A DNA stretch of 64,000 nucleotides from contig CADEFM010000004.1 in assembly GCA_902826605.1 (NCBI GenBank), forward strand, positions 248,001-312,000, written 5' to 3'. The position numbers and the translations under genes are program-made. The notes below the pieces were generated by a model. That model saw nothing but the letters and a program-made list of their open reading frames with translations. It was not told the DNA's origin and made no database searches. Source of the stretch: an uncultured Acidobacteriota bacterium. GTDB taxonomy: Bacteria; Acidobacteriota; Terriglobia; Bryobacterales; Bryobacteraceae. Shown here in pieces: positions 1-64,000 of this stretch; the stretch's first letter is position 1, and the number at the start of each line of letters is the position of its first letter.

Positions 1-1058
1 TTGGTCCACCAGTCGCCGTCATTCACCACGGCCTGCATGAATTCGTCGGTCACGCGCACGCTGTTGTTGGCGTTCTGGAAGAAGATGGAACCGTAGGCGT
101 CCCCATCGAGCGACGAATCGTAGCCCGCGTCAATCAGCGTGTGCGCCTTCTTTTCTTCTTTCGCTTTGCACCACACGAATTTTTCGATGTCCGGATGATC
201 CGCGTTCAGGATCACCATTTTGGCCGCGCGGCGCGTCTTGCCGCCGCTCTTGATCACGCCGGCAAAGGCGTCGAAGCCCTTCATGAAGCTCAACGGTCCC
301 GACGCGCGCCCGCCGCTCGAAAGCAATCCGTCTTCTTCGCGCAGACTCGAAAGATTCGAACCCGTGCCCGATCCCCACTTGAACAACATGCCCTCGGTCT
401 TGGCCAGGTTCAAAATATCTTCGAGCGTGTCTCCAACCGAATTAATAAAGCATGCCGAGCATTGCGGACGCAGTTCATTCGGTTCCAGCTTCTTGATGGC
501 GTTCGTCGATTCGTCGTAATACCAGCCGTAGCCGCGCGGCTCCTTGACGCCGACGTTGAACCACACCGGTGAATTGAAGCTGGCTTTCTGCGTCAGCATG
601 ATGTGCGCCAGCTCATCGCGGAAGCGTTCGGAGTCTTCCACCGTCTTGAAGTAGCGCTGGTCGCGGCCCCAATCGGCGATGGTATTCACCACGCGGCCGA
701 TCAGTTGCCGGACGCTGTTCTCGCGTTCGGGCGTCCCCATTTTGCCGTAAAAATACTTCGAGACGACGATATTGGTAGCGGTTTGGGACCAATCCACGGG
801 CACTTCCACGTCGCGCTGCTCGAAAATGACGGCGCCCTTGTCGTTGCCGATGGAGGCGGTGCGCAGCTCCCACTGGATCTCGTCGTAGGGCGTGCGGCCG
901 GCGGCGAGTCCTTTAGTAAAGTAACGCGAGACCTCAATGCCCACGCGCTCAGCGGCCCGAACCGGCCTGCGCGGGTCTCTTGCTAATGCCGTTTCTTCCA
1001 CAACCGCGGACGCGGCTGCTCGTTTCGTCTTTGCCAATGCAACACCTACTTGTCCCAT
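1..1058 (-). CDS. nrdJ: Vitamin B12-dependent ribonucleotide reductase, N-terminal part (cut by the window edge)
   Basis: Class II ribonucleotide reductase, which makes deoxyribonucleotides in the cytoplasm using adenosylcobalamin. About 352 N-terminal residues are present and the rest lies beyond base 1. Visible are a class II-like N-terminal part (ISRYFTK-like VSRYFTKG, then KYFYGKMGTPERE), the segment TQKASFNSPVWFNVG, the substrate-site segment LRPQCSACFINSVGD with its cysteines, and the loop GSGTGSNLSSLRE followed by GGRASGPLSFMKGFD. This pattern is typical of NrdJ. The start is the ATG at 1058-1056, with GGAGG seven bases upstream. It is divergent from cysD. The promoter overlaps an NrdR-like box (separate entry). 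B12 dependence fits the cobalt importer genes at 40-42 kb. Confidence 0.93.
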   Translation of the reverse strand, partial: MGQVGVALAKTKRAAASAVVEETALARDPRRPVRAAERVGIEVSRYFTKGLAAGRTPYDEIQWELRTASIGNDKGAVIFEQRDVEVPVDWSQTATNIVVSKYFYGKMGTPERENSVRQLIGRVVNTIADWGRDQRYFKTVEDSERFRDELAHIMLTQKASFNSPVWFNVGVKEPRGYGWYYDESTNAIKKLEPNELRPQCSACFINSVGDTLEDILNLAKTEGMLFKWGSGTGSNLSSLREEDGLLSSGGRASGPLSFMKGFDAFAGVIKSGGKTRRAAKMVILNADHPDIEKFVWCKAKEEKKAHTLIDAGYDSSLDGDAYGSIFFQNANNSVRVTDEFMQAVVNDGDWWT

Positions 1059-1124
1059 TTTAACGCCTCCGAACTGAATGTGGATACGGTCGTCCGCCAC
1101 AAGGTGAGAAAACCGCTGTTGGCA

Positions 1125-1153
1125 ATCATGACCCAATATATAGCGTATGTCAA
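1125..1153 (-). promoter_or_regulatory. nrdJ promoter with an NrdR-type box between -35 and -10
   Basis: On the minus strand there is TTGACA (1153-1148), a 17-base spacer and CATGAT (1130-1125). The bases between them, 1131-1146, read acccaatatatagcgt on the plus strand and match the published NrdR box consensus (acaCwAtATaTwGtgt) at 14 of 16 positions. NrdR normally uses two boxes about 31 bases apart; at 1162-1177 only a weak second match (about 8 of 16) is seen. The position between -35 and -10 fits direct repression of nrdJ. The consensus is from memory. Confidence 0.62.
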
Positions 1154-1203
1154 CAGGGAAATATGGATATGATGTATGGAACTAGCCATTACCTATTTGT
1201 AGA

Positions 1204-1233
1204 TAGACAATAGCATGATGCCCATGTTATGAT
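1204..1233 (+). promoter_or_regulatory. cysD promoter, probably giving a leaderless mRNA
   Basis: TAGACA (1204-1209), an 18-base spacer and TATGAT (1228-1233). The -10 box ends six bases before the cysD ATG at 1240, so transcription should begin at or next to the start codon. No Shine-Dalgarno sequence is present upstream of the ATG. Nearby CTATT...AATAG arms (about 1192-1213) form a weak dyad that could be an operator, but no regulator can be named. Confidence 0.6.
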
Positions 1234-1239
1234 CTCAAT

Positions 1240-2145
1240 ATGGCGTGGGATATCAGCCACTTACAGGCGCTCGAGGCGGAGAGTCTTCACATTATCCGCG
1301 AAGTTGCATCGGAATTCCAGCGTCCGGTTATGTTGTATTCGATCGGTAAGGATTCTTCCGTGATGCTCAGGCTCGCGCAGAAGGCTTTTTACCCGGGTCC
1401 GATCCCGTTTCCGCTGCTGCACGTGGATACCAGCTACAAGTTCAAAGAAATGATCGAGTTCCGCGACAAGATGGCGGCCAGCGTCGGCGCGCGGTTGATT
1501 GTATCCAGCAATCAGAAGGCGCTGGATGAGGGCGCCAACCCGTTCCGCCTGGGCACGGAGCGCTGCTGCGGCCTGCTGAAGACGCAAGCGTTGCTCGACG
1601 GGCTACGGGCGGGCAACTACGACGCAGCCTTTGGGGGCGCGCGCCGGGACGAAGAAAAATCCCGCGCCAAAGAGCGCGTTTATTCCTTCCGCGACACGCT
1701 GGGCCAATGGGACCCCAAAAATCAGAGGCCGGAGCTGTGGAACATCTACAATAGCCGCATCGAGCCGGGCGAAAGCATTCGTGTATTTCCGCTTTCGAAC
1801 TGGACCGAAATGGATGTCTGGCAATACATCCATCACGAAGACATTCCGATCGTACCGATGTACTTCGCGCAGGAGCGCGAGGTGCTGGTTCGCGGCAACT
1901 CCATCATCATTCCGGAGCTTGCAATCACGCAGCCGCGCCCCGACGAGAAGTTACAGCGGATGAAGGTCCGCATGCGCTCACTGGGTTGCTCGCCGTGTAC
2001 CGGAGCGATCCGATCGGAAGCGGACACGCTGCCGAAAATCATAGCGGAGCTAGTGGCAGCCAAGAACTCTGAACGAGAGAACCGCGTGATCGATCACGAC
2101 CGCGAAGGATCCATGGAATTAAAGAAACGGGAAGGTTACTTTTAG
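1240..2145 (+). CDS. cysD: Sulfate adenylyltransferase subunit 2 (CysD)
   Basis: Small subunit of ATP sulfurylase, which adenylates sulfate to APS in assimilatory sulfur metabolism and works as a heterodimer with CysN. The 301 residues match the usual length. The PP-loop nucleotide-binding motif is at residues 29-36 (YSIGKDSS), followed by [11 protein letters not shown], and the conserved C-terminal segment [10 protein letters not shown] is near residue 250. The ATG at 1240 has no ribosome binding site; a promoter ending six bases upstream suggests a leaderless transcript. cysN begins one base after the stop, so the two are co-transcribed. Confidence 0.96.
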
Positions 2146-2146
2146 G

Positions 2147-3580
2147 ATGCCGGCGGTAGCGGGTGTAGTGGACCTGACGCGGTTTGACGTCGAAGAATTT
2201 CTTCGCGGCGAAGAATCGAAAGACCTGCTGCGTTTCACAACGGCCGGCAGCGTGGACGATGGCAAGAGCACGCTCATCGGACGGCTGCTGCACGATGCCA
2301 AGGGCGCCTACGAAGATCAATTGAAGCAGGCGATTCGGGGCGGCGAAATCGATTTTTCGCTGCTGACCGACGGGTTGCGCGCCGAACGAGAGCAGGGCAT
2401 TACCATTGACGTTGCGTATCGCTACTTCTCCACCCCGAAACGCAAATTCATCCTAGCCGACACGCCTGGCCACGAACAGTACACGCGCAACATGGCCACC
2501 GGCGCCTCCACGGCCGAGCTTGCCATCATTTTGCTGGATGCTTCGCGCGGCATCACCACGCAGTCTATGCGGCACGCATATATCGCTTCACTGCTGGGCA
2601 TTCCGCACATCATCGTCGCGGTGAACAAGATGGATCTGGTCAACTACGACCAGGAAATCTTCCAGCGTCTGCGCGCCGAGTTCGCTCCGTTCCTGACGCG
2701 GTTGGGCGTGAACAACGCCTACTTCGTGCCCATCAGCGCGCTGAAGGGCGATAACGTTGTCGATCTGAGCAAGAACATGCCGTGGTTTGACGGCCATAGC
2801 GTTTTGCACCAGCTGGAAACGGTGAACACCAAACTGGCCACCGTGGAAGCTCCATTCCGCATGGCCGTGCAGCGCGTGGTTCGCCCGGATATGACGTTCC
2901 GAGGCTACGCGGGACAGATTTTGTCCGGCGTCATACGCCCGGGCGATGAAGTGCTGGCGCAGCCCTCGGGACGCCGTTCGCGGGTGGAGCGCATCGTCAC
3001 CTACGACGGTGATCTGAAAGTAGCCCACGCGCCTCTCTCCATCACGCTTACACTAGCGGACGAAATCGATATCAGCCGCGGGGATATGATTTCCGCCGGG
3101 CCGGAGCCGGCATCGTCGCGCTCTATTGAAGCGACGATGGTGTGGTTCAATGCCCAACCTCTCGACCCTGCCCGGCACTACCTGGTGAAGCACGCCTCTC
3201 AAATGGCGCCCGCGCGCGTGGAGGCTGTGGAATACCGTATTGACGTCAATACTTTACACGCCGAGCCGGTGACCAGCCTGGCGATGAACGAGGTAGGCGT
3301 GGTCCGTTTGACGGCTGCGCGGCCTTTGTTTTTCGATCCGTATCGGGAGAATCGTGGAACCGGCGCGTTCATCTTAATAGACAGGCAGACGAATGCCACC
3401 GCCGCCGCCGGCATGATCGTTGCCGCGGCGGAAACCGGCCTGGAAAGCGCAGCCGACCGCCTGGCACGGCTGGTTCGCGCCGTGGTTCCTCAAGGTGCGC
3501 ATTTGAATCTGCCCGATGAAGATGAGGAAGCCGTCGCGGTGGTGCGCGATGCGCTTAAGGGAATCCTGCGCCATGCCTGA
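2147..3580 (+). CDS. cysN: Sulfate adenylyltransferase subunit 1, GTPase (CysN)
   Basis: GTPase subunit of ATP sulfurylase; GTP hydrolysis drives APS formation by CysD. At 477 residues it is a stand-alone CysN without a fused CysC kinase. G1 is GSVDDGKSTLIGRLLHD (about residues 34-50), G3 is DTPGHEQYTRNMATGAST, and G4 is NKMDLVNYD, followed by elongation-factor-like beta-barrel domains. It follows the cysD stop by one base. Its end overlaps the cysH start by eight bases, showing translational coupling within the operon. Confidence 0.96.
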   Translation: MPAVAGVVDLTRFDVEEFLRGEESKDLLRFTTAGSVDDGKSTLIGRLLHDAKGAYEDQLKQAIRGGEIDFSLLTDGLRAEREQGITIDVAYRYFSTPKRKFILADTPGHEQYTRNMATGASTAELAIILLDASRGITTQSMRHAYIASLLGIPHIIVAVNKMDLVNYDQEIFQRLRAEFAPFLTRLGVNNAYFVPISALKGDNVVDLSKNMPWFDGHSVLHQLETVNTKLATVEAPFRMAVQRVVRPDMTFRGYAGQILSGVIRPGDEVLAQPSGRRSRVERIVTYDGDLKVAHAPLSITLTLADEIDISRGDMISAGPEPASSRSIEATMVWFNAQPLDPARHYLVKHASQMAPARVEAVEYRIDVNTLHAEPVTSLAMNEVGVVRLTAARPLFFDPYRENRGTGAFILIDRQTNATAAAGMIVAAAETGLESAADRLARLVRAVVPQGAHLNLPDEDEEAVAVVRDALKGILRHA

Positions 3581-4277
3581 GCAAGCCACCGTCACATCAC
3601 CCAGCGAAAGCATTCAACAGAAGACCGCGGAGGCCAAGGCGTTGATCGCCGCCGAGCTCGCCAAACGGGGCCTCGCGTGTATCACATCAAGTTTTCAAAC
3701 CGAGTGCGTCGTGCTGGTGCATATGCTCATCGAACAGCGCCCCGATGTGCCCGTGTTATTTCTCGAAACCGGCTATCACTTCCCGGAGACGCTGGCGTAT
3801 CGCGACCAGATGGCCAAAGACTGGAAACTGAATCTGGTCAACCTGGAGGCCAAGCAGAGCGTGGCGGATCAGGAGGCGCAGTTCGGCATCCTGAACCAGA
3901 CCGAGCCCAACAGGTGTTGCGGCTTTCGCAAGGTGGAGCCCTTGTTCGCGGGACTCTCGAATTACGACCTGTGGTTCACGGCGCTGCGCCGGGAGCAATC
4001 GCCGACACGAGCGAATCTCCAGCCCGTGGAACCATTCAAGCTACCCGGGGGAAAGTCGCTCGAAAAAATCAGTCCGCTGGCAATGTGGACGAACCGCGAC
4101 GTGTGGGCCTACCTAAGTCTCAACAATATTCTCGCGCATCCCCTTTACAACCAGGGCTATACCAGCATCGGCTGCCAGCCGTGCACCAAACTGCCCTTCG
4201 ATCCCAACAACCCCCGGTCCGGCCGCTGGCAAGGCCAAGAGAAGCTCGAATGCGGCATTCACATTCAAGCCGATTGA
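3573..4277 (+). CDS. cysH: Adenylylsulfate (APS) reductase, CysH family with iron-sulfur motif
   Basis: Cytoplasmic reductase that produces sulfite from activated sulfate with thioredoxin. The ATG at 3573, overlapping the cysN stop, gives 234 residues (MPEQATVTSP...); a longer in-frame start at 3516 would lie deep inside cysN. The cysteine pair in RCCGFRKVEP and the pair in IGCQPCTKLP are the four ligands of the [4Fe-4S] cluster that marks APS reductases, and the catalytic cysteine is in the C-terminal ECGIH. No APS kinase (cysC) is nearby, which agrees with APS rather than PAPS as substrate. This is family knowledge applied to visible motifs. Confidence 0.93.
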   Translation: MPEQATVTSPSESIQQKTAEAKALIAAELAKRGLACITSSFQTECVVLVHMLIEQRPDVPVLFLETGYHFPETLAYRDQMAKDWKLNLVNLEAKQSVADQEAQFGILNQTEPNRCCGFRKVEPLFAGLSNYDLWFTALRREQSPTRANLQPVEPFKLPGGKSLEKISPLAMWTNRDVWAYLSLNNILAHPLYNQGYTSIGCQPCTKLPFDPNNPRSGRWQGQEKLECGIHIQAD

Positions 4278-4281
4278 ACGA

Positions 4282-5004
4282 ATGACCTATCTGCTCGGCT
4301 TTGTGATCGCGGTCGCGATCGGCTTGACGGGAGTCGGCGCAGGGACACTAACCACACCGTTGCTGATATTGGCGGTGGGTGTGCCCGCGCGGGTGGCAGT
4401 GGGCACGTCTCTTATCTTTGGCGCGGTGGTCAAGATCATCACCGCTCCGGTCTATATGGCGCGCAGGCAAGTGGACTGGCGCACGCTCGCCTTTATGCTT
4501 GCTGGCGGCGTGCCAGGAGTGCTGATTGGCGTGTTCGCGCTCCGCGGCATTGATGGCAAAGTCATTACAGGAATCATCGGTGCGACCATCATCGTCGTCG
4601 CCGCCTTCAATCTGTTCCGCCCCACCACGTATCAACGCCACGACCGCACCAAGCTTTTGACGTTGATATGCCTGCCTATCGGCACTGAAGTAGGTTTTTC
4701 GTCAGCGGGCGCTGGCGCGTTGGGCGCGCTGACGTTAATGAGCATGACGAATCTGACCGCCGCCGCAGTGGTGGGCACGGATTTAGTTTTCGGTCTGGTG
4801 GTCTCACTCATTGGCGGAGGCGTGAACGCCGCCATGGGAACACTTGACCGCGCGGTCCTGTTGCAGTTGCTGATCGGCGGGGTGCCGGGCGCAATCCTGG
4901 GCGGTTACTTGGCGGGCCGTGTTCCATCGAAGCAACTCCGCGCGGGACTCTCGGGCGCCATGGCTCTGCTCGGCGCAAATCTCTTCTACCGCGGATTCTT
5001 CTGA
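4282..5004 (+). CDS. TauE/SafE family sulfite/anion exporter
   Basis: Integral membrane protein of 240 residues, almost entirely hydrophobic helices, with the family's two repeated halves opening at GFVIAVAIGLTGVGAGTLTTP and near residue 135 at GTEVGFSSAGAGALGALTL. TauE/SafE proteins export sulfite, sulfoacetate or related anions. It starts four bases after the cysH stop and is evidently in the same operon. Removing excess sulfite, the product of CysH, is the natural inference. The exact substrate cannot be read from the sequence. Confidence 0.88.
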   Translation: MTYLLGFVIAVAIGLTGVGAGTLTTPLLILAVGVPARVAVGTSLIFGAVVKIITAPVYMARRQVDWRTLAFMLAGGVPGVLIGVFALRGIDGKVITGIIGATIIVVAAFNLFRPTTYQRHDRTKLLTLICLPIGTEVGFSSAGAGALGALTLMSMTNLTAAAVVGTDLVFGLVVSLIGGGVNAAMGTLDRAVLLQLLIGGVPGAILGGYLAGRVPSKQLRAGLSGAMALLGANLFYRGFF

Positions 5005-5011
5005 GGCATCT

Positions 5012-5806
5012 GTGGACACGTACGTTTGCACTACGTGCGGCATGCAGTATTCCCCGTCGCCGGAGCCTCCCCTGCGTTGCCCAATTTGCGAAGACGAACG
5101 GCAGTTCATCGGCCATGCGGGCCAGCAATGGATACCATTCGCCGATCTTCCGGGGCGTTATCACAATGTCTTCTTCGATGAAGGGCCGGGACTGTGGGGA
5201 ATCATCACGGAGCCCAAGTTCGCCATCGGACAAAGGGCGCTCCTTGTACAGGCCGGCGGGCGCAATATCCTATGGGACTGCGTCAGTCTGCTGGATCGCG
5301 ACACCGTCGACATGGTGCGGGCTCTGGGCGGAATCTCAGCGATTGCGATTTCTCATCCGCACTACTACGCTTCCATGATCGAATGGAGCCGCGTATTCGA
5401 TGCGCCTATTTATATTCATGCCGACGACCGCGAGTGGGTGCAGCGCGGCGGACCAGAAATTTGCTTTTGGGAGGGAGAAACATACTCGCTCGGCGACGGG
5501 ATCACGCTGATTCGCGTGGGTGCGCACTTCGTGGGATTTCAGGTACTTCATTGGGAGGGAGCCGGTGCACTGCTTACGGGCGACTTGCCGCAAGTGTGCG
5601 CCGACCGGCGCTGGGTGAGCTTCATGTACAGTTACCCCAACCTGATCCCCGTGAGCGCCAGCACGGTCCGGGGCTTAGTCGCGGCACTGGAACCGTGGTC
5701 TTTCCGAAAACTGTATGGAGCCTGGCGGCGCTTCACCGTGCAAAGCGATGCGAAAAACGCAGTGCGAGCTTCCGCCGAACGCTACCTGCGAGCGCTGGGA
5801 GAGTGA
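5012..5806 (+). CDS. MBL-fold protein with N-terminal zinc ribbon
   Basis: A protein of 264 residues starting at GTG 5012, with TGAGG five bases upstream; a longer reading from 4919 would overlap the exporter gene and is less likely. Residues 4-30 form a rubredoxin-like zinc ribbon (YVCTTCGMQY, then RCPICEDE). A metallo-beta-lactamase-like domain follows, with AISHPHYYASMIEW in place of the usual HxHxDH motif, then HADDREW, VGAHFVGFQVLHW and LLTGDLPQV. The atypical metal motif seems to be a property of this subfamily. It is the last gene of the cys operon, so a role in sulfur chemistry is possible, but the substrate is unknown. Confidence 0.8.
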   Translation: MDTYVCTTCGMQYSPSPEPPLRCPICEDERQFIGHAGQQWIPFADLPGRYHNVFFDEGPGLWGIITEPKFAIGQRALLVQAGGRNILWDCVSLLDRDTVDMVRALGGISAIAISHPHYYASMIEWSRVFDAPIYIHADDREWVQRGGPEICFWEGETYSLGDGITLIRVGAHFVGFQVLHWEGAGALLTGDLPQVCADRRWVSFMYSYPNLIPVSASTVRGLVAALEPWSFRKLYGAWRRFTVQSDAKNAVRASAERYLRALGE

Positions 5807-5810
5807 AACC

Positions 5811-8297
5811 TCAGCACGCAGCCAGCAAACGCTCCTTGAGCGACGTCCGCGTGTCTTCCGGCAGTTTTCCGCCTTCGTGCGTGATGTAGAAGACATCCAG
5901 CGCGCGGTGGCCTTTGGTATCGATCAGCACCACGTCGATGTTGCACGCTGCTGAGGAAAACACGGTCGCCAAGTCATACAGCAGGCCGGGCCGATCATCC
6001 GTGCTGATTTCCACCAGCGTGGCCGCCTCGCATGCTTCCGCGTCGAAAACCACACTGGGCGGTTCGGAAGGCCGCTTGTGATCCGGATGTGGGCGATTCT
6101 TGAGCAGTCTTGGAACATCGGCTTTGCCGGCGGCCACTTTTCGGATTAATTCTTGCAGCCGGTCTCCTTCACTGGGATTCAATTCCAATGTCCGGCGCGG
6201 ATCGGCGAACACGAAGGTGTCCAGGATTAAACCCTTCGAATTGGAGAAGGCCTCGGCCTTCAGGATATCCATGCCGAAACTGGAGAGAGCGCCAGCGAAG
6301 GAAGAGAACAGGAACGGCATATCGCGCGCCACTACCGTGAGCTGATAAGCGCCGTCGGCGCGTTCCAGCCGCGCGGCGACGCCCGTCGGACGGCTCAAAT
6401 CATACAAGCGAATGTGAGATTCAATCTGACCCGCTGTGTGGGTGCGCAGGTACCGCACGGGAAATCCTTTGATGAATTCCGAGTGCCCCGGCAAGTCCGC
6501 CGGCACATTCAAGATACGATCCGTTTCCAACTCGCGCGTGAGTTCCTGCTGCGCCAGGCGGTATACGCGCCACAGCTGCTCCAGCCGCCACGGCGTCATC
6601 GCGCCGGGGAAGACGGCGGAGATATCCGCGTAGGTCATCACGGCCAGAAGTTTCAGGCGTTCGATGGTGCCGAGGCGCTCGGCCAGCGCGCGCGCAGTAG
6701 CCGGGTCAGCCAGGTCGCGGCCGGTCATCACTTCCGAAAGCGCCAGATGATGTTCCACCAGGAATGCTGCGGTGTGTTGATCCTCCGCGGGAATCTGTAT
6801 GCGTTGCATGGCTTCGCGTGCCCACTCTAATGACACGCGTGAATGGTCTCCGGTGAATGCACCCTTGCCGACATCGTGATAGAGCAGCGCGAAAGCCAGG
6901 ATTGCCGGGTTGTCGATTTCCGAAAGCAGCGCCGTAAAACGGCGCGCGCCCGGCTCGGTCGCCTTCCGCAAGTTCTCCAGATGCTCCAAGGTCACAAGCG
7001 TATGCTCATCCACGGTGTAGCGGTGATAGAAATCCCGTACAACCAGGCTTTGGACGGCGGCCCACTCTGGGAACAGGATCTGCAACAGGCCGGTGTTTTG
7101 CAGCAACCGGAGCGCTCGCGCGGCGTAGGGCAGCGGGAGAATCGTCTTCAGCGTCTTCCACAACGGCCGGGGTTCCCCGCACCAGCGGGCGAAGGCATCC
7201 CGGCTTGCTTCCAGACGCCGCTCGGTTTCGGCGGCGGCTGGAACGCCATGCCGGGCCACGAACTCAGCCAGCCGCAGGATGATTTCCGGATCCGTCGCCA
7301 GTGTCGCTGGGTTGCGGAGAAATATGCGCTCCCGCACCACAGTAAACTCCGCGTTAGAAATGCGCGAGCGTATGTCGCGGAAGGTTTGCAACAGGCTCCC
7401 TTCGCTCTTTTCTGCGGCATCCAGGTTACGCACGGCCTCGCGATAAATTAATCGCGCATGAGTGAAATATTCGCGAATCCACAGCTCGGGAGTCTTCTCG
7501 CGCGTGAACGATTGTTCGGCGATGCGGTCCTGCAACTCAAAGGTCAGCGCGTTCGCGTCGCGTCCGGCTTGATAGTGCAGAAAGCAGCGCAGAGAGCCCA
7601 CGAAGGCCGCAGACTTATCGAGCGACATCTCGCTCTTGTGTTCCGGGCGCAGTTTTGCAAGCCATCCGATGAAATGCAGGTCCCGCAAGCCGCCTGGCGT
7701 TTCCTTGACGTCCGGTTCCATGTGGAACAACGTGTCGTGAAAACCGGAGTGGCGTGCACGCGTCATTTCGCACAAGGCCTTGCCCAATTTCTGTCCTTGC
7801 TTTGCCAGAAAGCCGGGCATCTTGCTTTGCAGTCTTTGGAACACCATCTCGTCGCCGGCCAAGTAACGCCGGTCCAACAGGCTGATGCTCAGTTCGATGT
7901 TGCCTTCATGAATTTCCACGCACTCCGCCACCGTGTGCACCGAATGGCTCAGGCGCAGGTCAGCATCCCATAGCAGGCGCATGAACTCGGATAGCGGCTC
8001 TTTCATCGCGGCCGTTAGCGACTCCTGGTCGATCAGGATAGTGATGTCGACATCGGAGTAGGGGAATAACTCGCGGCGTCCATAGCCCCCCACCGCCAGC
8101 ATGGCGACCTGCCGAGGAAACGCGGCTCCAAGTGTAGAGCGGAACGCATCCGCCACCATCACGTCGATCACTTTTGTCAGTTCCGCCTGCACCTCCGCCG
8201 CGATACCGTCCGCGAAATACTGGGTGCGAATGCGCGTCCAAGCTTCGCTTGCGTGCAGTTTCTGAAGACTCACAGTCGCTGATCCCGCTAAACCCAT
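5811..8297 (-). CDS. glnD: [Protein-PII] uridylyltransferase / uridylyl-removing enzyme (GlnD)
   Basis: Bifunctional nitrogen sensor that uridylylates PII proteins when glutamine is low and deuridylylates them when it is high. The 828 residues are close to the family length. The nucleotidyltransferase motif GGYGRRELFPYSDVDITIL is near residue 70-88, the HD hydrolase motif is YHDVGKGAFTGDHSRVS near residue 470, and two C-terminal ACT domains follow (LTVVARDMPFLFSSFAG and VEISTDDRPGLLYDLATVF). It is convergent with the MBL gene (four-base gap) and divergent from the porin gene. No glnB or amt is in the window. Confidence 0.96.
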   Translation of the reverse strand: MGLAGSATVSLQKLHASEAWTRIRTQYFADGIAAEVQAELTKVIDVMVADAFRSTLGAAFPRQVAMLAVGGYGRRELFPYSDVDITILIDQESLTAAMKEPLSEFMRLLWDADLRLSHSVHTVAECVEIHEGNIELSISLLDRRYLAGDEMVFQRLQSKMPGFLAKQGQKLGKALCEMTRARHSGFHDTLFHMEPDVKETPGGLRDLHFIGWLAKLRPEHKSEMSLDKSAAFVGSLRCFLHYQAGRDANALTFELQDRIAEQSFTREKTPELWIREYFTHARLIYREAVRNLDAAEKSEGSLLQTFRDIRSRISNAEFTVVRERIFLRNPATLATDPEIILRLAEFVARHGVPAAAETERRLEASRDAFARWCGEPRPLWKTLKTILPLPYAARALRLLQNTGLLQILFPEWAAVQSLVVRDFYHRYTVDEHTLVTLEHLENLRKATEPGARRFTALLSEIDNPAILAFALLYHDVGKGAFTGDHSRVSLEWAREAMQRIQIPAEDQHTAAFLVEHHLALSEVMTGRDLADPATARALAERLGTIERLKLLAVMTYADISAVFPGAMTPWRLEQLWRVYRLAQQELTRELETDRILNVPADLPGHSEFIKGFPVRYLRTHTAGQIESHIRLYDLSRPTGVAARLERADGAYQLTVVARDMPFLFSSFAGALSSFGMDILKAEAFSNSKGLILDTFVFADPRRTLELNPSEGDRLQELIRKVAAGKADVPRLLKNRPHPDHKRPSEPPSVVFDAEACEAATLVEISTDDRPGLLYDLATVFSSAACNIDVVLIDTKGHRALDVFYITHEGGKLPEDTRTSLKERLLAAC

Positions 8298-8543
8298 AGT
8301 GTCCGATCCAGCACCAGTATGACGTATCGGCCAGTTATCGGTATAGGCGGGCGATCCGTATAAGATCTATTCAAAATTCTTATATCTAAGTTACTGATTA
8401 CGCGCATGTTATAACGCATAGGATGAATTCAAATTATTGATTGGCCATGCGTGCAAACGCTCCGTAGAATACGGGTAAGTCAACGTTGCGAGCGCGAGTA
8501 AGTCCGCATTTGTGACGCATGAAATATCACCAGGGAGGGTCCT

Positions 8544-9740
8544 TTGAATAAAACATTTCTTACGAGCGTGACTTTTCTAGCGGCGTGCAGCGCGTTCGCC
8601 CAAGCGCCAGCACCTGCTGCCGCGGACGAGCCGCCGAAGTTCGAGATCGGCCCCATCAAGATGAGCGGCACCGTGGACGGCTACTATAGCTTCAATAATA
8701 ACCACCCGGCCAGCCGCGTCAATACGCAGCACAACTTCGATGTGAGCGCGAATTCATTCGATTTGAACTTTGCCAAGATGCGTTTGGAGATGGCGCCCGA
8801 TCCGGTGGGTTTTGTTTTCGATTTTGGTTTCGGCACCGGCATGGAAGTATTCAGCGCGGGTGAACCAGGCAATCCGAATGTGGCCGGCTTTGCACGCTCC
8901 ACTGTCTACAGCGGCTCGGTGGTCGGCAATACGTTCTTGAATCACGTTACGCAGGCGTATCTCAGCGTGAAACCCAAAGGCTGGGGCGGAATCCAGATGG
9001 ATTTTGGCAAGTTCTACACCTCGGCGGGGGCGGAACTTACCGAGACCTATTTGAACTGGAACTATTCCCGTTCGTTGCTGTTCACCAACGGACCGTTCTA
9101 CCACTTTGGAGCGCGGCTGTCGGCGCCTATCGGCAGCCACTTCACGGGCGGCGTCCAGGTTGTCAACGGCTGGAACAACGTGTTCGACAACAACAGCGGC
9201 AAAACTATCGGGTTGACGGGTGCGCTGACTTTTGGCAAGGTTGTGTGGGGCACCACCTACTACTTTGGACCGGAGAATTCGGCGCTGGACGGCACTGGAA
9301 TGTTGGTAACCGGTGCCGGCAAAGGATTCCGGAACTTTATCGACACCGCGATCACAGTTACGCCCAGCGACAAATTCGCATTTTACATAAACGCCGACTA
9401 CGGCAAGAACAACTTCTCCCCAGGCTCCACCACCTTCGGCGATTCCGCGAATTGGTGGACAGTCGCCTTCGCAGGCAAGATCGGGTCGTCCAAACTGTAC
9501 TTCGCGCCACGCTGGGAGATCTACAAGGATAAGAAAGGCTTCATCACGGGCGCGGCTCAGAAGCTGCAAGAATTTACCGGCACGCTCAACTACGAGATTG
9601 TGCCTGGCATCATGACCAAACTAGAATATCGCCACGATTGGTCCGATGTCGCCTATTTCGCGACCGGCAGCGTAGGCTTCAAGAACACCCAGGATACGGC
9701 TTTGATCGGCCTGGTGATGTATTTCCCCTTGCCGAAATAA
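8544..9740 (+). CDS. Outer-membrane beta-barrel porin (BBP2/OmpL-like)
   Basis: Secreted 398-residue protein with a signal peptide (MNKTFLTSVTFLAACSAFAQ) and a long run of alternating aromatic and polar strands ending in a C-terminal strand (LIGLVMYFPLPK), as expected of a barrel. It resembles the putative beta-barrel porin-2 family. The start is a TTG at 8544 with a strong AGGGAGGGT ribosome binding site; no ATG is better placed. The 246 bases upstream (8298-8543) are AT-rich promoter territory shared with glnD. A strong hairpin terminator follows. Placement next to glnD suggests uptake of small nitrogen compounds, as inference only. Confidence 0.85.
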   Translation: MNKTFLTSVTFLAACSAFAQAPAPAAADEPPKFEIGPIKMSGTVDGYYSFNNNHPASRVNTQHNFDVSANSFDLNFAKMRLEMAPDPVGFVFDFGFGTGMEVFSAGEPGNPNVAGFARSTVYSGSVVGNTFLNHVTQAYLSVKPKGWGGIQMDFGKFYTSAGAELTETYLNWNYSRSLLFTNGPFYHFGARLSAPIGSHFTGGVQVVNGWNNVFDNNSGKTIGLTGALTFGKVVWGTTYYFGPENSALDGTGMLVTGAGKGFRNFIDTAITVTPSDKFAFYINADYGKNNFSPGSTTFGDSANWWTVAFAGKIGSSKLYFAPRWEIYKDKKGFITGAAQKLQEFTGTLNYEIVPGIMTKLEYRHDWSDVAYFATGSVGFKNTQDTALIGLVMYFPLPK

Positions 9741-9763
9741 TAACCCCCTTTCGGCACTGCCCA

Positions 9764-9795
9764 ACGGCGGCGCTTCGGCGTCGCCGTCTTTTTTT
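9764..9795 (+). terminator. Rho-independent terminator of the porin gene
   Basis: A nine-base-pair GC-rich stem (one G-U pair) closed by a C(UUCG)G tetraloop, followed directly by seven T residues (9789-9795). It lies 24 bases after the porin stop and before the convergent methyltransferase gene. Confidence 0.93.
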
Positions 9796-9805
9796 GCGTG
9801 GGGCG

Positions 9806-10522
9806 CTATCGTGGCGTCTCGGCGGTCTTGAAGTACCACAACCAAAAATACTGTTCGCCCGCCCCTATGTGATAACGGAAGTCGAAGCCCGTCCGCTCCG
9901 CCATCCGCTTTGCCAGCTCCACGGAAAAAGTCGCCCCTTCCCATGTGTTAAACGCGCCGCCTTCCGACGAAGGAAATCCATGGACTTGGAACTTGAAGAG
10001 AGCGCCTGGCCGCAAAAGGCGGTGGACCTCGCGTACGTAGTTTTCGATGATGTCGTGGCTCGGGATATGCTGAAAAACGATCAGCGAATAGGCGAAATCG
10101 AACTTCAACGGAGGAATCACCGCCAGGTCGCATCCATTATTTTGATAGACGTGGGCGTTTGGGTGGCCGGCGAGCGCCGCCCGGGCGCGGCCGATCATCT
10201 CTCCGCTGACGTCCACCGCGTGCACTTCGCCGAAGAGATTCGCGAGCGCACGGGTTAAGCGGCCTGCGCCGCAGCCGATTTCAAGCACCCGCATGGACTT
10301 GGGATCCTTGCCCTGGCAAACGTTTCCCATATCCGTGAGAATGTCTTGAGCGATGGTGATTTCGCCGGACTGGAAGAATTCTTCATCGGTCCAGTCCTCT
10401 TTGGCGGTGGCTACGTAGTGCCGTGCGTTTTTGCGGGCGCGCGCGTCCCAATCCCGGCGCATGCGTTCGCGCTGCAGCCAGATTTTTAATCTGCGAAACA
10501 TCTGAAAATCAGGATCGCACAC
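9806..10522 (-). CDS. Class I SAM-dependent methyltransferase
   Basis: Protein of 238 residues. Motif I is VLEIGCGAGRLTRAL near residue 79, the acidic end of strand beta-2 is VHAVDVSGEMIGRAR, and motif IV is FDFAYSLIVFQHI. The arrangement suits a small-molecule or sugar methyltransferase of the Methyltransf_11/25 type, with no clue to the substrate. The N-terminal 60 residues are basic and helical. It stands alone, convergent with the porin gene and divergent from the M16 gene across 72 bases. Confidence 0.8.
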   Translation of the reverse strand: MCDPDFQMFRRLKIWLQRERMRRDWDARARKNARHYVATAKEDWTDEEFFQSGEITIAQDILTDMGNVCQGKDPKSMRVLEIGCGAGRLTRALANLFGEVHAVDVSGEMIGRARAALAGHPNAHVYQNNGCDLAVIPPLKFDFAYSLIVFQHIPSHDIIENYVREVHRLLRPGALFKFQVHGFPSSEGGAFNTWEGATFSVELAKRMAERTGFDFRYHIGAGEQYFWLWYFKTAETPR

Positions 10523-10594
10523 CCAGCAAGCCGCCTTCGTTCAAGAACGTCGTTCGGACGGGGTACTAGGACCGCGCGATACAATGGAGCCAGG

Positions 10595-11881
10595 ATGCAT
10601 CGGAAAACCCACCGGATTCGTGACATTGAGCGGACCGTGTTGACCAACGGAGTGCGAGTCATCACGGAGCGTATGCCAAATGTGCGCAGTATCTCGGCGG
10701 GTGTTTGGATCGGCACCGGATCCCGCCAGGAAGCTCCTAACCAGAGCGGAATCTCGCACTTTATAGAACACATGCTCTTCAAGGGCACCACTCACCGTTC
10801 GGCCGAGCAGATCGCGCGCTCGGTGGATTCGATTGGGGGCGGCCTGGACGCGTTCACCTCCAAAGAACTGGTCAGTTTTAACGTCAAGGTGCTGGACGAG
10901 CATCTGCCACAGGCCTTCGACATCGTCAGCGATCTGGTTCGTAACCCCTTGTTCGACAAGGGAGATATCGAAAAAGAAAAAGGGGTGATCCTAGAAGAAT
11001 TAAAGATGGAAGTGGATAACCCCGAATACCTTATTCACGAGATTTTTTCGAGCAACTTTTGGAAGGGCAACGCCTTAGGGCGGCCGATCATCGGAACGCG
11101 CCAGACTATTCGCAGTTTTGATCGCGACACAGTGGAGCGCTACTATCAGGAATTCTACACACCGAAAAATATTCTGGTGACCGCCGCGGGGAACATCACC
11201 CACGGACGGATGGTAAGGCTGGTGGAAAAGTATTACAGCGATCTGAAATCCCGTCCTGCGCCTAAGGCCGCACCGTCTCCTAAGCCGCATGCCCCTCTGG
11301 TGTTCCGCCATAAGGACTCTTTGGAGCAGGCCCACGTCTATGTGGGTGTGCCTTCCATTCCCATGCCCCACCGGGAACGCTTCGCCAGTTACATCCTCAA
11401 CGCCATTCTGGGTGGCGGGATGAGCTCCCGCCTGTTCCAGAATATTCGCGAAAAACAGGGTCTGGCCTACGCGGTAATGTCGGAGTTGACCATGTACCAC
11501 GACGCAGGCTGCCTGCAGGTCTACGCAGGTACTGCGCCCAAGAACGTCGGCAAAGTGGTGCGCAGCGTGGTGGATGAGATGCAGCATATGGCCGAACAGC
11601 TGGTCACCGATGAGGAACTGCGCCGCGCCAAAGACCACCTGAAAGGATCGTTCGTGCTGGGCCTGGAATCCACCTCCAGCCGAATGGGTAACCTGGCTCG
11701 GCAGGAACTGTATTTCAAGCAGTTTTTTTCGATCGACGAAATGCTGAACAGCGTGGAGCGCGTGGAGGCGGAAGAAGTGCGCAAACTGGCCGGCCAGTTC
11801 TTCGATTCCAAACTCATAGCGGTGGCGGCGCTGGGACGTTTGGACGGCCTGCGTATCCGCCGCGCGGATCTGGTTCGGTGA
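10595..11881 (+). CDS. M16 family zinc protease (processing-peptidase-like)
   Basis: Single-unit M16B peptidase of 428 residues, resembling bacterial MPP-like or PqqL-type enzymes. The inverted zinc motif HFIEHMLFKGT (HxxEH) is near residue 53-63, and the downstream glutamate region is EKGVILEELKMEVDNPE. The second half holds GGGMSSRLFQNIREKQGLAY, a conserved C-terminal signature. The ATG at 10595 has a GGAGCCAGG ribosome binding site. Its stop overlaps the GTG start of the TPM gene, so they form an operon. Likely role is peptide degradation or quality control. Confidence 0.92.
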   Translation: MHRKTHRIRDIERTVLTNGVRVITERMPNVRSISAGVWIGTGSRQEAPNQSGISHFIEHMLFKGTTHRSAEQIARSVDSIGGGLDAFTSKELVSFNVKVLDEHLPQAFDIVSDLVRNPLFDKGDIEKEKGVILEELKMEVDNPEYLIHEIFSSNFWKGNALGRPIIGTRQTIRSFDRDTVERYYQEFYTPKNILVTAAGNITHGRMVRLVEKYYSDLKSRPAPKAAPSPKPHAPLVFRHKDSLEQAHVYVGVPSIPMPHRERFASYILNAILGGGMSSRLFQNIREKQGLAYAVMSELTMYHDAGCLQVYAGTAPKNVGKVVRSVVDEMQHMAEQLVTDEELRRAKDHLKGSFVLGLESTSSRMGNLARQELYFKQFFSIDEMLNSVERVEAEEVRKLAGQFFDSKLIAVAALGRLDGLRIRRADLVR

Positions 11882-12717
11882 ACCCCCGGTCCGCCATTCA
11901 ATTCGTGTGGTACCTGCAGGCAGCCTGCCTCGCCGTGATTCTGTCCTTGGCAGCGCCTTTGGCTTGGGGACTGGACACCTCGAAGCTCAAGCCAACCGGG
12001 TATGTCAACGACTTCGCGATGGTCATTACACCGCAAGCGAAGCAGCAGCTTGAGATGTACGCCACCAATCTAGAACGCGTAACCGGCGCGCAGTTGGCCA
12101 TCGTACTTGTGGACACGCTCGACGACGAACCCGTGGAGGACGTGGCCAACCGTTTATATCGCGAGTGGGGCATCGGCGCGAAGGGCAAAGACGAGGGGGC
12201 GCTGATTCTGCTCTCTATCCGCGACCGTAAGAGCCGCGCCGAGATCGGCTATGGCCTGGAACCCATCATCACCGATGGTGCCGCCGGGGGGATTCTGCGC
12301 GCTATCCGGCCGATTTTACGGCAGGGTAACTACGGCGGGGCGTTACTGGCAGCCGTGCAGCAGATCGGCACTCAGATCGCGCAGGCCAAAGGTGTGGAAC
12401 TAGGTGAACCTGCCGCCGGACAGCGCGTCACGACGCGCCCGAAGGTATCCATACCCTTCCCGCTCATCGTCATCGGCATCCTCTTTCTGCTCGCCGCGCT
12501 CGGCCGTGGCGGACGGCGCGGAGGCGGAGGCGGCGGCAATCTGCTCGCCGGCATGTTACTTGGCAACCTGATGGGACGCGGGATGAGCGGCCGATCCGGT
12601 TGGGGCGGCGGCGGCTTTGGCGGTTACGATGGAGGATGGGGTGGGGGTGGCGGCGGCGGCTTCGGTGGTTTTGGTGGCGGCAGTTCGGGTGGCGGCGGAG
12701 CGTCCAGCAATTGGTAA
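11878..12717 (+). CDS. TPM-domain membrane protein (YgcG family)
   Basis: Protein of 279 residues with an N-terminal signal or anchor (residues 10-30), a TPM domain (about 40-165, including GYVNDFAMVITPQAK and GIGAKGKDEGALILLSIRDRK), one transmembrane helix (FPLIVIGILFLLAALG) and a glycine-rich tail ending in SSGGGGASSNW. This order is characteristic of the YgcG/TPM family, linked to photosystem II repair in plants and of uncertain role in bacteria. The GTG start overlaps the M16 stop. A lemA gene lies two genes on, a pairing common for TPM proteins. Confidence 0.88.
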   Translation: MNPRSAIQFVWYLQAACLAVILSLAAPLAWGLDTSKLKPTGYVNDFAMVITPQAKQQLEMYATNLERVTGAQLAIVLVDTLDDEPVEDVANRLYREWGIGAKGKDEGALILLSIRDRKSRAEIGYGLEPIITDGAAGGILRAIRPILRQGNYGGALLAAVQQIGTQIAQAKGVELGEPAAGQRVTTRPKVSIPFPLIVIGILFLLAALGRGGRRGGGGGGNLLAGMLLGNLMGRGMSGRSGWGGGGFGGYDGGWGGGGGGGFGGFGGGSSGGGGASSNW

Positions 12718-12723
12718 ACCTAC

Positions 12724-13437
12724 ATGAGCGAACTTAGCGAACTGACCGGCAAATTGGAAGGCGCTTTCAGCGGGCGCCTGGTCTCGGTGATTCTATACGG
12801 ATCGGCGGCGTCCGCCGATTTCAAGGAGAAAACCTCCGACCTTAACATCCTATTCGTAGTCAAAGAGATCACCCCGCGCGAATTGGGCGAAGCAGAGCCT
12901 ATCCTCAAATGGTGGCGCGAGCTGGGCAATCCTTCGCCGTTGCTCATGAGTGAAGAAGAAGTCTACAACTCCGCCGACAGCTTTCCCATTGAGTTCGGTG
13001 ACATGAAGCGCAACCGCAAGGTGCTGTACGGCCTGGACGTAATCGCGGACCTGGAGATTCACCCCACGCATTACCGCGCGTACGTGGAGCGGGAGCTTCG
13101 CGCCGGAGTATTCCGTCTGCGGCAGCAAGGGGCACAGGCCCTTTCCAATCCCGTAGCGCTGTTGAAAATTTGCGTGGCGTCGGTTCCCACTTTTTGCGTC
13201 TTGGGCCGCCACGTACTGCTGTTGGCGGGCCTGGATGCGCCGGCGGACCGCCGCGCGACGGTGCGGGCCTTGGGTGCAACCCTATCCATCGACACGCGCC
13301 CATTTGATATATTCCTGGACGTCCGCGAAGAAGTACCGGGCGTCGAGGCCACCAACATGGCGGAGTTGTTCGCGCTATATCTGGAAGGCATCCGCAAGAT
13401 TGTAGAGTTCGTCAACGGACTAGAGGAGAGCAAATGA
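12724..13437 (+). CDS. Nucleotidyltransferase-like protein with altered active site
   Basis: Protein of 237 residues whose N-terminus looks like a minimal Pol-beta-type nucleotidyltransferase: SVILYGSAASADFKEKTSDLNIL at residues 20-42 supplies the GS motif and the first aspartate. The second metal-binding aspartate of the usual DxD is Asn (DLN). A helical C-terminal region follows (RELRAGVFRLRQQG and later). It starts seven bases after the TPM stop and ends overlapping the lemA start, so it is an operon member. Its function is unknown, and loss of the second Asp may mean it binds nucleotide without catalysis. Confidence 0.7.
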   Translation: MSELSELTGKLEGAFSGRLVSVILYGSAASADFKEKTSDLNILFVVKEITPRELGEAEPILKWWRELGNPSPLLMSEEEVYNSADSFPIEFGDMKRNRKVLYGLDVIADLEIHPTHYRAYVERELRAGVFRLRQQGAQALSNPVALLKICVASVPTFCVLGRHVLLLAGLDAPADRRATVRALGATLSIDTRPFDIFLDVREEVPGVEATNMAELFALYLEGIRKIVEFVNGLEESK

Positions 13438-14000
13438 AAATCGCACTGGGTATCGTCGCAGTCGTGGTTCTGGCCGTGCTGGTATTGGGCGGCAGCCTCA
13501 TGGGATCGCGCAATGAGCTGGTCACCGGCCGCAACGCGGTGGAGGCCGCGTGGGCGCAAGTGGACGTCGCGCTGCAGCGCCGCGCCGATCTGATCCCAAA
13601 TTTGGTGGAAACGGTGAAGGGTTTCGCCAAGCAGGAGCAAACCGTCATGGATTCCGTGACCAATGCTCGCGCGGCTCTGGGCGGCGCACGCACACCCGCG
13701 GAGCGCATCGCGGCCAACGGCCAGTTGGACAGTGCTCTCTCGCGTCTGTTGGTGGTCGTGGAAAATTACCCCAACCTGAAATCCAATGAGAACTTCATGC
13801 GCCTGCAGGATGAATTAGCGGGCACCGAAAATCGCATCGCCGTCGAACGCCGCAAGTACAACGAAACGGTCCAGGCTTACAACACCAACATCGAACTGTT
13901 CCCTAAGAACATCGCGGCTTCGCTGTTCAACTTCCAGCGTAATGACGCTTACTTCAAGGCGGAGACAGCGGCGAAGGAAGCGCCTAAGGTGAAGTTTTGA
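13434..14000 (+). CDS. lemA: LemA family membrane protein
   Basis: Protein of 188 residues with an N-terminal membrane anchor (residues 3-24) and the helical LemA domain. The family hallmark RNELVTGRNAVEAAWAQVDV is followed by RRADLIPNLVETVKGFAKQE, and IAVERRKYNETVQAYNT is near residue 137. The ATG overlaps the stop of the nucleotidyltransferase-like gene (ATGA). LemA and TPM proteins often occur together, but their joint function is not established. Confidence 0.93.
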   Translation: MKIALGIVAVVVLAVLVLGGSLMGSRNELVTGRNAVEAAWAQVDVALQRRADLIPNLVETVKGFAKQEQTVMDSVTNARAALGGARTPAERIAANGQLDSALSRLLVVVENYPNLKSNENFMRLQDELAGTENRIAVERRKYNETVQAYNTNIELFPKNIAASLFNFQRNDAYFKAETAAKEAPKVKF

Positions 14001-14013
14001 GTCACGCCACTAC

Positions 14014-14430
14014 TCAAGGAATGCGGCGCTCCTCAGGAGCGATCTCGGCGTCGTTAATGCTTGCCAAGCGGCGCCGCATCAGGCCCTCTTCGTCGAACTC
14101 CCAGAGTTCATTGCCGTAGGATCGGTACCACTGGCCGCGTTCGTCGTGCCATTCGTACTCAAAGCTTACGGCGATGCGGTTCTCGCGAAAGCCCCATAGC
14201 GTTTTCTTCAGCCTGTAATCCAGTTCCTTCGCCCATTTCCTCCGGAGAAAGGCTTTGATCTCTTCGCGGCCGCGAAAAAATTCGGCGCGATTCCGCCATT
14301 CGGAGTCTGGCGAATACGCCAGCGCCACCCGCTCGGGGTCTTTTGAATTCCATGCATCTTCCGCCATTTTCACTTTGGCGAGCGCGCTTTCCATAGTGAA
14401 CGGGGGTTTGATCGGAGGTATTGGTTGCAT
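14014..14430 (-). CDS. SnoaL/NTF2-like protein (DUF1348)
   Basis: Cytoplasmic protein of 138 residues with the cone-shaped NTF2-like fold expected from [56 protein letters not shown] and [19 protein letters not shown]. These segments are diagnostic of DUF1348. Members are small and mostly uncharacterised. AGGAG lies five bases before the ATG at 14430. Its 5' end overlaps the start of the divergent lipoprotein gene by about six bases if that gene's TTG start is right. Confidence 0.88.
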
Positions 14431-15201
14431 CGCAATCTCCTAAAAAAGCTGGAACTTCCGGCCAGACCGCACCGTAATTCTGGCATGGCGCCAACATTTT
14501 CTGCCTCCGGAGCCGCAGTGGCGACTCTGTTAATTCTAGGGGGCTGCGGCATGCCACACGACGATTATAGCGGCCCTCCCAACAGGACAAGTGAATCGGT
14601 TGAACTTGGCACGACCGAATCGACTCACGCCGTGATCCGCATGGGCGCGGGGGAACTGCACGTGGGGGGCGGGTCGGCCAAACTGGTGGAAGCCAATTTC
14701 GCCTACGGCTCCCCTAGCGCAAAGCCCCGCCTGGACTACAGTGCCACAGCAACGCGCGGCCAGGTGAACATCGAACAGCCGGGCGGAATGCGCGCCGCCG
14801 TGAACCGATCTTACAAATGGGAGGTACGATTTCACGACACGCAACCTCTGGATCTGGAAACACATTTTGGTGCGGGCGAGGCCAAATTGGATCTGCGCAG
14901 TCTGACGCTGCGAAGCGTTGAAATCAACATGGGCGTGGGTGAACTGGATCTGGATCTGCGTGGAACTCCGACACGGGATTATGACGTGCGCGTGCATGGC
15001 GGCGTGGGAGAAGCAACCATCCGCCTGCCCAAGGACGTGGCGATTAAGGCCGATGCCCGCGGAGGAATCGGCGACATCGACATGCATGGTTTGGAGAAGC
15101 GCGGCAACCGCTGGGTGAATCCGGGGCATGAGGACGCACCCGTGACCATTCATCTGGATGTCGCGGGAGGAGTGGGATCTATCCGCGTCCTGACGGAATA
15201 A
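14425..15201 (+). CDS. Toast-rack domain lipoprotein (DUF2154/LiaF-like)
   Basis: Predicted lipoprotein of up to 258 residues. A basic N-terminus leads to a hydrophobic stretch ending in LLILGGC (lipobox) near residue 41, then three repeats of a beta-helical pattern ([41 protein letters not shown]), the toast-rack fold. The start is debatable: the TTG at 14425 has GGAGG six bases upstream and gives a charged n-region, whereas the ATG at 14485 gives a shorter signal without charge. The first is preferred. Proteins of this type are linked to envelope stress sensing in Firmicutes; a role here is inference. Confidence 0.78.
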
Positions 15202-15225
15202 CCAAACCGCGGTAACCTAGCTTCA

Positions 15226-15780
15226 GTGACTCCTGTAACGACAGAAGTAATTCGTATTTCCACACCGCAATGCGAACCGGGAATCGGCAGGGTTATCCGC
15301 ACTCCCGATTCAGCGGATTTGATCCCCGGCGTGCATGTTCGCCCCTATGACATTTGGCCGGATGACCGGGGTTATTTTCTGGAAGTGGCCCGCATGCAGC
15401 AGGGCCTGGCTGCCGGCTTCGCGCCGGAGGAAACGCAAGTCTCGGCGGCGCTGAGTTATCCGGGAACCATCAAGGCGTTTCATTTTCATTTATTGCAGAC
15501 CGATTTGTGGGTTACCGCTCAAGGCATGTTTCAAGTGGTGCTGGTGGATTTGAGGCCCGAGTCCGCCACATTCGGCGTGAAGAATACACTTTACGTGGGA
15601 GCGTTGAAGCCATGGCAGATTCTGATTCCCCCGGGCGTCGGGCACGGCTATAAAGTGATCGGCGAGAACGCAGGCATGCTGGTCTACGTCACCAACCGTC
15701 TCTACAATCCGAAGGACGAAGGGCGCATTCCTTACGACGACGCCTCTATTGCGTACGACTGGGAACTCCAGCACAAATGA
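15226..15780 (+). CDS. dTDP-4-dehydrorhamnose 3,5-epimerase family protein
   Basis: RmlC-like cupin of 184 residues. Family landmarks are VHVRPYDIWPDDRGYFLEV near residue 34, KAFHFHLLQTDLWV (position of the catalytic His segment), MFQVVLVDLRPES, IPPGVGHGYKVI and YDDASIAYDW. Several active-site neighbourhoods differ from classical RmlC, so epimerisation of another dTDP-ketosugar is possible. The GTG start at 15226 has no clear ribosome binding site, but TAACCT ends seven bases upstream. Its stop overlaps rmlB, so the pair act on the same nucleotide sugar. Confidence 0.8.
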   Translation: MTPVTTEVIRISTPQCEPGIGRVIRTPDSADLIPGVHVRPYDIWPDDRGYFLEVARMQQGLAAGFAPEETQVSAALSYPGTIKAFHFHLLQTDLWVTAQGMFQVVLVDLRPESATFGVKNTLYVGALKPWQILIPPGVGHGYKVIGENAGMLVYVTNRLYNPKDEGRIPYDDASIAYDWELQHK

Positions 15781-16787
15781 AATTTCTGGTTACGGGCGGC
15801 GCGGGCTTCATCGGCAGCGCCTTTGTCCGGATGCTTCTAGACGCTTCGCGCGGTGATGATGTCATCAATCTGGATAAGCTCACTTACGCGGGCAATCTGG
15901 AAAATTTGGCTTCGGTGACGCATAGTCCGCGCTACCGTTTCGTGCATGGTGATATTTGCGATGCCGAAGTGGTGAACAATCTGGTGTCGGATACCCGGCC
16001 GGATGTGATCGTGAACTTCGCCGCGGAATCGCACGTGGACCGGAGTATTCTATCGCCTGCTCCGGTATTCGAAACGAATCTGCGCGGGACATTCACGTTG
16101 CTGGAAGCGGCGCGTATGCACAAGACGCCGCGCTTTCTGCATGTTTCTACCGACGAGGTCTACGGCAGCATCGATGCTCCGCACGAAGCGAATGAAGGCT
16201 ATCCGCTGCGGGCCAGCAGCCCCTATTCCGCGTCAAAGGCGGGTTCCGACCTGCTCGCACTGTCCTATTTCGTCACTTACAAGATGCCCGTGACGGTTAC
16301 ACGTGCCTCGAACAATTATGGGCCGTATCAGTTTCCCGAAAAGCTCATCCCGTTGATGATTTCCAACGCGATGGAGGACAAGCCTCTTCCGATTTACGGC
16401 GACGGGATGCAGATTCGCGACTGGCTGTATGTAGACGATCACTGCCGCGCGGTTCTCGCCGCGATCGAGCGGGGACGCCCTGGCGAAATTTACAACATTG
16501 GCGGCAGCCGAGCGCTGCCTAACGTGGAAGTGGTTCAGTTGATTCTTGACGCCGTCGGCAAGCCCGTGTCGCTGATGCAAACCGTCACGGACCGCCCCGG
16601 TCATGACCGGCGCTACGCGCTTTCGAGCCATAAACTCATGCAGGAAACAGGCTGGCTAGCGGAAATGCCTTTTGAAAAAGGCCTGAAGACGACGATTGAC
16701 TGGTACCGGAACAATACGGAATGGACCGCGCGGGTGAAGTCCGGCGAATATCAGAATTATTACGACCGCAACTACGCGAACCGCTGA
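15777..16787 (+). CDS. rmlB: dTDP-glucose 4,6-dehydratase
   Basis: NAD-dependent short-chain dehydrogenase-type enzyme that converts dTDP-glucose to dTDP-4-keto-6-deoxyglucose. The Rossmann motif GGAGFIGSAF is at residues 7-16, the catalytic segment STDEVYGS is near residue 123, and YSASKAGSD supplies Tyr and Lys; NNYGPYQFPEKLIP is typical of RmlB. At 336 residues it has full length. The ATG overlaps the preceding stop (ATGA). rmlA and rmlD are absent, so this may feed a rhamnose-like or other deoxysugar path for surface glycans. Confidence 0.94.
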   Translation: MKFLVTGGAGFIGSAFVRMLLDASRGDDVINLDKLTYAGNLENLASVTHSPRYRFVHGDICDAEVVNNLVSDTRPDVIVNFAAESHVDRSILSPAPVFETNLRGTFTLLEAARMHKTPRFLHVSTDEVYGSIDAPHEANEGYPLRASSPYSASKAGSDLLALSYFVTYKMPVTVTRASNNYGPYQFPEKLIPLMISNAMEDKPLPIYGDGMQIRDWLYVDDHCRAVLAAIERGRPGEIYNIGGSRALPNVEVVQLILDAVGKPVSLMQTVTDRPGHDRRYALSSHKLMQETGWLAEMPFEKGLKTTIDWYRNNTEWTARVKSGEYQNYYDRNYANR

Positions 16788-16825
16788 GGATCACAGGTTC
16801 GCGTGCGGATTCAAGAAGTACCGGC

Positions 16826-17056
16826 TTAGCGGCCCGACGCCTGACCCGTGGCGGCGTCGCGCGGGCTCTTCACATCGCTATGCTGCTTCTCGTGCTGCCG
16901 ATCACGGCCCTTCGCAGCCTCTTTGGAAGCGCCGTCCTGCCCTTTGCCTGCGCTCGCATCGCTCTGTTTCGAATGATCCGCCGTCTTGGCGCTCTTTTCC
17001 TGAGCCTGCGCCAACACAAGCCCTGTCGCCAGCAAATAAATTCCGATGAGTTTCAT
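16826..17056 (-). CDS. Small secreted charged protein of unknown function
   Basis: Protein of 76 residues with a plausible signal peptide (MKLIGIYLLATGLVLAQAQ) and then a hydrophilic, Lys/Asp/Gln-rich segment with no cysteines, probably disordered. An AAGGAGG ribosome binding site five to six bases before the ATG at 17056 supports it as a real gene. It lies downstream of the MBL gene on the same strand (52-base gap). Function not recognised. Confidence 0.6.
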   Translation of the reverse strand: MKLIGIYLLATGLVLAQAQEKSAKTADHSKQSDASAGKGQDGASKEAAKGRDRQHEKQHSDVKSPRDAATGQASGR

Positions 17057-17108
17057 GGGAGTCCTCCTTCCCCTAATTCGGCATCCCCGCGCAGGGCTTT
17101 AGCGGTTT

Positions 17109-18092
17109 TCAGTATTTCTTAGTGTATTTGTTGCGCTGGTTGAACACGGTGAATGAGCCATCTTCGGAGGCTGACACCTTGATGAACTGGCCCTGATCCC
17201 GCTCATCTATGTTGGCGATGAACGCATCTGGTGCGTTTGCGTCTTTGCCTCCAGCCACCGAAAAGTGCAGTTGCCAAATATCCGCCAGGCCCGGAGATTG
17301 GCGTAGTAGTTGCCATGCCGAGGGAAGCCCGCCTTTGCGCGCCCCATTGTTCATCACGATCACGCGCGGCGCGGCGCCGTATACGGATTTTGGCGGCACG
17401 TGCGTGGCGTGATGAGCGGTCAGGTAGACGTCCACTTTGCCCAGCTTGTTTTCGGGGCACTCCAGCGCGAATTCTCCGTTGTGCAACAAGTCTCCCAAAT
17501 CGGCGAAACGAAATTTTCCGAACTGAATGAGAACGGCCACCGATTGCGGGTTCTCGCCGCTTTCACCTTCCGCCTTCTTTAGACCTGCACAGTGCGGATT
17601 CGCTTCGCCGGGGCCTTCGATGAACTTGCCTGCTGCGGCCAGAACTTTGATGTCGAGGCCCTTGATGGGAATCGCATCGCCCGGTTTGACGGCTTGATGA
17701 GAACCTTTGGCGAAAGCGGTCGCGTAAGGCGGGTCATACTGATTTCCCGCCTCCACGCTGGGTCCATGATCGAGAAATGTGATCACCGGCAGCCGCTCCA
17801 GCAAGCTGGTAACACCGCCGACGTGGTCTGAATGATGATGTGTGATCAGCAGGTAATCGATCTTCTTGACGCCCGCGGCCTTGGCGGCAAGGGCGATGCG
17901 GTCGGCGTCGCGGCCGCTGTTGCCGGCGAACCCCGTATCGATCAAGAGGGTTTGGCCGGAAGGCGCGTCGATCAACGTGGCTTGCCCGCCTTCGGTATCG
18001 ATGAAATAGATGTCTAGTGTTTTGGCTGCGTTCAAGAGAGGCGTGGAGGCCGTCAAGAAAAGCAGCAAGGCAAGCAGGGGAACAGGCCTCAT
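17109..18092 (-). CDS. Secreted MBL-fold metallohydrolase (ComEC-like domain)
   Basis: Protein of 327 residues from the ATG at 18092, chosen because it opens a good signal peptide (MRPVPLLALLLFLTASTPLLNA); an upstream in-frame start would overlap the DUF4870 gene. The metal motif LLITHHHSDHVGG (HxHxDH) is near residue 85, DTEGGQATLID and LLIDTGFAG precede it, and YLTAHHATHVPP comes later. The last features are typical of the ComEC/Rec2-related MBL group. TACGAT ends six bases before the ATG and no ribosome binding site is seen, so the mRNA may be leaderless. Substrate unknown. Confidence 0.85.
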   Translation of the reverse strand: MRPVPLLALLLFLTASTPLLNAAKTLDIYFIDTEGGQATLIDAPSGQTLLIDTGFAGNSGRDADRIALAAKAAGVKKIDYLLITHHHSDHVGGVTSLLERLPVITFLDHGPSVEAGNQYDPPYATAFAKGSHQAVKPGDAIPIKGLDIKVLAAAGKFIEGPGEANPHCAGLKKAEGESGENPQSVAVLIQFGKFRFADLGDLLHNGEFALECPENKLGKVDVYLTAHHATHVPPKSVYGAAPRVIVMNNGARKGGLPSAWQLLRQSPGLADIWQLHFSVAGGKDANAPDAFIANIDERDQGQFIKVSASEDGSFTVFNQRNKYTKKY

Positions 18093-18130
18093 GAAAGTAT
18101 CGTACAAGATAATAGAGGCACAATATACAG

Positions 18131-18634
18131 ATGCCCTATTGCACGCAGTGCGGGACCGAAGTGGGCGCGGTGGATCGCTTTTGCGGGAAGTGCGGCGCCC
18201 AGCAGGTGGCCGGGTCAACGGGCGAAGCGGGACGGACAGCCGCGCCACGAGGCACGGGCGAAATTTTCGGTGAGATTAAGCCGCGCACGGCGGCCATTCT
18301 CTGTTACGTACCCTGGTTCGGATGGCTAGCCGCGATTCTGGTGATGGCCAGCCAGCGCTTCAAACACGATATGGATACCCGTTTTCACGCCTTCCAAGGT
18401 TTGTACCTGTTTGTGGCATGGCTGATCGCCGATTGGATTCTTGCGCCTGCGTTGAGTTTTTCGAGCGAAAGCGCGCACGTTTTTCGCATGGGCAATCCCA
18501 TCGCCGGCATACTGAAGCTGGTGGTGATGGCAGGCTGGGTGATCATGTTAATCAAAACCAGCCGCAATGAGCGGTTTCGACTTCCACTGATCGGCGACCT
18601 GGCCGAACGCAGCGTTAACGAGCAGCGAAGCTGA
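18131..18634 (+). CDS. Zinc-ribbon and DUF4870-type membrane protein
   Basis: Protein of 167 residues. An N-terminal zinc ribbon (YCTQCGTEVGAVDRFCGKCG) is followed by a linker and three to four hydrophobic helices typical of DUF4870 (CYVPWFGWLAAILVM, then RFHAFQGLYLFVAWLIADW, and a helix near residue 125-145). Family function is unknown. The last 60 coding bases and about 45 bases beyond the stop recur at 21001-21108 (see repeat entries). Only 38 bases separate it from the divergent MBL gene. Confidence 0.8.
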   Translation: MPYCTQCGTEVGAVDRFCGKCGAQQVAGSTGEAGRTAAPRGTGEIFGEIKPRTAAILCYVPWFGWLAAILVMASQRFKHDMDTRFHAFQGLYLFVAWLIADWILAPALSFSSESAHVFRMGNPIAGILKLVVMAGWVIMLIKTSRNERFRLPLIGDLAERSVNEQRS

Positions 18635-18680
18635 GCGTCGAAAGATTCCAGATAAAAGACTGCGAATAAACCCTGCCGCG
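18575..18680 (+). repeat. Direct repeat copy A: 3' end of the DUF4870 gene plus downstream bases
   Basis: About 106 bases matching 21001-21108 with roughly eight substitutions and a two-base gap. Within the coding part, which encodes RLPLIGDLAERSVNEQRS and the stop in copy A, only one of the differences changes an amino acid (Val to Ile in copy B). The two copies lie 2,426 bases apart and bracket the glycosyltransferase pseudogene and the IS relic. Confidence 0.92.
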
Positions 18681-18870
18681 GTGTTTATTGCGCCCTATCT
18701 TGGATTGCGCGTGAGCCGGGTCATTGCACCAGTTTCGTATTGAGGATAAACGTGATTTGCGGTTTCTCATCCGAATTGCCAATCGAATCCTCTAGCACTG
18801 CAAAAATGCACCTTCGGTAACGACGATCAGCAGCCAGCTAAGCGCTGGGTGAATCATCGACTGGGGATGC

Positions 18871-20247
18871 TCAAAACTTTGAAAACACTACTATCCTAGG
18901 CGTTGCTTCCGAACGGACTATGCGACCTTCCCTGAATCCGCTAGTTAACATTTGGATCTTTACTGTGGCGTAGTCCTCTTCCTTTGACGGATAGGGGCTA
19001 ACTGCAATTGCGACTAGTCTTGCTTGGGTTAAGAAATCACGCGAACACTCTGACCGAAGCAACTCGTCGGAAAAAAGCCATAGAGCGAACGTGAGCTTGG
19101 TGGTGAAAAATAGATGCAAGCACCTTTGCCAGCCTCTTCAGAAAGAGCGCGGGTCGCTGATCCCCAATCCTCCCGGGGACGTCGATAGAATCCGACGTTC
19201 CCGTAGATAAGGGTTAGCAGTACTGTCAGCGCAAGCACGGTGCCGACCCGTGGGGCTCGGGTCATATAAGGACTCTACTCCCAACGCTAAGAGTATCGCT
19301 AACGGCGGGAGGACGAAGATCACTTGCCGAATCGCGAAGAAGTAATGAATGGCAACGTCAGCGGTGACTACGCCAGCGATTGGCGTCACGATCAATAGGA
19401 GCCAGAATGAGCGGTCGTGGCGAGTTTTCAACGGTCTTCTAATTGCGAAGACCGCACCCGATAAAACGAGAATCGTGCCAATGTAACCAGCACCAACCAA
19501 TTCTCGAAGTACCATTAGGATAGAGCGACTTTCCAAGGTGCCGCGTGGATAATCGGCTGGGGCGAGAGTTGTATAGAGGTACCAAGGGAGAAAGAGCAGA
19601 CCGGCCAAGAGGATGACGCTTCCCACCCCGACGAGTTCCAATCGCCTCTGGCGACCGGTACTTACGCTCAGCCATATAAAGTGACTCACTGGCACAAACA
19701 TTGAGAATGGCTGACTGTAAACGCCCGCGACAATCGATAGCACATAGAGGCACCATGCGCGACTAGTCTGAGGTCGATCTAGGATTCTGAAAAAGAATAC
19801 CGATGACCATATGCTACAGCATAAGGCGATTTCGTACCCTCGAGCTTCAAGTGCATAACGGAATTGCAACGGGAAAATCGCAAACGCTATCACGGCGATA
19901 ATCGGTCTGCGCATTCCAGCCCGATGAGCTAGGAGAAATACCCCTATGCAACCAAATACGCTCGCAATCACCGACGGGAGACGCCCGGAGAAGGCAGATA
20001 CGCCAAACATCGCCATCGAAAGCGCATGGAGAATATATCCGAGCGGAACACCGCCTTCATTTGCGCGAACAGCTGCAAGGAGGCTGGGCAAGCTAGGCGA
20101 ACGCGCCGCAATTAGATCCAGGATTTCATCAAGCCACAAAGATCGGAAGGGCAGTAGTACAAACAATGCGGCGCAGTAGACGGCGAGAAAAACCACAATC
20201 CCGAAGTGCCGCTGCAGCCACTTCCGGACTCGTATCCAAAACGTCAC
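18871..20247 (-). pseudogene. Frameshifted GT39-type membrane glycosyltransferase
   Basis: From the start at 20247 an open frame encodes a multi-helix protein with SLWLDEILDLIAARSPSLPS near residue 35, typical of polyprenol-dependent glycosyltransferases (PMT/ArnT-like), and many transmembrane segments. The frame breaks around 19265-19270: the continuation is in a second frame (RVGTVLALTVLLTLIYGNVG, then REDWGSATRALSEEAG). It returns to the first frame near a run of six A residues at 19071-19076 (SDELLRSECSRDF and on to a stop at 18871). Two compensating indels thus put about 190 bases out of frame. Base composition is more AT-rich than the neighbours, suggesting transfer. Sequencing errors are the alternative. 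Confidence 0.75.
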
Positions 20248-20276
20248 CGGCTTATAGAATAGCCCAAGGGGCGGTA

Positions 20277-21000
20277 TGGACTTGCCCCTATTCTTGACAC
20301 AACCAGTTAAGACTCGAAATCCATCGAAAGGGAGAATTGAGTCATGGGATTGTCGAGAAGGATGTTCACCAAGGAGTTCAGGCTGGTCGCGGTGCAGCGG
20401 CTAGAGCGAGGGAGTTCCCGGGGCATGGCAAGCAACGCTGGGCCGAAGGACGCATGGCGGAACTGGAACGCAAGATCGGCCAGCAAGCCCTGGAGATCGG
20501 TTTTTTGACGGGTGCTTGCAGCGCATTGAGGAACAGCGGATGCTGCAGGACGTGATTGGAACTTTTCCGTCTACCAGAAAGTCCACGAAGAAGTGAAAGG
20601 CGATCGAGGGCTGACCATCGAACGGATGGTAAAGCTGGGCCGGATTGCCCGGTCCGGCTTCTACCGCTTCGAGGACACCAATCCAGGTCCAGACCCGGAC
20701 ATGGATCTGCGCGATGCGATACAAAAGATCGCGGTTGAGTGGCCGGCTACGGACGGCCGTGCATTTCCGAAGAGTTGCGGCGATGCAAATGGACGGCGAT
20801 CCCCTGCGTCTACCGGCTGATGCGCGACGGCAACCTGCTGTGCGTGCGGAAACCCAAGTTCGTGATCACCACCGATTCCAACCACACGCGCAGAGTCTAT
20901 CCCAATCTGGCGCGGGACATGATCCTGACTGCGGCCGATCAGCTCCGGAGCGCCGACATCACTTACATATGGGTGCGCGACGAGTTCCGCGCGGTCCAGG
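20277..21000 (+). mobile_element. Decayed IS3-family insertion sequence relic
   Basis: An OrfA-like start at 20344 (MFTKEFRLVAVQRLE) goes out of frame, with the rest of OrfA in another frame (RMAELERKIGQQALEIGFL). OrfB follows in pieces: GDRGLTIERMVKLGRIARSG, then after another shift CKWTAIPCVYRLMRDGNLLC, TTDSNHTRRVYPNLARDM and LRSADITYIWVRDEF. This is the classical IS3 OrfB order up to the first catalytic aspartate (the D of ADITYI); the rest of the integrase core is missing at about 21000, where the duplicated gene tail begins. A likely left end with TGGACTTGCCCC starts at 20277. No right end is seen. Inactive. Confidence 0.86.
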
Positions 21001-21108
21001 TTTCGACTTCCATTGATCGGCGACCTGGCCGAACGCAGCATAAACGAGCAGAGAAGTTGACCACGCCGAAAGATTCCAGATAAAAGACTGCGAATAAATC
21101 CTGCCGCG
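21001..21108 (+). repeat. Direct repeat copy B: orphan tail of a second DUF4870 gene
   Basis: Near-copy of 18575-18680. It keeps the frame and stop of the gene end (RLPLIGDLAERSINEQRS), but everything upstream is replaced by the IS3 relic. Most coding differences from copy A are synonymous, which suggests that both copies were once expressed genes and that the second lost its 5' part. The copied noncoding part leads towards comM. Confidence 0.88.
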
Positions 21109-21123
21109 CTGCACTAATACCTG

Positions 21124-22647
21124 ATGGCGCTATCTCGAACACGCTCGGCCGCCGTTTTCGGCATTGATGCGCATTTTATAGACGTGGAAGTGGATATGTA
21201 TCCGGGGCCGGCGCGGGACTTAATCATGGTGGGCATGCCGGATCTGGCGGTGCGTGAAAGCCGGGAGCGTATTAAGTCCGCGCTGCTCAATTCAGGGTTC
21301 GGGTACCCGAATAAGTCGGTCACCATCAATCTCGCGCCAGCCAACTTGAAGAAAGAAGGGGCTGGGTTTGACCTTCCCATGGCGCTCGGAATTCTGGGCG
21401 CGATGGGAGTGGTGAAGACGCCGGATGATCATCTGTTCATCGGCGAGCTGTCCCTTGACGGCGCGCTGCGGCCGGTGCGTGGCGCGCTGTCGATTGCTGT
21501 GGCTGCCCAAAAGCACGGCCTGACGAATGTGATTGTCCCGGCGGACAACGGCGCGGAGGCGGCCATTGTGGGAGGGGTGCGCGTATTCGCGATGCAGCAC
21601 CTGGCCGAGGTGGTGTCGTTCTTGCGCGAACGCGAGCGCTATCAGCCTCTGCCGCGAACGTTGGGCGCGGAGACTGCAAATGGGTGTGACACGGGCGCGC
21701 TCGACTTCGCCGATGTGCGCGGCCAGACCACGGCCAAGCGTGCGCTGGAGGTGGCGGCGGCTGGGTCTCATAACGTCTTGATGATTGGGCCGCCCGGTTC
21801 GGGCAAAACCATGCTCGCAAAACGCTTTGCGGCGATCCTGCCGCCACTAACGTTTGAAGAAGCCATTGAAACCACGCAAGTGCATAGCGTGGCGGGAGTG
21901 CTGCCCAAAGGCACCGGGATTCTAAGCACGCGTCCCTTTCGTGCGCCGCATCACACGGTTTCCGATGCAGGACTGCTGGGCGGTGGAGCCGGAGTGCCGC
22001 GCCCCGGCGAAGTCAGCCTGGCGCATCACGGCGTGCTGTTTTTGGACGAACTGCCTGAGTTTGCACGCAATGTGTTAGAGCTGCTGCGGCAGCCGCTGGA
22101 AGAACGCTGTGTATCGCTTGCGCGTGCAGCCATGACGCTGACATTCCCGGCGAGTTTCCTGATGATCGCGGCCATGAATCCTTGTCCATGCGGATTTTAC
22201 GGCGATCCTACGCGGGAGTGCCGTTGCACCGGAGCGATTATTCAGCGGTATTTGGGTAAACTGAGCGGGCCGCTGCTAGACCGCATCGACCTGCACATTG
22301 AAGTGCCTTCCGTCCCCTATCAGGAGTTGCGGGGGAAAGACGGTGGGATGTCATCGGTCCACATGCGGGAGCGCGTGTGCACGGCGCGGGAGCTGCAACA
22401 GAACCGCGGATACTACAACGCTCATATCCCTGCGCGCGAATTGCGGAAGCTGTGCGAACTGGATGCGGCCGGCGAGCGCACGCTCGAAATGGCCGTGCGC
22501 CGCATGGGCTTAAGCGCCCGCGCGCACGATCGGATCTTGAAGGTGGCCCGAACGATCGCGGATCTCGATGGCGTGCCGGGAGTCTCCGCGAAACATCTGG
22601 CGGAGGCGGTGCAATATCGCAGTCTGGATCGGAACTACTGGCAGTGA
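21124..22647 (+). CDS. comM: YifB/ComM-type magnesium-chelatase-like AAA ATPase
   Basis: Protein of 507 residues, full length for the family. The N-terminal ChlI-like domain (RSAAVFGIDAHFIDVEVD, then GMPDLAVRESRERI) precedes Walker A GPPGSGKTMLAKRF near residue 222 and Walker B VLFLDELPEF; NPCPCGFYGDPTRECRC and LDRIDLHIEVPSV are family signatures. In Haemophilus and Vibrio, ComM is a branch-migration helicase that aids integration of incoming DNA during natural transformation; that role is inferred here. The ATG at 21124 lies just downstream of repeat copy B. Confidence 0.94.
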   Translation: MALSRTRSAAVFGIDAHFIDVEVDMYPGPARDLIMVGMPDLAVRESRERIKSALLNSGFGYPNKSVTINLAPANLKKEGAGFDLPMALGILGAMGVVKTPDDHLFIGELSLDGALRPVRGALSIAVAAQKHGLTNVIVPADNGAEAAIVGGVRVFAMQHLAEVVSFLRERERYQPLPRTLGAETANGCDTGALDFADVRGQTTAKRALEVAAAGSHNVLMIGPPGSGKTMLAKRFAAILPPLTFEEAIETTQVHSVAGVLPKGTGILSTRPFRAPHHTVSDAGLLGGGAGVPRPGEVSLAHHGVLFLDELPEFARNVLELLRQPLEERCVSLARAAMTLTFPASFLMIAAMNPCPCGFYGDPTRECRCTGAIIQRYLGKLSGPLLDRIDLHIEVPSVPYQELRGKDGGMSSVHMRERVCTARELQQNRGYYNAHIPARELRKLCELDAAGERTLEMAVRRMGLSARAHDRILKVARTIADLDGVPGVSAKHLAEAVQYRSLDRNYWQ

Positions 22648-22860
22648 GCCTCGGCCAGCCACGCATCACTTCATAGAACGAACGGCGCTTCACGGACGGG
22701 GATCGCAATTGTATCCCCTAAACCAGGGCCCAGCGAGCGACCCCACGCAGTTGAGCGTGGATTTATAGCCAGTCATGTCGTTCGAGAGATCTGGCGGAGC
22801 AGCAAATCTGGATGCCGGCCAACACGCGCCGGATACCTCCGGGCTTCAACGCTCCGACCC
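22648..22860. other. Gene-free stretch with two small hairpins
   Basis: No convincing gene was seen. Two perfect six-base-pair stems occur: GGGGAT/ATCCCC (22698-22703 with 22713-22718) and CCACGC/GCGTGG (22743-22748 with 22755-22760, followed by an AT-rich stretch). Either could help terminate comM transcription, but neither has a proper T-run. With the ParB relic and promoter beyond it, the gap between comM and the GntR gene is 400 bases. Confidence 0.4.
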
Positions 22861-22966
22861 CACCTGAACCTCGGAGTGCGCGCGGATTTCGTGCGGACGG
22901 AATCAGCTTGTCAATGGGCCACAGTTCGATGTGTATTGCCATTGCTTGCAAGATAGAAATCTCCAT
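22860..22966 (-). pseudogene. Relic of a ParB-like nuclease-domain gene
   Basis: Minus-strand coding starting at 22966 or 22942 reads IHIELWPIDKLIPSARNPR, which matches the opening of ParB/Srx-domain proteins found in phage and mobile DNA-modification genes. After this a frame change is needed: the next frame gives HSEVQV, again matching the family order (NPRTHS-x-x-QV), then a stop. Only about 27 recognisable residues remain, so this is a decayed end of a lost, probably phage-derived gene. Confidence 0.55.
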
Positions 22967-23012
22967 AAACCGAAATTCACATCAGGGCCGCAAACGAGTT
23001 CAGGGTCGACCA

Positions 23013-23047
23013 TTGACAGACATCTAGTTATATAGTACACTAGTTAT
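23013..23047 (+). promoter_or_regulatory. Promoter and operator of the GntR-slipin operon
   Basis: Consensus TTGACA (23013-23018), a 17-base spacer and TACACT (23036-23041). The -10 box ends six bases before the TTG start codon at 23048, so the transcript is probably leaderless. A dyad with arms CTAGT (23024-23028) and ACTAG (23039-23043) overlaps the -10 box, and the octamer CTAGTTAT is also repeated directly at 23024-23031 and 23040-23047. This is a likely autoregulatory operator for the YtrA-type regulator just downstream. Confidence 0.72.
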
Positions 23048-23467
23048 TTGAGTGACAAAAATATCTTCCAATTACGCCTGGATCCCGCCACTGGCGTGCC
23101 AGTTTACCGTCAGATCATGGACCAGATAACGGGGGCGTTATCCTCGGGCACACTTGCGAGCGGCGCGCAGCTTCCGACAGTGAGGCAGGTTTCTGTCGAC
23201 CTAGCGATTAATCCCAACACTGTGCTGCGGGCTTACCGGGAGCTGGAAATCCGCGGTGTTCTGGACACGCAACAAGGCACAGGGACTTTCGTTGCAGAGA
23301 GGCCCGCGCTTCTTGATGCCTCGGCGCGTTCGCGAAGGCTTGATCATTTGTTGGGCGACATTGCGGCCCGCGCTGGAGAAGGTGGCTTCAGCCTCGAAGA
23401 AGTGATCAAGGGCCTTCGCGAACGATTGCCTGAGAACACCAAGAGTGAAGAGAAGAGGAGGAGGTAG
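23048..23467 (+). CDS. GntR family regulator, short YtrA type
   Basis: DNA-binding repressor of 139 residues. The winged-helix domain covers residues 8-78 (GVPVYRQIMDQITGALSSGT, then LPTVRQVSVDLAINPNTVLR and GVLDTQQGTGTFV), followed by a short helical tail instead of a large effector domain, which places it in the YtrA subfamily that usually controls adjacent membrane-related operons. The start is a TTG at 23048; no ribosome binding site is seen, but a strong promoter ends six bases upstream. The slipin gene starts four bases after the stop. Confidence 0.88.
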   Translation: MSDKNIFQLRLDPATGVPVYRQIMDQITGALSSGTLASGAQLPTVRQVSVDLAINPNTVLRAYRELEIRGVLDTQQGTGTFVAERPALLDASARSRRLDHLLGDIAARAGEGGFSLEEVIKGLRERLPENTKSEEKRRR

Positions 23468-23471
23468 CCGC

Positions 23472-24359
23472 ATGCCGAGACTAAGAGTGGATTCTAGCCA
23501 GGTCGCATTGCCTTTCAGTGGACTTGGCGTTATCGCCCTACTTGTGATCCTGGCGATAGGAATTGTGGGGACGGTGATGGCTCAGAAGGCTTGGCCGACG
23601 CTGATCGGGCTGCTTGTTGGTTTGTACATGCTCTTCGCGTTTCGCGTGGCCAGGCAATGGGAACGGGTTGCCGTGCTGAGATTGGGGAACTATCGGGGGC
23701 TCCGGGGGCCGGGCTGGTTTCATTTGATTCCTGTGGTTGAAACGGCGACAACGTATGTGGACCAACGCGTGCGCGTGTCCAGTGTGAGTGCTGAATCGAC
23801 GCTGACGCGCGACACGGTTCCGGTCAATGTGGACGCAGCGATCTTCTGGCTAGTGTGGAATGCAGAGAAGGCACTACTCGAAGTGCAGAATTTCGAGGAC
23901 GCCATAGCACTGAGCGCACAGACAGCGCTACGGGAATCGATCGGCCGACATTCGCTGGCGCAGATGCTCTCGGAGAGGGAAACGCTAGGTAAAGAGTTGC
24001 AGAAGTACCTTGACGAAAAGACCAATCCCTGGGGAATAACGGTGCAGTCGGTAGAAATTCGCGACGTACAGATTCCCCCAGCGTTGCAAGACGCCATGTC
24101 GCGGGAAGCGCAGGCGGACCGCGAGCGCAACGCGCGCATCATTCTTGGGGAAGCGGAAACCCAGATCTCAGCCAAGTTCGCCGAAGCGTCGCTGGTTTAT
24201 AGGGACAATCCGGTTGCACTTCACTTGCGGGCCATGAACATGCTGTACGAGGCCATCAAGGAAAAAGGTTCCATGGTGATCGTACCTTCGTCGGCAGTCG
24301 AGACCATGGGGTTGGGAGGAATGATGGGTATGGCTTCGCTCAAGAAGCAACAGGAGTAG
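23472..24359 (+). CDS. SPFH-domain slipin family membrane protein
   Basis: Protein of 295 residues from the ATG at 23472 (GGAGGAGG upstream). Two N-terminal hydrophobic segments (residues about 15-55) are followed by an SPFH/band-7 domain: VLRLGNYRGLRGPGWFHLIP, TLTRDTVPVNVDAAIFWLV and SVEIRDVQIPPALQDAMSRE. Slipins form membrane-bound oligomers and are often paired with an NfeD-type protease, which is not seen here. Its setting between a GntR regulator and an alpha/beta hydrolase suggests a membrane-stress role, as inference. Confidence 0.9.
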   Translation: MPRLRVDSSQVALPFSGLGVIALLVILAIGIVGTVMAQKAWPTLIGLLVGLYMLFAFRVARQWERVAVLRLGNYRGLRGPGWFHLIPVVETATTYVDQRVRVSSVSAESTLTRDTVPVNVDAAIFWLVWNAEKALLEVQNFEDAIALSAQTALRESIGRHSLAQMLSERETLGKELQKYLDEKTNPWGITVQSVEIRDVQIPPALQDAMSREAQADRERNARIILGEAETQISAKFAEASLVYRDNPVALHLRAMNMLYEAIKEKGSMVIVPSSAVETMGLGGMMGMASLKKQQE

Positions 24360-24365
24360 ACGGGT

Positions 24366-25367
24366 GTGTCACGAGTGCTTTCTCGAGGAATAGTGCTGAC
24401 GCTGACCTGCGTCACAATTTTCCCGCAAGAACCTACATGGCGGGATACCTCCCCCCACCGAGCGCATTTGGTTTCGGTGGATGACGGCGTCAAGTTGGAG
24501 GTGCTCGATTGGGGAGGGGCCGGACGTCCGATTGTGCTGTTGGGCGGCTACACGACTGCCCACATATTTGATGACATCGCCGCAAAGTTGACCGGCGCGG
24601 GGCATGTCTACGGCATTACGCGGCGCGGTATTGGGCTATCTAGCAGACCAAACCGTGGATATACGGCGCACGAATCAGGTGAGGATGTAGTTCGTGTTCT
24701 GGATGCACTAAAACTGCAAAAGCCAGTCCTCATGGGGTATTCTTTCGGCGGGCAGGACCTAAGTGTAATCGGAGCCGAACATTCGAAGAGAATCGTTGGG
24801 CTGATTTATCTCAATTCGGCGGAAGATGAGAGAGTGTGGCCATTCCCGAATGGCCCCATCAGTACGGACGAAAAAGAATGGAGGGGCCAACTACCCGCAG
24901 CCGCACCGGCGGATCGGACGTCAATTCCCGCCTATCGCGCCTGGCAAAAAGCGACAAATAACATGGCATTCCCAGAGTCTGAAGTGCGACAGTTGAACAC
25001 CGTAAATGCAGATGGCTCGCTCGGAAGCTACTTGGTATCGAAGCAAGTTCGGGACCTGATGTTCGCGGGTCGGGTAGCGCCCGACTACGGCCGGATTCGC
25101 GTACCGGTGTTGGCGCTTTTTGAAATGCCCCTCCCACTTTCAGAGCAGTTGAACAAGTACCAACCTCAGAGCAAGCAGCAGGCGGCGGCGCTCGGGGCAG
25201 AGTACGTCAGGAATCAGCTGTGGGCAGCAGTTAATTCGCACGCGTTGAGGCGCGCTTTGCCGAATGCCAAGATCGTGTATCTACCTGGCGGCAATAACTA
25301 TATCTTTCTCACAAACGAAGAGGCAGTCGTGCGCGAAACGCTAGGGTTTGTCGTCAGCTTGAAATGA
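24366..25367 (+). CDS. Alpha/beta hydrolase, catalytic His apparently replaced
   Basis: Secreted or anchored protein of 333 residues from a GTG at 24366 (AGGAG upstream), with a hydrophobic N-terminus. The alpha/beta hydrolase core shows IVLLGGYTTAHIFDDIA, the nucleophile elbow GYSFGGQDL near residue 125 and LIYLNSAEDE. The usual C-terminal catalytic His segment (consensus GANHYVF, from memory) reads GGNNYIF, that is Asn where His is expected (AAC instead of CAC). It follows the slipin gene by six bases. It could be inactive, or use another His. Substrate unknown. Confidence 0.82.
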   Translation: MSRVLSRGIVLTLTCVTIFPQEPTWRDTSPHRAHLVSVDDGVKLEVLDWGGAGRPIVLLGGYTTAHIFDDIAAKLTGAGHVYGITRRGIGLSSRPNRGYTAHESGEDVVRVLDALKLQKPVLMGYSFGGQDLSVIGAEHSKRIVGLIYLNSAEDERVWPFPNGPISTDEKEWRGQLPAAAPADRTSIPAYRAWQKATNNMAFPESEVRQLNTVNADGSLGSYLVSKQVRDLMFAGRVAPDYGRIRVPVLALFEMPLPLSEQLNKYQPQSKQQAAALGAEYVRNQLWAAVNSHALRRALPNAKIVYLPGGNNYIFLTNEEAVVRETLGFVVSLK

Positions 25368-25602
25368 TATCCACTCGGCAAATTCAGGTAGGCCGCCAAA
25401 TCCTTATCCTTAGAACCCTGTTCAATCTCCTCGATTTACGGTCCTTTTACGCTCCTCGAGTTTGGTGGTGGTGGAGAACTCGCACGTAACTCCGCCGACT
25501 ACTCAAGCTCCAGCATGGCATACTGAAATTTCCAGTCTTGCTTGACTAGAGGAGACGTGTATCGCCACGGAAGCAACTCACGGGACGGCCCCCCCAAAGA
25601 TC

Positions 25603-26259
25603 GTGATAGCCATTGACGGCCCCGCCGGAGCGGGAAAGAGCACCATCGCACGATCATTGGCGCGGCGTCTGGGGTTTGCCTATATCGACACCGGGGCGAT
25701 GTACCGCGCGGTGGCGTTGTGGGCGCTCAAGGCCGGCATTGACGTCGACGATCCGCTGCGGCTGGAACAATTGGCGCGCCAGGCGCAAATCGAATTTACG
25801 GCCGGAGACAATACTGTGCGTCTGAACGGCGAAGATGTAACCGCCGCGATTCGCGATGCACTCGTGACGCATGCAGCGTCGAAGGTCGCCGCCATGCCCG
25901 GCGTGCGGCGGGCAATGCGCATGGAGCAGCGGCGCATTGGCGCTGAACAGTCCGTCGTAATGGAAGGGCGCGACATAGGAACCGTCGTGTTTCCAGACGC
26001 ACGGGTGAAGATTTTCCTGGATGCCAATCCTCAAGTGCGCGCCGGACGCCGCGCGGCCGAAACCGGCGGAGTTCTGGATGAAATCGCGAGAGAGATGGCT
26101 GAGCGCGACGAGCGCGACCGTACTCGCGCCGAGGCCCCGCTGACGCAGGCTCCGGACGCGGAGTACGTGGATTCCACGGGCCTCACGCCGGAACAAGTGG
26201 AAGAGGCGATTCTTAAGATTGTGCGGGAGCGCACATCGAACGGGAAGGGTGCGCACTGA
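25603..26259 (+). CDS. cmk: Cytidylate kinase
   Basis: Phosphorylates CMP and dCMP. The P-loop is IAIDGPAGAGKST at the very N-terminus, followed by GFAYIDTGAMYRAVALWAL, VMEGRDIGTVVFPDARVKIF and ERDERDRTRAEAPL, all typical. The start is uncertain: the GTG at 25603 gives 218 residues but has no ribosome binding site, whereas AGGAG at 25550-25554 lies six bases before an in-frame ATC at 25561 that would add 14 residues. No ATG, GTG or TTG lies between the upstream in-frame stop at 25543 and 25603. The 235 bases after the hydrolase gene hold nothing else recognised. lysC overlaps its stop. Confidence 0.9.
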   Translation: MIAIDGPAGAGKSTIARSLARRLGFAYIDTGAMYRAVALWALKAGIDVDDPLRLEQLARQAQIEFTAGDNTVRLNGEDVTAAIRDALVTHAASKVAAMPGVRRAMRMEQRRIGAEQSVVMEGRDIGTVVFPDARVKIFLDANPQVRAGRRAAETGGVLDEIAREMAERDERDRTRAEAPLTQAPDAEYVDSTGLTPEQVEEAILKIVRERTSNGKGAH

Positions 26260-27716
26260 TGGGTGAAACAGATCAACGGCAGGCGGTGAGTCTGCCGTGT
26301 TTGGTAATGAAGTTCGGTGGCACCAGCATGGGCTCGGCGGAGCGCATTCGAACGGCGGCCAGGCTCACCATGGAACAGCATGCACTACGACCAGTGGCGA
26401 TCGTGGTGTCGGCGATGTCCAAGGTTACGGATCTCTTGCTGGACACTACCCGCAAGGCCGAAGCCGGAGATGAAGCGGGCGTGGATGAGAATCTGGTGCG
26501 GCTCATCACGCAACATGAGACTTGCTGCCGGGAATTGCTTCCGCAGGGTGCGGCGCTGGATTCCGCGGTCGCCGGCGTGCGCGCACTGATCCAGGAATTC
26601 GCGCGTATTGTGAAGGGCATGATGATGCTGGGTGAACGGCCTGTGCAGTCCGTGGACCGCGCGATCGCCATCGGGGAAAGACTTTCCGCGCTGATGATGG
26701 CCGCGTATCTGGAATCGCAGGCGATTCGTGCGAAGGCGGTCAACGCGGCGGCTGTCATCGCGACCGACACAGTTTTCGGAAACGCCACTCCCCTCATGGA
26801 AGAAACGCGAGAAAGAGCCGCCGCCGTGATGGGACCCCTTCTTGCGGAACATACATTGCCGGTGATGACTGGCTTCAACGGCTCCACGCTAGATGACCGG
26901 CCGACGACGCTGGGCCGCGGTGGATCGGATTTTTCGGCTTCCATCTTAGCTGCGGCGCTCGATGCAGGCGAGTTGTGGATCTGGACGGACGTCGACGGCA
27001 TCATGACGGCCGATCCACGGCTGGTTCCAGATGCCCGCGTGCTCGACGCCCTCACTTATTCGGAAGCAGCAGAGATGGCCTATGCGGGCGCGAAGGTTCT
27101 GCATCCGCGCACGTTGGCGCCGTTGGCGGAGCACAAGATCGCCGTATGGAGCAAGAACAGTTTCGCGCCGGAAAAGCCAGGAACGCGGATTGTGCCTACG
27201 GTGAAGGCGGCGCTAGGACCGCGCGCCGTCACGTCAATGAAGGACGTCGCGATGGTGTCGATCGAACCCGCGAGTGAACCGGCGAGCTTGGCCATCAGCA
27301 GTGCGAAACTGATGGCGGAGGCCATGCACGCGCTCGACGCCGCAGGCGTGGAACTGCTGGCCATCACCAGTTCCAGCTACCGGCAGAATTTCTGCTTCAT
27401 CATTAAGGAGTCTGAGCTGGCGGTAGCGCTGAAGCAGTTGGAAGAAGAATTCGCGATCGAGCTGGCGCACGGCTACGTGAAACCGCCCGAGGTCGATACG
27501 AACGTGGGAATGCTGGCCGTGGTGGGCGAAGGCATGCGCGGCACACCGGGCCTGGCGGGACGCATATTCACCGCGATCTCGCGTCACAACATTAACATCA
27601 TCGCGATCGCCCAGGGGTCGAGTGAGCTGACCATCGCCATTGTGGTTCGGCGGGATGGGTTGGAGCAAGCGGTGCGGGCAGTGCACGAGGAGTGCGGGCT
27701 GGGACGGCTTTCATGA
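26259..27716 (+). CDS. lysC: Aspartate kinase
   Basis: First enzyme of the aspartate pathway to lysine, threonine and methionine. It is monofunctional, 485 residues. The N-terminal kinase motif is VMKFGGTSMGSAERI, the catalytic region is TGFNGSTLDDRPTTLGRGGSDFSA near residues 205-228, and WTDVDGIMTADPR follows. Two C-terminal ACT domains (around VSIEPASEPASLAISSAKL and GMLAVVGEGMRGTPGLAGRI) give feedback control. The ATG overlaps the cmk stop (TGATG). Confidence 0.94.
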   Translation: MGETDQRQAVSLPCLVMKFGGTSMGSAERIRTAARLTMEQHALRPVAIVVSAMSKVTDLLLDTTRKAEAGDEAGVDENLVRLITQHETCCRELLPQGAALDSAVAGVRALIQEFARIVKGMMMLGERPVQSVDRAIAIGERLSALMMAAYLESQAIRAKAVNAAAVIATDTVFGNATPLMEETRERAAAVMGPLLAEHTLPVMTGFNGSTLDDRPTTLGRGGSDFSASILAAALDAGELWIWTDVDGIMTADPRLVPDARVLDALTYSEAAEMAYAGAKVLHPRTLAPLAEHKIAVWSKNSFAPEKPGTRIVPTVKAALGPRAVTSMKDVAMVSIEPASEPASLAISSAKLMAEAMHALDAAGVELLAITSSSYRQNFCFIIKESELAVALKQLEEEFAIELAHGYVKPPEVDTNVGMLAVVGEGMRGTPGLAGRIFTAISRHNINIIAIAQGSSELTIAIVVRRDGLEQAVRAVHEECGLGRLS

Positions 27717-27758
27717 AGAGGCACCGCACACCGGCCTTCCTGTTACACTAACCTTGTT

Positions 27759-27929
27759 ATGGCCATCAGCAAGGATTTGCTGGAGATTCTCGTGTGTCCG
27801 CTGTGCAAGGCTCCGGTGGAGTTAAAGCCGGACTCCAGCGGGCTAAAGTGCGTGCAGTGCAAGCGGGTGTATCCGGTGCGCGACGACATCCCTGTGATGC
27901 TCGTCGACGAGGCACGCATCGAGGAGTAG
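27759..27929 (+). CDS. Trm112-like zinc-ribbon protein (YcaR type)
   Basis: Protein of 56 residues: [16 protein letters not shown] at residues 7-22 and [20 protein letters not shown] near residue 29-48 supply the CxxC...CxxC ribbon and the [10 protein letters not shown] signature of the Trm112/YcaR family. Such proteins support methyltransferases in other organisms; bacterial roles are poorly known. There is no ribosome binding site; TACACT ends nine bases before the ATG at 27759, so a near-leaderless message is possible. It lies just upstream of the LPS-type glycosyltransferase gene, where ycaR homologues often sit with LPS genes. Confidence 0.88.
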
Positions 27930-27943
27930 GCCATCGCTCTCTC

Positions 27944-28837
27944 ATGAGTAGCTTGCTGGATCGGCTCCCGTCCGGCTCGCGGGTCTCCGTGATCCGTTTG
28001 CGGTCGCTGGGCGACTGCGTGCTCACCACACCCGCTCTTGCGCTGCTCAAACAGCATCGTCCGGATCTGAAACTTCGCCTTGTGGTAGAACCGCGCTTCG
28101 CTCAGGTGTTCGAGGGGAACACCGATGTGGATATGATTTCCGAAGACGTTGCACATGCGGATCTGGCCCTGAATTTCCATGGCGGCACGCGCAGCATGGG
28201 AATGACGCTGCGGACGCTGGCACGGTATCGCGCGGGATTTGCGCACCATCGTTATAGTTTCATTTACTCCCACAAGATTCCACGCGCGCAGGAAATTTTA
28301 GGCGTGGAAAGGCCGGTGCATACCGCGGAACATTTGGCTTCAGCGATGTTTTGGCTGGGAGTTCCGCGCACGGAAATTCCGCGGGCGAAATTGACGGCCT
28401 CGCCATTGCGCGAGTCACGGCCTTACGCTGTGATTCATCCATTCGCTTCCGCGCCGGAAAAGGCGTGGCCGGTAGAGCGGTTCGTCGAGGTGGCTTTGCA
28501 TTTGCGGGCTGCATGCGGATTGGAACCACACATCGTCGCGGGGCCGGGAGATGACGCTGGGCCGTTCTCGCGGTTTTATGTGCTGCAGAGCGCGCCGATC
28601 GGCGAAGTTAAGAATCTGATGGCGGGCGCGGCGCTATTTCTCGGCAACGATAGCGGACCCGCGCACATCGCCGCGGCATTCGGGGTGCCGGTGGTCGTGT
28701 TGTTCGGACCTTCCGATCCGGTGACCTGGGCTCCATGGCGGACGGAATCGCAAGTGCTGACTTCGCGCGGCGGAATCGAACAGATTACGTTCGAAGACGT
28801 CATTAGCGCCGTGGAATCGCTCAAGGTGCGTGCATGA
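27944..28837 (+). CDS. Glycosyltransferase family 9 (heptosyltransferase-like)
   Basis: Protein of 297 residues from the ATG at 27944 (MSSLLDRLPSG...); longer in-frame readings overlap the Trm112 gene and are unlikely. GT9 landmarks are VSVIRLRSLGDCVLTTPAL near residue 15, PYAVIHPFASAPEKAWPVERF in the middle, and AALFLGNDSGPAHIAAAFG followed by VVLFGPSDP near the end. These fit ADP-heptose:LPS heptosyltransferases acting on the inner leaflet. It overlaps the msbA start (ATGA), consistent with LPS core assembly and export. Confidence 0.9.
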   Translation: MSSLLDRLPSGSRVSVIRLRSLGDCVLTTPALALLKQHRPDLKLRLVVEPRFAQVFEGNTDVDMISEDVAHADLALNFHGGTRSMGMTLRTLARYRAGFAHHRYSFIYSHKIPRAQEILGVERPVHTAEHLASAMFWLGVPRTEIPRAKLTASPLRESRPYAVIHPFASAPEKAWPVERFVEVALHLRAACGLEPHIVAGPGDDAGPFSRFYVLQSAPIGEVKNLMAGAALFLGNDSGPAHIAAAFGVPVVVLFGPSDPVTWAPWRTESQVLTSRGGIEQITFEDVISAVESLKVRA

Positions 28838-30654
28838 GCGAACTCGGGCGGTTGTTGCGATACGCGCGTCCCTATACCCCTTTCCTGTTGATATCCGTTG
28901 TGTTGATGGCGTGCGTGGGCGCCGCTCAGGCATTGACGGCGCTGCTGATCGGACCTATCTTCGACCGCGTTCTGAATCCGGCATCTCCGGAAGCTCCCGT
29001 GGCTTTGTTCATGTTGCCCATCATCAAGCGGCAGCTGTTTCTCAATGACCTGATGCCGGCGGCGATTCATAACGTCTGGACCATGGTGGCGGCCGGCATT
29101 CTTGCGGTTTTCTTCATCAAGGGCCTGTGCGACTACGCGGCGAACTATCTGATCAACTATGTGGGCTATTCCGCGGTAACGGACCTGCGGCAGACCGTGT
29201 TCGACCGGGTATTGCAACAGGACGCGCAATTCTTCGAAACGAATTCCACGGCGCGCGTGATGTCGTCCATCATGAACGATCTTGAAAAGATTCAGGTGGC
29301 GCTTTCGCACATACTCGCCGATTGGCTGCGGCAGAGCTTCACGGCTCTCGGTCTGCTGGCGGTGGTGCTGCAAACCGACTGGAGATTGGCGGTGGTAAGC
29401 CTTACAGTGCTGCCATTCGTGCTGGTGCCCACGCTGCGTTTGGGCCGGCGTATCCGCAGGAGCACGCGCAGCGCTCAGGACGCCGCCGCCGAAATGAACC
29501 AGGTGCTGCAGGAAACGCTGAGCGGACATCAGGTAGTGAAATCTTTTGGAGCGGAAGACGTGGAATCTAACCGCTTTCGCGATCGTGCCGAGAGATTGCT
29601 GAAGAGCAACCTGCGCTACGTCGCGCAGCAGGCTATTGCGAGCCCGGTGATTGAATTTTTCGGCGCACTAACAATTGTAGGCCTTCTCACCTACGCGCGC
29701 TTGCAGATCAAAGCCGGGTCGATGAGTACAGGCGAATTTACCAGCTTCGTCATCGCACTGCTGATGCTGTACGAACCGGTCAAGCGCTTGACCGGTATCC
29801 ATAACATTTTCCAGCAGGCGCTGGGGGCGTCGCAGAAGGTGTTTGAGTACCTGGATGGCGATCAGCAGGTGAAGGAACGGCCGCACGCGGCTAAGCTCGC
29901 GAAATTCGAAAAGGGCGTTGTTTTCGAAAACGTTCAGTTCCGCTATCCCAGTACGCCCGACGGATTCGTGCTTGATGGACTTCAGTTGGAAGTGAAAGCC
30001 GGCGAGGTGGTAGCACTGGTGGGACCCAGCGGCGCGGGAAAGACCTCGCTCGCGAATCTGGTGCCGCGTTTCTATGACGTCACCGGGGGCGCGATCAAGA
30101 TCGACGGACGCGACATTCGTGACCTGCGGCTCGCTTCACTGCGCGATAAGATCAGCATCGTGGCTCAGGACACGTTCCTGTTTAACGACACCGTCGCCGC
30201 CAACATCGGCTACGGGCTGCGTCATGCCACACACGAGCAAATCCGCGAAGCGGCGCGCAACGCACTGGCCGAGGAATTCATCGAGCGCCTTCCCGAAGGC
30301 TACGAGACGATCATTGGCGAGCGAGGAGTGAAACTTTCCGGAGGCCAGCGCCAGCGCCTAGCCATCGCGCGCGCCCTCTTGAAGAACGCGCCGATTCTCA
30401 TTCTGGACGAAGCCACTTCCCACCTGGACACCGAATCCGAAATGCTGGTGCAGCGTGCTTTGCAGAATCTGATGGAGCATCGCACGGTGATTGTGATCGC
30501 ACATCGTCTTTCCACTGTTCGGCGCGCCGATAAGATCGTCGTGCTGGAGAACGGGCGCATCACGGAAACCGGCACGCATGAAGACCTGGTGGGCGGCGGT
30601 GGCATTTACCAGCGCCTGCACGACCTTCAATTCATACAGGCGGACGCGGGATAA
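28834..30654 (+). CDS. msbA: ABC transporter, MsbA-type lipid A/LPS flippase
   Basis: Fused transmembrane and ATPase half-transporter of 606 residues. Six transmembrane helices lie in the first 330 residues; the nucleotide-binding domain has Walker A GPSGAGKTSLANLV near residue 398, the signature LSGGQRQRLAIARAL, and Walker B ILILDEATSHLD, then the H-loop VIAHRLSTV. Length and layout fit MsbA, which flips lipid-linked oligosaccharide or lipid A across the inner membrane. Translationally coupled to the GT9 gene. Confidence 0.88.
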   Translation: MSELGRLLRYARPYTPFLLISVVLMACVGAAQALTALLIGPIFDRVLNPASPEAPVALFMLPIIKRQLFLNDLMPAAIHNVWTMVAAGILAVFFIKGLCDYAANYLINYVGYSAVTDLRQTVFDRVLQQDAQFFETNSTARVMSSIMNDLEKIQVALSHILADWLRQSFTALGLLAVVLQTDWRLAVVSLTVLPFVLVPTLRLGRRIRRSTRSAQDAAAEMNQVLQETLSGHQVVKSFGAEDVESNRFRDRAERLLKSNLRYVAQQAIASPVIEFFGALTIVGLLTYARLQIKAGSMSTGEFTSFVIALLMLYEPVKRLTGIHNIFQQALGASQKVFEYLDGDQQVKERPHAAKLAKFEKGVVFENVQFRYPSTPDGFVLDGLQLEVKAGEVVALVGPSGAGKTSLANLVPRFYDVTGGAIKIDGRDIRDLRLASLRDKISIVAQDTFLFNDTVAANIGYGLRHATHEQIREAARNALAEEFIERLPEGYETIIGERGVKLSGGQRQRLAIARALLKNAPILILDEATSHLDTESEMLVQRALQNLMEHRTVIVIAHRLSTVRRADKIVVLENGRITETGTHEDLVGGGGIYQRLHDLQFIQADAG

Positions 30655-30707
30655 CGGGCACTCGGCAGCAACCTGTCTCACTTCGTCGATAATAGATAAA
30701 TCCCTAT

Positions 30708-31607
30708 ATGCCTGCCCCCCTCCGCAGCATGACCGGCTTCGCGCGCACGCGGCGTCCTTTGGGAGATGGCGAACTGACCGTCAGCATCAAGGGTGTGAAT
30801 CATCGCGGGCTCGACTTGCATATCCAGACTCCTTCCGCGTTGGATCCCTATGAAGCAGCTATTCGGGCGCGCGTGAAGGCGCATGTGGTGCGGGGGCATG
30901 TGGAGATCCGCGTGTCCATGCCAAAAGCGGCGGTGGTCGGCGGCCTTGCGTTGAACCGCGCGGTGTTGAATGAGTACCTTCGTATCTTCAGGCAGGAGTC
31001 TGACGCGCAAGATCTCTCCGCCAAGCCCGACCTCAATGCCGCATTCCGCGTGCCGGGCGTGCTAGGCGAGAGTTCGGAAATAGAAGTTCCCGAGGGTCTC
31101 GAAACTACGCTTCTGGACGCCCTGGATGCCGCGCTGGTGGAGTTTAACGAATTTCGTTCCCGCGAAGGCGCCGAGCTTGCGGCGGAACTTCAAGCGCACA
31201 ACGGGCAAGTGGCGGCGGCGGCGCTCGAAATGGAACAGTTGCGCTCCGGCGCGACCGAGGCGTTTCAAAAGCGTCTGAACGAGCGGCTTAAAGAGTTACT
31301 GGGGAGTGCACAAATAGAACCGCAGCGGCTGGCTCAAGAAGCGGCAATCCTGGCCGAACGTAGCGATCTTGGTGAGGAACTGGCGCGCCTTAAAATCCAC
31401 TCAGGGCAGTTGGCTCTGTTGCTGGATTCGGGCGGCGAAGTGGGTAAGAAGGTGGACTTTCTGCTGCAGGAAATGAACCGCGAAACCAACACGATTCTGT
31501 CGAAAACCAGCGGCGCGGGCGAAGCGATGCTGAAACTTTCGGGGCTGGCGTTGGCCGTAAAAGCGTCCATCGAAAAGATCCGGGAGCAATCGCTAAATCT
31601 CGAATGA
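30708..31607 (+). CDS. yicC: YicC family endoribonuclease
   Basis: Protein of 299 residues. It opens with the family hallmark SMTGFARTRRPLG and has VNHRGLDLHIQTPS near residue 29, and ends with VDFLLQEMNRETNTILSKTS near residue 247 and VKASIEKIREQSLNLE. YicC proteins have been described as RNases affecting small-RNA turnover. It sits directly upstream of gmk with an ATGA overlap, the usual yicC-gmk-rpoZ order. The 53 bases after msbA hold GATAAT and TAGATA as possible -10 boxes but no clear -35. Confidence 0.93.
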   Translation: MPAPLRSMTGFARTRRPLGDGELTVSIKGVNHRGLDLHIQTPSALDPYEAAIRARVKAHVVRGHVEIRVSMPKAAVVGGLALNRAVLNEYLRIFRQESDAQDLSAKPDLNAAFRVPGVLGESSEIEVPEGLETTLLDALDAALVEFNEFRSREGAELAAELQAHNGQVAAAALEMEQLRSGATEAFQKRLNERLKELLGSAQIEPQRLAQEAAILAERSDLGEELARLKIHSGQLALLLDSGGEVGKKVDFLLQEMNRETNTILSKTSGAGEAMLKLSGLALAVKASIEKIREQSLNLE

Positions 31608-32221
31608 GCACACCCGTCGTTTTCATCATTTCCGCCCCCTCGGGCTCTGGGAAATCCACGCTCACAACTGAACTTCTGCTAAGGGCCCCGAATCTCAGAT
31701 TTTCCGTGTCCTACACCACACGTCCCCCGCGCGGGGGAGAACGCGACGGCGAACACTACCATTTCATCAACCGGGAGGAGTTCGAACGGCGGGTGGCGGC
31801 GGGCGAATTCCTTGAATCTGCAGAGGTTTTTGGCCACTACTACGGGACCCATTTCAGCGAACTGGAGCGGGCCGAATGCGACGGTTATGACCTGGTGCTC
31901 GACATCGATGTCCAGGGTGCGAGACAATTAAAAGAGAAGATTCCGGCGGCGGTGTCGATTTTCGTGCTGGCGCCCAGCCGCGAGATTCTTGAGGCGCGGT
32001 TGCGTGCACGGAGCCAGGACTCTGGCCCGGTGATTGAGCGCCGCCTGAAAGACGCCGCTGAGGAGATTCGTAACTACTCACGGTACGATTATGTGCTGGT
32101 AAACCGCGAAGTGGCGGCTTCGGTGGATACGCTGGTGTCCATCGTCAAGGCAGTAAGGAGCCGGCGTGAACGGATGGAAATTGAAATCCATCCGATTCTG
32201 GAGACATTTCGAAATGGCTGA
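31604..32221 (+). CDS. gmk: Guanylate kinase
   Basis: Phosphorylates GMP to GDP. The 205 residues match the family. Walker A is APSGSGKSTL near residue 11, then VSYTTRPPRGGERDGEHYHF, GEFLESAEVFGHYYGT and LVLDIDVQGARQLKE, the full set of guanylate kinase motifs. The ATG overlaps the yicC stop, and rpoZ begins inside its last codons. Confidence 0.96.
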   Translation: MSTPVVFIISAPSGSGKSTLTTELLLRAPNLRFSVSYTTRPPRGGERDGEHYHFINREEFERRVAAGEFLESAEVFGHYYGTHFSELERAECDGYDLVLDIDVQGARQLKEKIPAAVSIFVLAPSREILEARLRARSQDSGPVIERRLKDAAEEIRNYSRYDYVLVNREVAASVDTLVSIVKAVRSRRERMEIEIHPILETFRNG

Positions 32222-32462
32222 ATCCAATCTCAGACAGACAGCGCAGAGCGTGATTCCGGACGATCCGGAAGCCAGCGCTTATCGCTTCATCATCGTTGCG
32301 GCGAAGCGCGCGCGCCAGTTGCAGAACGGGGCGCGGAGCATGCTCCCCAACACCTCCAAGAAACCCACTATGGCCGCCATCGAAGAAGTGCGGCGCGGCC
32401 TGGTTCCCTACGAAGATCTGGCTGCTAAAGAGGCCTTGGAAGCCGCGGCCAACAAAACGTAA
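32214..32462 (+). CDS. rpoZ: RNA polymerase omega subunit
   Basis: Protein of 82 residues from the ATG at 32214 (MAESNLRQTAQ...). RFIIVAAKRARQLQNGAR near residue 22 and KPTMAAIEEVRRGLVPYEDL near residue 47 are the conserved omega segments. The start overlaps the gmk stop by eight bases. Omega helps assemble beta-prime and forms part of the ppGpp site in proteobacteria. Confidence 0.93.
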   Translation: MAESNLRQTAQSVIPDDPEASAYRFIIVAAKRARQLQNGARSMLPNTSKKPTMAAIEEVRRGLVPYEDLAAKEALEAAANKT

Positions 32463-32474
32463 ACGAGGATTTCC

Positions 32475-33701
32475 ATGAACGTCGCGCTCGGCGTGGGCGG
32501 TGGTATTGCTGCTTATAAAGCAGCGGAACTGGCGCGCGCGCTGATGGAACGGGGCTTCACGGTTGACGTGATCATGACCCGCGCCGCGGTGGAATTCATC
32601 CAACCCCTGACGTTCGCGGCCTTGACCGGACGCAAGGTCCACACGCATCTTTTCTCCGCGGTTAGTTCAGAAGATACTCTTTCCAGCGCAATCGAGCATA
32701 TTCGACTGGCCCAGGAGAATCAGATCTTAGTCATCGCCCCGGCGACGGCGGATTTGATAGCCAAACTAGCACACGGATTGGCGGACGACCTTCTGACCAC
32801 AGCCTATTTGGCGTTCACCGGCGCAGTGGTGCTGGCGCCGGCCATGAACACCAATATGTGGAATCATGTGGCCACGCGTACGAATGTCGAGACGCTGCGG
32901 GCACGCGGGCATGTCATCGTGGAACCAGATGAGGGCTTGCTGGCGTGCGGCATGGTAGGTCCGGGCAGACTCGCGGAACCGTTGGCGATAGCGGAGGCGG
33001 TCGTTGCCGCGAGCCGCGCGGCTGCGCCCAGGCGCGACCTGGAAGGCGAAGTGATTCTGATCACCGCGGGACCGACGCAAGAACCCATCGATGGGGTGCG
33101 CTATATCAGCAACCGTTCCAGCGGCAAGATGGGATATGCTCTGGCTAAAGAAGCCGCAGCGCGGGGCGCTCGGGTGATTCTTGTTTCAGGCCCGGTGGCA
33201 TTGGCCGCGCCGCAAGGCGTTGAAACCGTCCACGTGCACACCGCGGCCGAAATGCGCCAGTCCGTCATGGATCGTCTGGCGGAATCGACCATGGTGGTGA
33301 AAGCCGCCGCAGTCGCCGATTATCACATTCCTGATCCTCCGACGCAGAAAATAAAGAAGACGTCCGCTCGCATGTCATTGGATCTGGACCCCACGCCTGA
33401 CATCCTGGCAGAGGTTGGGCGCAAGAAGGAAGACCGCCTGCTAGTAGGTTTCGCGGCCGAAACGGACAATATGGTGGAAGAAGCCCGGCGCAAGATGCGG
33501 GACAAAAACTGCGACATGGTTGTGGGCAATGTGGTTTCCAGCGCGGGCGCCGGTTTTGAATCGGATGAGAACGAAGTAGTGATGGTGACCCGCACGGGGC
33601 AGACCGTCCCTGTCAGCCGCGCGCCCAAGCGCGAAATCGCACGCCGGATTTTGGATCAGATGATGCAGCTCCGGCTGGCGCTTCACGCCTCGGCCCACTG
33701 A
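32475..33701 (+). CDS. coaBC: Phosphopantothenoylcysteine synthetase/decarboxylase
   Basis: Bifunctional coenzyme A enzyme of 408 residues. The flavin decarboxylase half has NVALGVGGGIAAYKAAELAR at the N-terminus, LAPAMNTNMWNHVAT and ACGMVGPGRLAEP; the synthetase half starts near residue 195 with ITAGPTQEPIDGVRYISNRS and SGKMGYALAKEA, with VVKAAAVADYHIP later. It starts 12 bases after rpoZ, the conserved gmk-rpoZ-coaBC order. Confidence 0.95.
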   Translation: MNVALGVGGGIAAYKAAELARALMERGFTVDVIMTRAAVEFIQPLTFAALTGRKVHTHLFSAVSSEDTLSSAIEHIRLAQENQILVIAPATADLIAKLAHGLADDLLTTAYLAFTGAVVLAPAMNTNMWNHVATRTNVETLRARGHVIVEPDEGLLACGMVGPGRLAEPLAIAEAVVAASRAAAPRRDLEGEVILITAGPTQEPIDGVRYISNRSSGKMGYALAKEAAARGARVILVSGPVALAAPQGVETVHVHTAAEMRQSVMDRLAESTMVVKAAAVADYHIPDPPTQKIKKTSARMSLDLDPTPDILAEVGRKKEDRLLVGFAAETDNMVEEARRKMRDKNCDMVVGNVVSSAGAGFESDENEVVMVTRTGQTVPVSRAPKREIARRILDQMMQLRLALHASAH

Positions 33702-33712
33702 GATCCGTCCTG

Positions 33713-34429
33713 ATGACTCCGGAAGAACTCCGCAAGCGGCTTACTTTCTACCAGGATCTAGGGGTAAAGGAATTGTATCGCCGCGCGCCCACGCCCATAG
33801 AAGCCGAGGTTGCCGTAGTCCCCGCGATCATGGAGCTTCCTTCGCTGGAGCCCGACGGTGATTCGCTGGCGCGTATTCGCGAAGATATCGGAGATTGCCG
33901 CCGCTGCCGTTTGTGTGAGCAAAGATCGAAAATCGTATTCGGCTCGGGCAATGAAGAAGCGCGGCTTGTGTTCGTGGGAGAGGGACCAGGTGCGGATGAA
34001 GACGCCCAGGGGCTGCCATTCGTGGGCCGCGCGGGACAACTTCTCACGCAGATGATTGAGAACACGGCGTCGAAAGAAGGCATTCCCATCCAGCGCAAGG
34101 ACGTGTACATTTGCAACGTGGTCAAGTGCCGTCCTCCGGAAAACCGTACCCCGCAGCCGGACGAAATGGAAATCTGCGGGCAATTCCTGTTCCGGCAGTT
34201 GATGACGCTGAAGCCCACGGCTATCTGCGCGTTGGGGGCGACGGCCGCCAAGGCGCTATTAAATTCGAAAGAAGGCGTCACGCGGATGCGCGGAAAGTGG
34301 CACAAATGGCGCGACATTCCGGTGATGGTGACCTACCACCCTTCCTACCTGCTGCGCCCATACAATCAGAACGCTAAGCGCGAGGCTTGGGAGGATCTGA
34401 AAAAAGTGATGCATTTCGTTTATGACTAG
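33713..34429 (+). CDS. Type 4 uracil-DNA glycosylase (iron-sulfur)
   Basis: DNA repair enzyme of 238 residues that removes uracil. The C-terminal 175 residues hold the family: CRRCRLCEQRSKIVFGSG (cluster cysteines), VFVGEGPGADEDAQGLPFVG (motif A), ICNVVKCRPPENRTPQPDE (further cysteine) and VMVTYHPSYLLRPY (motif B). The N-terminal 60 residues are a less conserved extension with a short coiled segment. It overlaps tmk by eight bases. Confidence 0.92.
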   Translation: MTPEELRKRLTFYQDLGVKELYRRAPTPIEAEVAVVPAIMELPSLEPDGDSLARIREDIGDCRRCRLCEQRSKIVFGSGNEEARLVFVGEGPGADEDAQGLPFVGRAGQLLTQMIENTASKEGIPIQRKDVYICNVVKCRPPENRTPQPDEMEICGQFLFRQLMTLKPTAICALGATAAKALLNSKEGVTRMRGKWHKWRDIPVMVTYHPSYLLRPYNQNAKREAWEDLKKVMHFVYD

Positions 34430-35081
34430 CAAGCGCGGCGTGTTTCTCACCTTCGAGGGGCCCGAGGGCAGCGGGAAATCCACGCAACTTCGTTTACTGG
34501 TCCATCGGCTGCGGACCGCTGGCAGGGATGTTTTAGATACCGCGGAACCGGGCGGGACGCCCATTGGTGTGCAGATACGCCGAGTGCTATTGGACGCCAA
34601 GAACCAGGATTTGTCGCCAACCGCCGAACTGCTGTTGATGTTCGCGGCGCGCGCCCAGAATGTGGATCAATGGATTCTGCCCGCTCTAGCCGAAGGCCGG
34701 ATCGTCGTCTGCGACCGGTTCACGGACTCGACGTTGGTGTATCAAGGCGCGGCGCGAGGGTTGGGAGCGGATATGGTTTACGATATCGACCGCATCGCCT
34801 GCAGGGGCTTGGTTCCAGATCTGACTCTTCTGATAGACGTCGATACCGAAACAGGCCTGGGGCGCGCGAGGCGTCGCAACCAGCGCACTCAAGAAGTCGA
34901 GACCAGGATTGACGAACAGTGTCTTGAATTTCACACCAAGGTGCATGCCGCATACCGGCGCTTGGCTGAAGAAGAACCGAATCGCATCAAACTCATCGAT
35001 GGCAATCGAACTGAAGCGGAAGTGGCCGCCGACGTGTGGGCTATCGTTGAAACATTCTTGGCGGACAAGCTAGCGAACTAA
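34422..35081 (+). CDS. tmk: Thymidylate kinase
   Basis: dTMP kinase of 219 residues. Walker A is FEGPEGSGKSTQLRLL near residue 10, the substrate motif is CDRFTDSTLVYQGAARGLG near residue 100, and LTLLIDVDTETGLGRARRRN covers the lid approach. It ends the yicC-to-tmk run. Its stop overlaps the end of the convergent chromate-transporter gene by 12 bases. Confidence 0.95.
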   Translation: MTSKRGVFLTFEGPEGSGKSTQLRLLVHRLRTAGRDVLDTAEPGGTPIGVQIRRVLLDAKNQDLSPTAELLLMFAARAQNVDQWILPALAEGRIVVCDRFTDSTLVYQGAARGLGADMVYDIDRIACRGLVPDLTLLIDVDTETGLGRARRRNQRTQEVETRIDEQCLEFHTKVHAAYRRLAEEEPNRIKLIDGNRTEAEVAADVWAIVETFLADKLAN

Positions 35082-35588
35082 CACCGAGCCCAGACCCACT
35101 GCCGCCGCTCCCATCATCACCCACCAACTTTCCACCCTGGTGAATGCCAGGACGGCGAAGCTCACGACAATGACCGCGCTTGCCAGCCATCCGGTGGCGG
35201 CGTCACGGGTCAGCGGGATGGAAGCGGAAATTAGCAGCCCGGCGCTGGACAAAATCACAGCTCGAATCGCACTGCGGATGCGCGGAATGTTGGCGTATGC
35301 CCCGGCCCACTTCATGAGGGGAATGATGAGAAATGCCGGCGTGATCAGCGCCAGCATACCGGCGGTTGCGCCCGGGACACCCGCGATAAAGTATCCGATG
35401 CTCACCAGGTAGAGTCCGTTAGGACCCGGACCGGTGCGCCCGGCGGCAATGGCTGTGCTCAGTTCACGATCCGTAAGGACGCGATGTGTCACCACCAGAT
35501 CCTGACGGACCATGGCGAGCGACGCCATGCCGCTAAATGATGTGACTACAGCCTTCAGAAGTAACATGTATAAAACTACAAGATTCAT
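35070..35588 (-). CDS. Chromate transporter subunit, second half (ChrA family)
   Basis: Membrane protein of 172 residues from the ATG at 35588 (MNLVVLYMLLLKAVVTSF...); a longer in-frame reading overlaps the partner gene in the wrong register. FSGMASLAMVRQDLVV near residue 17 and PGPNGLYLVSIGYFIAGVPGA are the family motifs. Short two-gene ChrA systems act as pairs of half-size proteins with opposite topology. Start and partner stop overlap (ATGA). Chromate efflux or general anion transport is inferred. Confidence 0.86.
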   Translation of the reverse strand: MNLVVLYMLLLKAVVTSFSGMASLAMVRQDLVVTHRVLTDRELSTAIAAGRTGPGPNGLYLVSIGYFIAGVPGATAGMLALITPAFLIIPLMKWAGAYANIPRIRSAIRAVILSSAGLLISASIPLTRDAATGWLASAVIVVSFAVLAFTRVESWWVMMGAAAVGLGSVLVR

Positions 35589-36148
35589 TTCGATGCAGAC
35601 GGCTCCTTCCACAGGAATCCAACGGCGGCGGCAATCGCGATAATGGGGAGCGGAGTGAGCCCCAGTCGCCAGATCGCAAGGAAAGCCCCGCCCGTGAAGA
35701 CCATGGCGCGAAGCCCTCGCCGAACGCCGCCGCAATAGGGCTTCACCAACGACCATACGCTGGTCCACATCATGGCGGCGACCGCAGCGATCACGCCGCC
35801 CACCGCGCCCATGACCAGCGGATTGGTTCGCGAGGACTCGTACCCCAAAGTGATCAGTACGGCGAGCACCGCGGACGGAGCCGTTTCCGCCAGTACCCCA
35901 GCAATTGCACCGGGCAAACCTTTTATGCACGCTCCAACCGCGGCGCAAAACGCGATCACATTGGTGCCAGGCGTGATACGGGCAAGTGCGAAGGCCAAGC
36001 CGTAGTCTTCCGCGGAAAGCCAGCCGCGGCGCTCCACCAGTTCGCGCTGCAGTGCCGCAATGGTCGGGAGGCCGCCGCCGAAGGTGGTGTTGCCAATCTT
36101 GAAAAAGATGGCTGTTAACTCGCGAAGCTTCGGCGTGGGCATCGGCAC
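35585..36148 (-). CDS. Chromate transporter subunit, first half (ChrA family)
   Basis: Membrane protein of 187 residues: FFKIGNTTFGGGLPTIAALQ near residue 15 and ARITPGTNVIAFCAAVGACI near residue 56 are diagnostic of ChrA halves. It is followed without a gap by the second half. It begins 13 bases after the ntrX stop on the same strand, so the pair may belong to the ntrYX transcript, an unusual setting for a chromate exporter. Confidence 0.87.
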   Translation of the reverse strand: MPMPTPKLRELTAIFFKIGNTTFGGGLPTIAALQRELVERRGWLSAEDYGLAFALARITPGTNVIAFCAAVGACIKGLPGAIAGVLAETAPSAVLAVLITLGYESSRTNPLVMGAVGGVIAAVAAMMWTSVWSLVKPYCGGVRRGLRAMVFTGGAFLAIWRLGLTPLPIIAIAAAVGFLWKEPSASK

Positions 36149-36161
36149 TGCAGCTCCGGTA

Positions 36162-37526
36162 CTATTCCTTGGGTGCGATACCCAGCGCCTTCATTTTTCG
36201 GTACAGATGGCTGCGTTCCAACCCGAGAAGTTCAGCGGTGCGCGTGACATTGCCTTTTGCTTCTTCCAGCTTCTTGAAAATATAGTCGCGCTCGGCCGCT
36301 TCTCGCACTTCGTGCAGACTTCCGAACTGGTCGAGCGAGCGGTCGAACACGGCTCGCCGCGAACGGTCCAGCGGGATGTGCCGGGCGTCGATGCGCGTTT
36401 GCGGGTTCATGATGACGATGCGCTCCATCAGATTTCGCAGCTCCCGCACGTTGCCCGGCCATGGATATTCTTCCAGAATACGAAAGGCATCGTCGGTCAT
36501 TTCCTTGGGCTTGCGGCCATAGGCAGTGGTGAATTCGCGCAAAAAGTGATCGGCGAGTAGACGCACATCCTCGATCCGCTCTCGCAGCGGCGGGGCATAA
36601 AAAGGAATCACGTTCAGCCGGTAAAAGAGATCTTCACGGAAGTTTCCACGCCCAATTTCTTCCTCCAGATTCTTGTTCGTGGACGCAACCACGCGCACGT
36701 CAACCTGGATCATTTCTTCGGCGCCCAAGGGCGCGAAGCGCTGTTCGTCGAGCGCGCGCAGCACTTTCGCTTGAGTCTTCAGCGACATGTCGCCGACTTC
36801 ATCCAGAAAAAGCGTCCCGCCGTCCGCCCTCTGCAACTTCCCGTGCTTGTCTTCCGGCGCGCCGGCGAAGCTGCCCTTGCGATGTCCGAATAGTTCACTC
36901 TCAATCAGATCTTCCGGAATGGCCGCGCAGTTGATTTCGACGAAAGCTTCATGCGCCCGCGCGCTGGCGGCGTGAATGGCGTGCGCGATCAGCTCCTTGC
37001 CCGTCCCGCTTTCACCAAAGATCAGCACGCGCCCGTTGGTTGCGGCCATCAGCCCCAACTGCTGACGCAAAGCTTTCATCGGAACACTTTCGCCGATGAT
37101 GCGCAACTTTGCTTCACCGGATTCCTTGAGCCTGTTCAGCTCCAGTTCCAGGCGCTTCTGCTGCGCGGCGTTATGGATCACCACCACCACCCGTTCAATG
37201 GTCAGCGGCTTCTCCAGGAAATCAAACGCACCGAGTTTGGTCGCTTTCACTGCGGTTTCGATGGTTCCGTGCCCGGAAATAATCACCACCTCGGGACGGT
37301 CCTCAAAGGGAAGTTCCTGGATCCGTGCGAGGGTTTCCAGGCCATCCATTCCCTCCATCCAGACATCCAGCATCACAACGTCGTAGCTGTGCCGAGCCAG
37401 TTCCGCCAGGCACTCTTCGCCGCTCTCCACGGCGTAAGCGGAAAAGCCTTCGTCTTCGAGGACGCCCGCAAGCGATTCGCGGATGCCGGGCTCGTCGTCC
37501 ACAATCAAAACCCGCGTACTCTTCAC
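36162..37526 (-). CDS. ntrX: NtrX-type sigma-54 response regulator with altered GAFTGA loop
   Basis: Regulator of 454 residues: receiver domain (VLIVDDEPGIRESLAGVLED, phospho-Asp in VVMLDVWMEGMDG), an AAA+ domain with Walker A GESGTGKELIAHAIH near residue 173 and Walker B GGTLFLDEVGDM, and a Fis-type helix-turn-helix (NVTRTAELLGLERSHLYRKM). The sigma-54 contact loop normally reading GAFTGA is GSFAGA here, losing the conserved Thr. It overlaps ntrY (ATGA) and so forms a two-component pair. NtrYX systems respond to nitrogen, redox or envelope signals; the signal here is unknown. Confidence 0.9.
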   Translation of the reverse strand: MKSTRVLIVDDEPGIRESLAGVLEDEGFSAYAVESGEECLAELARHSYDVVMLDVWMEGMDGLETLARIQELPFEDRPEVVIISGHGTIETAVKATKLGAFDFLEKPLTIERVVVVIHNAAQQKRLELELNRLKESGEAKLRIIGESVPMKALRQQLGLMAATNGRVLIFGESGTGKELIAHAIHAASARAHEAFVEINCAAIPEDLIESELFGHRKGSFAGAPEDKHGKLQRADGGTLFLDEVGDMSLKTQAKVLRALDEQRFAPLGAEEMIQVDVRVVASTNKNLEEEIGRGNFREDLFYRLNVIPFYAPPLRERIEDVRLLADHFLREFTTAYGRKPKEMTDDAFRILEEYPWPGNVRELRNLMERIVIMNPQTRIDARHIPLDRSRRAVFDRSLDQFGSLHEVREAAERDYIFKKLEEAKGNVTRTAELLGLERSHLYRKMKALGIAPKE

Positions 37527-39562
37527 GCGCGAGCCTCGGCTTCTACCGCCACGGCCGTGGGAATATCTACGTAAAACAGAGTGCCTTGTGGACGATTATC
37601 CTCTACGCGTATGCGCGCGCTGTGTTCGGAAACAACGTGGCTAACAATAGCAAGTCCCAAGCCCGTGCCTCGATTCTTGGTGGAAAAGTAGGGCAAGAAC
37701 AATTTTTCCTTATCTTCCGGAGACACGCCGCAACCCGTATCGGCCACCAGCAATTCCACGGAATCCGGCGTGGCGGAAACGGTTCTCACGAGCAAACGGC
37801 GCACTAGCGAGTCGCGCATCGCTTCGGCGGCATTGTCTATGAGGTTCACCACCACTCGTTTGAATTGTTCCGGATCCACGTTCACGGGCGGCAAATCGGG
37901 CGCGAGCTCCACGCGCAGATCGATACCATCCAGGCGTCCCAGAAAAACAGCCAGGGCGTTCTTGACGATGTCGTTGAGATCGCCTGGCACTGGCTGCGCG
38001 GCGGGGAAGCGGGAGAATTGCGAAAATTCATCGGCCAGTGTTTTGACGGATTCCACTTCGCGCGAGATCGTCCGCGCGCATTCACGCAAGATCCGCTGCG
38101 ATTCGGCGGAGACGCCGCCACGATCCAAAATACGTCCGATGCGTTCCGCGCTCAACGCGATCGGAGTCAAGGGGTTCTTCAGTTCGTGCGCGATGCGTCG
38201 TGCAACTTCATGCCACGCGGCGGCCTTTTGCGCACGCAGCAATTCACTGGTATCTTCCAGCACTGCCACGAATCCGGGCGTGTCCGGCGGACCTTGGGCC
38301 GGCAGCGCGGATACCGTCACCGCCAAATGCAGAACATGCTCGGGCGAGGGCACATCGATCTGGCTGGCGGCAACGCCGGTACGGCGAGCGCGTTTCATCA
38401 GGTATTGAATTTCGGCCGCGTCATCATGGGAAAACAGGTCGGTCAGGTGAACGGCTTCGAGCAGGCGTTTGTCCGGAAACAGGCCGTGCATAGCGCGGTT
38501 TACCCGCTGGATGCGGCCATCGGATGTCAGCGAGATCACGCCTGTGGGAATGCTTTCCAGAATGGCTTCGGTGAACCGCCGGCGGTTTTCAAGTTCACGG
38601 CTATTCGCCTCCAGTTCCTGCATCATTTCGTTGAATGCGCGCACCAGCGTTGCCAGCTCATCAATCGCTTTGGTCTTGACGCGCTGCCCCAGATTGCCTT
38701 TGCGCACTTCTGCGGCGGCGTTGAGAAGCGCTGAAATGGGCGTGATGATCTGCCGCGAGAGCAACAGCGCTATCCATGTGGAGACGAACAGGATAAACAA
38801 CGCGATCAACAAAATGAACAACAGATACAAAGTACGGATGTTGCGCTTCTGCGCTGCCAGTTGTCCGTATTCGATCATGTAACGCGCGATTTCGTTTTGC
38901 GATTTCTCCAAATCAGTGGTGGAGCGTATCGTCACCGCCAGCGTCCCTCCCGGTACAGGCGCCTTTGCAGTGAACTGCCCAGTGGCGCCGGCCGTCGCGG
39001 GGCATATCGTGTGCGTGAAGCCTTCCTTGGTGACGATCTCCAGCGCGGCGATCCGGTTATCCCGGCAAATCCTAGTGAAACGAGCGCCACCTTCTTCCAC
39101 GCCGGGTATCTCGGCGAGCCATAGCGCGAGGGCCTGCGCGCGGCCAGCGACTTCGGCGGATAGCGCGCGGCTGGCGTCTGCCAAGTTGGTCCTTACCCCT
39201 TCCGCAGGGCGGCTAAACCACTTTTCCACGTTACGGTTCAGAATCACGTAACTAAAGAGCGCCAGGAACACGACGGGTAGAAGGCTCAGCGCCAGTGCAC
39301 CCGCCACAAATTTGGTTTGGATACGCGATCCCTCGCGATTTGCCTGACGTTCAATATACAGCTTCACGCCAGTACGGAACAGCATGAAACCGAGCGTTAC
39401 GGTGAGCAGAAAGATGAGCGTGGAAACGGCCCAGAATACGAAGGTCTGCGCGGTAGTGGCTGGCCCATACTCGCCGAAGCTGAACGACATCTGCCACACC
39501 AAAAGGGTCAGTAGAATCGCCAGCAATACTACGCCGGAGCTGAAAAGATACCGCTTCCGCAT
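37523..39562 (-). CDS. ntrY: NtrY-type membrane sensor histidine kinase
   Basis: Kinase of 679 residues. Three N-terminal transmembrane helices, a periplasmic part (about residues 110-245), a fourth helix (LFILLIALFILFVSTWIALL), HAMP, PAS (about 330-440), HisKA with VARRIAHELKNPLTPIALSA, and a HATPase with NLIDNAAEAM, DTGCGVS and GTGLGLAIV. This order is that of NtrY. TATAAT (39577-39572 on the minus strand) ends nine bases before the ATG and there is no ribosome binding site, so the leader is at most very short. Partner of the overlapping ntrX. Confidence 0.92.
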   Translation of the reverse strand: MRKRYLFSSGVVLLAILLTLLVWQMSFSFGEYGPATTAQTFVFWAVSTLIFLLTVTLGFMLFRTGVKLYIERQANREGSRIQTKFVAGALALSLLPVVFLALFSYVILNRNVEKWFSRPAEGVRTNLADASRALSAEVAGRAQALALWLAEIPGVEEGGARFTRICRDNRIAALEIVTKEGFTHTICPATAGATGQFTAKAPVPGGTLAVTIRSTTDLEKSQNEIARYMIEYGQLAAQKRNIRTLYLLFILLIALFILFVSTWIALLLSRQIITPISALLNAAAEVRKGNLGQRVKTKAIDELATLVRAFNEMMQELEANSRELENRRRFTEAILESIPTGVISLTSDGRIQRVNRAMHGLFPDKRLLEAVHLTDLFSHDDAAEIQYLMKRARRTGVAASQIDVPSPEHVLHLAVTVSALPAQGPPDTPGFVAVLEDTSELLRAQKAAAWHEVARRIAHELKNPLTPIALSAERIGRILDRGGVSAESQRILRECARTISREVESVKTLADEFSQFSRFPAAQPVPGDLNDIVKNALAVFLGRLDGIDLRVELAPDLPPVNVDPEQFKRVVVNLIDNAAEAMRDSLVRRLLVRTVSATPDSVELLVADTGCGVSPEDKEKLFLPYFSTKNRGTGLGLAIVSHVVSEHSARIRVEDNRPQGTLFYVDIPTAVAVEAEARA

Positions 39563-39602
39563 TGCATTCCAATTATATAGCCCGGGCTGGCGGGGAGCGG
39601 TT

Positions 39603-39980
39603 TCAGGACTCCAAAATCACCATCGCCAGCGCCTGCTCCTTGGTGTGTGTGATCGACAGCGCTACGTTGCGCACGCCTAGTTTTTGGGCATACTCGGCGG
39701 CCTTGCCATGGAATTTGAGGGTGGGCCGGCCGGAGGGCAGATTGGCGACCTCAAAATCCTTCCATCGCACACCACCCCTCCAACCCGTTCCAAGGGCCTT
39801 CATTCCGGCCTCCTTCGCGGCGAAGCGCGCGGCGAAGCGCTCATCACGGTTGGCTTTGCTTTCCGCGTAAGCGATTTCCCGCGCCGTGTAGATGCGCTCG
39901 ACAAAACGCCTTCCGTGGCGCACAATGGCGGCTTGAATGCGCGGAACTTCGCACAGGTCCACTCCAGAACCGACAATCAT
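39603..39980 (-). CDS. acpS: Holo-[acyl-carrier-protein] synthase
   Basis: Transfers the phosphopantetheine arm from CoA to acyl carrier protein. It is 125 residues from the ATG at 39980 (MIVGSGVDLCEVPRI); the longer upstream reading runs into the cbiM promoter. GSGVDLCEVPRI, ERIYTAREIAY, RFAARFAAKEAGMKALGTG and ALSITHTKEQALA are the full AcpS motif set, including the Asp and Glu metal ligands. It lies 40 bases upstream of ntrY on the same strand. Confidence 0.94.
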   Translation of the reverse strand: MIVGSGVDLCEVPRIQAAIVRHGRRFVERIYTAREIAYAESKANRDERFAARFAAKEAGMKALGTGWRGGVRWKDFEVANLPSGRPTLKFHGKAAEYAQKLGVRNVALSITHTKEQALAMVILES

Positions 39981-40073
39981 GCCGTCAGAGTAACGGAGCG
40001 CGTGGGCAGGGAGCAAGTATGATCCGTGCCATTTTGAAGCATAACCAGCCACATTCGTGTTACGAAAGTATAA

Positions 40074-40937
40074 GTGCATATCCCCGACGGATTCTTGTCC
40101 ACGCCAGTATGGCTCAGCTTAGATGCAGCGGCGATCCCGGCGGTGGCGTGGGCGGCTCGGCGCGCGCAGACAGAACTGGAGCGGCCGGACGACCGCCGGG
40201 TTCCACTGCTCGGGGTGATGGGAGCGTTCGTCTTTGCCGCGCAGATGATCAATTTCCCCGTGGGCATGGGCACCAGCGGGCATCTGGTGGGCGGCGCATT
40301 GCTGGCCATCACGTTAGGCCCGGCAGCCGCGATGATCGTGATGACCGCGATCCTAATCCTTCAGGCATTGATTTTTCAGGATGGCGGATTGGTGACCTTG
40401 GGCGCCAACGTACTGAATATGGCGGTGGCGGGCGTGCTGGCGGGTTATTTGCCGTATCGATTACTTGGGCGCGGGAAAGCGCGGACCGGCGCCATTTTCC
40501 TGAGTGGATTCTGTAGTGTGGCGGTCAGCGCGACACTCGCGCTATCGGAATTGCTGATATCAGGAGTACCCGTGCCGCGCCAATTGCTGTGGATTTCCGT
40601 GGTCTTATTCCTGATCAGCGCCATCATGGAAGGTGCGATCACGGCCGCCGCCATACGCGCCATTGAAGGAATGAACCCACTATGGATCCGCGCGTCTCAG
40701 CCGTTGCAGCCCGCTACAGTCGTGCTGTCGATGTTAGGCGCGGCAGGCCTGCTGGCGACCGGCATTGCCATTGCATCATCGCAACCCGATGCTTTGCAGG
40801 CTTTGCTCCCGGGGCAATCTGAGGCAACCTCTGAGGGATGGCTGCGCAGGGCGGCGCTCGGTCTGATGGCCATGGTTTTCCTTTATGCGGCGTGCTTGTT
40901 CGCGGGCCGAAAAATCGCGCGGCAGAGGAGCGCCTGA
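40074..40937 (+). CDS. cbiM: Energy-coupling factor cobalt transporter, CbiM component
   Basis: Substrate-capture membrane protein for cobalt uptake, with 287 residues. The conserved mature N-terminus HIPDGFLS directly follows the start, which fixes the GTG at 40074 as initiator. His at position 2 is a known metal ligand. MINFPVGMGTSGHLVGGALLA and FQDGGLVTLGANVLNMAVAG are CbiM signatures. The C-terminal 70 residues add extra helices in the manner of a CbiN-like part. A TTCGT/ACGAA dyad lies in the 93 bases upstream. Cobalt serves B12, needed by NrdJ. Confidence 0.92.
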   Translation: MHIPDGFLSTPVWLSLDAAAIPAVAWAARRAQTELERPDDRRVPLLGVMGAFVFAAQMINFPVGMGTSGHLVGGALLAITLGPAAAMIVMTAILILQALIFQDGGLVTLGANVLNMAVAGVLAGYLPYRLLGRGKARTGAIFLSGFCSVAVSATLALSELLISGVPVPRQLLWISVVLFLISAIMEGAITAAAIRAIEGMNPLWIRASQPLQPATVVLSMLGAAGLLATGIAIASSQPDALQALLPGQSEATSEGWLRRAALGLMAMVFLYAACLFAGRKIARQRSA

Positions 40938-40939
40938 CA

Positions 40940-41665
40940 TTGCGGCCGGCAGTTCGCGAGACTTGGATTGCCGACCGCTGGAGCCGGGGCTCGGGTCCTC
41001 TGCATTCGCTGGATGCCCGTGTCAAACTGGCCGTGCTTATCGTTTATCTGCTCGCAATCGCATCTTCCACAGTGTGGAACCAGACCGCATTCGCGGGTTA
41101 CGCCGCGATCTTGGCAGCGGGAATGGCGGCTTCCCGCCTTCCGCTGAGCGCGCTGGGGGCGCGTCTGTTGTTCCTTCTGCCTTTCTCGGGGATCTTTGCC
41201 CTGATTGCCTGGCTATCCGGAGATACGCCGCGCGCGCTAGCGCTGGTGGAGAAAAGTCTCTTGTCCGGGCTGGGAGTGGTTGTGATGGTGGCCACGACTC
41301 CGTTGGAGGAAATTGTGCGGGCTCTCGAATTCTTTCGCGTTCCCCGTTCCCTGGTGCTGGTAATGCAATTTCTATATCGCTACCTGTTTGTAATAGCGGA
41401 TCAGGCACATCGCATGCGGATGGCAGCCGCATGCCGGCAGGGCAACCGGGCCGGCCGTCGTCCAAGGTTTCAAGCAGCGGCGGGGATAGTCGGCGTGCTT
41501 TTCGCGCGATCTTGGCAAAGGGCCGATCACGTCTACCGCGCCATGGCCGCTCGCGGCTTCCAGGGGACGTTTCCCGCGATGAATCCAGCCCGTTTTCGAG
41601 TCGCGGATGTCGTCTTCCTGTGCAGTTCCGTAGTGGCCGCGCTCACCGTCCGGCTGATGCTATGA
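40940..41665 (+). CDS. cbiQ: Energy-coupling factor transporter, CbiQ transmembrane component
   Basis: T-component of 241 residues, from a TTG at 40940 two bases after the cbiM stop; the longer in-frame alternative at 40838 overlaps cbiM. HSLDARVKLAVLIVYLLAI is the typical N-terminus, followed by several helices and the coupling motif region AAACRQGNR and RADHVYRAMAARGF, whose AxxxRG pattern couples to the ATPase. The start codon is less certain than the gene. It overlaps cbiO (ATGA). Confidence 0.88.
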   Translation: MRPAVRETWIADRWSRGSGPLHSLDARVKLAVLIVYLLAIASSTVWNQTAFAGYAAILAAGMAASRLPLSALGARLLFLLPFSGIFALIAWLSGDTPRALALVEKSLLSGLGVVVMVATTPLEEIVRALEFFRVPRSLVLVMQFLYRYLFVIADQAHRMRMAAACRQGNRAGRRPRFQAAAGIVGVLFARSWQRADHVYRAMAARGFQGTFPAMNPARFRVADVVFLCSSVVAALTVRLML

Positions 41666-42369
41666 ACGCTGCCCGGGTGATTGAAGTGCGCAATCTACGG
41701 TACCGCTATCCCGACGGTATTGTGGCGCTGGATGGAATCGATTTTCACATGGATGCGGGTGAGTGCGTTGCGCTCTTCGGCGCGAACGGCTCCGGAAAGA
41801 CAACGTTCGTCCTGCATCTGAACGGACTTTTGCAGGGAGAAGGTTCGGTGCAGGTGTGCGGGGTGACGCTGGGTCCATCCGTGAGCGCCACCGACCTGGC
41901 GCCGGTGCGCTCTAAAGTGGGTCTGGTTTTCCAGGATTCCGACGACCAGCTCTTCTTGCCGACCGTGTTGGAAGATGTGGCGTTTGGTCCGGCGAATCTG
42001 GGGTTGACCCCTGACCTGGCGGCCACGCGCGCCAAAGAAGCTCTTGAGCAGACAGGCATGGCGGGCGCACTGGCCCGTGCGCCGTACCACCTAAGCAGCG
42101 GGGAAAAACGACGCGTTGCGCTGGCCGGAGTCCTTGCCATGCAACCCGAGGTGCTCGTGCTGGATGAGCCAACCACAGCGCTTGATCCTCCTGGACAAAG
42201 GGATCTGATCGCGCTGCTGCGCACACTGCCGCAGGCTAAACTGCTAGTCACGCATGACACGGGCTTCGCGGCGGCGTTAGCCACTCGCGCGGTGTTTTTT
42301 GAGCGAGGGCGGGTGGCGGGCGAGGGTAGCGTCGAGGAGATTGTTAATCGGTTCGGGTGGGCGCGTTAG
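41662..42369 (+). CDS. cbiO: Energy-coupling factor transporter ATPase, CbiO
   Basis: ATPase of 235 residues powering the CbiMQ importer. Walker A is FGANGSGKTTFVLHLNG near residue 36, the Q-loop is VGLVFQDSDDQLFLPTV, the signature is HLSSGEKRRVALAG, Walker B is VLVLDEPTTALDP and the switch is LLVTHDTGF. Starts at the ATG overlapping the cbiQ stop. Its 3' end overlaps the convergent dioxygenase gene by 26 bases. Confidence 0.94.
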   Translation: MNAARVIEVRNLRYRYPDGIVALDGIDFHMDAGECVALFGANGSGKTTFVLHLNGLLQGEGSVQVCGVTLGPSVSATDLAPVRSKVGLVFQDSDDQLFLPTVLEDVAFGPANLGLTPDLAATRAKEALEQTGMAGALARAPYHLSSGEKRRVALAGVLAMQPEVLVLDEPTTALDPPGQRDLIALLRTLPQAKLLVTHDTGFAAALATRAVFFERGRVAGEGSVEEIVNRFGWAR

Positions 42370-43651
42370 GTTTGTTTGCATCCCAAGCCAACTTCCCCGC
42401 GTCGTTTCCCGCTACGGAATACAGGGCGCCCGGGGCATTGCGGGTTTTCTGAAATTCTTCGAGCGTTTCTCCGCGCATGGCGGCATAGATGTGTAAATTT
42501 GAAACACCCGTCGCCGCGCCCAGCTTTTCCAGCACGAAGAAAATCACGCCGTAGTGAATCATGGCCCGCCACTCGCGGCGCAGGACCATGCCACGCTCTT
42601 CAACCGTGAGATCGCTTTCCCCTAACGCCTTTTCCTCATTCGCCAAAAACTTTTGGCGATGCGCGGGTTCCGTCATGCGATGCAGGAAGCGGTTCAAGCG
42701 AAACGCTTTCACGCTGCGCTCAAGCGTGAACGGGTAGGTACCTTCCAACGTTTCCACTCCAGCCAATTGATGACGTGCGCGCTCCAAGTGCAGCGGATCG
42801 GTCACGGGATTTATTTCGACGCTTTCATAGATGGCGGTGGCAAGGCCGGTCATCGTCGGCAGATAGTAACTTTGATGAATCTTTCTCACCTGTTCGGGCA
42901 ATGCCGCGCGCATGATCAGCCACATGATTACTTCCGAGCTCTCCATGCCGCCGAGTTTTGCATACTGGGCGTGGGTTAGCTCAGTGAGGCGAACGGGGTC
43001 CTTTTCAATCAGCTCCAGGAATTGTAAATCCCATTCGGTATTGTTGAAGCCGGCTCGCTCACCGTGGACCTGATGGGAGAGACCGCCGGTTCCCACGATT
43101 ACTACGCCCAGGTCTTCCGGATAGCCCTCAATGGCCTTTCTTATCGATTCGCCCAGCCTGTAACAGCGCCGCGCGGAGGGAATGGGAAACTGCAAGACGC
43201 CGACCTGAAGGGGAATGATGGAGCCGGGCCAGGAGGGTTCATGCGGCCATAGCATGGAAAGCGGTGAAAAGCATCCGTGATCCAGCGGCCTTCCCTGGAA
43301 AAAGGAAAGATCGAATTCATCGGCCACCAGAGACGAGGCGATGTGATGCGACAGAGCAGCATGTCCACGCACCGGCGGCAGCGAGCGTGGCCCGCCCCCC
43401 TCGTCGGCTACCGTATAGGAATCGCCGATACCGAGCGCGAAGTGCGAGTAGTGGTCGAAAAAGAATGACGTCACATGGTCGTTAAAGATGATGAACAGGA
43501 CGTCGGGCTTTTTCTCCGCCAGCCATCGCTGGATGGGCGCGTACGCTTCAAAGATAGGCGCCCATGCAGGATCGTCCTGCTTCTGCCGGTCGAGGGCGAA
43601 CCCGATAGTGGGTGAGTGGGAGGTTGCAACGGCTCCCAGAATTCTTGCCAT
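42344..43651 (-). CDS. Extradiol ring-cleavage dioxygenase, gallate dioxygenase type (LigB plus LigA-like)
   Basis: Protein of 435 residues combining a LigB-type catalytic domain (residues 1-280: ATSHSPTIGFALD with an iron-ligand His, FIIFNDHVTSFFFDHYSHF, VIVGTGGLSHQVHGERAG) and a C-terminal LigA-like helical domain (about 310-420: FLHRMTEPAHRQKFL, RREWRAMIHYGVIFFVLEKL). This one-chain form is known from gallate dioxygenases GalA/DesB, which open the gallate ring in lignin and tannin breakdown; protocatechuate 4,5-cleavage is the alternative. No other pathway genes lie nearby, so the substrate is inferred. Confidence 0.85.
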   Translation of the reverse strand: MARILGAVATSHSPTIGFALDRQKQDDPAWAPIFEAYAPIQRWLAEKKPDVLFIIFNDHVTSFFFDHYSHFALGIGDSYTVADEGGGPRSLPPVRGHAALSHHIASSLVADEFDLSFFQGRPLDHGCFSPLSMLWPHEPSWPGSIIPLQVGVLQFPIPSARRCYRLGESIRKAIEGYPEDLGVVIVGTGGLSHQVHGERAGFNNTEWDLQFLELIEKDPVRLTELTHAQYAKLGGMESSEVIMWLIMRAALPEQVRKIHQSYYLPTMTGLATAIYESVEINPVTDPLHLERARHQLAGVETLEGTYPFTLERSVKAFRLNRFLHRMTEPAHRQKFLANEEKALGESDLTVEERGMVLRREWRAMIHYGVIFFVLEKLGAATGVSNLHIYAAMRGETLEEFQKTRNAPGALYSVAGNDAGKLAWDANKPNAPTRTD

Positions 43652-43762
43652 GAAATGATCCTTCTATCTCGCTTGGTGCGCGCTAACATGCTACGCGGCT
43701 CATCATATCAATTCATGTGACAGTCAGCGTGCAGTCTGGCCCCGTTTCATTGTTTGCCTTCC

Positions 43763-45271
43763 CTATTCACCATCTTTCGATAGCATCTCAGTAGCGAAGA
43801 AGAGCGCCATCGCACCGCCACGCGGATCGCGATCGAGGATGGCGGTACGGCGCAGATAATCCTCTCGCGTGGGCTGCTTTCCAGTGCTCTCACATACATC
43901 GATCAAGACGCCATCCGCTCCGGTACGGGCCAGGACAGCAGCCCAGGCTTTGTCGACGCGCGGGCGGTAGGCTCTGGCGTCCAGCAAACCGAGCGAGATG
44001 CCTCGCAGTATGGCAATTCCGATCATCGCGGTGGCTGACGTTTCCGCATAGGACGCTGGGTCATCGATGATCTCATGCCACAATCCATCGTCGTCTTGAA
44101 ATCGAGCAAGCGTGGCGATGTGGTGCTGAAACGCAAGGCGGATGATGTCGTACGCCGGATGAGCCTTAGGGACATTGGTTAAAGCGAATGCCAGGCCGAG
44201 CGCCGGGAAGGCGTTGCCCCGGCCCCATGCCGCCTCGGTCAAAGGCGAATGCCGGTAAAGTCCGTCGAAACGGAGTACCAACTTACGCATGAACTCAAAG
44301 TGCCGCTCGGCCAGATCGAAATACTTCGCTTCCCCAGTGAGTTTGCCTGCTTCCGTAACGATAGGGATATCCATGAAGAGCGAATCGCTCATTTCGTTAT
44401 GCAGAGGCATGGCGGCCCGCATGGTTCCGTTGGGATCGAAGCCGAGATCCGCAACTTTCTGAACCATGGCGGTGTAGCGGGCGTCCTTCGTTTCGCTCGC
44501 CAGCGCTGCAAATAAAAGATGTGCCGCCATGGTCGCGTCCGATGGCCGCAGGAGACTGTCCTTGGAGCCTTTCAGCCACGGCGTGACGATGCGCTCCACC
44601 TCCGTGCGATGCCCCAGCCGCAGCCGCGCGATCAGCGCTACCGCAGGAATGTAAGACATCTGGTCCAGTTCCTGCCCATACACTTGAGTGAGCTGGTCCG
44701 CGAATTCACGTGGCGTGCGTGCGCGGCGGCGTTCGATTTCCAGATGCGCTGGGGATCTCGCCAAATCCCGTGGAAGGGATTTCAGAATGCCGACGTTCAG
44801 GCCGACGCGACGCGCGGGGATGGCTCCAGTGATACCGTGCGTGAATGCATCCGCCAATCCGGCATCGCGCTGTCCGGCGATCAAAATGAGGTCTGGCGCT
44901 TGCAGCGGAATCCACCGCCATAAAACATGCGATTCGGCATGATCGCGATACGCCACGCCTGTGGGCGGGAATTGAAGAGCGCTGTTTTCCGGGTTGACGG
45001 AGGGGATGGCAATCAGATGAAAACGGCGGCGCGCGGGCCGCTGGGCGTCATACTCCTGCACCTCCCGGCGAACCACTGCCGAGGATTCTGCCGTGCCATC
45101 CACCCCCCCTAACAGCACCACAGTGGGTGAGCCGATGAAGCGTCCATCCACGAAGGCCGCCTGAATTCGAGATCCGTTCTGCGCGTATCCGATCGCCCGA
45201 TAATCCGCAGCGGCCAGTGGCGTAGCAAGCGCCGAGAGGAATGCAAAGACCCTGACCAATTCAGAAGTCAT
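43763..45271 (-). CDS. Fusion of a degenerate M14-like domain and a GH88/GH105 hydrolase
   Basis: Secreted protein of 502 residues with a signal peptide (RVFAFLSALATPLAAA). The N-terminal part (about 25-165) looks like a zinc-carboxypeptidase/esterase-type domain (VVLLGGVDGTAESSAVVRRE, LIAIPSVNPENS, HVLWRWIPLQAPDLILIAG), but the zinc motif position that is usually HxxE reads with Asp (GGVDG). The C-terminal part (about 195-495) is a six-hairpin unsaturated-glycuronyl hydrolase-like domain (TEAAWGRGNAFPALGLAFAL, FQDDDGLWHEIIDDPASYAE, TSATAMIGIAILRGI). A role in pectin or glycosaminoglycan fragment breakdown is inferred; the first domain is probably not catalytic in the usual way. Confidence 0.78.
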   Translation of the reverse strand: MTSELVRVFAFLSALATPLAAADYRAIGYAQNGSRIQAAFVDGRFIGSPTVVLLGGVDGTAESSAVVRREVQEYDAQRPARRRFHLIAIPSVNPENSALQFPPTGVAYRDHAESHVLWRWIPLQAPDLILIAGQRDAGLADAFTHGITGAIPARRVGLNVGILKSLPRDLARSPAHLEIERRRARTPREFADQLTQVYGQELDQMSYIPAVALIARLRLGHRTEVERIVTPWLKGSKDSLLRPSDATMAAHLLFAALASETKDARYTAMVQKVADLGFDPNGTMRAAMPLHNEMSDSLFMDIPIVTEAGKLTGEAKYFDLAERHFEFMRKLVLRFDGLYRHSPLTEAAWGRGNAFPALGLAFALTNVPKAHPAYDIIRLAFQHHIATLARFQDDDGLWHEIIDDPASYAETSATAMIGIAILRGISLGLLDARAYRPRVDKAWAAVLARTGADGVLIDVCESTGKQPTREDYLRRTAILDRDPRGGAMALFFATEMLSKDGE

Positions 45272-45375
45272 TCCTCAAGGTTCGCTCCATCCGGCTGTGG
45301 CGGGCAACCCATGCGCGCACCTGTGGACTTTCTTGCGAGCCTATTGAGAATGTCCGGCCGAACCCGGATCAGAAT

Positions 45376-46305
45376 TTACGCTTCCTGCTCAGCTCCTCGT
45401 TCCAAGAGTTTGAGGTCATTGGTTGGCCGCAGGGACGAATGTTCTTCGGCCTCATCGAAACCTTGCACGGTAATCGAATAGCGTCCGTTGTCGCCGCGTG
45501 TGATGTAGCCCTTGCCGCGCAAATACCACAGTGCGGCCTGAAGGTGCTCGCGAGGGCATCCAAGCAATTCCTCAAAATCGACCGCAGTCATGGAGCCGCG
45601 TTCGGGATCGTGAAGGGTCTTGGCGTAAAGGAGCCCCAGAATTCCGTGGCGCTTGGATCGCTCCGCTTCGAACCCGACGGTCGTTTGGGTCTGATCGAAG
45701 ATTTTCCATTGGAGTTGCTTGGTGGCACGGTACCGGGCGTCGTATTTGGCACGCTTTTCCGGATCGCTCAGAATCTTGGCCGCGGCGGTAACGCGGATGA
45801 ACATCTCCGAATTTCCGGTATCGGGGGTATCGGGATGATAGCGTTGGGCGAGAATCCGATGAACGCGATGAATCGTATCCGCGTCCGCCTTTGGATTCAA
45901 CTGCATGATTTCGTAACAATCCAGATCCTCGGGATCGCCCGAAAACGCCTCCGCCTCGGGCGGAGCAGTCTGCTGCCAGTCGTCTCGCGCGCTACCCGAA
46001 CGGCCGCCCGACAGTTCCAGTCCCGCTTGATAGGTGCCATCGCTGCGTTCGGTGCACCATTTGACGTCGGCCTGAAGCTGGACGCCGGTTCGATTCTTGT
46101 CGAGATTGCCGCGAATGATGACCATCGAACCAATCGGAAGCGGCGTCATGAGCGAAATGCCGACGCCCCCTTCGGTTACATCGTTGAGGTATGCGGTGGC
46201 CCAGCGGGGGGTTCCCGTATGGTCATTCAAGCGGACTCTGACTACCCCGGGCTCGGTGCGTTGCCGAGTGGTGCGCCTGCGCTGCCCTCGCTCGGTAGTT
46301 GTCAA
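45376..46305 (-). CDS. PilZ, J-domain and winged-helix fusion protein
   Basis: Protein of 309 residues in three parts. Residues 1-105 look like PilZ: basic RRRTTRQR, then LNDVTEGGVGISL in place of the (D/N)xSxxG motif, which may bind cyclic di-GMP. Residues about 127-195 are a J domain (DCYEIMQLNPKADADTIHRV, RILAQRYHPDTPDTG with intact HPD, and KILSDPEKRAKYDARY). Residues about 215-290 resemble a winged helix (MTAVDFEELLGCPREHLQAA, GKGYITRGDNGRYSI). It is transcribed after the cpaE-like gene with a 34-base gap. An HPD motif implies a DnaK partner; the combination is unusual. Confidence 0.8.
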   Translation of the reverse strand: MTTTERGQRRRTTRQRTEPGVVRVRLNDHTGTPRWATAYLNDVTEGGVGISLMTPLPIGSMVIIRGNLDKNRTGVQLQADVKWCTERSDGTYQAGLELSGGRSGSARDDWQQTAPPEAEAFSGDPEDLDCYEIMQLNPKADADTIHRVHRILAQRYHPDTPDTGNSEMFIRVTAAAKILSDPEKRAKYDARYRATKQLQWKIFDQTQTTVGFEAERSKRHGILGLLYAKTLHDPERGSMTAVDFEELLGCPREHLQAALWYLRGKGYITRGDNGRYSITVQGFDEAEEHSSLRPTNDLKLLERGAEQEA

Positions 46306-46339
46306 TTCAAATCACCTCGTATCATACGCAACACCCTGC

Positions 46340-47512
46340 TTAGCGGTATCCGTACCGAATGGGAACGAGACCGAAGCGTTCCACGAAGCGGCGCGGTTTT
46401 TCGCTTGCAACCACCTTGCTTTTCATGAGTATGCCAGCCAATTTCTGGACGCTGGACGCGAGCTTTGCCGCAGGCCGCCCCGCGCGGATTGACGCTGCAA
46501 CATGGGCGTAGTCACAAGGGAAAGACATCAGAACTGGCATCCCAACCGTTTGTTCGATCTCTTCGGAGGAGAGATCCATTCGTTTAGAGACCCGGTTGAC
46601 CAAAAGCGAAACCTTGTCGGATAAGTCCAACTTCTGTAACAACAAGACTTTTAAATGTGCGAGCCGGAGCGCCGGAAGTTCGGGCGTAGTGACCAGCAGG
46701 ATTTTGTTAGCATCTCGTAATACCGCCAGGGTGGTTTCGTCAAACGTGTCGGGTAGATCCGCATTGACCACGCTATAGTTACGCCGGGCAAATTCTATCA
46801 ATTGGGCGAGATGCGCTCTGGGAATCACTTCACCGATGCTGGGAGATCCCGATAGCAGCAAGTCAATGTTACCGACGGTCTTGATCATACTGCGCCAGGC
46901 TTCGTCATCGAGCTGTTTGCCGTGCGCGCCGACGTCGGCCAGGGTTCGATCATGCGTCGCATCGAACATAAATCCAGTGACGCCGGAGGCCATGTCGAAG
47001 TCAGCTAGCAGCGTGGTGGTGTTTTCCATCTGGCTGAACGCCCAGGTAGTATTGGCCGCGATGGTCGAAGCGCCAACTCCGGCCTTAGCCGGCATGAACG
47101 CAAAGAAGCGGTCCGTGGAATCGATGGTCGCAGGCCGGACTTCCAATTCCCGTTCGATTTGGTCGAGCACCTGACCAACCTCTGCGCTTTCGAAGGGCGA
47201 CGACAGAAATTGGGTCATGCGCAACTGGAGAACCCGCCGGAGGACGGAAACATTCTGAGAGCTGTGGAGGGCCACTCGCTGAACGGCCGGGAACTCGGCC
47301 TCCAATTGCCGGGCGATGAGCTCAGACTTAGCGTTGTTCTCAATATCGAGAAAGACGATCTCCGGTGCCCACGCACGGACAACGCGCCTCAGATCTTCCG
47401 TAGTAGGGTAGTCGTCCAGAATCCTGGAAACTTGTAAGACCCAATGTGGGGCGATGGCCTGCTGAAACTCTGTGCGAATTTGTTCGTTGGGGCAGATTAG
47501 GATTGCTCGCAT
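46340..47512 (-). CDS. CpaE/TadZ-like ATPase of the ParA family
   Basis: Protein of 390 residues from the ATG at 47512 (a start 24 bases upstream is possible). The N-terminal receiver-like domain (MRAILICPNEQIRTEF, EIVFLDIENN) is followed by a ParA/MinD-type ATPase with Walker A AFMPAKAGVGASTIAANT, where the second Lys is Ala as is common in CpaE, then LLADFDMASGVTGFMFD and VNADLPDTFDETTLAVLRD. CpaE/TadZ proteins place Flp/Tad pilus machines at the pole. No other tad/cpa genes are present, so this is an orphan. TATATT ends six bases before the ATG and no ribosome binding site is seen. Confidence 0.85.
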   Translation of the reverse strand: MRAILICPNEQIRTEFQQAIAPHWVLQVSRILDDYPTTEDLRRVVRAWAPEIVFLDIENNAKSELIARQLEAEFPAVQRVALHSSQNVSVLRRVLQLRMTQFLSSPFESAEVGQVLDQIERELEVRPATIDSTDRFFAFMPAKAGVGASTIAANTTWAFSQMENTTTLLADFDMASGVTGFMFDATHDRTLADVGAHGKQLDDEAWRSMIKTVGNIDLLLSGSPSIGEVIPRAHLAQLIEFARRNYSVVNADLPDTFDETTLAVLRDANKILLVTTPELPALRLAHLKVLLLQKLDLSDKVSLLVNRVSKRMDLSSEEIEQTVGMPVLMSFPCDYAHVAASIRAGRPAAKLASSVQKLAGILMKSKVVASEKPRRFVERFGLVPIRYGYR

Positions 47513-47518
47513 GGATTG

Positions 47519-47524
47519 AATATA
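47519..47524 (-). promoter_or_regulatory. -10 box of the cpaE-like gene
   Basis: TATATT on the minus strand, ending six bases before the ATG at 47512. The -35 is weak (TTTATC with a 17-base spacer). The spacing equals that of cysD and the GntR gene and suggests a leaderless transcript. Confidence 0.42.
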
Positions 47525-47536
47525 AGGCGCATCCAC

Positions 47537-47981
47537 CGAAAGATAAATTGAGCCTTAGTACCGGTTCGAGAGATTCTTTTGTATTAGTCCTATCGGGCAA
47601 TATACTTAGTCGATTCGTGCGGTTCTAAATTCACTTCAATACTAAGACCAACTGAATCAACTGGATACGTAATGCCGACTACGCTTGCGCAGGAATATCT
47701 GTGTTGGCGCATTGCCTGCCGGAGATAGTGGAGAGCATGTGTCCGATGTACCGGTAAGGTGATGAATTGACCCAATTTCGACGCCCGCCTGAATATGCGC
47801 AATATTGCGCCCACTAGAACGCGCACCTTAGATCTGCGGTCCATGCGGCCTACTCTTACGGCTACGATGAAAATAGTAGGAAAGGCATCATGCCTTTCCG
47901 GCATTGAGATCGACGTGGAGGACGCATCGTGCTGCAACCGGACCGCGTGAGCTGCCAGGCACATAGCCGATAAGGTCAAAA
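47537..47981. other. Gene-poor spacer with a 14-base perfect palindrome
   Basis: Between the cpaE-like gene and pyk. A perfect palindrome GCGCAATATTGCGC lies at 47797-47810. A minus-strand open frame of 129 codons (47979-47590, TTG start) fills much of the stretch but shows no recognised family or ribosome binding site; it is kept only as a weak possibility. The stretch nearest the cpaE-like gene is AT-rich and probably holds its promoter. Confidence 0.4.
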
Positions 47982-49448
47982 ATGGGAATCAACACGCACA
48001 CCGCCGACATGCGCCGCACCAAGATTATCGCCACCATAGGCCCTGCGTCGAGAACGCCAGAGATGCTGGCAGGGCTCCTGGATGCGGGCACCGCCGTGTT
48101 TCGCGTAAACGCAAGTCACGGAACGCATGGTGAGCACGCGGCGGCCATTCGCGCGGTGCGTCAATTGGCGGCTGGCAGAGGACTGACCCCCGGCGTCATG
48201 CTGGACTTACAAGGCCCGAAGATCCGCCTGGGAAAGTTTGAAGGCGGGGCGGCGGAGTTGCGCGCGGGATCCTCCTTTAGCATCACGGTAGAGCCCGTGA
48301 CTGGCACTGCGGACCTCGCAAGCACCACCTACAGCGCCTTTGCGCGAGACGTGAAGCCTGGCGATCGCGTGCTGTTGGCCGATGGCCGTATAGTGCTGCG
48401 CGCGCTGGAATCAGACGGGTCCACGGTAGCGCTCGAAGTGGTCTCCGGCGGGACCGTGCGCGATAAGCAAGGCATCAACCTTCCTGGGGTTCGGGTGAGC
48501 ATTCCGTCGATGACCGAAAAAGATTGCCTGGATCTGGACTTCGGGTTGGAGCACAACGTAGACATGGTGGCTCTATCCTTCGTGCGGTCCGCGGCGGACG
48601 TGCAGGGGTTACGTCTGCGCCTGCGGGAGCGCGGTAAGCCATTGCCGATTGTCGCCAAAATTGAAAAGCCGGACGCCGTGGATAACCTGGAAGAAATTCT
48701 AGAAGCGTCCGACGGAGTGATGGTGGCACGCGGAGATTTGGGCGTGGAAATGACACTGGCCCGTGTGCCCGGCGTACAAAAGGCCATCATCGAGCGCGCC
48801 CGCATGCGCGGCAAGTTCGTCATCACCGCCACGCAGATGCTGGAATCGATGATTGAAAATCCAGCGCCCACGCGCGCCGAGGTGAGTGACGTCGCCAACG
48901 CGATTTTCGACGGCACTGACGCGGTGATGCTTTCCGCCGAAACAGCGGCAGGCCGCTACCCGGTTGAAGCGGTGCGTATGATGTCGGAGATCGCACTTGA
49001 AGCCGAGGCTTATCTGGAGCACAGCCCGTTCCCCGAACTGCCTTTGGCTGAGCGCGCTTCGCACAAGCAGATCATCGCGGAAGCGGCCTATCATATGGGA
49101 CTTCTGGCAAGCGTCAAGGCGATTGTGGTTTACACTTCATCCGGTGAAACCGCGCGTCTGGTGGCCCGTTACCGGCCGCGCGTTCCGGTGTTCGCATTCT
49201 GCGAATATCCGAGCGTGGCGCGTTCCCTCTCGGCCATCTACGGCGTGCATCCAGTGTCCGCTCCAGGAGTGAATTCCCTGGATGAAACCATCCGAATGGC
49301 GGAGCATAAACTGCTTGGCGCCGGATGGTCCCACATTGGGGATAGCGTGATTGTGGTCGCGGGCTCGCCTTTCGGAGTCAGCGGTAGTGCCAATATGATC
49401 AAGCTGCATCGCGTAGGTGACGCCGGGGTATCGGAGTCCGTGGAATAG
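47982..49448 (+). CDS. pyk: Pyruvate kinase
   Basis: Glycolytic enzyme converting phosphoenolpyruvate and ADP to pyruvate and ATP. It has 488 residues. RRTKIIATIGPASRTPEML is near the start, VNASHGTHGEH stands where NxSHG is expected, the catalytic Lys lies in IVAKIEKPDAVDNL, then MVARGDLGVEM and the active-site Thr segment FVITATQMLESMI. The ATG at 47982 (AAGG upstream) is preferred; the Met at 48009 would also give a complete enzyme. Confidence 0.95.
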   Translation: MGINTHTADMRRTKIIATIGPASRTPEMLAGLLDAGTAVFRVNASHGTHGEHAAAIRAVRQLAAGRGLTPGVMLDLQGPKIRLGKFEGGAAELRAGSSFSITVEPVTGTADLASTTYSAFARDVKPGDRVLLADGRIVLRALESDGSTVALEVVSGGTVRDKQGINLPGVRVSIPSMTEKDCLDLDFGLEHNVDMVALSFVRSAADVQGLRLRLRERGKPLPIVAKIEKPDAVDNLEEILEASDGVMVARGDLGVEMTLARVPGVQKAIIERARMRGKFVITATQMLESMIENPAPTRAEVSDVANAIFDGTDAVMLSAETAAGRYPVEAVRMMSEIALEAEAYLEHSPFPELPLAERASHKQIIAEAAYHMGLLASVKAIVVYTSSGETARLVARYRPRVPVFAFCEYPSVARSLSAIYGVHPVSAPGVNSLDETIRMAEHKLLGAGWSHIGDSVIVVAGSPFGVSGSANMIKLHRVGDAGVSESVE

Positions 49449-49553
49449 CGCGACTGCGGACTGTGCGCGACGGCTAGGCCGGATCATTACGAGGAGTCTA
49501 GGCTCGAATTCCCGGCATTCTCGCCGATGAGGCCATAGGGTGAAGCTGCAGAC

Positions 49554-51539
49554 ATGACCCTAGTTGTGGCCGTAATCGTTGTAGCAATAGCCGCCGCCTC
49601 AACTTTGTCCGCTCAACCGCCCCCTGAAGTCAGTTCAGGGCTGGGTAGTGGTGCTACGGAGGACATTCTATTCGACAATCCGGCGGCGGTCGAAACCGCT
49701 TCTCTCTACGCACAGACATTGAAAGACGCGCCCGCGAATGTGACCATCATCACCGACAAAGACATCCGGCGCCAGGGATACCGGACGCTGGCAGCGGCGC
49801 TCAACAACGTGCGGGGGTTCTATTTCACATCCGAAGGGTATCTTCAGTATGCGGGTGTGCGAGGCTTCAGCCTCCCGGGCGATTTCAATACCCGAATCCT
49901 GGTGATGGTGAACGGTCACAACATGACCGACAACATTTTCGGCTCGTTTTACCTGTTTGGGCAGGATTTCGGAATCGACATGGACTTGGTGCAACGCATC
50001 GAAATTGTCCGCGGCCCATCCTCGGCGCTGTACGGGAGTAACGGAATTTTTGCCACCATCAACATATTCACGCGTGCGCCCGCGGATTCGCGGCCACTCA
50101 CCGTTTCCACCGAGTTGGGAAATTTTGGAGAAAAGAAGACGCATATCTCTTCCTCGTCCTATCTTGGACGCGGGGTAAATCTGCTGCTTTCATTCTCGGC
50201 CTTCAACACCACAGGGAGAGAGATCATCGCGGCGCCGATGGGAAGTTTTGCCGGAGGCAGAACGGACAAGGTCGGGGCCGAACAGGGCTACCACTCATTC
50301 GCCCAACTGACGTTCCGCAACTGGAACTTCATGGCAAACTTCTCCGATCGCCTGATGCTCGCTCCGGTCGGCTTGTACAGAGCGGATTTTGGGGATCCCG
50401 GGACTAAAGTCCGGAATGCACACAATTTTGTGGAGGCTTCCTGGAGCCGTGAGGTAGGCAGGGATTCCAGCGTACGTCTGCGTTTCAATTATGATCAGTT
50501 CCGCTACTTTGGCCGCTACGATTACGCAGACGGAAACGGTGGCGTAGATGATGTGCGCGATGAGGCGGCCGGGGATTGGCTCGGAACGCAGGCCTCGTTC
50601 CGAACGTCAATATCCCGAATCGGCGCACTCACCCTGGGAGGCCAGGTCGCTGCCGATTTGCAGAACGTGCAGCGCACCTATCTTCAAGCGATGCCCAATG
50701 CTCTCTTCCGTGACACGTCCGCGCGGGATGTGGCCTATGGCGTCTTTGCTCAGCAGGCTTGGAACATCAGCCCGAAATTGACTGCTTACTTCGGAGCGCG
50801 GTTTGACGATTCGAAGAGGCAGTACTCTTTTGTCTCGCCGCGGGTTGCCCTTGTCTACCAGCCATCGATCCAGACTTCTTACAAGTTCATGTACGGGCGC
50901 GCCTTCCGCAACCCTTCCACTTACGAGCGCTATTGGGAGCCCAATCCTCTGCTGAAGGCAGAGCGGATGAATACGTACGAAATCTCCGCCGAACACGCCA
51001 TCGCGAAACATTTAGATCTGATTGGCACGGTCTTTCATTACCGCCTGGACGGATTGATTCAAGGGGTCGCGGTAACCGAACGCGTTTTGCAATACAGAAA
51101 TGTCGCGGCGAGCCAAAGCACCGGCGTGGAGGTGGAGATCCAGGGGCAGCCAGTCGAATGGCTGCATCTTTCCGCGGCCTTGACCGCCAATCGGGCGCGA
51201 TACTCGACGCCTAGCCGTCTGCTTCCGAACTCGCCGGCCCATCTGGCGCACTTTCGCGTCGCCATTGCACTGCCGGGAAAGCTATTCGACTTCAGCTCCG
51301 CGGTGCGCTACTTAAGCGGGCGGCTAGACGCGTACGGCTCGCCAGTGCCGGGCGTTGTGTTGGCCGACCTCACTCTTTCCACACGGCCGATCTTTCACGA
51401 TTTTAGTATGCAGATGGGAGTTCGCAATCTGATGAACGAAATCATTAGAGACCCAGTGAGTCAAGAGCACCTGCTGGCCGTTATGCCGCAGGCAGGCAGA
51501 TCCATTTTTATTAAATTGACTTGGCGGCGCGAGGACTAA
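49554..51539 (+). CDS. TonB-dependent outer-membrane receptor
   Basis: Protein of 661 residues with a signal peptide (MTLVVAVIVVAIAAASTLSA), a plug domain (NVTIITDKDIRRQGYRTLAA, VLVMVNGHNMTDN-like ILVMVNGHNMTDN, RIEIVRGPSSALYGSNGIFA) and a 22-strand-type barrel, with the segment FRNPSTYERYWEPNPLLKAE typical of colicin I receptor/vitamin B12 receptor-type proteins. No TonB box is obvious. The next gene starts immediately after its stop, so receptor, binding protein and kinase form an operon. Ligand unknown. Confidence 0.9.
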   Translation: MTLVVAVIVVAIAAASTLSAQPPPEVSSGLGSGATEDILFDNPAAVETASLYAQTLKDAPANVTIITDKDIRRQGYRTLAAALNNVRGFYFTSEGYLQYAGVRGFSLPGDFNTRILVMVNGHNMTDNIFGSFYLFGQDFGIDMDLVQRIEIVRGPSSALYGSNGIFATINIFTRAPADSRPLTVSTELGNFGEKKTHISSSSYLGRGVNLLLSFSAFNTTGREIIAAPMGSFAGGRTDKVGAEQGYHSFAQLTFRNWNFMANFSDRLMLAPVGLYRADFGDPGTKVRNAHNFVEASWSREVGRDSSVRLRFNYDQFRYFGRYDYADGNGGVDDVRDEAAGDWLGTQASFRTSISRIGALTLGGQVAADLQNVQRTYLQAMPNALFRDTSARDVAYGVFAQQAWNISPKLTAYFGARFDDSKRQYSFVSPRVALVYQPSIQTSYKFMYGRAFRNPSTYERYWEPNPLLKAERMNTYEISAEHAIAKHLDLIGTVFHYRLDGLIQGVAVTERVLQYRNVAASQSTGVEVEIQGQPVEWLHLSAALTANRARYSTPSRLLPNSPAHLAHFRVAIALPGKLFDFSSAVRYLSGRLDAYGSPVPGVVLADLTLSTRPIFHDFSMQMGVRNLMNEIIRDPVSQEHLLAVMPQAGRSIFIKLTWRRED

Positions 51540-52451
51540 ATGTGCGGTCCCCGGCGACGCCTGCGCGCACTGGTGCTCCTTGCTGTTTCCGCTCGTTATC
51601 TGAGCGGGGCGGCTATCGACGATGGTCAGATCGCCATAGCGGTGAGTTCCAACGCGCCTGCGATTGAGGAGGCGGTGGGCGCCTTCAAAACGGCGCTGGG
51701 CGGGGATAGCTCCATATTTTTTGTTCCACTCGATCAGAAGGACCCTTCCAAGAGCTTGTTCGGCGCGGTACTGCCCCGTGTCGCGGTGGCGTTTGGGTCG
51801 CGCGCCTTTGAGGCTCTCGCGTCCGCTGATTCGAGTGTGCCGCTGCTGGTTACCATGGTCCTCGCGAGCGAAGCTGCAGGCCGTGCTAAATTTCAGCGAC
51901 CGGTCTCAATCGTGTCATTGTCCGTCAATCCGGCTTCGGTTCTTGCTCAGTTGAAAAGCGCCTTTCCGGGGCGAAGCAGACTGGCATTGTTGCTCAGCCC
52001 CAATTCCGGTGCACTTCGCAATGAACTGTCCGCGCTCGCTCAACGCATCGGCTATGCGCTTGAAATCATCGAGTGCGCCGGTCCGCGTGAGGTTTTCGAA
52101 GCCCTGCGCTCGCTTCGAGGGCGGGTGGATTTCGTATGGTGCCTCCCGGACAACAATCTATTCCCTTCCGCGGCCATCCCGCCGATTATTCTTGCTTCCA
52201 TTCAGAACAATCTGCCGTTGATCGGCTTTTCGGAAGGTTTCGTTCGCGCTGGCGCGGCGGTTGGCTTCTTTCCCGATTACGCCGATATCGGCGTGCAAAC
52301 TGCGGAGACGGTCAAGCGTTATCTGGCCAACCAGGAAATATCACCTGTGGAAGCTCCCCGCAGGACCCGAATGGCAGTCAATGATCGCGTCCTGCGCGTT
52401 CTGGGAATTGATCGTCCTAAGCTGTCTAACCAAGTGCTGGTCATCCGATGA
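51540..52451 (+). CDS. ABC-type substrate-binding protein without a transporter
   Basis: Periplasmic protein of 303 residues with a short hydrophobic N-terminus (LRALVLLAVSARYLSGAA) and the two-lobe fold of the ABC_sub_bind/TrpX family (FFVPLDQKDPSKSLFGAV, AVAFGSRAFEALASADSS, VSLSVNPASVLAQLKSAFP, FVWCLPDNNLFPSAAIPP, LPLIGFSEGFVRAGAAVGFF). No permease or ATPase gene is nearby. It directly follows the TonB receptor and overlaps the histidine kinase gene (ATGA), so it probably senses a ligand for that kinase rather than delivering it. Confidence 0.85.
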   Translation: MCGPRRRLRALVLLAVSARYLSGAAIDDGQIAIAVSSNAPAIEEAVGAFKTALGGDSSIFFVPLDQKDPSKSLFGAVLPRVAVAFGSRAFEALASADSSVPLLVTMVLASEAAGRAKFQRPVSIVSLSVNPASVLAQLKSAFPGRSRLALLLSPNSGALRNELSALAQRIGYALEIIECAGPREVFEALRSLRGRVDFVWCLPDNNLFPSAAIPPIILASIQNNLPLIGFSEGFVRAGAAVGFFPDYADIGVQTAETVKRYLANQEISPVEAPRRTRMAVNDRVLRVLGIDRPKLSNQVLVIR

Positions 52452-54852
52452 TTGCCTGGTTTTTGAGATCCACCAAGAAGCGCAGCCTGCTGGCGCAGTC
52501 GCTCCACGCGAGTGTCTTGCCGATCGCAGCTTCGGCAGTGACCGTCTTGATTGTCGTGGCGATCGTGCTGTTTGGGGATCAGGCGGCATTTGAACTGGAA
52601 ACTGGATTCAGAGCCGCGTCGGTGGCAAAATTGGTCGCTCAGCAGGCCGAGTTGGGTGTAGTTACCGAGGACAGGACCGAGCTCGAAAGGATCGCCCGAA
52701 ATACGTTGCAGATCGACGATGTGATTTACGTCGTCATTGTATCCGCCTCCGGCTCCGTTCTCTCCTCCGCTACCGGCGCCGGATTTAAGCAAAGCGACAT
52801 TCCACCCTGGTCTCTTTCGAGGGGGGGCAAGGGATCGCGGCAGCCATTCATTAACGCCACGGCTCCGGTTGTGGCGTCCCAAGTCCGGGATCTCATTGAA
52901 TGGGAGACGCCAAAGGAAGCGACCGCTAACCGGGCCATGGTTCGCATCGGTGTTTCCACGGAAGCGCAGAACAGCGGCGTCAGAAAACGCTTGTTATGGT
53001 GTTGCTGGTGTCGCTTGCCGGCCTTTCGGGGCTTGGGCTGATCCTCACCATTCAGCAGCGGCACATGCGAAAGATGCTGGCGCCGCTCAAGCAGTTGATC
53101 ACCTTTACCCAGCTGATTGCAGGAGGCGATCTCACACAACGAACGGCTGTCGTCCGGGACGATGAAGTAGGCCAGCTTGCAACCGCTTCGAATGAGATGG
53201 CGGAGAGACTGGAAACCTCCAGACGAGAGCTGATGGATGCGGTTGGGGAAGCCAAGGAAGCCAACCGGCTCAAGAGCGAGTTTCTCGCCAACATGAGCCA
53301 TGAGATCCGGACGCCAATGAACGGCGTGATGGGGATGACCGAACTAGTTCTCGATACCGATCTTAACCCGGAGCAGCGGGACTATCTGAATACCGTGAAG
53401 TCCTCGGCGGATTCTATGCTCAGCGTGATCAACGATATTCTGGATTTCTCGAAAATCGAAGCAGGCAAGTTAGAACTGGATCCAGTCCCATTTCACCTCC
53501 GTGACCTGATCGAGGACACAGCGCGCAACTTGGCACTGCGGGCCCACGAGAAGGACCTGGAGCTAATCTGCGAGATTCTGCCGGACATCCCGGAGTATGT
53601 GGTAGGGGACATCACCCGGATCCGGCAAGTTCTGGTGAATCTTCTGGGGAATGCGATCAAGTTCACTCAACAGGGTGAGGTGGAACTAAAAATTGCAAGG
53701 TGGTCCGACGGCGATCCGTTGAGTTTGCATTTCTCGGTTCGAGACACGGGAATTGGCATCCCGCAGGAAAAGCAGGCCATGATATTCGAGGCGTTTTCGC
53801 AGGCCGACGGCACCACCACGCGTCAGTTTGGCGGTACCGGGCTGGGTCTGACTATTTCCGCGCGGCTGGTGGAGGCGATGGAGGGACAGATCTGGGTCGA
53901 GAGCGTGCCAGGGAAAGGGAGCACCTTTCATTTTACAGCGTTGCTCGGAATTTCGAAAGAAACTCCGCAAATTCTAAATTTGGCCGATGCGATTTCGTTG
54001 GCCGGGATACGAACCGTGGTGGTCGACGACAATCGCACCAACCGGCGTATTCTGACGGACATGCTATTGAGTTGGGGGATGCTGCCAGTTCCCGCGGCCA
54101 GCGGAGCTGAAGCGCTGGCGCAGATGACCCGCGGCATCCAGAGCGGCCAGCCTTTCAGCCTGATTCTGACCGACGTCCACATGCCGGAAATGGATGGGTT
54201 TGAGCTGGTGAAACGAATTCACGACTCTGCTGAAATGACCAAGGCAGTAATTCTAATGCTCACGTCCGGCGACCATGGTGATGATCTTGCACGCTGCCGA
54301 AAGCTAGGGATTGCTTCCTACCTCACCAAACCGGTTCGCCGGGCAGAATTGCTTGCAGCGATTACGACGGCGGTTGCGACTCGCGGTTTCCCTGAACCAG
54401 CCCGAGCGCAGCCGGCTGGACCAATCGATGCGCTGAAGAATCGCGCTGATTCGGGATTGCATATTCTTCTAGCTGAAGACAACCTTGTGAACCGGCGCGT
54501 TGCCCTGCGCATCCTTGAGAAGGCCGGCCATCGTGTGACGATCGCCGAAGATGGAAGGATGGCTTTGAACCTCTTGGGAGAGCAGGTGTTCAACTTGATC
54601 CTCATGGATGTTCAAATGCCCGAGATGGATGGGTTCGAAGCCACGACGCTCATCCGTGAAAAGGAAAAAGCCACGGGCCGACACATTCCTATCATTGCCA
54701 TGACCGCCCATGCCATGGCAGGCGACCGCGAGCGCTGCCTCGAAGCTGGAATGGACGACTACCTCTCCAAGCCGGTCGCGGCCGCCGTTTTGGTGGACTT
54801 GGTGGCGCGCTACGGTGGCAAGGATGCACCGCTTACGGTGCCCCCTAGGTAA
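52448..54852 (+). pseudogene. Hybrid sensor histidine kinase interrupted by one frameshift
   Basis: The first frame (from 52448) encodes a membrane anchor and a periplasmic sensor region and then fails near 52985. The second frame (ATG 52996) opens with the expected second transmembrane helix ([19 protein letters not shown]) and continues as HAMP, HisKA ([18 protein letters not shown]), HATPase ([19 protein letters not shown]), and two receivers ([14 protein letters not shown] and [14 protein letters not shown]). Adding one A to the run at 52984-52987 would join them into one protein of about 800 residues. Either a recent mutation or a sequencing error; the second piece alone keeps all kinase motifs. 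Coupled to the binding-protein gene. Confidence 0.82.
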
Positions 54853-54862
54853 AAAGCTAGGC

Positions 54863-55744
54863 TCAGCGCCCCGTAGTCCGCTGCGCCCGCACAATCCGGC
54901 GTGAAAACGGTTCGTTGGCGGGGCGCTGCACGCCTTCATAGGTTCCCACGCCCGCTACTTCGGCGAAGCCCAGCTTGCGCAGCAATTGCGTGAAGCATTG
55001 TTCGTTGGGGAGCCACCAGCAGATGTCGTCCTCGCCCGGATTCTCGCCGCCCTGGTACAACATGGCCGGCGGATCGTCTGGCGTTCCCGGCATTTGTTGC
55101 GCCACCACCAAAGTTCCCCGGCACATCTTCGCGGCGGCCACTAATGCATCGAACGGGCGCAGCGTATGCAGCAGAATGTCGCCCAGGAACACAAAATCGA
55201 ATCCGGCGCGCCCCAGCGTCGCGGGCGAGAGATCATAGATTGTGGAATAGCGCCGCTCCACCTTCGAATTCCGCAAACGCGCGCATAACCGGAACGGGGC
55301 GTCCAGCAGATAGTAGTGCAACTGTTGCGCGGAGTAGCGATGCACCAGTCCCCCCAGCTTGTCGGCGGAGTGGGGCACGATCATGTGCTCGATCTTGCGG
55401 AGCAGCGCGCTGGTCTCCTGGCCGGGAAAGCGGTCCAGGGTTTCGAGCGACGGCAGGTCCACGGAGACCACCTCGGCGCCGCGGCGCTCGAATTCAAACG
55501 CGAAATAGCCGGTGGCGGAGCCGACGTCGAGCACCGTACTCCCGTGCATATCTTCGGGAAACTGAAACGCGCTTACGGAGGTCCGGTAATCATACATGCC
55601 GGGGGTGGCAATGCCGCCTGGCAGATCCACCGTGTGATACCAATAATAGCCGCCGATATCGGCAACTCCGGATGCGCGCATGTGTGCGTTGAAGCGCTCC
55701 ACCTGCGCGGCATATTCTCCGACGGCGATCGCGTGGGAAGACAT
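54863..55744 (-). CDS. SAM-dependent methyltransferase (CmoB/DUF1698-like)
   Basis: Protein of 293 residues. VLDVGSATGYFAFEFERRGA near residue 63 is motif I with VVSVDLPSLETLDRF after it; FDFVFLGDILLHTLRPFDAL is motif IV. The N-terminal lead (GMYDYRTSVSAFQFPED) resembles the tRNA-modifying CmoB-type group, but substrate assignment is weak. It follows the NRAMP-like gene by nine bases on the same strand and is convergent with the kinase gene. Confidence 0.8.
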   Translation of the reverse strand: MSSHAIAVGEYAAQVERFNAHMRASGVADIGGYYWYHTVDLPGGIATPGMYDYRTSVSAFQFPEDMHGSTVLDVGSATGYFAFEFERRGAEVVSVDLPSLETLDRFPGQETSALLRKIEHMIVPHSADKLGGLVHRYSAQQLHYYLLDAPFRLCARLRNSKVERRYSTIYDLSPATLGRAGFDFVFLGDILLHTLRPFDALVAAAKMCRGTLVVAQQMPGTPDDPPAMLYQGGENPGEDDICWWLPNEQCFTQLLRKLGFAEVAGVGTYEGVQRPANEPFSRRIVRAQRTTGR

Positions 55745-55753
55745 CGATTTCTC

Positions 55754-57037
55754 TCAGGATCGCACGGTGTTCCACAGCATGCCGAGCGTGAGTCCGATCA
55801 TGGTCACGGCCGTCGACCACGCCACTGCGTTCTGCCACAGGTTGTTGGTGTATTCCTGCATGATGCGGCGGCGGTTGATCAGGATCAGCATGTAAATCAG
55901 CACAAACGGCAGCAGAATGCCGTTGGCCACCTGCGAAAGCAGGATGACCTTCAGCAGAGGCAGCCGGGGAATCAGCACGAAGCAGACTCCAAAGGCGATG
56001 AGCATGGTGTAGAGCCAGTAAAAGATGGGCGCTTCGGAAAAGCGCTTCTCCACGCCGGATTCAAACCCCAGGCCTTCGCAGATGTTATACGCCGTGGCGA
56101 GCGGGAGAATCGCGGCGGCTAGCAGCGAGGCATTGACCAGACCCACGGCGAACAGCGCGCTGGCGAACTCGCCCGCGAAGGGCTTCAGCGCCATGGCCGC
56201 GTCCGCGGCGCTGGTGATCTCGCCACCCCCGGATTTGAAAATGGTGGCGGCGCAGGCCACCACGATGAAGAACGCGATGACGTCCGTCATGATGCAGCCC
56301 AGAATTACATCCCACCGCGCCAGCCTATAGTGCCTACGGTCCACGCCTTTCTCGACGATGGACGCTTGCAGGTAAAACTGCATCCAGGGCGTGATGGTGG
56401 TGCCAATGAGGGCCACCACCATGACCAGATACTGCGAATCGCCATGGAACTGCGGCACCAGCGTGTCATGCAGCGCGGCCTTCCAATCCGGCTTGGCGAG
56501 GTACGCCGACACGGGGTAGGTGAAGTAGATCAAGGAAAACAGCAGCAGCATGCGCTCGACGGGCCTGTAGCGCCCTCGCACAATGACGGTCCACACCAGC
56601 GCTCCGCCCAAAGGAACCGCGATGTACTTGCTGACGCCGAACACGCTCATGCCGCTGGCGATGCCCGCGAATTCGGCCGCGATGTTGCCCAGATCCGCCA
56701 CGCCCACGATCGCCAGAGTCAGGAAGGTGGCGCGCAGGCCGAATTCCTCGCGAATTAAATCGGACAAACCTTTGCCGGTGACCGCGCCCATGCGCGCCGC
56801 CATTTCCTGAATGACGATCAGCGCGATCGTCGTGGGGATCAGCGTCCACAGCAGCGCATAGCCGTACTTCGCGCCGGCCTGCGAGTACGTAAAGATGCCG
56901 CCCGGGTCATTGTCCACGTTCGCCGTGATGAAGCCGGGCCCCAGGATCGATAGGAACGCGAGGATGCGGTAACGGAATGCCGACAGGTGCGCCGTCCGCC
57001 GGACCGTGGACTTAGGGATGGAATGCTCGCCGCGCAT
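55754..57037 (-). CDS. NRAMP-family metal transporter with altered metal site
   Basis: Eleven-helix membrane protein of 427 residues. The first helix has TANVDNDPGGIFTYSQAGA, where the canonical DPGN reads DPGG. The sixth helix has GTTITPWMQFYLQASIV, where the canonical MPH reads TPW, so the metal-binding Met is replaced by Thr. These changes recall the NRAMP-related magnesium transporters (NRMT) rather than Mn/Fe transporters; that assignment is from memory and inferred. It heads a two-gene unit with the methyltransferase. Confidence 0.86.
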   Translation of the reverse strand: MRGEHSIPKSTVRRTAHLSAFRYRILAFLSILGPGFITANVDNDPGGIFTYSQAGAKYGYALLWTLIPTTIALIVIQEMAARMGAVTGKGLSDLIREEFGLRATFLTLAIVGVADLGNIAAEFAGIASGMSVFGVSKYIAVPLGGALVWTVIVRGRYRPVERMLLLFSLIYFTYPVSAYLAKPDWKAALHDTLVPQFHGDSQYLVMVVALIGTTITPWMQFYLQASIVEKGVDRRHYRLARWDVILGCIMTDVIAFFIVVACAATIFKSGGGEITSAADAAMALKPFAGEFASALFAVGLVNASLLAAAILPLATAYNICEGLGFESGVEKRFSEAPIFYWLYTMLIAFGVCFVLIPRLPLLKVILLSQVANGILLPFVLIYMLILINRRRIMQEYTNNLWQNAVAWSTAVTMIGLTLGMLWNTVRS

Positions 57038-57178
57038 GACCGGGGAAAGAGTGCCGGGCCAGACCTCTGGAATCCTTCATCTGAGGTTAGTGGTTAAAGC
57101 CGCGCCGGGGCAACTGCAGACCGGGTTCGGGTGGGCAACCTGCCACTCGGGCTAGAATGGAAGTGCCACTCTTACTCA

Positions 57179-57946
57179 ATGCCGGCCAATCCCGATCTCT
57201 CCAGACTGAGCGTGAAGCAATTTGCCGAACAGTTTCACGGCGAAATGATCCCGCTCAGCAATACGTTCTCCTACTTCTGCGCGTCGGTTCCGATGTCGGA
57301 AGACGACCTGAAGGAATACCTGGAGGAACCAGTGGCGGCACTGCCCCCGGCCATCGCCGCGGCGCTGCCGAAAATTTCCATTCTCCTGGTACCGTACCTG
57401 GAGCGCGGGGATGGCGATAAACGGAAGTCGCGGACGCCGCCCGCGTCCGATTACGTTTCCATGCAGCCGCCGCCGGACGGGCGCGTTTCCAACTTCACCC
57501 AGCTGAAAGCGGCCGAGGAAACCGTGCTGGCTTTCGCGTTGAAGAACCAGGAAGTAGCCGAGTATCACTACCGTTTGTATCACCAGCTCGCCTCCATGAT
57601 GGCGGACCGCTGGAGCGACGATGTTCAGACGCGCTACAGCCGTGTGTTGCGCGAGGAATTGAGCGCGGACGCGCACGGGGAAGTCGACGAGCCGAGCTGG
57701 CGTTTGAAGCAAGGGCTAAAAAGAACGCTGGGCGGGCGCGGCGGCAAGCAGTTCGGCGAGTACGCCCGCCAGTCCTTCGCCGATACGCTTACGCTCTACC
57801 TGCACGGAATCTGCTGCGATATCGACGTGGACACGGGCCCGCGCCAGTTGCCTAGCCGCTATCTGCGCAAGCGCCTGTTGCTGCTCGAAGAGCTCTTCCC
57901 GGCGCCGCAGGGGTATGCGGTGTTTCCGGAGCAACTGCAATCCTAG
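57179..57946 (+). CDS. Conserved-looking protein of unknown function
   Basis: Not recognised. A 255-residue soluble protein from the ATG at 57179; an upstream in-frame start at 57131 is less natural. It is rich in charged residues, with a proline-rich linker (residues 88-105), a likely helical middle (TQLKAAEETVLAFALKNQEV) and a C-terminal hydrophobic segment with two adjacent cysteines (LYLHGICCDIDVDTG). TAGAAT lies 20 bases upstream of the ATG. asnB follows by 15 bases, suggesting co-transcription with the glycan genes downstream. Confidence 0.6.
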   Translation: MPANPDLSRLSVKQFAEQFHGEMIPLSNTFSYFCASVPMSEDDLKEYLEEPVAALPPAIAAALPKISILLVPYLERGDGDKRKSRTPPASDYVSMQPPPDGRVSNFTQLKAAEETVLAFALKNQEVAEYHYRLYHQLASMMADRWSDDVQTRYSRVLREELSADAHGEVDEPSWRLKQGLKRTLGGRGGKQFGEYARQSFADTLTLYLHGICCDIDVDTGPRQLPSRYLRKRLLLLEELFPAPQGYAVFPEQLQS

Positions 57947-57961
57947 CGAGGGCCATGCACC

Positions 57962-59872
57962 GTGTGCGGCATCGCCGGATTCACACACCGCCCAAAACCA
58001 GCGTCTGACGCCACCCGTATCTGGGCCATCACGCGCGCGCTCACGCACCGCGGTCCGGACCGCCAGGATGTGTGGCAATCACCCGGCGTATCGCTGGGTG
58101 CGGTGCGCCTGAAGATCATCGATCTGGAGCACGGCGATCAGCCCATGGTCAGTCCGGATGGCGGCACGGTACTGGTGTTCAACGGCGAAGTCTACAATCA
58201 CGCCGAACTGCGCCGGGAGCTGGAAGGTCTGGGCCACCGCTTCACTTCGCGCTGCGACACCGAAGTGGTGCTGCACGCGTTTCTCGAATGGGATGTGGCT
58301 GCGTTCGGGCGCTTGCGTGGTATGTTCGCAGCCGCGTTCTGGAACGAAGCGGGCCGGCGTTTGGTGTTGCTGCGGGACCGCATGGGCATCAAGCCCTTAT
58401 ACTATTCGCGGCACGGGCAGGACCTGTATTTCGGGTCCGAAATGAAGGCGATCCTGCTGCATCCGGAGATCGAGCGAAATCTCAATCCGCGAGCGCTGGA
58501 CCGTTATCTGGCGATGAACTACGCGCCGGGCACGGAGACGCTGGTGGAGGGTATTCAGAAGCTGGCGCCGGGATATTGGCTCGAATGGCGCGACGGCGCG
58601 GTGACCACCGAAGCCTTCTGGACGTTGAAATTCCAACCCGACGCGCGCATCGATCTCCCTTCCGCCAAAGCGGAGCTGGACGGACTCTTGCAGGCGTCGG
58701 TCCGGGAGCATCTGATTTCGGATGCGCCGCTGGGCGTGTGGTCCAGCGGTGGTCTGGATTCCTCGACCATTCTGCACTATGCGGTGCAGTGCTCTCCGGC
58801 GCGGCTGAAGACCTTTTCCGTTTCGTTCCGAGGGCGCAGCTTCGATGAGACGCCCTACTTCCGGGAGGTGGCGCGCCGCTACGGGACGGATCACCATGAA
58901 TTCGATCTGAACCCGGAGCACGATCTGCGGGGCGCCATTGAAGAATTCGCCACGTACTCCGATGAACCCAGCGCCGACGCCGGGGCGCTGCCGGTGTGGT
59001 TCCTTTCGAAGATGTGCCGCCAAGACGTTACGGTCGCACTTTCCGGAGATGGGGCGGATGAATTGTTCGGCGGCTATCAAACGTACATCGCGGACCGTTA
59101 CGCGCGGCGTCTTCGCCTGTTGCCGCGCGCGATGCGGGCCGCGGCGGCCCAGGCGGCCCGCTTACTGCCTGTCTCGGATGAGAAGATCGGGCTCGAATAC
59201 AAGATCACGCGCATGCTGCAAGGATCTTTGCTCGATCCCTTGGAGGCGCATTTCTATTGGAATGGAACGTTCGGCCCGGCGGAGCGGCGCGCGTTGCAGT
59301 TGGATTCCCCGCTGACGCCGGAGCCGCTGACCTCCCCGGGAAGTGAGGCGGGCTATCTCAATCAATTCCTGTGGCTCGATCAACTCACCTACCTGCCGGA
59401 CGATATCCTGGTGAAATGCGATCGTATGAGCATGGCGCATTCGCTCGAAGTGCGGCCGCCGTTTCTCGATCACCGTATCGTGGAATTCGCGGCGCGCCTG
59501 CCCGAGCCGTTGAAAATTCGGGGCGGCCAGCTGAAGTTCGTGCTGCGGGAACTGATGCGGGATAAGCTGCCGCCGGCGGTTCTCACGCGCCGCAAAGAGG
59601 GCTTCGACATTCCGGCGCATCATTGGCTGCGCACCGTGCTGAAGCCGTTGCTGGCTGATACACTCAACGAGCGCGGTGTTCGCGAAGCGGGGATTTTTTC
59701 TTGGGAGGCGATGGCCCGCATTCTGCGCGCCCATCTGGAGCGGCGCGCGAATTTCGGCTATCACTTATGGGGACTTCTGATTCTGACGCTGTGGATGAAG
59801 CGCTGGGGAATCCAGCCGCCGCGCAAAGCCGCGAATATGACGGCGCGGGACGCCATCGCCGCTATTCGCTGA
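57962..59872 (+). CDS. asnB: Asparagine synthetase, glutamine-hydrolysing (AsnB type)
   Basis: Two-domain amidotransferase of 636 residues. The GTG start at 57962 puts the nucleophile Cys at position 2 (MCGIAGF), with AGGG upstream. The glutaminase domain has RGPDRQDV, FNGEVYNHAELR and RDRMGIKPLYY; the synthetase domain has the pyrophosphatase loop VWSSGGLDSSTILHYAV near residue 259 and ALSGDGADELFGGYQTY. Homologues of this length often sit in exopolysaccharide or PEP-CTERM/exosortase loci and may amidate something other than aspartate. Here it precedes two glycosyltransferases. Confidence 0.9.
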   Translation: MCGIAGFTHRPKPASDATRIWAITRALTHRGPDRQDVWQSPGVSLGAVRLKIIDLEHGDQPMVSPDGGTVLVFNGEVYNHAELRRELEGLGHRFTSRCDTEVVLHAFLEWDVAAFGRLRGMFAAAFWNEAGRRLVLLRDRMGIKPLYYSRHGQDLYFGSEMKAILLHPEIERNLNPRALDRYLAMNYAPGTETLVEGIQKLAPGYWLEWRDGAVTTEAFWTLKFQPDARIDLPSAKAELDGLLQASVREHLISDAPLGVWSSGGLDSSTILHYAVQCSPARLKTFSVSFRGRSFDETPYFREVARRYGTDHHEFDLNPEHDLRGAIEEFATYSDEPSADAGALPVWFLSKMCRQDVTVALSGDGADELFGGYQTYIADRYARRLRLLPRAMRAAAAQAARLLPVSDEKIGLEYKITRMLQGSLLDPLEAHFYWNGTFGPAERRALQLDSPLTPEPLTSPGSEAGYLNQFLWLDQLTYLPDDILVKCDRMSMAHSLEVRPPFLDHRIVEFAARLPEPLKIRGGQLKFVLRELMRDKLPPAVLTRRKEGFDIPAHHWLRTVLKPLLADTLNERGVREAGIFSWEAMARILRAHLERRANFGYHLWGLLILTLWMKRWGIQPPRKAANMTARDAIAAIR

Positions 59873-61620
59873 TCGTCCTGGCGGTGGCTGCCGCGGTGTT
59901 CTTCGGCTGCATGGTGAGTCCACCCTCCTTGATGGACGACGTGGACGCGGTGCAGGCGCAGATCGCGCGCAACATGCTGGATTCGGGCGACTGGGTCACG
60001 GCGCGCCTGAACGGCGTGGCGTATCTGGAAAAATCCCCGCTCATTTATTGGATGATCGCGATTTGCTACGCCATTTTCGGCGTACACGATTGGGCGGCGC
60101 GGATTCCGGTGGCGCTTTCGGCGGTGCTGCTGTCCTGGCTCACGTTTCGCATGGGCGCATGGGCGTTCTCCCTGCGCACCGGAGTCTACGCCGGGCTGGC
60201 CGTCGCCACGTCCATAGGCTTGTGGCTGTTCACACGCATTCAGATACCCGACGTCACTGTTACCGCGACCATTGCGCTCGCGATGTGGGCATTCTTACGC
60301 GCCTTGGATCCGGAGGAACGGCAGCCGCGGCTGTGGAGCGCCGTCATGGCTGCGGCGATCGGCACGGGCCTGCTACTCAAAGGTTTGATCGCTGCCGTCT
60401 TTCCGGTGGCGGCCGCGCTCTTGTATCTGGTCTTCACGCGGCAGCTAGCGGCACGGGAAGCGTGGCGGCGCTTGCATCCGCTTTCGGGCGCCGCCATCGC
60501 GTTGGCCATCGCCGCGCCGTGGCACGTGATGGCAACGTTGCGCAATCCGCCGTATTTCGATTTGACGATGTCCAGCGGGCCCGGCAACTACCACGGTTTC
60601 TTCTGGTTTTATTTCATGAATGAGCACGTGCTGCGATTTCTGAACCTGCGCTATCCGCGCGACTACAACACCGTGCCGCGCGTTTACTTTTGGCTCTTTC
60701 ACTTGCTGTGGCTGTTTCCGTGGAGCGTGTATTTCCCCGCCGCCGCGAAACTGTCCTACCGGGGCGAAGATCGCGCCAGCCGCATGCGCTTGTTGTGCCT
60801 ATGCTGGGCGGGGTTTCTGCTGGTCTTCTTCACCTTTTCGTCCACGCAGGAATATTACACGATGCCCGCGTATCCGGCGCTTGCGCTGCTGCTGGGCTGC
60901 GCGATGACCGAATCTTCGGGTGCGAAGCTGCGCCGCGGCGGACAGATGGTGCTAGCCGTAACGGCGAGTGTGGCGTGCGCGGCGGTAGTGGGCATATTGG
61001 TGGCCGTCTGGAATCTGCCTGCGCCCGGCGATATTTCTCGCGCGCTCACCCAGAACCCCGATCTGTATACGCTCTCCCTCGGCCACATGGGCGACCTGAC
61101 CCTGGCGTCCTTCGCCTATCTGAAGACGCCGTTGGTCTTGGCAGGAATCGCCTTCTTCGTGGGAGCCCGTTCCGCGTGGCGTGGAAGCAACGCGGGAACC
61201 GTGGTGATGATGGTGTTATTCTTCCACGCCGCCCGCTTGGCGCTGGTGGCCTTCGATCCGTACCTGGCTTCGCGGCCGCTGGCGCAGGCGTTGAACCGGG
61301 CACCCCATGGAACGTTAATTCTCGACAACCAGTACTACGCGTTTTCCTCGGTGGTTTTCTATGGCGAGGCGTATCATGACGATCGCCTTTTACTGCTCAA
61401 CGGCCGCGTCACCAATCTGGAATACGGCTCCAATGCTCCCGATGCTCCGCAAGGCGTCTTCATCGACGATGCCGGATTCCGGGAGCGGTGGCTCTCCACG
61501 GACCGCTATTATGTTTGCGTGGAACAGCCGCAAATGGAACGCTTTGTGAAACTCGTGGGCCGCGAACGCCTGCATACGCTGATCGAGAGCGGCGGGAAGT
61601 ACGTTTTCTCCAACCAATAA
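59767..61620 (+). CDS. ArnT/GT83-type integral-membrane glycosyltransferase
   Basis: Membrane enzyme of about 617 residues that transfers a sugar from a polyprenyl phosphate donor. The first periplasmic loop has SPPSLMDDVDAVQAQIARNM and WVTARLNGVAYLEKSPLIYW, the acidic catalytic loop of the family; about 11 helices follow, then a soluble periplasmic tail from about residue 500. The start is uncertain: the ATG at 59767 overlaps the end of asnB by 106 bases; a GTG at 59791 is an alternative. Probably acts on lipid A or another envelope glycan; the acceptor is not determinable. Confidence 0.82.
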   Translation: MGTSDSDAVDEALGNPAAAQSREYDGAGRHRRYSLIVLAVAAAVFFGCMVSPPSLMDDVDAVQAQIARNMLDSGDWVTARLNGVAYLEKSPLIYWMIAICYAIFGVHDWAARIPVALSAVLLSWLTFRMGAWAFSLRTGVYAGLAVATSIGLWLFTRIQIPDVTVTATIALAMWAFLRALDPEERQPRLWSAVMAAAIGTGLLLKGLIAAVFPVAAALLYLVFTRQLAAREAWRRLHPLSGAAIALAIAAPWHVMATLRNPPYFDLTMSSGPGNYHGFFWFYFMNEHVLRFLNLRYPRDYNTVPRVYFWLFHLLWLFPWSVYFPAAAKLSYRGEDRASRMRLLCLCWAGFLLVFFTFSSTQEYYTMPAYPALALLLGCAMTESSGAKLRRGGQMVLAVTASVACAAVVGILVAVWNLPAPGDISRALTQNPDLYTLSLGHMGDLTLASFAYLKTPLVLAGIAFFVGARSAWRGSNAGTVVMMVLFFHAARLALVAFDPYLASRPLAQALNRAPHGTLILDNQYYAFSSVVFYGEAYHDDRLLLLNGRVTNLEYGSNAPDAPQGVFIDDAGFRERWLSTDRYYVCVEQPQMERFVKLVGRERLHTLIESGGKYVFSNQ

Positions 61621-61623
61621 TTC

Positions 61624-62703
61624 ATGCGAATCACCGTCGACGCGACTCCCGTTCTGCTGCGTAGCGCCGGCGTCAAGAACTATCTTCATCACTGGGTGGC
61701 CGCACTCCGCGCCGCAGCGCCCGAAGAAGATATTCGAGTGTTTCCTTATTTGGACAATCTAGGAGCGTTGGACCACCAAGGTTCTCCGCTCGGTACCGCC
61801 GCGACGGTGGCGCGGATCGCGCTCATTCAGTCTCTAAAGCTATTCGGCGCGCCTTTGCTGGACGCCGCGCTGGGCCGCACGGACGTATTTCATGCGTCCA
61901 ATCAAGTGCGCTGCGCCCCACGCCGCACCAAACTCACCGCCACCGTGCACGACCTGACCTGCTGGCTGATGCCCGCGATGCATACTCCCGCCAACCTGCG
62001 CGCGGACCAGCAATTCGCGGATCGAGTTCTGCGGCGCGCGGAAGCGCTGATCGCCGTTTCAGAGAACACGCGCCAAGACGCGATCAAGATTCTAGGCATC
62101 CAGCCGGAGAAGATCGTGACTATCCATTCCGGCGTCGCCACCGAGTATTTTGACGCTGCACCCACGCGCCGCGCCAAGCCGTATGTTTTGTTCGTCGGGG
62201 CCATCGAACCGCGCAAGAATCTGGATACTTTGCTGAACGCCTGGGCGCGTCTGAATCCTGATGTACGCAACGCATTCGACCTGGTAACAGCGGGTCCCCG
62301 GGGGTGGGCGCCGGAGCCGACCTTCGCCCGTCTTCAAGCCGAAACCACTTACCTGGGCTATGTTCCCGAAACGCAAATGCCCGGCCTGATGGCGGGCGCG
62401 ACAGTTTTTGTGTACCCGTCCTTTTACGAAGGCTTCGGATTTCCAGTCGCACAGGCGTTGGCGGCGCGCGTTCCGGTGGTGACGTCCAACTCCTCCAGCC
62501 TCCCCGAAATCGCGCGTGACGGAGCGCTGCTGGTGGACCCCAAGAGCCCCGAGGAAATAGCGGCGGCGCTCACGCGCTTGCTGGAATCCGAATCCGATCG
62601 CGCCAAGCTGATTGGCTACGGCCGGGCCAGCGCGGAGCGGTTTCGCTGGGAGAAGTGCGCCGTGCAATCGCTCGAGTTCTTCCGGCGCGTCTCCGGCCGT
62701 TAG
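61624..62703 (+). CDS. Glycosyltransferase family 4 (GT-B fold)
   Basis: Cytoplasmic retaining glycosyltransferase of 359 residues. SAGVKNYLHHWVAALRAAAP lies near the N-terminus, VHDLTCWLMPAMHTPANLRA in the first domain, and the donor domain shows YVLFVGAIEPRKNLDTLLNA, YLGYVPETQMPGLMAGATVF and VYPSFYEGFGFPVAQALAAR with the conserved Glu. Close to mannosyl- or rhamnosyltransferases of O-antigen and exopolysaccharide loci. It starts three bases after the stop of the GT83-like gene. Confidence 0.9.
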   Translation: MRITVDATPVLLRSAGVKNYLHHWVAALRAAAPEEDIRVFPYLDNLGALDHQGSPLGTAATVARIALIQSLKLFGAPLLDAALGRTDVFHASNQVRCAPRRTKLTATVHDLTCWLMPAMHTPANLRADQQFADRVLRRAEALIAVSENTRQDAIKILGIQPEKIVTIHSGVATEYFDAAPTRRAKPYVLFVGAIEPRKNLDTLLNAWARLNPDVRNAFDLVTAGPRGWAPEPTFARLQAETTYLGYVPETQMPGLMAGATVFVYPSFYEGFGFPVAQALAARVPVVTSNSSSLPEIARDGALLVDPKSPEEIAAALTRLLESESDRAKLIGYGRASAERFRWEKCAVQSLEFFRRVSGR

Positions 62704-62761
62704 TTGTTCCGCGACACGGCTAACCCTGTCGCCCGGCCCGCGTCTGATAGCCTAGAGGCAA

Positions 62762-64000
62762 ATGAGAACGAAAGCTTCCTCGCTCGTTTTGCGGGCTGGC
62801 CTGTGCCTATTTCTGGCGCTGGCGGCCCTCCCGGTACTGGCTCAGACGAAAGTTACCTCCGTCGAGGGGATCACCGAATACCGCTACGATAACGGCCTTA
62901 AAGTATTGCTGTTTCCGGACTCCTCCAAGCCCACCGTTACGGTGAACGTCACCTACCTGGTGGGCTCGCGGCACGAGGGTTATGGCGAATCCGGCATGGC
63001 TCACCTTTTGGAGCACATGTTGTTCCGGGGCACCACCAAGCACCCCGACGTCAAGACCGAGATTCGCAACCATGGCGGCGATTTCAACGGGACCACGTCT
63101 TATGACCGCACCAATTATTTCGAGACCATGCCCGCCACCGACGAGAACCTGCGCTGGGCGCTCGAAATGGAAGCCGACCGCATGGTCAATTCGCGCGTCT
63201 CGCGCCAGGATCTGGACGCGGAAATGACCGTGGTCCGCAACGAGTTCGAGCGCGGCGAAAACAGCCCCGGCCGGGTGCTGGAAGAGCGCGTGATCGCTTC
63301 CGCTTATCTGTGGCACAACTATGGGCGCACCACCATCGGATCGCGCTCCGATATCGAAAAGGTGCCTATCGACCGCCTGCAGGCCTTTTACAGGAATTAC
63401 TATCAGCCGGACAACACCGTGCTGGTGGTGGCCGGGAAGCTCGACGAAGCCAAGACGTTGGAGTGGATCAAGGAAACCTTTGGAGCGATTCCGAAACCCG
63501 CGCGACAGCTTCCGCAGACCTACACCGAAGAACCTACGCAGGATGGCGAGCGTGAAGTAACGCTGCGGCGCGTGGGTGACAATCAGATCATTATGGTGGC
63601 CTACCACGTGCCATCCGGCGGCGATCCGGATGCGACTTCGCTCAACGTGCTGGGATCCATCCTTGATGATGCGCCCGCTGGGCGCTTGTATAAAGCGCTG
63701 GTTGAGACCAAGAAGGCCGTATCGGTGCGGGTGGAGAATAATCAGCTCAAGGACCCCGGTTACCTGCTGATTACCGCGGAGGTGCGCAAGGAAGGTTCGC
63801 TTGATGATGTACGGCGGACTATCTTGCGCGTGGTGGATGAAGTGGCGAAGGAGCCGCCCACCAAAGAAGAAGTCGATCGCATCCGCACCAGCCAGTTGAA
63901 GGATTTCGAGTTGATGTTCAACAACACCGGGCGCGTCTCGCGCATCATGAGCGAATGGGCTTCCATGGGCGACTGGCGCTTGATGTTCCTGGACCGCGAC
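62762..64000 (+). CDS. Secreted M16 zinc protease, cut by the window edge
   Basis: First 413 residues of an M16 peptidase that continues beyond base 64000. A signal peptide (LVLRAGLCLFLALAALPVLA) is followed by the inverted zinc motif HLLEHMLFRGTT (HxxEH) near residue 82 and the downstream metal Glu segment TVVRNEFERGENSPGRVLE, then a second M16 half begins. The start ATG at 62762 has AGAGG four to five bases upstream. Unlike the smaller M16 at 10.6 kb, this one is secreted and probably full two-domain length (about 900 residues) or paired with a second gene. Confidence 0.9.
   Translation, partial: MRTKASSLVLRAGLCLFLALAALPVLAQTKVTSVEGITEYRYDNGLKVLLFPDSSKPTVTVNVTYLVGSRHEGYGESGMAHLLEHMLFRGTTKHPDVKTEIRNHGGDFNGTTSYDRTNYFETMPATDENLRWALEMEADRMVNSRVSRQDLDAEMTVVRNEFERGENSPGRVLEERVIASAYLWHNYGRTTIGSRSDIEKVPIDRLQAFYRNYYQPDNTVLVVAGKLDEAKTLEWIKETFGAIPKPARQLPQTYTEEPTQDGEREVTLRRVGDNQIIMVAYHVPSGGDPDATSLNVLGSILDDAPAGRLYKALVETKKAVSVRVENNQLKDPGYLLITAEVRKEGSLDDVRRTILRVVDEVAKEPPTKEEVDRIRTSQLKDFELMFNNTGRVSRIMSEWASMGDWRLMFLDRD

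Follow-up and report, generated by a model that had tools for sequence, protein, structure and literature searches.

Genes A and B, which lie next to each other in the window (the whole stretch of 64,000 nucleotides that we analysed, from an uncultured Bryobacteraceae bacterium of the phylum Acidobacteriota), are real genes; as they adjoin only here and in one sister species, they probably do not constitute a new two-gene system. With confidence and doubt in about equal measure, we read them as proteins separate from each other whose shared operon is peculiar to a small lineage, B being a c-di-GMP-sensing J-domain co-chaperone and A a stray ATPase. As a system, the pair is found in no genome beyond the two sister species among those surveyed. 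B belongs to a PilZ–J–winged-helix family of the Bryobacteraceae and relatives, which rests on a wider J–winged-helix core; this winged-helix form of a PilZ–J protein was not found described in the literature searched.

Organisation of the locus

The region 45376-47512 matches the two genes exactly: position 45376 is the end of the stop codon of B and position 47512 the first base of the ATG of A (Table 1). An alternative GTG of A at 47536 would add eight residues. In the sister genome (G511; record JANXXL010000195.1, a Bryobacterales MAG), B has an ATG start at the residue equivalent to the TTG start of the window, and the gene order is identical, with a gap of 33 nucleotides. It is likely that A and B form a single predicted transcript.

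Table 1. Features of the A/B locus (window coordinates)
Feature	Position	Strand	Details
Gene A, orphan TadZ/CpaE-like ATPase	46340..47512	minus	390 aa, ATG at 47512
A, N-terminal receiver-like domain	47108..47512	minus	about residues 1-135; profile match to CpaE N-terminal domain 4dad
A, ParA/MinD-type ATPase domain	46391..47104	minus	about residues 137-374; 3ea0, E 2.5e-40
Gap between A stop and B start	46306..46339	minus	34 nt
Gene B, PilZ–J–winged-helix protein	45376..46305	minus	309 aa, TTG start, GAGGTG ribosome-binding-like site before the start
B, PilZ domain	46012..46284	minus	residues 8-98; Pfam E 6.3e-8
B, J domain	45739..45921	minus	residues 129-189; HPD 157-159 at 45829-45837; Pfam E 7.4e-16
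B, C-terminal winged helix, MarR-like fold	45436..45672	minus	residues 212-290; predicted model and fold matches

The nearest neighbours of the locus are, by Pfam, GH88, LigB/LigA-like and pyruvate kinase genes. Downstream of B, on the same strand, 42347-43651 encodes a dioxygenase-like protein of the LigB–LigA type and 43766-45271 a member of the GH88 family. Immediately 5' of the ATG of A, within 47513-47560, stands TATATTCAATCC, which is identical in the sister and, by eye, resembles a -10 box such as a leaderless transcript would have; elements like GGTACTAAGG and GATTGTTCCGAT also precede some other orphan cpaE-like genes, again by eye. PADLOC matched neither A nor B, and a defence system was rejected on this ground.

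Protein A and the Tad pilus

The identification of A as a TadZ/CpaE-type ATPase, proposed in an earlier sequence-only reading, is borne out by profile search: a profile built from A and 24 relatives matches the ParA-family ATPase 3ea0 at E 2.5e-40 and the CpaE N-terminal domain (4dad/4dn6) at E 2e-8, so that A combines a receiver-like N-terminal domain with a deviant Walker A ATPase (4dad, 4lda, 3fkq, 3ea0). The single Pfam match of A above its cut-off is CBP_BcsQ, a MinD-like family (26.5 bits versus 21.3). The NCBIfam models are all matched below their curated cut-offs: BcsQ (TIGR03371) scores 29.6 versus 157.85, the CpaE homologue model (TIGR03815) 58.7 bits versus 154.45 (E 5e-16), and the MinD models reach E 1.6e-14 and 3e-11. 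Because the profile matches both the CpaE N-terminal domain and 3ea0, and a receiver-like domain is present, we favour TadZ/CpaE over BcsQ. The deviant Walker A reads K143-A-G-V-G-A-S-T150; K143, G145, G147, T150, D171 and D173 are invariant in 25 of 25 rows. According to the parts of PMC6668835 and PMC13170226 available to us, TadZ has a deviant Walker A, and TadZ/CpaE of Tad (type IVc) pili, like A, joins a receiver-like domain to a deviant-Walker ParA/MinD ATPase. A differs from these proteins in having no adjoining pilus genes and in scoring under the curated cut-off for CpaE homologues. The predicted model of A, built from two sequences, has a mean pLDDT of 39 and was therefore left unused; the fold of A rests on the profile search. 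The tree of A (with 180 residues of a false N-terminal extension removed from the row OWN_C2) has several weak forks and three long rows, and the only group that we use from it is that of the window, the sister, G421 and G505 (99/98).

The same reading had described A as without any pilus genes. This holds for the neighbourhood of A and B but not for the genome, which has a Tad locus on another contig (C9, about 36.7-43.6 kb) with, by Pfam, RcpC/CpaB, a secretin, a T2SSE ATPase and two T2SSF genes, and with a CpaE-like gene of its own surrounded by them. Among the neighbours of A, as judged by Pfam and the gene list of the window, there are no Tad genes (TadA/B/C, RcpA/C). A Tad pilus locus at the A/B site was rejected for this reason, the Tad locus being the one on C9. 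With CpaF, TadB, TadC, CpaC and CpaB of that locus as queries, 23 of 24 A-bearing loci, several of them short, have no relative at E 1e-5; the sole exception is the Tad locus of the window genome itself.

In the family, CpaE-like genes often stand with no Tad genes nearby (A of the window and loci L114-L133), and many of these orphan proteins share, by eye, a C-terminal tail like RKFxEFFSxxPxRY that is absent from the CpaE of the Tad locus. In the bacterial family of the window, 98 of 101 genomes have an A-like match at E 1e-3, a count that includes other ParA/MinD-like genes. For comparison, a table row in the available part of PMC3174227 gives 4 for CpaE in Solibacter usitatus. We regard A as a stray member of an expanded family of TadZ/CpaE-type ATPases.

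Domains and motifs of protein B

B contains a PilZ domain and a J domain with an intact HPD (H157-P-D159), as had been proposed from the sequence alone: both Pfam matches lie above the curated cut-offs (33.3 bits versus 22.5, E 6.3e-8, for PilZ; 58.5 bits versus 27.8, E 7.4e-16, for the J domain) and both domains have structure matches. By domain content B belongs to the J-domain proteins (Hsp40 class) and is a candidate PilZ receptor of c-di-GMP. There is no match to the DnaJ C-terminal domain (Pfam, up to E 1) and none to HSP70 (Pfam), so that B lacks the fused HSP70 of the PilZ-DnaK (CsdK) proteins. The C-terminal part has no Pfam match above cut-off; the best there is TrmB at E 0.27.

The predicted structure, built with 63 further rows from named records (alignment A3), has a mean pLDDT of 84 and recovers a PilZ barrel (residues 15-98), the J domain (130-200) and a winged helix (212-290), together with a loose linker (102-115) and a tail; it leaves the relative placement of the domains unfixed (pTM 0.52). 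The winged helix has a mean pLDDT of 91-98 per block across residues 211-290 and confirms the DNA-binding-like domain previously suspected in B, its fold being of the MarR type: in VIA-align, MarR 3voe matches with Z 11.4 (rmsd 1.3, 72 residues), and the MarR/MepR folds, some of them solved with DNA, with Z 11.4-11.3. The J domain matches that of CbpA (3ucs; Z 11.6, 36% identity), the closest solved J domain, and the PilZ domain matches E. coli cellulose synthase, PP4397 (Z 10.7), PA0012 and VCA0042 (Z 10.4), in the range Z 11.3-10.4. B is unlike the CbpA-type proteins in its lack of a DnaJ C-terminal domain match, with PilZ and a winged helix instead. In Foldseek, the PilZ matches of the model include MrkH, titled a c-di-GMP-dependent transcription factor; the top rows for B (flavin reductases, 5zyr, 5zc2) were discarded, as they span the whole model with an rmsd near 19.

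PilZ domains bind c-di-GMP by two motifs, RxxxR and [DN]xSxxG. The first is present in B of the window as R10xxxR14 (RRTTR) and the second as D42-V-T-E-G-G47, with Thr replacing Ser; both motifs are kept in the window and sister proteins with one conservative change. Residues 101-127 between the PilZ and J domains are acidic and variable. In the winged helix, W260 and G282 are invariant in both family alignments (A1, with 40 of 42 B relatives including B of the window, and A3, with B of the window plus 63 of the 84 such genes at the best 80 of 281 named loci), and H254 is invariant in one of them and exceeds 90% in the other. Cut genes, genes with long N-terminal extensions and some PilZ-less genes were left out of A3 by choice.

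Distribution of the B family

A B-family match at E 1e-12 is present in 124 of the 200 genomes of the window's order, and the window genome alone has four members. A broader listing with matches in 294 of 297 genomes is no count of the B family, because it consists mostly of plain J-domain matches. Of 281 confirmed named loci, we took the best 80. Acidobacteriota names attach to 59 of these, and most of the rest belong to Gemmatimonadota and Desulfobacterota, with genes that are mostly PilZ-less in size. Of 42 family members selected only by similarity, 41 have HPD and one has HPE; the presence of HPD in all 64 aligned rows of A3 is by construction, as the scan pattern contained it. Tandem copies of B-family genes, two in a row, occur at L180, L183, L211 and L226.

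Retention of the PilZ domain and its motifs is less uniform. The N-terminal domain is present in 47 of the 64 aligned rows, and 28 of the 64 match Pfam PilZ at E 0.01; by a lenient pattern, 23 of the 47 have both motifs, 14 only RxxxR, one only the second motif and nine neither. In one subfamily, which forms a separate clade (100/99; L039, L042, L044, L045, L158, L159, L161, L162), the N-terminal domain aligns with PilZ and all eight proteins lack [DN]x[ST]xxG within the first 110 residues. It could be argued that B has lost the ability to sense c-di-GMP, its PilZ domain having become a mere protein-binding fold and B a constitutive co-chaperone. The rows with neither motif or with RxxxR only would agree with this, as would the faster evolution of PilZ than of the J domain (see below) and the many relatives that have no PilZ-sized N-terminal part; yet the window and sister proteins have retained both motifs with a single conservative change, and we consider this explanation unlikely.

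Gene neighbourhoods are diverse: among 99 non-redundant B genes there is no dominant neighbour, the commonest cluster (within three genes) being found at nine. A parvulin-type PPIase is near eight of the 99 (the single tested example is Pfam Rotamase), which fits, weakly, a role of B in proteostasis, and a second copy of B is near eight as well. The absence of a conserved neighbour also bears on the idea of B as a DNA-bound regulator, in which the winged helix would bind DNA as MarR does, PilZ would set the affinity and the J domain would remodel the protein or its target at the promoter. The likeness to MarR/MepR folds, some solved with DNA, and the presence of MrkH among the PilZ matches speak for such a regulator, but a fold match alone shows no function and the winged helix is slightly acidic overall (pI 6.1; 11 K+R versus 13 D+E), although residues 250-266 are basic. 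Taken with the neighbourhoods, this makes DNA-bound regulation by B rather unlikely.

The A–B pair, found in two sister species only

The 23 genomes of the genus have A-like genes in 21 cases (E 1e-40) and B-like genes in 20 (E 1e-12), and A and B are adjacent only in the window genome and its sister; 17 of the 21 other genomes hold both genes, but apart, with a nearest spacing of about 11 kb among listed places (contig ends may hide some). Within the best 80 of 281 named B loci, some of which are short, A stands beside B only in that same sister. In a direct comparison of loci, a called A-like gene of >60 bits is absent from all 33 other loci with B, and B is absent from all 19 loci with A; L043, L048 and L050 on the B side and L117 on the A side were dropped from this comparison for having no called gene over the cut-off, and L117 does contain an A-like stretch. 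The proposal that A and B together form a new kind of module is therefore not upheld: it largely fails the genome survey for the two-gene pair by which it was to be checked, and the pair was rejected as a conserved system on the evidence of the genus, the named loci and the relatives with A-like and B-like genes apart.

The surroundings of relatives point the same way. The next best relatives of A, in G421 (50%) and G505 (45%), have neighbours that differ from those in the window. B of the window falls into a supported clade of ten rows (100/97), and in four members of this clade (G452, G384, G436, G490) B is flanked by a MiaA-like gene on one side and, on the other, by a TPR gene with a phosphatase-like gene after it (the TPR gene was named by Pfam, and the other two we take, from reading the sequence, to be MiaA and PP2C). 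The sister and G505 have the MiaA-like/TPR run without B; the window genome has these genes in two separate places, the MiaA-like one on C9 and the TPR and phosphatase-like ones on C2, neither place with B. A tblastn search for a remnant of B at the MiaA-like locus in the window genome, the sister and G505 detected none (best E 0.64). A recent change of neighbours may have brought B behind A.

In the sister, the 18-kb locus has 16 other called genes, none with a match among the window genes, and A and B are still adjacent; this retention amid unlike flanks could reflect selection to keep them together. The two proteins are 79% (A) and 74% (B) identical between window and sister, which is somewhat, not strikingly, high, given a median of 71% among 20 reciprocal best hits with 50% identity or more; the corresponding values are 62% for the MiaA-like protein, 62% for a B paralogue and 71% for the TPR protein. 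As a control, we asked how often close same-strand downstream neighbours are kept, setting about 0.54 Mb of sequence from the window genome against 0.27 Mb from the sister: 9 of 17 judged pairs are kept including A–B, and 8 of 16 excluding it, in a small sample in which part of the loci had been chosen around B or MiaA. As half of the other close pairs are also kept, the retained A–B pair needs no special cause.

These data allow us to weigh a true two-gene module of this lineage, in which A would mark a cell site and a c-di-GMP-gated B would bring DnaK there to assemble or dismantle a client complex. Such a module would suit two genes on one strand with a short gap that stay together despite unlike flanks and whose identities exceed the genomic median as well as the values of the MiaA-like protein, the B paralogue and the TPR protein; moreover, TadZ is described, in the available part of PMC6668835, as a recruiting hub at the pole. 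Against this stand the 21 of 23 genus genomes without the pair, 17 of them with both genes apart, the single instance in the best 80 of 281 named loci and the retention of half of the other close pairs (8 of 16), and we judge the module improbable.

Selective constraint

Both A and B are under purifying selection. Between window and sister, A has a dN/dS of 0.07 and B as a whole one of 0.17, and within B the ratio is 0.055 for the J domain, 0.11 for the winged helix, 0.22 for PilZ and 0.46 for the linker, making the J domain the most constrained part and the linker the least; the ratios are rough, because dS is near saturation (1.0-1.7 for whole genes).

Relation to known c-di-GMP-linked chaperones

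A tie between c-di-GMP and chaperones, which had been put forward as new, has precedents in Myxococcus xanthus, as far as the available text of the sources goes. CsdK1 and CsdK2 are characterised PilZ-DnaK chaperones (PMC10313047): like B, they join PilZ to a component of the Hsp70 machinery and so link c-di-GMP to protein quality control, but they carry the DnaK (HSP70) domain itself, whereas B has a J domain and no HSP70. In addition, 4 of the 24 PilZ proteins of M. xanthus are reported to hold a DnaK or DnaJ domain (PMC8316039, consulted in part), so that the PilZ–J fusion is already known as an architecture; the PilZ–DnaJ proteins share with B the combination of PilZ and J domain in one protein but come from another phylum, a likeness that we draw from their description. 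Our literature search returned no study of a PilZ–J–winged-helix family and none on a DnaJ domain with a winged helix in Acidobacteria; among the papers listed, titles and the starts of abstracts revealed no further PilZ–J protein, and the portion of PMC12943098 available has nothing on PilZ with chaperones.

Proposed role of protein B

Probably, B tunes an Hsp70 chaperone to a bacterial signal molecule. Its domain content leads us to infer a mechanism in which the PilZ domain would sense c-di-GMP, the J domain with its HPD would switch on DnaK and the winged helix would select the client or site; binding of c-di-GMP may unmask or cover either the J domain or the winged helix, acting across the linker (residues 101-127). 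The window genome has 16 PilZ matches, four GGDEF matches (makers of c-di-GMP) and two full-length HSP70 (DnaK) genes, on C6 and C2, so that signal and partner are on hand for B; no HSP70 place in this genome coincides with a PilZ place. Counting against a sensor role are the Thr for Ser in the second motif of the window protein and the presence of both motifs in only 23 of 47 members by the lenient pattern.

A, for its part, may dimerise on ATP and mark a cell site, probably with no tie to B. It is highly improbable that B is the private co-chaperone of A in this lineage, with c-di-GMP setting the time at which DnaK is delivered to a TadZ-like ATPase at a cell site; if true, this would amount to signal-gated chaperoning at a cellular place. 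The A–B pair in itself is of little weight unless contact between the two proteins is shown. The weight lies with B, whose family is widespread in the order of the window and whose proposed activities can be tested with one purified protein: should B prove to bind c-di-GMP and to drive DnaK, a second messenger would act on a co-chaperone and not on Hsp70 itself.
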